Shown here: positions 1 to 20,856 of the stretch, in pieces | Numbering within the stretch: the first letter of the stretch is position 1 | Layout: the number at the start of each line of letters is the position of its first letter | IMG/VR virus record: IMGVR_UViG_3300032309_001659 | Span: 1 to 20,856 of that record | Origin: a virus | DNA: 20,856 nucleotides | Reading direction: 5' to 3' (one strand) | The notes under the pieces: model-generated | Told to the model about the DNA's origin: nothing | What the model saw: the letters and a program-made list of their open reading frames with translations, nothing else | Database searches by the model: none | Translations under genes and position numbers: made by a program

Positions 1-2842
1 GGCCTTTGGTTTTAGCCATCAAGTCCTTACGCGCCATGTACGACACGGTGAAGACCTTCTCAAGCTGGCGCTTGAAGTCGGCAAAGCCGAAACTCATCGA
101 TGAGCAGTATGACTTTAGCAGCCGTTCTTCAATGAAGTAGTCCACATGTCCGGGTGTAGCGCCATGCTCTACACGCCCCATGACGTTTGACCGTGCGGTG
201 GATGCGTCGATAGCATCTCCGTTGCCAAGCGCCGCCAGTACCGACCCCGTGTCGTGCTTGATGATTATGAAGTTGCCGTAGTACTCGCGGGTGAAGGCGT
301 TCAGCACGTCCTCGGCGGTGCGGCTGGTGCTACGAATATTGCCCCGCATGTAGTTCACGGCGTGTGACAACTCCTGCATGATGGGTTCCAGCGGGAAGTC
401 AACGATGCCTGCCTTCTTGTTGCCCATGACCAGCGCAGCGGCCACCTGTGCGCCGATGCCTGCCATCCAGAAACGCTCATCGTTGGTTGCGCCAAACTCC
501 TTGTACATGCGCTTGACGATCTGCGGCGTTGTCTCTTTCAGTTCGTCGAGGTTGTTGACCATAAACTGAATCATCATCTCCCCGGCGATCCCGTAGTTGG
601 CAGGCAGCAGCTTGATGATCTCCACCTCATCGCCCTGCCAGTGCAGCACGTCGCTCATGACAAACTCAAGGACGCGGCGCAGTTCACCTTCCGCAGCATG
701 CTTGCGATCCCCGCCGAAGAAGTCCACGACGTGAGTGTTAGACGACATGATGGCAATCGCCATCCAGACCGACAGGTTCAGACGCTCCTTGTTCGCGCCT
801 GCTTCCATGCGCTCCTTGCCTTTGCCCTCGGTCATGTCCAGCAGGAAGGAGGCGAACCACTCGAAGTTCTCGCGGTTCTTGCTGGTGATCTCATCGGTAA
901 TCAGCGGCAGGCTTTTGAGTAGACCAAGCCGCTGCTGCATGGCGATAGGGGAAGTGTTCTTGCCGGTGCGGTAATGCACAGGGTGCCCCCAGATGGATGC
1001 CGCGCCTTCCAACGCCAGCGATTTACCCGTGCCCGACTCGGTCGACCCGCAGTGGTACGTCAGCCCATAGATGCCGGTGAAGCGCATGAGCGGAGCAGCA
1101 GCCCCCGCCAGAATGATTGCCAGTATCTTGTACATCCGCTTTTTAATCAGCAGGTTGATGAACGCCCGCCAGTTCTCGATGTTGCCTCTAGGCTGCGTGT
1201 GCATGACTAGGTTTTCTAACCCTTCCATCGGCACGGCGACCGCCCCCTTGCGGCTGTAAATCTTCCCCGCAAAGACGAACGTATCGTCCTCCTGCCAGCC
1301 GAAGCTGCTCGGCACAGCGATGGGTGCTTTCTCTGCGCTCATCTTCTCCACCGAAGCCCGGACGTACTCGAACAGGTTCTTGTCATTACCCACGCCAAAC
1401 GCCGCCAAGATGTTCTGGTTGGCTAGGTGCTTGACCGTCTCATCTTTGCTGACCACCGCCTTCTGCGGTAGCTTCACCGTCTGTGGTCCTGTGGGGCGCA
1501 GCGCCATCATGTGTACCGTATGCTCGCCGTTGACGTTCAAGATGTCCACAGGGAACAGGTCGTAAGGTGTCAGCAGTATCTGGCGCTTGAGTTTTTTACC
1601 TTCTGCATCCTCGTCCTCACGCTCGGCAAACACCCCGCCCTGCGTGCCGTAGGCGTACCCACGAGGCGGCTCTGGGCGCAGCACCTTCTCCTGCTTGACC
1701 TCGACGGTCTTCTCCACCGTCTCGACCGCGTACTCGCGCCCCAGTATGAGCGGGTTGGTGATCTTGCCCCAGTGCTGGCAGCTCGTGCAGATGCCGGGGT
1801 TCTCGCTATCGAACTTGGTGCAGGGGTAAGGGCCTTTGATCTCGCGCAGCTTGGTGTGCATGCGCTCCTCATCGTACGGGTGCATCTGCGACAGCCATAC
1901 CACCGCCTCGTCAGCCTCCTCGCACTTCTGAGCGATCGACAGCAACCCCCGCCACAGCGGTTCCATACCGTCCTCGGCAGCGTGTTCGCAGTAGTATGCG
2001 AGCTGACCGCAGCCTTTACCCTGCTGCGTCTTCTCCACCAGCGTCTGAAACTTGGTAACGCTGTTCTCGATTAGCTTGACTGCGGTAGATGCTGGAACAG
2101 TGGGGCGCTTACCGGGAAGCTCGATGACGTTGGCAGGTGGTATGGGCTTGGCTTCGTACGCCGTACCCACGAGATGCGCCTGCACCACGTCCTTGATGTC
2201 CTGTAGCTTAAAGACCGCGCCTTCGTTCATAAAGCGCACCTTCGTGACACCGCGCACTTGAGCGTTGCCCTTGACCCCGGTGTTGGTGGTTCCCGGCACA
2301 CGCATGATGCGGGCAGCATCGCCTGTCACAGTCGCGTCGATCCCTAGCTTCTTCTCGAAGCACAGGCGCTTGAACTGTTCAGCCACCGGCTTCCACTCGC
2401 TGACCGGCACAGCTTCTTCCAACGGCCAGTATGCGTGTACCCCGCCGCCCGAATGGACGAACCAAGGATCGCCGAACGCAGACAGCCCCACCTCTTCAGA
2501 GAAGCGCATGATCGCCTCGAACCCTAACTTGGCCGAGGGGTACGCCTTCTGTTTGATGATGCCGTCTTTGTCGGGTAAGTCCCGCTTGTGGTTGCAGTCA
2601 ACGTCGACGGCAATACACTTCACCATCTCGACGTTGGTTGCTACCCGTTTCCCGCTGTTCTTGTACGTGCCTAGTGCAAAGTAAGTGTCATAGTTTTGTT
2701 CGTTCCACTTCTCCAGTTCCAGTTCCGCTTCCTCAAGGTTTTTTACGAAGAGGTGCTCTTTCTTTTTTGTCAGTTCGACCAAGCAGTAATACCCGTCACC
2801 TGCTGGTGGTAGAACCGCCGCTAAAAATTCAAGCGGTTTCAT
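1..2842 (-). CDS. Primase-helicase (AEP-like primase + DUF927-like ATPase), C-terminus cut by window edge
   Basis: The frame is open from an ATG at 2842 to the left edge, giving at least 947 residues without a stop. An N-terminal archaeo-eukaryotic-primase-like part shows an acidic motif IAVDVD near residue 79 and HSGGG near residue 130. A cysteine cluster of the form C-x9-C-x2-C followed by HWGKI lies near residue 345 and looks like a zinc-binding linker. A P-loop ESGTGKS sits at about 602-608, with a Walker-B-like ITDE downstream and a later GKGKER segment, matching the DUF927-type phage/plasmid helicase layout. It probably primes and unwinds DNA at the replication fork. The start is preceded by AAAGGA six bases upstream. 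The gene is last in the leftward replication block. The primase/helicase role is inferred from motifs; the DUF927 assignment is from family resemblance. Confidence 0.85.
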   Translation of the reverse strand, partial: MKPLEFLAAVLPPAGDGYYCLVELTKKKEHLFVKNLEEAELELEKWNEQNYDTYFALGTYKNSGKRVATNVEMVKCIAVDVDCNHKRDLPDKDGIIKQKAYPSAKLGFEAIMRFSEEVGLSAFGDPWFVHSGGGVHAYWPLEEAVPVSEWKPVAEQFKRLCFEKKLGIDATVTGDAARIMRVPGTTNTGVKGNAQVRGVTKVRFMNEGAVFKLQDIKDVVQAHLVGTAYEAKPIPPANVIELPGKRPTVPASTAVKLIENSVTKFQTLVEKTQQGKGCGQLAYYCEHAAEDGMEPLWRGLLSIAQKCEEADEAVVWLSQMHPYDEERMHTKLREIKGPYPCTKFDSENPGICTSCQHWGKITNPLILGREYAVETVEKTVEVKQEKVLRPEPPRGYAYGTQGGVFAEREDEDAEGKKLKRQILLTPYDLFPVDILNVNGEHTVHMMALRPTGPQTVKLPQKAVVSKDETVKHLANQNILAAFGVGNDKNLFEYVRASVEKMSAEKAPIAVPSSFGWQEDDTFVFAGKIYSRKGAVAVPMEGLENLVMHTQPRGNIENWRAFINLLIKKRMYKILAIILAGAAAPLMRFTGIYGLTYHCGSTESGTGKSLALEGAASIWGHPVHYRTGKNTSPIAMQQRLGLLKSLPLITDEITSKNRENFEWFASFLLDMTEGKGKERMEAGANKERLNLSVWMAIAIMSSNTHVVDFFGGDRKHAAEGELRRVLEFVMSDVLHWQGDEVEIIKLLPANYGIAGEMMIQFMVNNLDELKETTPQIVKRMYKEFGATNDERFWMAGIGAQVAAALVMGNKKAGIVDFPLEPIMQELSHAVNYMRGNIRSTSRTAEDVLNAFTREYYGNFIIIKHDTGSVLAALGNGDAIDASTARSNVMGRVEHGATPGHVDYFIEERLLKSYCSSMSFGFADFKRQLEKVFTVSYMARKDLMAKTKG

Positions 2843-2857
2843 GGGCTTCCTTTATGT

Positions 2858-3067
2858 TTAGTCGAACAGCGGCATTTGGTCTGGCGATTTTTTGTAGTCG
2901 GTTTGATGAACAGGGTACTTATCAACGAAGGTCGCCAGACGACGAATGACTTCTTGCTGGTAGTCGATAGGCATGCCGGTGTTTGGCTCAAACATCAGTA
3001 GCGCTGCGTTCAGTAGTTCTTTATTGGTTAGGGCTTGAGGCCGTATTCCTGACATATTTTTCTCCAT
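2858..3067 (-). CDS. Small hypothetical protein
   Basis: This 69-aa soluble protein has no family I recognise. It is charged, with a helical stretch (NKELLNAALLMF) and a C-terminal MPLFD. The annotated start at 3067 overlaps the end of the upstream regulator gene by 40 nt. A second in-frame ATG at 3055 (MSGIRPQ) has GGAG about six bases before it, so the real product may be 65 aa. It is followed after 15 nt by the primase-helicase start, so the two are probably co-translated from one message. Confidence 0.65.
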   Translation of the reverse strand: MEKNMSGIRPQALTNKELLNAALLMFEPNTGMPIDYQQEVIRRLATFVDKYPVHQTDYKKSPDQMPLFD

Positions 3068-3306
3068 GCTTCTTCGGCTGTTTTAGAGTGCTGCATAATT
3101 TTTAGCAGCAGTTCGACGCGGGGCTGATACGCCACAAAGACTTCCTTACCTGCAAACCAGTTGTACACAGTCTGGCGGGTCACCCCCAGCGCCTGCGCGA
3201 TCTTGGTCACAGGAAAATCTAAATGGACAGCCCAACGACCTAGCTGGTTACCCGGTGTTTTGGGTGCCGCCATGATCGCGTGAATAGTTTTGTGTGAGTA
3301 GGCCAT
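3028..3306 (-). CDS. Helix-turn-helix DNA-binding regulator
   Basis: The 92-aa protein contains a clear helix-turn-helix at about residues 31-51 (VTKIAQALGVTRQTVYNWF), as in Cro/CI-type and XRE-like regulators. It probably binds operator DNA and controls phage transcription. No Shine-Dalgarno sequence is visible before the ATG at 3306. The message could be leaderless, as for some phage repressors, or a later ATG (residue 12) could be used. It lies inside the replication block, in the same direction as its neighbours, and not at a divergent promoter, so whether it is the lysogeny repressor cannot be said. Confidence 0.75.
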   Translation of the reverse strand: MAYSHKTIHAIMAAPKTPGNQLGRWAVHLDFPVTKIAQALGVTRQTVYNWFAGKEVFVAYQPRVELLLKIMQHSKTAEEAWRKICQEYGLKP

Positions 3307-3418
3307 TTTGTGAAAGTTAAGTTTAAGAGTGCGGGGTCACTGCCGGAAAACGTACCTGAAAGGAGGACAGCCCCCGCTGCCGGTGTTATATGCGCCACCT
3401 CCGGCTGGGCTATCTTGG

Positions 3419-3565
3419 TTAGTAGCAGTTGGTGTGGCAGTTGGACCCGTAGCAGCAGGTTGTGCAGTACACACAACCATTAGGACCGCAGTAGCTGTTC
3501 GTTGTGCAGGTGGCATACACGAGTGGTGCAGTGACTGCCAGCCAAATTGCAAATAGGTATTTCAT
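3419..3565 (-). CDS. Cysteine-rich secreted mini-protein (48 aa)
   Basis: The ATG at 3565 follows a strong ribosome site (AAGGAGAAGCAA directly before ATG) that is shared with other genes here, and the frame ends in TAA at 3419. The first 18 residues form a signal peptide (MKYLFAIWLAVTAPLVYA) with a likely type I cleavage after VYA. The remaining 30 residues hold eight cysteines at about 20, 26, 31, 34, 37, 38, 43 and 47, with many Thr, Asn, Tyr and Gly. There is no lipobox. It is probably exported to the periplasm and held by disulfides or bound metal. I do not recognise a named family. The 71-aa frame on the same strand (3337-3552) lacks these signals. Confidence 0.75.
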   Translation of the reverse strand: MKYLFAIWLAVTAPLVYATCTTNSYCGPNGCVYCTTCCYGSNCHTNCY

Positions 3566-3657
3566 TTGCTTCTCCTTAAAAGGTGGGGTACTCGCTGCAC
3601 TGGTCTATCCTTGACGACTTGTGGTCGAAAAGCCAGCATCCGCTTTCCCCCGTAAAC

Positions 3658-4596
3658 TTACTCGTCGTCCCAATCAGCCACGATATCTGCCAGCTTGCCC
3701 TTCTTCTCAGGCACAGCTGACGGCTTCGCTGCCGTCTTGCGAACTTCCGGTTCTGACTCGTCGTCTTCAACAGCCTCTGCTTTGGCCTTCTTGGCTTTAG
3801 GCTTGGCAGCGGTGTCATCTTCCGATATAGCCGCAGCCGGTTTCCCTGCCAACGCTAGAGGCTTTGCTACACCGTCCGCTTGTGCCACAGTCATAACCAC
3901 AGCACGGTTAGCTTCGGTGGTTGTCGCCTGCTTCTGTACAACTGCGTACTCGTCGTCCGTCAACCAACGCATCGGTTGGAAAAACAGTTTAGGAGATTCG
4001 GCAGTTGTATCAAACCGCATGCGAGTGACGATCTGCTCCGGGTTGATCGGCGGGTTCTGCATCGCCAAGTACCGTGCGTATGCTTGCAGCGGGCGCTTGT
4101 CGGCGTCTTCCTTACCGAAGATAGACGTAGCAGGGAGGGTCACTTGCAACACGTCGCCCTCTGGGTTGTTTGCCAGCACCACAGCCAAGCGCTGTTGATA
4201 ACGGCATGCACGGCTATTACCATTACCTGAACCCGCTTGGTTCTGTTTGCAGTCCCCGCAGGTAAGCGATTGCTTATTCTCTGCTGAAGAGTCAGGGCGC
4301 TCACCATCATTCGACCAGCAGTCCGGCGGTGCTACTTTCTCACCATCGTACTTGGACATGTAAAAAACACGGCTGATCTTTGGCGCGGCCTTAACAATCA
4401 CAACGTCAAGGTGGCGCTCATCAATCGCACCGATCTCTTTACCGTTGGCGAGCAGACGAAACACACCGCCCTTGATGGACAGGCGTTTTGTCGGCGTGCC
4501 CATACCACCTGTTAATGCCTTGGCGGTGTCGGACAGTTCGTTGTTGCGAGCAAAAGCGGGGACGTTGGCAGGATTAAATAGCGTTACGTTCGTCAT
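3658..4596 (-). CDS. Probable phage single-stranded DNA-binding protein
   Basis: The 312-aa protein has a folded N-terminal two thirds, a low-complexity Ala/Lys/Glu linker (about 250-300) and a strongly acidic tail ending DIVADWDDE. Such tails are a hallmark of phage and bacterial ssDNA-binding proteins, where they recruit partners. Four cysteines (C93, C113, C116, C131) could bind one zinc ion; a conserved phage family with this Cys pattern is usually annotated as hypothetical. It sits between the coiled-coil protein and the primase-helicase, consistent with coating ssDNA at the fork or in recombination. The ATG at 4596 has only a weak purine tract (AAGTGAG) upstream. The ssDNA-binding role is inferred from tail and context, not from an identified OB fold. 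Confidence 0.6.
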   Translation of the reverse strand: MTNVTLFNPANVPAFARNNELSDTAKALTGGMGTPTKRLSIKGGVFRLLANGKEIGAIDERHLDVVIVKAAPKISRVFYMSKYDGEKVAPPDCWSNDGERPDSSAENKQSLTCGDCKQNQAGSGNGNSRACRYQQRLAVVLANNPEGDVLQVTLPATSIFGKEDADKRPLQAYARYLAMQNPPINPEQIVTRMRFDTTAESPKLFFQPMRWLTDDEYAVVQKQATTTEANRAVVMTVAQADGVAKPLALAGKPAAAISEDDTAAKPKAKKAKAEAVEDDESEPEVRKTAAKPSAVPEKKGKLADIVADWDDE

Positions 4597-4603
4597 ATAA
4601 ATC

Positions 4604-5008
4604 TCACTTAGATGGTTTAGTTACTCGGATTTCAAAGTCCGAGAAGGAGTTAAGTCCGGGCGGTACAAGCCCCGGATTTTCTTCGAGAAATCGTGCCATG
4701 TTGGTCTGTGCAACACGTTTCTCCAGCAGGTCAACAACATCGTGCTCGACAATAAACTTCTTGAACGAGTCCCAGTCGTCGGTGCTGTAGCGCGTCTTGT
4801 GAACCATTGACACGGTGCCGAAGGTGGTGCGAACAGATGAAACACCTAACGCTCTCATCTGATCTTTCATTGCAAATCGGAGTTCGTCTTGCTGCGCTTT
4901 GAGTTGTTCCAACTTGGTGTCGTACTCTTGCGTCAGCGTATCGATCTCCGCTTTGATCTTGCGGTATATCTTCGCAAGTTTATCTAGCGGAACTATTTCG
5001 TCTGACAT
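4604..5008 (-). CDS. Coiled-coil phage protein (Gam/Gp157-like organisation)
   Basis: The 134-aa protein starts at an ATG with the strong GGAGAAGCAA leader. Residues about 8-52 form a charged coiled coil (repeated Leu/Lys/Glu heptads). A compact C-terminal domain follows, with the segments GTVSMVHKTRY and LEENPGLVPPGL. Phage proteins with an N-terminal coiled coil of this kind, such as Mu Gam and siphovirus Gp157, are found beside recombination genes, and the neighbours here are an SNF2-like helicase and a probable ssDNA-binding protein. A role in protecting DNA ends or in recombination is a guess from context; I see no catalytic motif. Confidence 0.65.
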   Translation of the reverse strand: MSDEIVPLDKLAKIYRKIKAEIDTLTQEYDTKLEQLKAQQDELRFAMKDQMRALGVSSVRTTFGTVSMVHKTRYSTDDWDSFKKFIVEHDVVDLLEKRVAQTNMARFLEENPGLVPPGLNSFSDFEIRVTKPSK

Positions 5009-5041
5009 TTGCTTCTCCGGTATTTTTGTCTAGGGTTGGAC

Positions 5042-5070
5042 AGATTACTGTGTTTTAGTTTCGTTTGCAA
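5042..5070 (-). promoter_or_regulatory. Candidate leftward promoter
   Basis: On the - strand a -35-like TTGCAA (5065-5070) is 17 bases from a -10-like TAATCT (5042-5047), in the 70-base gap before the coiled-coil protein gene. The three most conserved -10 positions (T, A, final T) match. It would give extra transcription of the ssDNA-binding, regulator and primase genes. This is a pattern match only. Confidence 0.4.
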
Positions 5071-5078
5071 GCCCCCTT

Positions 5079-6641
5079 TCACGAATTTATTTCGGTGTTG
5101 AACAACTGCGTTAGCAGCGAGTGGTCTGTTACTTTATCTTGCAAAGCTTTAAACATTTTGCGTTCAATCGGACTGCCTTGAATGTGCACTACAGTAACTT
5201 TGTCAGAGTTCTGCCCCTTGCGGTCAGCACGAGCGATACACTGGGTATATTGCTCAACAGACATCAACGGACCGTAGAACACCACCGTGTCAGCAGCAGT
5301 CAAGGTGATGCCGTGTGCAGACGCTTGCGGCTGCATGACAAGCACACGCGGGTTGGGTTCTACTTGGAAACGACGGATGATGTCAGCGCGTTTGTTAGGC
5401 GGAATGTCGCCATGTATTGCCTCGTTGGCTATATTCTTTTTTGTTAAGTGGTTTTGTATCGTGTCGATGGTGCTGCGGAACAAGGCAAAAATGATAACTT
5501 TGCGTGACGTTTCTTCCAGTATTTCTTCCAGCACGTGCAAGCGTGGGGCAGCATCGAACTCGATAACTTCTTTCTCGTCTGTGTATGCTGCGCCGCATGA
5601 TATTTGCAGCAGCTTGGATACGCCAGCAGCAGCGTTGACCGCCGTGATGGTTTCACCCGCCGCTTGCACAAGCATGCGCTCTTTCAGCATGTTGTAGTAC
5701 TTGGCCTGCTGCGGTGTCAACGGCACATCACGCGCCAGCGTTACAACAGGCGGCAAGTCAAGACACTGCGCTTTGGTAAAGCGGATGGCAGGCTGCAACG
5801 CTTTGTGTACTTCTTCAGCAGCGTTTGCTTTTGCCGCCCATTTAAACATGGTGACTTTGTTCATGACTTTGTCGCGCCAGCCTGTAAAGAACCGGGGCAC
5901 ACCGTCAGGGTTGACTAGCTTGGCAAGACCGTACGCATCCGCAGGCGATTGAGAAGCAGGCGTGCCGGTTATCATCCAAAGATGTGTGTTTACTGTGAGG
6001 ATGGATTGCAGCGCCTTCCAACGCTTCGTGGTAATCGTCTTGTACGCGTTAGCTTCGTCGACGATGACAAGATCAAATCGCCCATCGTTTTTAATCTCGT
6101 CAGCGATCAGGTTCAAGCCGTCATAGTTGGTGATAACAAACTCGTAGTTCTGCTGCACCATCTCTATGCGGCGACTAGCTTGGTAATGGTGCGCGACAAT
6201 GGCAGAGCGATGAATGATGCTGCTATTCAAGTCGTTCAACCACGCGCTCTGCATGATCGACAACGGGCACAGAATTAGGCAACGACGAACGTCGCCCCTA
6301 TCCATCAGATAGTCCGCTGCCCAAAGCGCTGAGAGGGTTTTACCCGTGCCGGGTTCCGAGAAAACAAACGCTTTTTTGTTGAGGGTAAGAAACGCCGCAG
6401 TCTCGATTTGGTGCGCCATTGGCGTAAACCTACCGGGCCAAGAATAACGCCGCGTAATCGGAGACGGGACATTTTTAACGCCAAGATTTTTAAGTACACG
6501 TGCTTCATCTAACCCCCAGTAAACGGCGATCTCTGCGCTGCCGTCAGCGTAGCTGTTAACAATTTTGTGTTTCGGAATAACTTGATACTTGTGCGGATTT
6601 TGCGTTTTAAATAGCAGTGCTTTGTCTTCAATGATTTGCAT
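5079..6641 (-). CDS. SNF2-type superfamily 2 helicase/ATPase
   Basis: The 520-aa protein carries the full SF2 motif set: TPMAHQIE near residue 73, the P-loop EPGTGKT at 96-102, a Walker-B box VDEAN at 194-198, TGTPAS at 225-230, and a C-terminal helicase lobe with HGD near 410 and QCIARADRKGQ at 467-477. This order and the QCIARADRKGQ box are typical of SNF2-family phage helicases. It probably uses ATP to translocate on or remodel DNA during replication, recombination or repair. The Walker-B box reads DEAN where most SNF2 proteins have DEAH or DEGH. The start overlaps the end of the 58-aa gene upstream by 14 nt. It sits in a cluster with a Cas4/RecB-like nuclease and polymerase. Confidence 0.92.
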   Translation of the reverse strand: MQIIEDKALLFKTQNPHKYQVIPKHKIVNSYADGSAEIAVYWGLDEARVLKNLGVKNVPSPITRRYSWPGRFTPMAHQIETAAFLTLNKKAFVFSEPGTGKTLSALWAADYLMDRGDVRRCLILCPLSIMQSAWLNDLNSSIIHRSAIVAHHYQASRRIEMVQQNYEFVITNYDGLNLIADEIKNDGRFDLVIVDEANAYKTITTKRWKALQSILTVNTHLWMITGTPASQSPADAYGLAKLVNPDGVPRFFTGWRDKVMNKVTMFKWAAKANAAEEVHKALQPAIRFTKAQCLDLPPVVTLARDVPLTPQQAKYYNMLKERMLVQAAGETITAVNAAAGVSKLLQISCGAAYTDEKEVIEFDAAPRLHVLEEILEETSRKVIIFALFRSTIDTIQNHLTKKNIANEAIHGDIPPNKRADIIRRFQVEPNPRVLVMQPQASAHGITLTAADTVVFYGPLMSVEQYTQCIARADRKGQNSDKVTVVHIQGSPIERKMFKALQDKVTDHSLLTQLFNTEINS

Positions 6642-6804
6642 TTAGTTTCTCCACGGTTTGTTGTGCTTCGCGCCCTTCTTTGTGGCCGTCTTCAAATCCT
6701 TTGTGGTATGCAGCGTCCCAAACAAACTTCGCTGTATTCGGTCCGATGACTCGGCGCTCTACCATTGAAAGCGACATCCACCACTCTTGGAACTCTTTAC
6801 TCAT
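6628..6804 (-). CDS. Small hypothetical protein (58 aa)
   Basis: The frame begins at an ATG (6804) preceded by GGAGCAGCAA, a variant of the ribosome-site leader used by other genes here, and ends with TGA at 6628, overlapping the helicase start by 14 nt. The protein is Trp- and charge-rich (EFQEWWMSLSM near the N-terminus) with a C-terminal HKGFEDGHKEGREA segment of the kind common in short phage helical proteins. No function can be assigned. The good ribosome site and the overlap with the next gene support it being real despite its size. Confidence 0.7.
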   Translation of the reverse strand: MSKEFQEWWMSLSMVERRVIGPNTAKFVWDAAYHKGFEDGHKEGREAQQTVEKLNANH

Positions 6805-6813
6805 TTGCTGCTC

Positions 6814-7041
6814 CTATTTATCCCCACGGTTTGCTTTGACGCTGCGAACACGGAGGTTACTTTTTGTTGTGGTGCCGCCAGACTTCAGCGGCTTCTTGTG
6901 GTCTACATCTTTACCGTCGCCTTTGTGTACTGCGCCGGTCTTCTCCATCATGCGCCTAGCCTTAACGCGCTCGGCACGGTTTTGAATCTGTTCGGGTTTG
7001 CCGTGGTATTCGGCGTACTCTTTCTTGTAGTCTCTTGGCAT
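6814..7041 (-). CDS. HNH-like small protein
   Basis: The 75-aa basic protein has an N-terminal helix with many Arg/Lys, followed by GDGKDVDHKKPL (D47, H48) and SNLRVRS (N62). The DH...N spacing matches the first two positions of an HNH nuclease. The final His of the motif is not evident, so activity is doubtful and a DNA-binding role is also possible. Short proteins of this type are common in tailed phages and are usually annotated as HNH endonucleases. The ATG at 7041 has AAGGAG six bases upstream. It lies 2 nt after the Cas4/RecB-like nuclease gene. Confidence 0.7.
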   Translation of the reverse strand: MPRDYKKEYAEYHGKPEQIQNRAERVKARRMMEKTGAVHKGDGKDVDHKKPLKSGGTTTKSNLRVRSVKANRGDK

Positions 7042-7043
7042 AG

Positions 7044-7709
7044 CTAACTCCTTGGGTGATTTTCACAAGTGATAACCGGACACCACGGACATAGTGGTGT
7101 TGGTCTTGGATTCCATACGCCTGTTGCATGCGCCTGCTCGATGCGAGCGATGCGCTCTCTGTAGTCCCACCATTCTTTTTCGGCGTCCTCTCGAACGATG
7201 CTGTACTTGACCATGTCGTTCTTGACTACGAACAACAACGCTGCATTGACCTTGCGAATGTGCGGATGGTGAGCGAACACCATCAGCGCCATCAACTTCA
7301 ACTGCTCACGGTCAGGGTACTTGTTATTGCCCGTCTTGTAGTCAACCACCCACGCAGTCAAGTTCTCATCATCGATAATCAAAAGGTCTGCGATGCCCCT
7401 AACCCATACTTTGGCGTCTTTCCAACCGCATGGGTTAAGGTCTACGTCCAGCGCCATCTGGTGTTCGCACAGCTTTCTACCGGACCTACCGTTTAGTGCG
7501 TCCAACGTATCTTTAATAAACAGAAAGTGTTCTGGAAGCGGTGTGCCTTCTTTGATGTAATTCTCTGCTGCGGTATGGAACTGCAGCCCATACCGAGTAG
7601 CTTCCGTTTCTTGAAAGGCGTAGTTCTTCAAGACCTTGACTTCATGATACCGACGTGGGCATCCCTCGTAGTCCTTTAAAGAACTGTGCGACCAGACAAC
7701 CGTGTTCAT
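7044..7709 (-). CDS. Cas4/RecB-like PD-(D/E)XK nuclease
   Basis: The 221-aa protein shows the RecB/Cas4 nuclease signature: a SLKDYEGCPRRYHE opening, H46 (FHTAAE), D108 (GIADLL), the catalytic core VVDYKTG (D123, K125) and a QLKLMAL helix from Q136. Cysteines C17, C207, C210 and C215 are placed as in Cas4 and AddB proteins, where four Cys hold a 4Fe-4S cluster. It probably degrades or trims DNA ends in recombination or replication. There are no CRISPR repeats or other cas genes, so it is not evidence of a CRISPR system. Its start overlaps the zincin-like gene stop by 4 nt (ATGA), which points to coupled translation. Confidence 0.88.
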   Translation of the reverse strand: MNTVVWSHSSLKDYEGCPRRYHEVKVLKNYAFQETEATRYGLQFHTAAENYIKEGTPLPEHFLFIKDTLDALNGRSGRKLCEHQMALDVDLNPCGWKDAKVWVRGIADLLIIDDENLTAWVVDYKTGNNKYPDREQLKLMALMVFAHHPHIRKVNAALLFVVKNDMVKYSIVREDAEKEWWDYRERIARIEQAHATGVWNPRPTPLCPWCPVITCENHPRS

Positions 7710-8035
7710 TCGAACCTCGCAGATTTGATAGCTTTGGTTAGTCGATCGGCAAACGCTGTGACAAACGCTTCGTTCTTGTTTAGCTCGTGCTCACCCATGT
7801 CGTACAGGATGGCGTGAACTATCTCGTGCCAGAAAGAATCGTTGATGTCGTGCTGCTTGAAACGTCTGCCTGTCAGGTTACTGCGTTGAGCGATCTTGAT
7901 CTTCTGCAAGGCAGGGTAGTGCCGTGCCATATCGCCCTTGTTAATCATTGTCTCCACAACATCGATGGAATACAGACGCCTGCCAATCCGTATTCGTGTC
8001 GGTAGCTGCGGAGGCGGCTTGCGTTTTGTTCGCAT
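7706..8035 (-). CDS. Zincin-like putative metallopeptidase
   Basis: The 109-aa protein carries HEIVHAI (H70, E71, H74), the HExxH zinc motif, followed by an acidic helix containing NEAF (E89) that may supply the third ligand as in gluzincins. The short length and the basic, Pro-rich N-terminus resemble small phage proteins of SprT or ImmA-like type, though it cannot be placed in either with confidence. A substrate cannot be named. GGAGAAGCA precedes the ATG at 8035. It sits between the polymerase and the Cas4/RecB-like nuclease and overlaps the latter by 4 nt. Confidence 0.75.
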   Translation of the reverse strand: MRTKRKPPPQLPTRIRIGRRLYSIDVVETMINKGDMARHYPALQKIKIAQRSNLTGRRFKQHDINDSFWHEIVHAILYDMGEHELNKNEAFVTAFADRLTKAIKSARFE

Positions 8036-8047
8036 TGCTTCTCCTTA

Positions 8048-10015
8048 TTAGCCTTTTGCCATGCCATAGCGTTGGTGGTAGCCCACGTCCGCGTTCAATG
8101 GAATCCCCGGCATGTATAAAGGTTCCATAGTCATTTGCGACAGCACCCAATCTTTGGCTTCATCAGCCTCCGACTCCGGTACTATCGTCCATAATTCATC
8201 GTGCACTGTTCCAGCAATTGGATAGCGCTTGTCCACGCGTCGCATACCGTCAGTCATCGCGATCCTTGCTAACGCCTGCGTCACGTTGTTCGTGATCTTC
8301 CCTGCGTACAGCTTGGTTGCGTGCTCGCCGTATACGAACTGCTGCCTACCCTTCTCATCTTTCTCAACCCGCAGGTTGGGGTACAACAGCTTCATTCCGT
8401 TGGGCAATTCAATCTCGCCCTTGCGGAAGATTAGACATTTATACTCAAATTCGTTGCCTTCGTAAAGACAATCGTTCAACAGGCGGGTACACATTTCCCA
8501 AAAAGAAACAACTGGATACGCCGTACTGCGGTAAATGTCGATGATGCGCTTGGCAGCAACAGCGTGCATGGCTAACTCTTCTATCGAGCAGGTGTGTGGG
8601 ATGTCACGCAGCACCGCTTCGATTCGTTGCCAGCCCAAGAACTCTTCTGCGAACTGTCTGTTCGCGCCCAGCTCTTTCGCAAACTTTTTTTCGTATCGCA
8701 CAGGTGGTGCGCCGAGGAACCCTGTCATCAACTGCGATGCGAACGATGCCCACCCTAGCCCATAGCCGCAGCCCAGCAACGCCGACTTGGCTGACTGACG
8801 CAAATCAGGATGGCTGTCTTTGGTCAAGCCGGGGATGTTAAACATCCGTGCCCCGAACTGGGCATAAGGATCGCCACCGCTACGGAAGATGTTCATCATG
8901 TCGTCGTAGTCCGACAGCCACGCCAACACACGCGGCTCGATCTGTGACAAGTCACCGGCTACCACCACGTATCCATCCGGTGCCATGATGGCGTTGCGCA
9001 AGAACGACCCACGCTTTAGGTTCTGCATGTTGATGGCACTTCCCTTTGACGCTGTCCATCGTCCAGTAACTGCGCCGTAGTATGAAAGTGGTACGGGTAG
9101 TGTGCCCCGCTCGGCGATGTCAAGAAAGCGCTGCGCTCGTGTTCGCTCAGTTGTTGACTTAACGCGCAGTCGCGCCTCACACAGAAGTGCAACGTCTTCA
9201 CGTTCGTGGGAGAGGAGGGCTTGGAAAAGCGCATCGTTTTTAGCCAGCGCCAGAGTTTGTTTGCCTGTCGTTTTGCTTTGTTTATACGGTACTTCGCATC
9301 CCAACGAAGCCAACAAATCCGCAAACTTAGGGTTGCTCGACAGTGTTGCATCATCCACGCCAAGTCTTGCCAGTAGTTCCTCACGTGCCGTCCTTTCCTC
9401 ATCAATGGCTTTGATTAACATCTCCTTGTCCAGCACCAGCCGTGGGCGTGTGTACATCTTCAACGTCATATCAATCAGACGTAGCTCTGATGCTGGGTAC
9501 CCTTGAACCAATCGTTTAAATATTTCTTCGCACAGGAACACGTCATGCTTGCAATAGTCCGCAAGCTCCATCTCCACGTCCCACGTTAGCTCCTCCACCC
9601 CATCGGTGCTGTGCACAGCCCGACCCTTGGGCGGTAGCTCAAACGCTTCAGCCAGCTTGGCAAGACTGTTGCCCACCTCGACCCCACGCAAGGCTCTCGC
9701 CATCGATAGCGTGTCGAAGATAAACGCCGGATGACAGTCGTAGCGCCACTCCAGTATGGACACGTCGAACTGCGCGTTGTGTGCCAAGACAGCAATCTCT
9801 GACCAATCGATTGTTGCAAACCAGCGTTCGAGTTCTGCGCCGCGCACCCACGTTGCGGGTCCGTCTTCGTCTAGGTACTTGATGCAGGCACCAAACGCTT
9901 TGAATCGTGAATCGCGTATGTACTCCTCAGTGGTTAGTTTGGATAGCGTGTAACCCTTGCTATCCCAGCGTGTTTCAAAGTCAATCACCAATATGCGGTT
10001 GTATGGGCGGCTCAA
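8048..10015 (-). CDS. Family A DNA polymerase with 3'-5' exonuclease
   Basis: The 655-aa protein has an N-terminal proofreading domain: Exo I DFE (D12, E14), Exo II HNAQFD (79-84) and Exo III DYCKHD (Y154, D158). The polymerase domain follows, with motif A DLSQIEPR (355-362), motif B RQSAKSALLGCGYG (R406, K410, Y418) and motif C VHDE (604-607). There is no 5'-3' exonuclease domain, as is usual for phage enzymes. The residue four after the motif B lysine, equivalent to E. coli Pol I Phe762, is Leu414. Translation starts at TTG (10015), whose TTGA overlaps the stop of the upstream gene, with GGAG nine bases before; the exonuclease motif begins only 11 residues in, so a later start is excluded. 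It is the replicative polymerase of this phage. Confidence 0.96.
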   Translation of the reverse strand: MSRPYNRILVIDFETRWDSKGYTLSKLTTEEYIRDSRFKAFGACIKYLDEDGPATWVRGAELERWFATIDWSEIAVLAHNAQFDVSILEWRYDCHPAFIFDTLSMARALRGVEVGNSLAKLAEAFELPPKGRAVHSTDGVEELTWDVEMELADYCKHDVFLCEEIFKRLVQGYPASELRLIDMTLKMYTRPRLVLDKEMLIKAIDEERTAREELLARLGVDDATLSSNPKFADLLASLGCEVPYKQSKTTGKQTLALAKNDALFQALLSHEREDVALLCEARLRVKSTTERTRAQRFLDIAERGTLPVPLSYYGAVTGRWTASKGSAINMQNLKRGSFLRNAIMAPDGYVVVAGDLSQIEPRVLAWLSDYDDMMNIFRSGGDPYAQFGARMFNIPGLTKDSHPDLRQSAKSALLGCGYGLGWASFASQLMTGFLGAPPVRYEKKFAKELGANRQFAEEFLGWQRIEAVLRDIPHTCSIEELAMHAVAAKRIIDIYRSTAYPVVSFWEMCTRLLNDCLYEGNEFEYKCLIFRKGEIELPNGMKLLYPNLRVEKDEKGRQQFVYGEHATKLYAGKITNNVTQALARIAMTDGMRRVDKRYPIAGTVHDELWTIVPESEADEAKDWVLSQMTMEPLYMPGIPLNADVGYHQRYGMAKG

Positions 10016-10284
10016 TTAAATTTCTCCTTGGGCGGGGCGTTGGCCGTATTTAAAAGAATAAAGTGGTTGTGTACAGATTGAACTAATGCAAGGGCATCCA
10101 TCTCGTCACAATTTAGTGTTAGTGCTTCTGCTTGCGATGCGTCAGCGTATGAAAAAACAATCACTGCTTGCGCAGCATCCTCTCCATAACACTGTACTAG
10201 GCGTTCAACTATGCCTTGAAAGTGGTCACGGTCTTGCTTTGTCATCTGTTTTATGCGGCGGAAGAAGTCTTCTGCACCAGACAT
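10012..10284 (-). CDS. Hypothetical protein preceding the polymerase
   Basis: This 90-aa protein has no family I recognise. It has a charged N-terminus (EDFFRRIKQMTKQDRDHF), a central hydrophobic stretch (AQAVIVFSYAD), and an Asp/Glu/Leu-rich C-terminal half. It has AAGGAG upstream of its ATG at 10284, overlaps the VRR-NUC gene by 34 nt at one end and the polymerase by 4 nt at the other, so it is in a translationally coupled string. A helper role for the polymerase is possible but unsupported. Confidence 0.7.
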   Translation of the reverse strand: MSGAEDFFRRIKQMTKQDRDHFQGIVERLVQCYGEDAAQAVIVFSYADASQAEALTLNCDEMDALALVQSVHNHFILLNTANAPPKEKFN

Positions 10285-10559
10285 GCTAGTTTCTCCTTGA
10301 GTTCATCGAGGTTGTTTTCTCGTGCGACAAACGTGAAGCCACCTGCTGCGTCAATCTTTCCAAGCTCTCGCTCTTGTAGTGCTGTAAGAGTTCCTCTCCC
10401 TGCCTTGCACTCAATCGCACCGAAAATTCCCTGTACACAAAAAATAACATCAGGAATACCGGCGCGACCATAACCGTTAGCAGGAGGAAAAAAGTAATAG
10501 ATAGAGAGTGCATCAAGCGTCTTCCTTACATTTAGTTTGACTTTGGCTTCTGGCGTCAT
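10251..10559 (-). CDS. VRR-NUC domain nuclease
   Basis: The 102-aa protein has the compact VRR-NUC (PD-(D/E)XK) core: GIPDVIF with D37, then GAIECKAG with E50 and K52, then a conserved TALQ with Q62. Stand-alone VRR-NUC proteins of this size are common in phages and are thought to cut branched DNA, such as Holliday junctions or flaps. The ATG at 10559 follows AAAGGATACAAC. It overlaps the zinc-ribbon gene upstream by 47 nt in a different frame. Its place beside the polymerase fits processing of replication intermediates. Confidence 0.88.
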   Translation of the reverse strand: MTPEAKVKLNVRKTLDALSIYYFFPPANGYGRAGIPDVIFCVQGIFGAIECKAGRGTLTALQERELGKIDAAGGFTFVARENNLDELKEKLACLVQKTSSAA

Positions 10560-10728
10560 GTTGTATCCTTTGTTGAAGTTCTTCGAACTCGTCCTCAGAC
10601 ATCAGTGCCTCGAATGTATAGAACCGGAAGTCGCAAGACAAGCACTTGCGTTTACGCAAGACCCCGCCCCCCAACTTCCGAGAATCATACGTGTGTATTA
10701 CTGTGTGCTCACACGCTGGGCATATCAC
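10513..10728 (-). CDS. NrdR-like zinc-ribbon protein without ATP-cone
   Basis: The 71-aa protein has C3/C6 and C29/C32 around YDSRKLGGG, and continues RKRKCLSCDFRFYTFE. This closely follows the N-terminal zinc ribbon of the ribonucleotide reductase repressor NrdR. The ATP-cone domain that makes up the rest of NrdR is absent and replaced by a short charged helix. It may bind DNA, possibly NrdR boxes, or act as an anti-repressor, but that is inference. The start is GTG at 10728, preceded by AAGGAG at about ten bases; an ATG is not available in frame upstream. It overlaps both neighbours (20 and 47 nt). Confidence 0.75.
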   Translation of the reverse strand: MICPACEHTVIHTYDSRKLGGGVLRKRKCLSCDFRFYTFEALMSEDEFEELQQRIQHDARSQSQTKCKEDA

Positions 10729-10942
10729 GGTTATTCTTCTCCTTTAGTTTTGCTTCGATGGCACGGGCAAAATTAAACTGCGTGGGACCGGTGACGATTA
10801 CCTCACACTTAAACATCAATTGCACTATCTCCTCATCCGTCAGCCCCTGCCATTCGCGCTCCGCTGCAACTGCCTCACGAACTGCAACGCATATAGGACG
10901 CTGGCACTCTGGGTGGCATGTGTGTATGTCATCTCTGTTCAT
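10709..10942 (-). CDS. Small hypothetical phage protein
   Basis: The 77-aa protein has a Cys/His-rich N-terminus (HTCHPECQRPIC) that could bind a metal, then a segment WQGLTDEEIVQLMF of a kind often seen in short phage proteins, and an FARAIEAKLKEKN helix. No function is recognised. GGAGG lies just before its ATG, and the ATGA at 10939-10942 overlaps the stop of the gene upstream. Confidence 0.65.
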   Translation of the reverse strand: MNRDDIHTCHPECQRPICVAVREAVAAEREWQGLTDEEIVQLMFKCEVIVTGPTQFNFARAIEAKLKEKNNRDMPSV

Positions 10943-11172
10943 GCTTCCTCCAAAACAATCGGCACTACTTCAGCTTGCGTTTCAATCCAAACTTTCGCGC
11001 CGCATGACAACGGTTTGTCGGGTGAATACACCACCTTGGATGCGCCCTTGATCTCTACCTCATGCGCGTACGTGTTCGACTTGTACGTCTTGACAGTCAA
11101 CACAGGATTTCTATCTCCGGTCTTGCCGTTCTCCCGAACAACGTGTTGATTTACATGGATAACTGTCTTCAC
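10939..11172 (-). CDS. Conserved hypothetical phage protein
   Basis: This 77-aa protein looks like a small beta-rich fold (VLTVKTYKSNTYAHEVEI, then SKVVYSPDKPL, then AKVWIETQAEV). Proteins of this kind recur in phages with no known function. The start is GTG at 11172, preceded by GGAGG at six bases. The stop of the upstream gene ends directly before it, and its own stop overlaps the next gene by 4 nt. Confidence 0.7.
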   Translation of the reverse strand: MKTVIHVNQHVVRENGKTGDRNPVLTVKTYKSNTYAHEVEIKGASKVVYSPDKPLSCGAKVWIETQAEVVPIVLEEA

Positions 11173-11376
11173 TTAGAGCCTCCTCTGACAAGTGAAGGCT
11201 TGGATGTCAACGCGGAAAGCGCCAGCGAATCTACAATCGCCAGCGATGCGCCCTTCGGTTTGAACTGTGCCGATGCACAGCCCAAGGAAAAACAGGACCA
11301 CCGCAATCAGAGACTTTGCCCAGACTGCGTTGATCCATGCCCAGACTGCTTTGTAGTGGATTGAATCGACGATCAT
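11173..11376 (-). CDS. Single-pass membrane protein
   Basis: The 67-aa protein has one transmembrane segment (about residues 22-40, SLIAVVLFFLGLCIGTV), a Trp-rich N-terminal part, and a C-terminal tail with two cysteines (C48, C62) and basic end RRL. It is probably an inner-membrane protein, but holin, superinfection-exclusion or other roles cannot be told apart. Its ATG follows directly after the TAA of the upstream gene, and GGGAG is about eight bases upstream. Confidence 0.65.
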   Translation of the reverse strand: MIVDSIHYKAVWAWINAVWAKSLIAVVLFFLGLCIGTVQTEGRIAGDCRFAGAFRVDIQAFTCQRRL

Positions 11377-11613
11377 TTATTTTGCTCCCCATGTTCTAAC
11401 TGCTGTACCAGACCAGTACGAACTACGCGGCTCATCAAAAAACACACGCTTTGCCAACGCAGGGTCTAGGTCTTTGCCGTTGGTCTTGAAGAATTTCTCT
11501 GGGGCTTCTAACTTGACCAGACTAATTGCCTCGTCGATGTCGTCTATGTCCCTCGTCTGTTTGAACTGCTCGTAGGCAGCGATCAGCATATCTTTATGTC
11601 TTTGTTCTAGCAT
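11377..11613 (-). CDS. Small hypothetical protein
   Basis: The 78-aa protein is charged and mostly helical in its first half (EQRHKDMLIAAYEQFKQ, then acidic DIDDIDEA). The C-terminus is Trp/Ser-rich (SSYWSGTAVRTW). No family is recognised. AAAGGAG precedes the ATG at 11613. It forms a head-to-tail unit with the membrane protein gene downstream. Confidence 0.65.
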   Translation of the reverse strand: MLEQRHKDMLIAAYEQFKQTRDIDDIDEAISLVKLEAPEKFFKTNGKDLDPALAKRVFFDEPRSSYWSGTAVRTWGAK

Positions 11614-11628
11614 GACGGTCTCCTTTAG

Positions 11629-12246
11629 TTATAACAGCGGGATGTTTGTCGCAGTACTCAACATGGCGCGAAGCTTCTTGTACAACTCGATGGCTTGGGG
11701 AAACGATAGCTCTGAAAGTAGCTTATCCAAGTCGACCGCCTTGACTGTCGGTGGTGCTGCCACGGGTGCGGGCGCTGGCTTTGGTGCGGGCTTTGGTGCG
11801 GGCTCTGGCTTTGGTGCTGGTGCTACCGCCTTCTTGGCAACGCTTGCCTTGGGGCGGGGCTTCACTTTGTATTTCTTGGCGTGTTCCGCTGGCTTGTATA
11901 TCGGAACGTACTGCGGCACTATGGTGGTGTACCTGCTGTTCTCATCTCGCGTCACCATGCCCACCCTACGCATCTGCGAGAGCAACGTACCGCAAGAACT
12001 GATGTTGTACTTGTAGGGTAACGCGGCCATCACCTCTTCAACTTCTTTGTAGGTCTTGCCGGGGTTGGCCTGCACGTAGAGAAAAATGTCACGCGACAGA
12101 TAGCCTGTGTACTTAGGCTCGCGTGGGATACGAGCACGCATATCATCTGCTGCCCACTCACGAACGGTTTCAAAAATGCTTGGTGCTGGTGTTTGCATTT
12201 GCTTCTCCTGTATTGCGCTAGTTAGCGCGGTTTTAATGTCTGGCAT
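11629..12246 (-). CDS. Winged-helix-like protein with Pro/Ala/Lys linker
   Basis: From the ATG at 12246 the product is 205 aa. Residues about 50-110 look like a small winged-helix domain (DIFLYVQANPGKTYKEVEEVM and LLSQMRRVGMVTRDENSRYTT). A low-complexity linker follows, built of repeated KPAP units (about 140-167), and a C-terminal amphipathic helix (LDKLLSELSFPQAIELYKKL). It could bind DNA and tether a partner through the tail. Two starts compete: 12246, two bases after the previous stop with GGGAG upstream, and an in-frame ATG at 12198 with the perfect AGGAGAAGCAA leader, giving 189 aa. A further in-frame ATG at 12306 lacks support. DNA binding is inferred from fold resemblance only. Confidence 0.65.
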   Translation of the reverse strand: MPDIKTALTSAIQEKQMQTPAPSIFETVREWAADDMRARIPREPKYTGYLSRDIFLYVQANPGKTYKEVEEVMAALPYKYNISSCGTLLSQMRRVGMVTRDENSRYTTIVPQYVPIYKPAEHAKKYKVKPRPKASVAKKAVAPAPKPEPAPKPAPKPAPAPVAAPPTVKAVDLDKLLSELSFPQAIELYKKLRAMLSTATNIPLL

Positions 12247-12248
12247 GG

Positions 12249-12473
12249 TTAGAGACTCCCGATTAAAAATAAATACACTGCGAGACCGAGTATCGTAGTG
12301 CCCCAAGCGACAGCGTTTTTATACCAAGGCGCTGGCGTATCAATGAACCCTTTGTCTGCAAGCAACAGGTTCTGTAGCAAAAGCTCGTGCTCTTCCAGAG
12401 GAAACTTCGGGGGCTGGTAGTACACGCCGATCTTTACTTTGCCTGTGTCATAAGGTGTTGTTTTTTCTTTCAT
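12249..12473 (-). CDS. Small C-terminally anchored membrane protein
   Basis: The 74-aa protein has a soluble N-terminal part (KVKIGVYYQPPKFPLEEHELLLQN) and a single hydrophobic segment at the C-terminus (about 53-74, WGTTILGLAVYLFLIGSL). The start at 12473 was chosen because GGAGG lies five to six bases before it; the ATG four codons upstream has no ribosome site. It is probably an inner-membrane protein of unknown role. It is the first gene after the 30-nt palindrome and candidate promoter. Confidence 0.65.
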   Translation of the reverse strand: MKEKTTPYDTGKVKIGVYYQPPKFPLEEHELLLQNLLLADKGFIDTPAPWYKNAVAWGTTILGLAVYLFLIGSL

Positions 12474-12495
12474 AGAATCCTCCATAAAAAATTAG

Positions 12496-12524
12496 ACCGT
12501 ACTGCGAAGAAGTAAACCTGTCAA
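12496..12524 (-). promoter_or_regulatory. Candidate leftward promoter at palindrome
   Basis: A consensus TTGACA (12519-12524, - strand) lies inside the 30-nt palindrome and is 17 bases from TACGGT (12496-12501), which matches only the key T, A and T of a -10 box. It precedes the membrane-protein gene at 12473. Perfect -35 and spacing favour it; the weak -10 does not. Confidence 0.4.
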
Positions 12525-12541
12525 GCGCTTGACAGGTTTAC
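12512..12541. repeat. 30-nt perfect palindrome
   Basis: The two 15-base halves (GTAAACCTGTCAAGC and its exact reverse complement) meet with no spacer. It lies 7 bases past the stop of the 12548 gene and about 40 bases before the next start. Each strand contains TTGACA. It could be an operator for a dimeric regulator, or an RNA hairpin (13-bp stem, GCGC loop) lacking a U-tract and so not a classical terminator. Confidence 0.9.
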
Positions 12542-12547
12542 AACAAA

Positions 12548-12799
12548 TTACTGCAAGCCCTTCTGCAACTCCGGGGGCATGCCGCGCTTGTATATCTCGT
12601 CAATGTCGCCTTGTATCCTTTGTTTTAATTCCTCCTTGTCCATGCCCATTTGGTACGCGCACTCAATCAGCGCAATGGATGTACCGCCCAATGCTGCGGC
12701 TGCATAAGCCTCATCGGGGTTCGCCTGTATGGTCTGGGCGATGATTGCTTTAACGTCGGTGATCACGTCGAAAAAGACTGTTTCTAATTGCTGACTCAT
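12548..12799 (-). CDS. Small hypothetical protein
   Basis: The 83-aa protein is helical, with an acidic/hydrophobic N-terminus (LETVFFDVITDVKAIIAQTI), an Ala-rich middle (DEAYAAAALGGTSIALIECAY) and a charged C-terminal helix (KEELKQRIQGDIDEIY). No family is recognised and no clear membrane segment. AAGGAGAAGTAA precedes the ATG, and a copy of the dispersed GGGGTG/CACCCC palindrome lies just before that ribosome site. Confidence 0.65.
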   Translation of the reverse strand: MSQQLETVFFDVITDVKAIIAQTIQANPDEAYAAAALGGTSIALIECAYQMGMDKEELKQRIQGDIDEIYKRGMPPELQKGLQ

Positions 12800-12813
12800 T
12801 TACTTCTCCTTAA

Positions 12814-12837
12814 AAATGGGGTGAACCCACCCCGTTT
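12814..12837. repeat. Dispersed palindrome copy 1
   Basis: Core GGGGTG-AACC-CACCCC (12818-12833) with AAAT/GTTT flanks. On the - strand it is followed by five T residues and then the ribosome site of the 12799 gene. It may terminate or attenuate transcription coming from the peptidase gene. Confidence 0.85.
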
Positions 12838-12842
12838 GTGAT

Positions 12843-14015
12843 TTAGCTAACGTGCATCTCGTCGAACAGCATGGCAAGCACGAGGTCAATATCTTCGCCG
12901 TGATCCAGCGCCTCGTACGCCTCTTCCAGCGCGTCGTAGGTCAGCATCTGTGCGTTCATATGCTTCAATGCCAGCCCCGCATCCTCGGGGTACACCGAGT
13001 CAGCGATCATGTACAGCAGGAACTGTTGTTGCCCATGCTGCGCATCGATCACCGCGTCGATGGCTTCCTCGCGCCGTGGGTCTGGATTGACGTACTTGGT
13101 CTTGATATACGAAGCGGGTTGCTCTTCCATGTAGTCGTACATATCGTACGCATACTTGCCGCCTGAATACGTTTTGTACTCTTGCCACCAGTTGCCCCAC
13201 GTACCGGTGTCATCGTATTTGTTCTCGACTACGCTCGGATCGCGTGATGTGGGAAGGTTGTCCCAGTCGATCTGTACGGCGGCAGAAGAGAGTTGTTGAT
13301 AGTGAACGAGGTTCAAGCTCTCGCTCTGCGTGTGCTCTTTGTCATAGCCGACAGAAATGTTGGTGCACTCGGGGATGATGTCGGTAAACTCAGCGGTGTC
13401 GGTGTACACGCCGGTGTCATCGTTCAACATCATCAGGCTGTCGTTGTGTAGCATCAACGCATCAGCCAGCGCATTGCCAAACTCATCGGAGCAGCAGCGA
13501 CCCCAGCCCTGGTGGGTGATGACGGAGTCGATACCCCGCCGGTCAAACGCAATGGCTCGGTCGAACTGATACAGCAGGTCAGGCATCTTCTCTGCAAGGT
13601 AGCGTGCGCCTACACCGCCGCGCTCCTCGCCCTGCGTGAATATGTAGTAGCCCGCCACGTTGTTGTGGATGAGATGAAACAGCAAGGCAACGCCTGCGCC
13701 GTCATCTGCACCAAGCACGTCACCCTTGGCGTACCAATGTGTCTTGGTCTTGTTGATCTTGTTCTTGCCTTCGCCACGGTGAACGGTGTCGACGTGCGCT
13801 ACGAACAGCGTGCGGTTGGTTGATAAAGAGCGATTGTCCACGTGCAGGTTACCCGCGCCGTCGAAGAACGCCGACTTGTTGAGCGCGAACGGTAGTTGCT
13901 GCCGCAGCCACTCGGTGATGCGTTTGTTGGTTACTGACCCATGTGGGCGCTTGGTTGAGAGTAGCTTGTTCAGTACGGTGAACTGAACAGTACCGTGCAT
14001 GTTGTATGTAGCCAT
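12843..14015 (-). CDS. M20/M28/M42-type zinc peptidase
   Basis: The 390-aa protein shows the two-zinc aminopeptidase/carboxypeptidase core in order: HVDT (H74, D76), GADDGAG (D104, D105), the EER acidic pair (E130, E131), AFDRRG (D158) and a late KEH (H228). These match metal ligands and catalytic Glu of clan MH peptidases. The last ~140 residues, rich in Tyr, Asp and Glu, lie outside the core. It probably cleaves peptides or acetylated or amide-linked small molecules in the host cytoplasm; no signal peptide is seen. AAGGAGAAG precedes the ATG at 14015. Such an enzyme is uncommon in phages. Its neighbours are the 534-aa unknown protein and the 12548 gene. Confidence 0.85.
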   Translation of the reverse strand: MATYNMHGTVQFTVLNKLLSTKRPHGSVTNKRITEWLRQQLPFALNKSAFFDGAGNLHVDNRSLSTNRTLFVAHVDTVHRGEGKNKINKTKTHWYAKGDVLGADDGAGVALLFHLIHNNVAGYYIFTQGEERGGVGARYLAEKMPDLLYQFDRAIAFDRRGIDSVITHQGWGRCCSDEFGNALADALMLHNDSLMMLNDDTGVYTDTAEFTDIIPECTNISVGYDKEHTQSESLNLVHYQQLSSAAVQIDWDNLPTSRDPSVVENKYDDTGTWGNWWQEYKTYSGGKYAYDMYDYMEEQPASYIKTKYVNPDPRREEAIDAVIDAQHGQQQFLLYMIADSVYPEDAGLALKHMNAQMLTYDALEEAYEALDHGEDIDLVLAMLFDEMHVS

Positions 14016-14034
14016 GATTACTTCTCCTTAGTTG

Positions 14035-15639
14035 TTAGATTGTTGCTGGCAGGGTTAGCTCAACGTCAAGGTCAACCTCGAACTCGTCGATGTAGTCCTC
14101 GTGTACAGACACGTGCGCTTGACTGTCGACAACAGACAGCTCGATGCGTTCTGCGAAGTCCTCGTTGATGTGATACGTGTTACCTGACGCATGACACTCC
14201 CACGTGTTGTCTGTATGGGCATAGGTCTGGTCGTGTAGCAGCACCGCATCGTCGATGTGCTCGTACACCTCGTCGTGGTCACAGTACACAACCTTGTCGT
14301 CATCGTGACGCCAGTACTCGTCACGCGTCTCCAGATACACCGCGTTGTCGCTGCAAACTACATCGCCGTTGTGTAGCTCGGTCATGCCGTTGTCAGACAG
14401 GTACTCGGTGTGATACCAAGATTCTGCATCCTCCGACCAGACAGCCTCGTCCTCATGCACGTGGTATCGATGTCCACGTCTGCCGTAGGCGTACTGGTAG
14501 TGGTTGTCGATGCAATCAGTACAGACACGTTGATCGCCGTGAAACCCGACACTACACAGATCATCCGCGTCAACAGACGCCTCGCAATCGTCGCAGTGCA
14601 CACGCTCTTGCTCGTTGGCTCTGCCATCCGTGCGGTCACACAGCCAACCGCCTGACTCGGACACCACCAGTACACGCATCCCGTCAAGGCGATCCTCTTC
14701 GACCGTCTTGATGTTGCCGTCGAGATACGGTGCGAGTATGTTCTCGTGCCAGCCGTCGTTGTTCTCAATACGCAGCAGGTACAGCCCATCCCAACTACTA
14801 GCTTTGCTGAACCCTTGATCGCGCAGCCAGACCTCCAACGCCTCGTCGCTGTGTGAGTACCCGTCTCTCGGTGTGTACGAGCGAACGAACGTCATGCTCT
14901 TGACGTTGACGAGACACCTGCCGACGATGTTGCCACCACCATCGAGGCGCACCGCCGCACGCCAGCCATACGCTGGGGAGTAGGCGACATACGGATGCTG
15001 TTCCCATTCGCAGTCAGCCAAGTCATCCCACTTCATACAGCTATGTGGCCCATGCTGCACGGACCTGACGATCTTTTCTGACGTATCCCACAGCTCGAAC
15101 TTGAAGCTCCCATACCGCAGCGCTACGTCACGCACCACGTGGTCGGGCATGGTCGGGAAGTGCCGCGTCAGATACTTGCCCACGGTCGTGACCACTTGAC
15201 GGTCGTCGTTGCCCCCTCGGTTGTCGCGTGTGTATGCCAGTCGGTTGGGGTCAGTCTCGGATACATGAGGCCACTCGAACACAAGGGCGTGTACCGAGAC
15301 AGGCCGATAGTTGAAGACCGCATCCCGAATGGCTGGGTGTAATCCGAACCGACGTTGTAGGCCACGATGCCAGCGATGCTCTTGGACATCGTCGAAGTTG
15401 AGATGGGGATACTCGTTGTATAGGCGGTATTCGGTGGGATACCAGTCAGCCAACTGCCCCATCCGGTCGAGCACACGGGCTAGGTCTTGCATCACTGACC
15501 ATGCCCGAGCACCGTCGTATTCAAACAACCGATACTCGCGTTGCTTGCGTTGTGCCTCCTCACGAGCATGGCGTAGCCGTAGCTCGAAGTCGGACTCATG
15601 TGGGTTGACCCACGTACTTGTCGTGTGTGTATGTTGCAT
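14035..15639 (-). CDS. 534-aa Cys/His/Asp/Tyr-rich protein of unknown function
   Basis: I do not recognise a defined family. Residues 14-60 are a charged helix; about 190-335 form a domain with HSCMKWDD (C201) and a CLVNVKSMTFVRSY strand. A cysteine cluster of ribbon type follows (C349, C352, C362, C373, C376). From about 395 to 485 there are degenerate units of the form DEAVWSEDAESWYH, DNAVYLETRDEYWRH and DDAVLLHDQTYAH. The C-terminus is strongly acidic. The overall look is of zinc ribbons plus a tandem acidic/aromatic repeat. It has the strong GGAGAAGCAA leader before the ATG at 15639. Binding to nucleic acid or a host protein is possible but not shown. Confidence 0.7.
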   Translation of the reverse strand: MQHTHTTSTWVNPHESDFELRLRHAREEAQRKQREYRLFEYDGARAWSVMQDLARVLDRMGQLADWYPTEYRLYNEYPHLNFDDVQEHRWHRGLQRRFGLHPAIRDAVFNYRPVSVHALVFEWPHVSETDPNRLAYTRDNRGGNDDRQVVTTVGKYLTRHFPTMPDHVVRDVALRYGSFKFELWDTSEKIVRSVQHGPHSCMKWDDLADCEWEQHPYVAYSPAYGWRAAVRLDGGGNIVGRCLVNVKSMTFVRSYTPRDGYSHSDEALEVWLRDQGFSKASSWDGLYLLRIENNDGWHENILAPYLDGNIKTVEEDRLDGMRVLVVSESGGWLCDRTDGRANEQERVHCDDCEASVDADDLCSVGFHGDQRVCTDCIDNHYQYAYGRRGHRYHVHEDEAVWSEDAESWYHTEYLSDNGMTELHNGDVVCSDNAVYLETRDEYWRHDDDKVVYCDHDEVYEHIDDAVLLHDQTYAHTDNTWECHASGNTYHINEDFAERIELSVVDSQAHVSVHEDYIDEFEVDLDVELTLPATI

Positions 15640-15662
15640 TTGCTTCTCCTGTTATTGATTTG

Positions 15663-15688
15663 AAAATGGGGTGGGCTCACCCCGTTTT
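15663..15688. repeat. Dispersed palindrome copy 2
   Basis: Core GGGGTG-GGCT-CACCCC (15668-15683) with AAAAT and GTTTT flanks. It lies between the stop at 15697 and the ribosome site of the 534-aa gene; on the - strand it is followed by ATTTTC. Confidence 0.85.
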
Positions 15689-15696
15689 GCTGCCCA

Positions 15697-15942
15697 TTAC
15701 ATCGGTGCTTCGGTGTCCTCCTTTCCAATGAACCGCTCGAACAAATCCCCGAACGCATCCAACAGCTTGCGTCGGTTGTGTAAGTCAGCGCAGAAGTACG
15801 CTTGGGCTATGCTGCCTGCGAAGTGGCCTCCTTCAGCCTGCATACGGTGCGCGGCACGGTGCAGCGCGGTGTTGTCGTACTTCTCATCGACCCGCATCGG
15901 GCGGGGTAGGTTGGTGATGGTGTGCTGGATTGCGTTAGTCAT
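15697..15942 (-). CDS. Internal in-frame product of the fused gene (81 aa)
   Basis: An ATG at 15942, in the same frame as the longer gene, is preceded by GGAGAAGCAA directly before the start, identical to the leader of the 16113, 15639 and 5008 starts. The 81-aa product is the second part alone (TNAIQHTITNLPRP, then the AAHRMQAEGGHFAG and LLDAFGDLFERF segments). It is very likely made in addition to, or instead of, the fusion. Function unknown. Confidence 0.6.
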   Translation of the reverse strand: MTNAIQHTITNLPRPMRVDEKYDNTALHRAAHRMQAEGGHFAGSIAQAYFCADLHNRRKLLDAFGDLFERFIGKEDTEAPM

Positions 15943-16113
15943 TTGCTTCTCCAATAGTTGCTCCTCCAGTAAGCCGCCGTTTTCCGGCAGAAAGTTTTTA
16001 AGTACATCGGCGCTCAAGAACCCAAGCAGGTCTTTAATGGCGGTCATGTCGCCGTTCAGTACGTCTACCTTTATCTGGTGTAGGACTTTGTCAATTAGTT
16101 GCTGCGTTTTCAT
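15697..16113 (-). CDS. Fused two-part phage protein (138 aa)
   Basis: The ATG at 16113 has the perfect AGGAGAAGCAA leader. Residues 1-46 (QLIDKVLHQIKVDV, GDMTAIKDLL, FLPENG) look like a complete short phage protein of the kind that is usually separate. After a linker (GLLEEQLLEKQ) the frame continues into an 81-aa second part with HRAAHRMQAEGGHFAG and NRRKLLDAFGDLFERF. The linker codons themselves contain the GGAGAAGCAA ribosome site of the second part. This looks like two adjacent genes that lost the stop between them. Function of either part is unknown. Confidence 0.65.
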   Translation of the reverse strand: MKTQQLIDKVLHQIKVDVLNGDMTAIKDLLGFLSADVLKNFLPENGGLLEEQLLEKQMTNAIQHTITNLPRPMRVDEKYDNTALHRAAHRMQAEGGHFAGSIAQAYFCADLHNRRKLLDAFGDLFERFIGKEDTEAPM

Positions 16114-16130
16114 TTGCTTCTCCTGTTGTT

Positions 16131-16226
16131 TTAATAAAAGAAAATCATCACGAGGGCGGCTAGGGTGCAGCCGATCATTGCCCCGCCCAATGCAACGGCG
16201 ATAAGAAACAGTTCGTTCTCATCCAT
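16131..16226 (-). CDS. 31-aa transmembrane mini-protein
   Basis: ATG at 16226 is preceded by GGGAGG at about six bases and the frame ends with TAA at 16131. After an acidic start (MDENELF) almost the whole protein is hydrophobic (IAVALGGAMIG, AALVMIFFY), a single membrane segment. Its start overlaps the upstream gene by 8 nt. A role in the membrane (holin-like, exclusion or regulatory) cannot be separated. Confidence 0.6.
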   Translation of the reverse strand: MDENELFLIAVALGGAMIGCTLAALVMIFFY

Positions 16227-16434
16227 GCGTCGCCTCCCACTTCAACCCATACACGCTGGGGTAGTACTCGCCGCTGAACGCTTGGTCTGACATCTCTTTG
16301 ACGTACACCCTACCTGTTGACCCTGCGTGCTGTGGTTCGCGCCAGCCTGTGACGAACGCAGCGTTGCCTCGGAAGTCATGGACTACGTCGCCTGTCTTGA
16401 CAGGTTGCTTGGTTTTTTCATTGATTAGCTGCAT
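16219..16434 (-). CDS. Conserved hypothetical phage protein
   Basis: The 71-aa protein appears as a small beta-rich fold (KTGDVVHDFRGNAAFVTGW, then GRVYVKEMSD). Proteins of this type with the VVHDFRG motif recur in phages without assigned function. The start at 16434 has CTGAAAGGAGCAACA upstream, a leader shared with the 16713 gene. It is followed by an overlapping 31-aa membrane protein gene. Confidence 0.7.
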   Translation of the reverse strand: MQLINEKTKQPVKTGDVVHDFRGNAAFVTGWREPQHAGSTGRVYVKEMSDQAFSGEYYPSVYGLKWEATHG

Positions 16435-16455
16435 TTTGTTGCTCCTTTCAGTTGG

Positions 16456-16713
16456 TTAGAGTACGGCTATGTACTTACGAAGTACCTCGAAGTCTTCTTG
16501 GGGTATCTCACGCCAGCCATCGTCGCGCACCAGCGTGTGGTCAGCCCAGTACCCTGCCTGATCGGCATCCCAGTCTGCGTTACCTGAACCGCGCCATTCT
16601 CTGGCGACCTTCTTGACGTACCTGTCGGGGCTGCCGCGTGTTGCGAACAGGAACCGGTCGGTGTACTCCATGTCGCCGTTGATCTCTTCGATCTTGCCTA
16701 AGTAGTACTTCAT
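16456..16713 (-). CDS. Hypothetical phage protein
   Basis: This 85-aa protein begins MKYYLGKIEEING and contains FLFATRGSPDRYVKKVAREWRG and an Asp/Trp-rich middle (NADWDADQAGYWAD). It is soluble and acidic. It resembles small phage proteins of unknown function, with no motif I can assign. The start at 16713 carries CTGAAAGGAGCAAC. It lies head-to-tail after the 257-aa gene, separated from it by a palindrome with a U-tract. Confidence 0.68.
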   Translation of the reverse strand: MKYYLGKIEEINGDMEYTDRFLFATRGSPDRYVKKVAREWRGSGNADWDADQAGYWADHTLVRDDGWREIPQEDFEVLRKYIAVL

Positions 16714-16737
16714 GTGTTGCTCCTTTCAGTTAATAAA

Positions 16738-16761
16738 AAACGGGGTGGGCTCACCCCATTT
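16738..16761 (-). terminator. Intrinsic terminator, dispersed palindrome copy 3
   Basis: On the - strand the stop TAA of the 257-aa gene runs straight into a hairpin with core GGGGTG-AGCC-CACCCC and six T residues after it. This fits an intrinsic terminator or attenuator for the 17533-16760 gene. It is one of seven copies of the palindrome family. Confidence 0.75.
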
Positions 16762-17533
16762 ACTCCACGATGATGCCGTGCCATGTGATTGGCAGGGCTT
16801 CGGTCTCAGGCATAGCATCCAGAATGTCTCTGGCTTTGCGTGCCCGATCTACCCTTGCTCGTTGTGCAAGCAAGGCATGATTCTTTTCCTCGTCGTTGTC
16901 GAACCCTTCGCTCGTTGGGTTTAGCTCCATGAGCATCAGGTCTGTTTCCAATACGGCAAGGTCGCTGTTCAACCGCTGCGCGATGCGAGGTTTTAACTTG
17001 GCGTGTACGTCAGGCGGCATGATTCTGGCGAACGGCTTCTTTGTCTTGGCGTAGCGCATCGGCGGTATGGCATCGAACAGGGCTAGTGTTCGCGCTCGGA
17101 TGTGGTCGGGTATCCAGTCAGTCCAATGCTCGCCACCGTTGGGCAGCGGTGGGGTTTTCTCTTTGGCAATGCGTAGCGGTGACTTCGCGTTCGCTCTTCG
17201 CAGTTCCTTGAAGCGGTCGTATAGCGTGGTCGTGACAGTCAGGTAAGCGTTTAGTGCCTCGGCTCGTGCGGCGTTGCGCTCGGGGTCTTTGGCTGTGTAT
17301 CGCAGCATGGCGTGTGTGTTTCTGATCTCGCCGGACAGGGGCAGCATCAGGTGATCCCATAATGGGGTGAGCGCACCCCGTTTTCTGCGTTCGTTTGCTC
17401 GGTGTCGGCGTTGCTTTCCTATTAACTCGACGATGGTGTGGCGTAGGTCGTCGGGGTATTTGCGTTTGATGAGGTGGCGATTCAGTTTGCTCTCGCTCAT
17501 CGCCATGTACGAAGGGTAGTAGTAGGTCGTCAT
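16760..17533 (-). CDS. 257-aa hypothetical protein, basic and helical
   Basis: I do not recognise it. It is strongly basic and helical: KRKYPDDLRHTIVELIGKQRRHR near residue 25, an Arg/Ala-rich middle, and a charged helix near the end (DEEKNHALLAQRARVDRARK). It might bind nucleic acid, but no motif proves that. Codons about 50-57 are encoded by a copy of the dispersed palindrome (KRGALTP), which sits in frame without a stop. The ribosome site before the ATG at 17533 is weak (GTGAG). It is the first gene left of the inverted-repeat element and is followed by a terminator-like hairpin. Confidence 0.65.
   Translation of the reverse strand: MTTYYYPSYMAMSESKLNRHLIKRKYPDDLRHTIVELIGKQRRHRANERRKRGALTPLWDHLMLPLSGEIRNTHAMLRYTAKDPERNAARAEALNAYLTVTTTLYDRFKELRRANAKSPLRIAKEKTPPLPNGGEHWTDWIPDHIRARTLALFDAIPPMRYAKTKKPFARIMPPDVHAKLKPRIAQRLNSDLAVLETDLMLMELNPTSEGFDNDEEKNHALLAQRARVDRARKARDILDAMPETEALPITWHGIIVE
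17361..17383. repeat. Dispersed palindrome copy 4, inside a gene
   Basis: Core GGGGTG-AGCG-CACCCC (17364-17379) with AAT/GTT flanks. It is translated within the 257-aa gene as part of RRKRGALTPLW. All other copies are between genes, so this one suggests an insertion tolerated in frame or a shared RNA-structure role. Confidence 0.8.
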
Positions 17534-17577
17534 GATTTACTCACGTTTCTGTTTCAAAAGTACATTCTGGTGAGCAT

Positions 17578-17628
17578 GGTATCACAGATTTTCCCATGAT
17601 CGTGGGAAAAAAGACGGTGAAAACCCGC
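17578..17628 (+). repeat. Left 51-nt inverted-repeat arm
   Basis: Aligns without gaps to the reverse complement of 17816-17866 with 8 mismatches (43 of 51 identical). The outer 24 bases differ at one place; blocks GATTTTCCCATGATC, GAAAAAAGAC and AAAACCCGC are identical. Inside the left arm, TTTTCCCA and TGGGAAAA also form an 8-bp hairpin. Confidence 0.9.
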
Positions 17629-17685
17629 ATGGGTGCTGGCTTATCGCATAAGTAGGCATAGTATCTATCGATTTTAAAATGTACT

Positions 17686-17720
17686 AGGGGGGAAAAGAAA
17701 AAAAGGGAAAGGAAAAAAGA
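17686..17720 (+). other. 35-base polypurine tract
   Basis: Thirty-five consecutive purines (A/G only) lie on the + strand between the inverted-repeat arms. Such tracts can form triplexes or strand-biased melting. Function is not shown. Confidence 0.85.
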
Positions 17721-17743
17721 CAGAGGATGCCCACGCAGATACA

Positions 17744-17781
17744 TATCTATCTATACCTTTATAAATATAAATAGATAGATA
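17744..17781. repeat. Perfect 11-bp stem in AT-rich core
   Basis: TATCTATCTAT (17744-17754) is the exact reverse complement of ATAGATAGATA (17771-17781), with a 16-base AT-rich loop. It is the lowest-GC segment of the element and a candidate unwinding region. Confidence 0.8.
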
Positions 17782-17815
17782 GTAGATCCACTTTTCTGGA
17801 AACGCCTGTAGTGGC

Positions 17816-17866
17816 GCGGGTTTTGGCTGTCTTTTTTCTACGGATCATGGGAAAATCTATGATACC
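17816..17866 (-). repeat. Right 51-nt inverted-repeat arm
   Basis: Reverse complement partner of 17578-17628; the outer half carries GATCATGGGAAAATC. No internal hairpin equivalent to the left arm's. Confidence 0.9.
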
Positions 17867-17899
17867 TGTCATTTTGCATCTTTTTTGTGTTAGTACCCA

Positions 17900-18097
17900 C
17901 TAACCTCGGGTTATTCGCCGCAGTTGTGGGTACGCTTTGTGCATCTTGGATAGGTCGATGCCTAGCAGGTAGATGCGCTCTTGGTTCCTCGTCTCTCGTG
18001 CGATCTCGTGTTGCCTGTACAGGGTGAGGTAGCGTTGGATGGTGGTGACAGGTAGCTTGGTGATCTGTGCGTGGTGCTGGTACTTGTTGGTGTTCAT
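17900..18097 (-). CDS. Small basic protein, possible helix-turn-helix
   Basis: The 65-aa protein is basic, with ITKLPVTTIQRYLTLYRQHE (about 12-31) resembling a helix-turn-helix, then a charged helix and a LLGIDLSKMHKAYPQLRR end. No family is recognised; DNA binding is a guess. The start follows TGAAAGGAAACATC, the same leader as the 18437 gene. It is the gene immediately right of the inverted-repeat element, so if it binds DNA that element is a plausible target. Confidence 0.6.
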   Translation of the reverse strand: MNTNKYQHHAQITKLPVTTIQRYLTLYRQHEIARETRNQERIYLLGIDLSKMHKAYPQLRRITRG

Positions 18098-18117
18098 GAT
18101 GTTTCCTTTCAGGGTAG

Positions 18118-18141
18118 AAATGGGGTGAGCTCACCCCATTT
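18118..18141. repeat. Dispersed palindrome copy 5 (perfect)
   Basis: A perfect 24-base palindrome: core GGGGTGAGCTCACCCC (18122-18137) with AAAT and ATTT arms. It lies between the 44-aa gene stop and the ribosome site of the 18097 gene. Confidence 0.9.
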
Positions 18142-18142
18142 T

Positions 18143-18277
18143 TTAGTCGACGATGATGGGTAGTGCAAGGCATACCAGATAGATCAGGCCTATCTCTGCG
18201 GGTAGTGATCCGCTTGCCAATAGAATGAAGGTGAGTGCTACGCCGATGGCGAGCGCGAAGTATTGAATGGTTTTCAT
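18143..18277 (-). CDS. 44-aa two-segment membrane protein
   Basis: ATG at 18277 follows GAAAGGACAACC, and TAA is at 18143. Two hydrophobic stretches (about 6-21, FALAIGVALTFILLAS; and about 28-43, IGLIYLVCLALPIIV) are joined by GSLPAE, giving a likely helical hairpin in the inner membrane. Function unknown; holin-like architecture is possible but there is no lysis gene beside it. Confidence 0.6.
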   Translation of the reverse strand: MKTIQYFALAIGVALTFILLASGSLPAEIGLIYLVCLALPIIVD

Positions 18278-18287
18278 GGTTGTCCTT

Positions 18288-18437
18288 TCAGATGGTGAAC
18301 TCGTGGGCTTTGAGAAATGCTATGTCTTCGGGTGATGCCAAGCACACCGCCATCATGTGCTTGTTGAGATACGCCTGAAGTTTGGCGCGGTTGGCTGGTG
18401 TTGGTTTGGTGCGGTAGATGTTGAGCAAGCGTTGCAT
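18288..18437 (-). CDS. 49-aa hypothetical protein
   Basis: The chosen start at 18437 (MQRLLNIYRTK) has TGAAAGGAAACATC directly upstream, identical to the 18097 leader. A longer in-frame reading from 18500 has no ribosome site and crosses this leader and the hairpin before it. The protein is basic at the N-terminus (RTKPTPANRAKLQAYLNKH) and ends with SPEDIAFLKAHEFTI. No family recognised. Confidence 0.55.
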   Translation of the reverse strand: MQRLLNIYRTKPTPANRAKLQAYLNKHMMAVCLASPEDIAFLKAHEFTI

Positions 18438-18481
18438 GATGTTTCCTTTCAGGTAGGTTGGGGCGAGGATAGACAGGAAGT

Positions 18482-18511
18482 GGAACAGGCGCCGCCCCAC
18501 TCGCCTGTTCC
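18482..18511. repeat. 10-bp stem-loop between genes
   Basis: GGAACAGGCG and its exact complement CGCCTGTTCC flank a 10-base loop. It lies between the 18437 start and palindrome copy 6. No U-tract follows on either strand, so a terminator is not supported; an operator or RNA-processing stem is possible. Confidence 0.7.
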
Positions 18512-18520
18512 TCGGAGAAA

Positions 18521-18544
18521 AAACGGGGTGGACTCACCCCATTA
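18521..18544 (-). terminator. Terminator-like palindrome copy 6
   Basis: On the - strand the TAA of the 144-aa gene is followed directly by a hairpin with GGGGTG-AGTC-CACCCC and six T residues. Likely an intrinsic terminator or attenuator after that gene; one of the seven-copy family. Confidence 0.72.
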
Positions 18545-18976
18545 TTCGAAAGCGATCGACGCTTTCAGCTCGGCGATCAGCGCATTGAACTCGGCCTGCG
18601 TCATGCCAGAGTCGAGGATCAGCGATTCGACAGCGGCGTAGGTCTTGCGCGGTGCCTTGACGCTTTCCTTTTTCGCTTGTGTGCTGTGCTTCGCAGCGAA
18701 CTTCGCCTGATCTGGGTGCATCTTGAAAATCAGCGAGAGCATTTGCTCTGCCGCTGTGTCCTTGTCGAACGTCGCCCAGCCGAACTTCTGGCTTTGCTTC
18801 ACCTCGACGCCGTATTCACGCGCCAGAATCGCCGCGACGAAGTCGCGCCAATCGGCCAACTTGAATTGCTTTGAGAGCTGCGCGAGCGCCTCACGATTGC
18901 GTACCTGTTTGCGCTGCAAGTCGATTGCTTCGAGTACCAGAGTTTCGAGAGAGAGGTTTGCTTTTGCGTTTTTCAT
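18542..18976 (-). CDS. 144-aa hypothetical protein, first leftward gene
   Basis: The protein is helical and charged, with LETLVLEAIDLQRKQVRNRE near the N-terminus, WRDFVAAILAREYGVEV, a Lys-rich middle (KHSTQAKKESVKAPRK) and a C-terminal helix (MTQAEFNALIAELKA). No family recognised. Start at 18976 (MKNAK) was preferred over 18991 because AAAGGC lies about six bases upstream of the former. It is the first gene of the leftward block, directly behind a candidate promoter at 19035-19063, so it should be among the earliest expressed. Confidence 0.65.
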   Translation of the reverse strand: MKNAKANLSLETLVLEAIDLQRKQVRNREALAQLSKQFKLADWRDFVAAILAREYGVEVKQSQKFGWATFDKDTAAEQMLSLIFKMHPDQAKFAAKHSTQAKKESVKAPRKTYAAVESLILDSGMTQAEFNALIAELKASIAFE

Positions 18977-19034
18977 GGTATTGCCTTTCATGCTTGGTTA
19001 ATGGAATGTGCCGCCTCGTTCAGCGACAAGACAC

Positions 19035-19063
19035 ATTATCCGCAAATGGGTATTTGATCGAAA
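19035..19063 (-). promoter_or_regulatory. Candidate leftward promoter
   Basis: On the - strand GATAAT (19035-19040) matches five of six -10 bases and lies 17 bases from TTTCGA (19058-19063), a weak -35. A small inverted repeat CAAAT/ATTTG (19043-19056) lies in the spacer, a possible operator. It precedes the 18976 gene. Confidence 0.42.
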
Positions 19064-19065
19064 CG

Positions 19066-19089
19066 AAATGGGGTAGATTTACCCCGTTT
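19066..19089. repeat. Dispersed palindrome copy 7 with compensatory change
   Basis: Core GGGGTA-GATT-TACCCC (19070-19085) with AAAT/GTTT flanks. The last stem pair is A-T where the other copies have G-C, with both arms changed, so the stem is kept. It lies just upstream (- strand) of the 19035-19063 promoter. Confidence 0.85.
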
Positions 19090-19130
19090 CTGGCGGGATT
19101 TTGGCCGTTTTCCGTACCCCACCGTACCCC

Positions 19131-19161
19131 CGCCCCCCTAAATTTGGCAACGTGGGGGGCG
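19131..19161. repeat. GC-rich 8-bp hairpin
   Basis: CGCCCCCC (19131-19138) and GGGGGGCG (19154-19161) pair perfectly around a 15-base loop. The bases just before it repeat CCGTACCCC twice. The - strand is G-rich here, so other structures could compete. Confidence 0.7.
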
Positions 19162-19240
19162 TCCCATAGAACAGTGTTTCATAACCACTCCCTAAATCCC
19201 GTTATCACTTAGACAACGCAAATCGATACCCCCCACCAAT

Positions 19241-19272
19241 ATTATAAAAATTTTAAAATACCATGTTGTCAA
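19241..19272 (-). promoter_or_regulatory. Candidate leftward promoter
   Basis: On the - strand a perfect TTGACA (19267-19272) is followed by A/T-rich DNA and a perfect TATAAT (19241-19246), but the spacer is 20 bases. An overlapping TTTATA two bases nearer would give 18. Strong hexamers favour a promoter; the spacing is a reservation. Confidence 0.45.
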
Positions 19273-19291
19273 ATAAACAACACCGCAGGCG

Positions 19292-19316
19292 AAAAAAATG
19301 CCCCGTTTCCGGGGCA
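19292..19316 (-). terminator. Leftward-oriented intrinsic terminator
   Basis: A 7-bp GC-rich stem (TGCCCCG/CGGGGCA, 4-base loop) at 19299-19316 is followed on the - strand by seven T residues (19292-19298). It would stop leftward transcription arriving from the terminase side before the leftward promoters. Confidence 0.75.
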
Positions 19317-19355
19317 AATCTCGCTGTTAACGAGGGGAGAAGCAAACGGCAGTAC

Positions 19356-19382
19356 TTGCACGCTTGCAAATTAGACTATACA
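19356..19382 (+). promoter_or_regulatory. Candidate rightward promoter for terminase genes
   Basis: TTGCAC (19356-19361) and TATACA (19377-19382) are separated by 15 bases, about 30 bases before the small terminase ATG. Direct repeats CTTGCA lie at 19355-19360 and 19363-19368. The short spacer makes it tentative. Confidence 0.35.
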
Positions 19383-19413
19383 CTCGCGCCAACGTGGTTG
19401 CAAGGACCATCGC

Positions 19414-20037
19414 ATGTTTGAACACCTTATTGATTTTGAGCCGCAAGTGCAGAGCAGCGCCGACGGCTTTGTGCCAGTGGAGAAGACCCATCCCACTGAG
19501 CATGTTAACGCCCAGACCAATACCTTGGACTGGCTAAAAGAGCTGGGTGCGGCTGACGAATTTGAAATTGCGACCGAAGCGCAGACCCAAGCCGCCCGCA
19601 CCGCCTTTACCAACCTAGTTACCGCACAGCCCCCCAACCAAACGCACAAAGCGCTAGAACAAATCAAGACTCCCGCTGCGGTTCAGCACCTTGTCGGAAT
19701 GCTAACGGCCTACGATTGGCAGTTTATTAACCAAGCGCAAGAGATTCGCGGCTACGCGATGGCACAGTTGTTGGAAGAAACCAAAAACCCCAGCGCGTCC
19801 ATCCGCCTAAAGGCACTTGCCTTACTGGGCAAAGTCACCGAGGTTGGCCTGTTCACTGAGAAGATCGAAGTTAAGAAGAGCGAGATGACCGACGCTGAGT
19901 TGGAAGCCCGGATTAAGGAAAAACTGGGCAAGATGGCGAAGATCGTGGACATCACCGACGTTAGAGAAGTGCAGGAGATTGATTGTCAAGAGGTAGACAT
20001 AGACGAGGACGCCAGTGAATCCCATACTGAGTCCTGA
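19414..20037 (+). CDS. terS: Terminase small subunit
   Basis: The 207-aa protein lies directly before the large terminase and overlaps its start by 23 nt, the usual arrangement. Its C-terminal half carries a helical domain with RLKALALLGKVTEVGLF and the TEKIEVKKSEMTDAELEARI segment seen in small terminases of many tailed phages, and it ends in an acidic tail (EVDIDEDASE). It would recognise the packaging site and recruit the large subunit. The ATG at 19414 follows AAGGA at seven bases. It is the first gene of the rightward late block. The family call rests on that segment and the neighbour, not on a clear helix-turn-helix. Confidence 0.82.
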   Translation: MFEHLIDFEPQVQSSADGFVPVEKTHPTEHVNAQTNTLDWLKELGAADEFEIATEAQTQAARTAFTNLVTAQPPNQTHKALEQIKTPAAVQHLVGMLTAYDWQFINQAQEIRGYAMAQLLEETKNPSASIRLKALALLGKVTEVGLFTEKIEVKKSEMTDAELEARIKEKLGKMAKIVDITDVREVQEIDCQEVDIDEDASESHTES

Positions 20038-20856
20038 AGAAATACGGGCGCTGCAGCAGGTACTGCCCACCCTGTCTCCCCAAGAAAAGGCAGAACTGCT
20101 GCGGGACTTGGAAGAGCGGTCAGCGCGAGCGTCTAAGCAAATTGGCAAGGACTCGATGCTGGGTTTTGCCACCCACGTCTATCCGGGATTCAAGATCGGC
20201 CCCCACCACAGGAAACTCTCCCGCATCTTCGAAGATGTGATCGCAGGCAAGAAGAAGCGCGTCATCATCAACATCGCGCCACGTCACGGTAAGTCCGAGT
20301 TCTCGTCCTACCTGTTCCCGGCTTACTTTCTTGGCAAGTTCCCGGAAAAGAAGATCATCATGGGAACCCACACGGCCAGCCTGTCCGAAGACTTCGGTCG
20401 GCGCGTTAGAAATTTGATCGAGTCCGAGGAGTACCAAGAACTCTTTCCCGATACCCGTGTGGCAGAAGACCAGAAGGCGGCAGGCAAGTGGAGTACCGGT
20501 GCAGGAGGCCAGTATTACGCAGCCGGTGTGGGTGGTGCACTGGCCGGTCGTGGTGCTGATCTGTTTGTGATTGACGACCCGCACTCAGAACAGGACGTAA
20601 AGTCCAATAGCCGTCTAGCGTTTGATACCGCGTGGGCATGGTTCCAAACAGGCCCGCTACAGCGTCTGATGCCCGGAGGGGCAATCATTGTCATCATGAC
20701 ACGCTGGTCGTTGCTTGACCTGACTGGCAAACTGATCGACTACCAGATCAGGAATCCCGAGGCCGAGCCGTGGGAGATCGTGGAGTTACCGGCGATCCTG
20801 CCGTCGGGCAAATCGCTCTGGCCGGAGCAGTGGCCGATTGAGATGCTGAGATCGGA
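20015..20856 (+). CDS. terL: Terminase large subunit, C-terminus cut by window edge
   Basis: The frame starts at GTG (20015), with GAGGA five bases upstream, inside the end of the small subunit gene, and runs off the window after 280 residues. The ATPase part shows the P-loop APRHGKS (88-94), Walker-B LFVIDDP (D187, D188) and the coupling motif MTRW (228-231). The PRHGKSE form belongs to Terminase_6-type large subunits. It is the DNA-packaging motor; the C-terminal nuclease lies beyond the edge. Nearby in-frame ATG codons (residue 48 and later) would remove sequence before the P-loop and lack ribosome sites, so GTG is preferred. Confidence 0.95.
   Translation, partial: MNPILSPEEIRALQQVLPTLSPQEKAELLRDLEERSARASKQIGKDSMLGFATHVYPGFKIGPHHRKLSRIFEDVIAGKKKRVIINIAPRHGKSEFSSYLFPAYFLGKFPEKKIIMGTHTASLSEDFGRRVRNLIESEEYQELFPDTRVAEDQKAAGKWSTGAGGQYYAAGVGGALAGRGADLFVIDDPHSEQDVKSNSRLAFDTAWAWFQTGPLQRLMPGGAIIVIMTRWSLLDLTGKLIDYQIRNPEAEPWEIVELPAILPSGKSLWPEQWPIEMLRS

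Follow-up and report, generated by a model that had tools for sequence, protein, structure and literature searches.

A clade of uncultured tailed phages carries a family of short palindromes at the head of the early operon. The family is confined to this one segment, is re-spelled jointly and in place from one phage group to the next, has the symmetry of a double-stranded DNA site, and covaries with p149, the protein encoded by the first early gene. The palindromes are probably DNA binding sites for p149 that act in a roadblock-type silencing of the head of the operon.

The palindrome family of the window

The window analysed here is a stretch of 20,856 bases from an IMG/VR record; it derives from an uncultured tailed phage of aquatic origin and covers part of its genome. 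It encodes a family-A DNA polymerase, a primase/helicase, an SNF2-type helicase and an exonuclease, and the large subunit of the terminase is divergent. In the palindrome-bearing part, the genes lie on the minus strand. No close isolate phage of the window was found. Two MAG matches were obtained and are unsafe as host evidence.

Six exact cores GGGGTG-N4-CACCCC start at 12818, 15668, 16742, 17364, 18122 and 18525, and the seventh copy, at 19070, is GGGGTA-GATT-TACCCC. When up to two mismatches were allowed, the window gave eight matches where 0.9 were expected; none of 100 shuffles reached eight. The seven-copy family described in an earlier note on this DNA is therefore real. The eighth match, at 11019, has two mismatches and stands outside the family. 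All seven copies are flanked by AAY...RTT. They span 12.8-19.1 kb, with no other member elsewhere in the window, and lie in intergenic gaps or the leader, except for the copy at 17364, which is within the gene for a 257-aa protein. The sites and the genes around them are listed in Table 1.

Table 1. Palindromic sites and neighbouring features of the window
Feature	Position	Strand	Description
Site H	12815..12836		AATGGGGTGAACCCACCCCGTT; last site, after the peptidase gene
Site F	15665..15686		AATGGGGTGGGCTCACCCCGTT; precedes the 534-aa gene
Site E	16739..16760		AACGGGGTGGGCTCACCCCATT; directly after the 257-aa gene
p257	16760..17533	-	conserved all-helical protein of 257 aa; contains site D; used as a control
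Site D	17361..17382		AATGGGGTGAGCGCACCCCGTT; within the 257-aa coding sequence; kept in L008, degenerate in L062
Site C	18119..18140		AATGGGGTGAGCTCACCCCATT; between the 44-aa and 65-aa genes
Site B	18522..18543		AACGGGGTGGACTCACCCCATT; at the p149 stop codon; T6 follows on the minus strand
p149	18542..18991	-	first early gene; located between sites A and B; candidate DNA-binding protein; likely true start 18976 (144 aa)
Site A	19067..19088		AATGGGGTA-GATT-TACCCCGTT; in the early-operon leader, with the candidate early promoter upstream; orthologous sites occur in L008 and L062
Candidate early promoter	19375..19403	-	TTGCAA-17-TATAGT; lies about 290 bp before site A; consensus match only
p207	19414..20037	+	leading gene of the divergent late side; adjoins the terminase large subunit

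Dialects among the relatives

With p207 as the anchor, many relatives with the gene order of the window were collected by IMG/VR protein searches. A DNA search with the motif alone led to multi-copy contigs, which on checking were again members of the same clade. The earlier note had suggested looking for the core in related phages. We scanned the relatives for repeated perfect palindromes, counting a locus if 3 kb or more of the segment was present and a family if it had at least three copies. Such a family was found in the segment of 94 of the 95 relatives that qualified. Among 41 control contigs of at least 8 kb it occurred in four, three of which proved to be relatives. In 20 relatives with records of 30-66 kb, it was limited to the interval from the p207/terminase divergence to the DNA polymerase gene, so the confinement to one segment claimed for the window holds across the clade. 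The proposal of a phage-specific, selected palindrome family is supported.

Nearly every group of relatives has its own spelling of the palindrome, here called a dialect. The dialects include GGGGTG, GGGGTCA, CGGGTCA, CCGGTCA, GGGGTA, GGGGACA, GGGGAAA, GGGGAAC, GGGGAGA, GGAGAGA, GATTCA, GTGACA and GTTGCA; the sites of L060, for example, are of the type GGGGAGA-N3 and those of L037 of the type GGGGAAC-N2. In the first comparison, the same slots read GGGGTG..CACCCC in L008 and GGGGTCA..TGACCCC in L062. Within one genome all sites change jointly and in place, although some slots hold a copy with 5-bp arms or an altered copy, as do sites A, D and F of L062; site B of that phage is re-spelled GGGGTC..GACCCC. 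At orthologous sites of G026 and G027 the flanks are 81-94% identical and the core is changed, also inside the 257-aa gene (GGCGGGGAGAAAGTCTCCCCA versus GGCGGGGAACTTGTTCCCCA). Re-spelled cores between flanks of this identity argue against the insertion of new elements, and re-spelling in place requires a common cause that acts on all sites.

Recognition at the DNA level

The spacer between the arms has a constant length within a genome at 495 of 517 sites. Spacer sequences occur as reverse-complement pairs (TT 31 and AA 15, CTT 19 and AAG 8, TT 16 and AA 12, CAG 18 and CTG 18; since relatives have sites in common by descent, the counts do not represent independent events), and both orientations are mostly present in the same genome. 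An RNA loop is not expected to be constrained up to its reverse complement, whereas a double-stranded site would be. The fixed spacer length, the reverse-complement spacers and the lack of a strong T-tract bias therefore point to double-stranded DNA as the recognised object. The earlier note had taken the paired change at 19070 as a sign of selection for pairing. The change is real, and the relatives extend it, since the sixth pair is G-C, C-G or A-T; it need not mean an RNA stem, however, as a DNA dyad is compensated in the same manner. When G-U and A-C pairs were compared in imperfect copies, the G-T cases came mainly from one slot.

The sites other than A start at a median of 8 nt past a stop codon, and 76% of them have a stop within 90 nt, compared with 31% of random positions. 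Most promoter-like sequences, which are consensus matches only, were located 200-400 bp ahead of site A; this would place the sites inside transcribed DNA. A roadblock is favoured for this reason. An operator that overlaps the promoter was considered and found unsupported, given the distance of these consensus matches.

The earlier note had offered two classes for the palindromes, a terminator or processing element and a small mobile palindrome. It is very unlikely, as a general account, that they serve the early operon as intrinsic terminators or as hairpins for RNA processing, even though a terminator-like scan of the coding strand accepts the copies at 16742, 18525 and 12818 and 39% of the second sites (B) are followed by a T run of at least five. 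The six T residues reported after stop codons were confirmed for 16742 and 18525, with the correction that they are read on the minus strand, and two or three copies of the window could additionally work as terminators. As a class, however, most sites lack such a T run: runs of at least five T follow 86 of 517 sites, compared with A runs before 42 of 517, and this moderate excess arises at site B. The spacers occur in both orientations, dialects such as GTTGCA and GTGACA are not GC-rich, one copy is intragenic, and re-spelling is concerted throughout the genome. Genuine terminator-like hairpins nearby have stems unrelated to the palindromes and tails of T6-7. A mobile or self-spreading palindrome comparable to REP or Rickettsia palindromic elements would account for many near-identical short copies in intergenic DNA. 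Such elements are dispersed through a genome at non-orthologous places, whereas the present palindromes keep orthologous slots with conserved flanks while the spelling changes, and they stay in one segment in the 20 large records. Mobility is thus already contradicted and has next to no probability.

p149 as the candidate binding protein

A comparison of G026 with genomes of the same and of different dialect pointed to the first early gene, p149. Its orthologues were gathered by synteny. Among genome pairs with a p207 identity of at least 90%, the identity of p149 was 0.81 for pairs of the same dialect and 0.37 for pairs of different dialect. After regression on control proteins, the residual association with dialect had a z of 23.8 for p149, 1.7 for p257 and 3.9 for p207; genome pairs are not independent, and these z values are descriptive. 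In an unbiased scan of protein families for association with dialect, p149 ranked first. The phages L059 and L060, which differ in dialect and in spacer length, are 94% identical in p257, 95% in p207 and 36% in p149. On the p149 tree 18 dialect changes are required, compared with 24 and 26 on the control trees and a minimum of 15. The distal sites, 2-8 kb away from p149, also follow its dialect.

Between the GGGGAGA and GGGGAAC genomes (even spacer), one column in the N-domain (Ala/Thr) separates all 14 proteins; the remaining discriminating columns are in the linker and the tail. The C-terminal tail of p149 is exchanged independently of dialect. The p149 family had no match in Pfam, PHROG or isolate phages, and tblastn gave none among 50,697 phage records. 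In the AlphaFold2 model, which is confident (pLDDT 88.8), a beta hairpin separates two pairs of helices, and a helical tail follows. Foldseek found no significant match to this fold in the PDB or BFVD, the best VIA hit had a Z of 4.0 and could not be interpreted, the MarR rows were weak, and no convincing match came from searching the PDB with a sequence profile. No recognised DNA-binding motif was seen in the model.

Other proteins were also considered as binders. An XRE-like protein of 92 aa was rejected since its recognition helix is invariant across dialects, and p257, with a confident all-helical model and no PDB match, had only a weak association with dialect. An apparent association of the G026 ORF at 32903-33160 is circular, as this ORF overlaps a palindrome.

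Several observations were counted against p149 as the binder. Sites A and B lie on either side of its gene, and linkage could add to the association, though distal sites change too. There is the weak residual association of p207, and the p149 model has neither a significant structural match nor a recognised DNA-binding motif. The altered copies of L062 and the site retained inside p257 were also weighed here, as was L084, which has a GGGGTG-like dialect and yet a different p149 subfamily. If linkage were the whole cause, the sites would serve another phage protein or a host protein, and p149 would hitch-hike beside A and B. Such linkage is possible and the XRE-like protein is encoded nearby, but a recognition helix that is the same across dialects, the first rank of p149 in the family scan and the agreement of sites 2-8 kb away make this improbable; a host factor is not expected to differ between phages that are 95% alike. 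Alternatively, p149 may bind the sites for a purpose other than transcription control, such as organising, segregating or pairing genomes, or protecting early DNA. The majority of sites are away from promoters and intragenic copies exist, and a similar argument was made for the 17-bp repeats by the authors of the Cluster O work. Transcription is a better fit, though, for sites that are restricted to the head of one operon and placed shortly past stop codons, and par genes were not noted, so we consider such a role rather unlikely.

Comparison with known systems

The closest precedent is found in the Cluster O mycobacteriophages (Corndog), which are non-temperate and carry more than 30 copies of TGTTCGG-N3-CCGAACA, with 7-bp inverted arms and a 3-bp spacer (PMC4351075). 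Many of these repeats are intergenic and some intragenic, the spacer is AAA or TTT in both orientations, and they were predicted to be the site of a dimeric DNA-binding protein, with neither function nor binding protein established (PMC4351075). The same arm and spacer architecture is found in the odd-spaced dialects, e.g. GGGGTCA-N3-TGACCCC, whereas the palindrome of the window itself has 16 bp. The Cluster O repeats have another sequence, are spread over the whole genome and have a single spelling throughout the cluster; the present sites are restricted to the early-operon head, have more than a dozen dialects and come with a candidate binder.

The stoperators of Cluster A phages (L5, Bxb1) are numerous and dispersed, and their consensus is specific to each genome and correlates with the repressor of the same phage (PMC6550527, PMC9283540). 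In these features the present sites, with their phage-encoded candidate regulator, are similar. Cluster A stoperators are, however, asymmetric and oriented, were bound by a monomeric repressor in the solved case and belong to temperate phages (PMC6550527, PMC9283540), whereas the present sites are palindromic and without consistent orientation, their spacers being found both ways within genomes. p149 belongs to an unrelated, new family. In 20 relatives no tyrosine integrase (Phage_integrase) was found, with positive controls, and a lysogeny repressor is less likely for this reason, with the search covering integrases of the tyrosine type.

In the lytic phage T7, early transcription by the host polymerase is repressed by Gp5.7, a small DNA-binding protein; according to the abstract, which describes no dialect-specific array of palindromes, Gp5.7 acts on transcription initiation (PMC5569994). 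No link in sequence or fold was found between it and p149. The Planktothrix phage Pag-Yong1, a named phage with a related terminase, has 16 perfect copies of GGTTCA-N3-TGAACC in the 40.8 kb examined. These share the 17-bp architecture, but unlike the present sites they lie on both arms and not in one segment, and a profile search detected no p149 homologue there.

A proposed model for silencing of the early operon

We infer physical binding of the sites by p149, its dimerisation and a silencing by roadblock. Each site would be a double-stranded DNA element of about 16-18 bp, in which a fixed spacer of 2-4 bp separates two half-sites, each about 7 bp long; a p149 homodimer would bind this element with its N-terminal domains reading the half-sites. 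Made first, p149 would occupy the leader and intergenic sites over the initial 6-8 kb of the early operon. The bound sites would then block the elongating RNA polymerase at several points, and early transcription would be shut down or damped. The product of the first gene would in this way be a feedback silencer that acts like a stoperator roadblock with negative feedback. The diversity of dialects would follow if co-infecting phages silence one another, as in the immunity groups of temperate phages.

Earlier dispersed phage palindromes, those of Cluster O, were reported without a partner protein, whereas here many natural dialects occur together with a protein that changes with them. Dialects and p149 form a specific, testable pair and offer a natural specificity code for a new candidate family of DNA-binding proteins. 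More tentatively, this abundant clade of uncultured lytic phages might possess a new regulatory system, in which the p149 family and its fast-diversifying, concertedly re-spelled palindromes define groups of mutual silencing among co-infecting lytic phages. If true, this would be an immunity-like specificity without lysogeny, and the system offers a way to ask whether lytic phages have immunity-like silencing groups.

Other non-coding and coding features

The terminator-like hairpin lies about 60 nt downstream of a promoter-like sequence (19403-19375, minus strand); it may function in attenuation or belong to a small RNA. Hairpins with different stems but otherwise similar were found about 100-120 nt from p207, the first gene of the divergent late side, in several of 90 relatives, and such a hairpin was present anywhere in the region in 18 of the 90. 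The AT-rich stretch contains TATC/GATA tracts and a 51-nt inverted repeat (arms 17578-17628 and 17816-17866). Relatives have a resembling tract at the equivalent position, as observed in read-through translations such as YLSIYLNIYLYIGV. This stretch is possibly a replication origin. The NrdR-like protein has the zinc ribbon without the ATP cone.

Features of the window
Feature	Position	Strand
AT-rich non-coding stretch, 5' of the 257-aa gene	17541-17890	
Terminator-like hairpin, TGCCCCG-GAAA-CGGGGCA + T7	19299-19316	-
71-aa protein, NrdR N-terminal zinc ribbon (PF22811) only	10513-10728	-

Palindromes and p149 in other phages

In the 40.8 kb examined of Planktothrix phage Pag-Yong1 (OL906435), 16 perfect GGTTCA-N3-TGAACC palindromes and additional imperfect copies were observed, located on both arms. 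In the phage loci L201 and L229 the palindrome takes the form of an 18-bp element, GGGGTAGAAACCTACCCC, whose centre does not vary, and L201 has one of its copies in reversed orientation. At the C-terminus of p149, the candidate palindrome-binding protein, two unrelated tail modules are swapped among the loci L025, L037, L032 and L019. Since this occurs regardless of the palindrome dialect, the compared sequences suggest modular recombination and a separate role of the tail.
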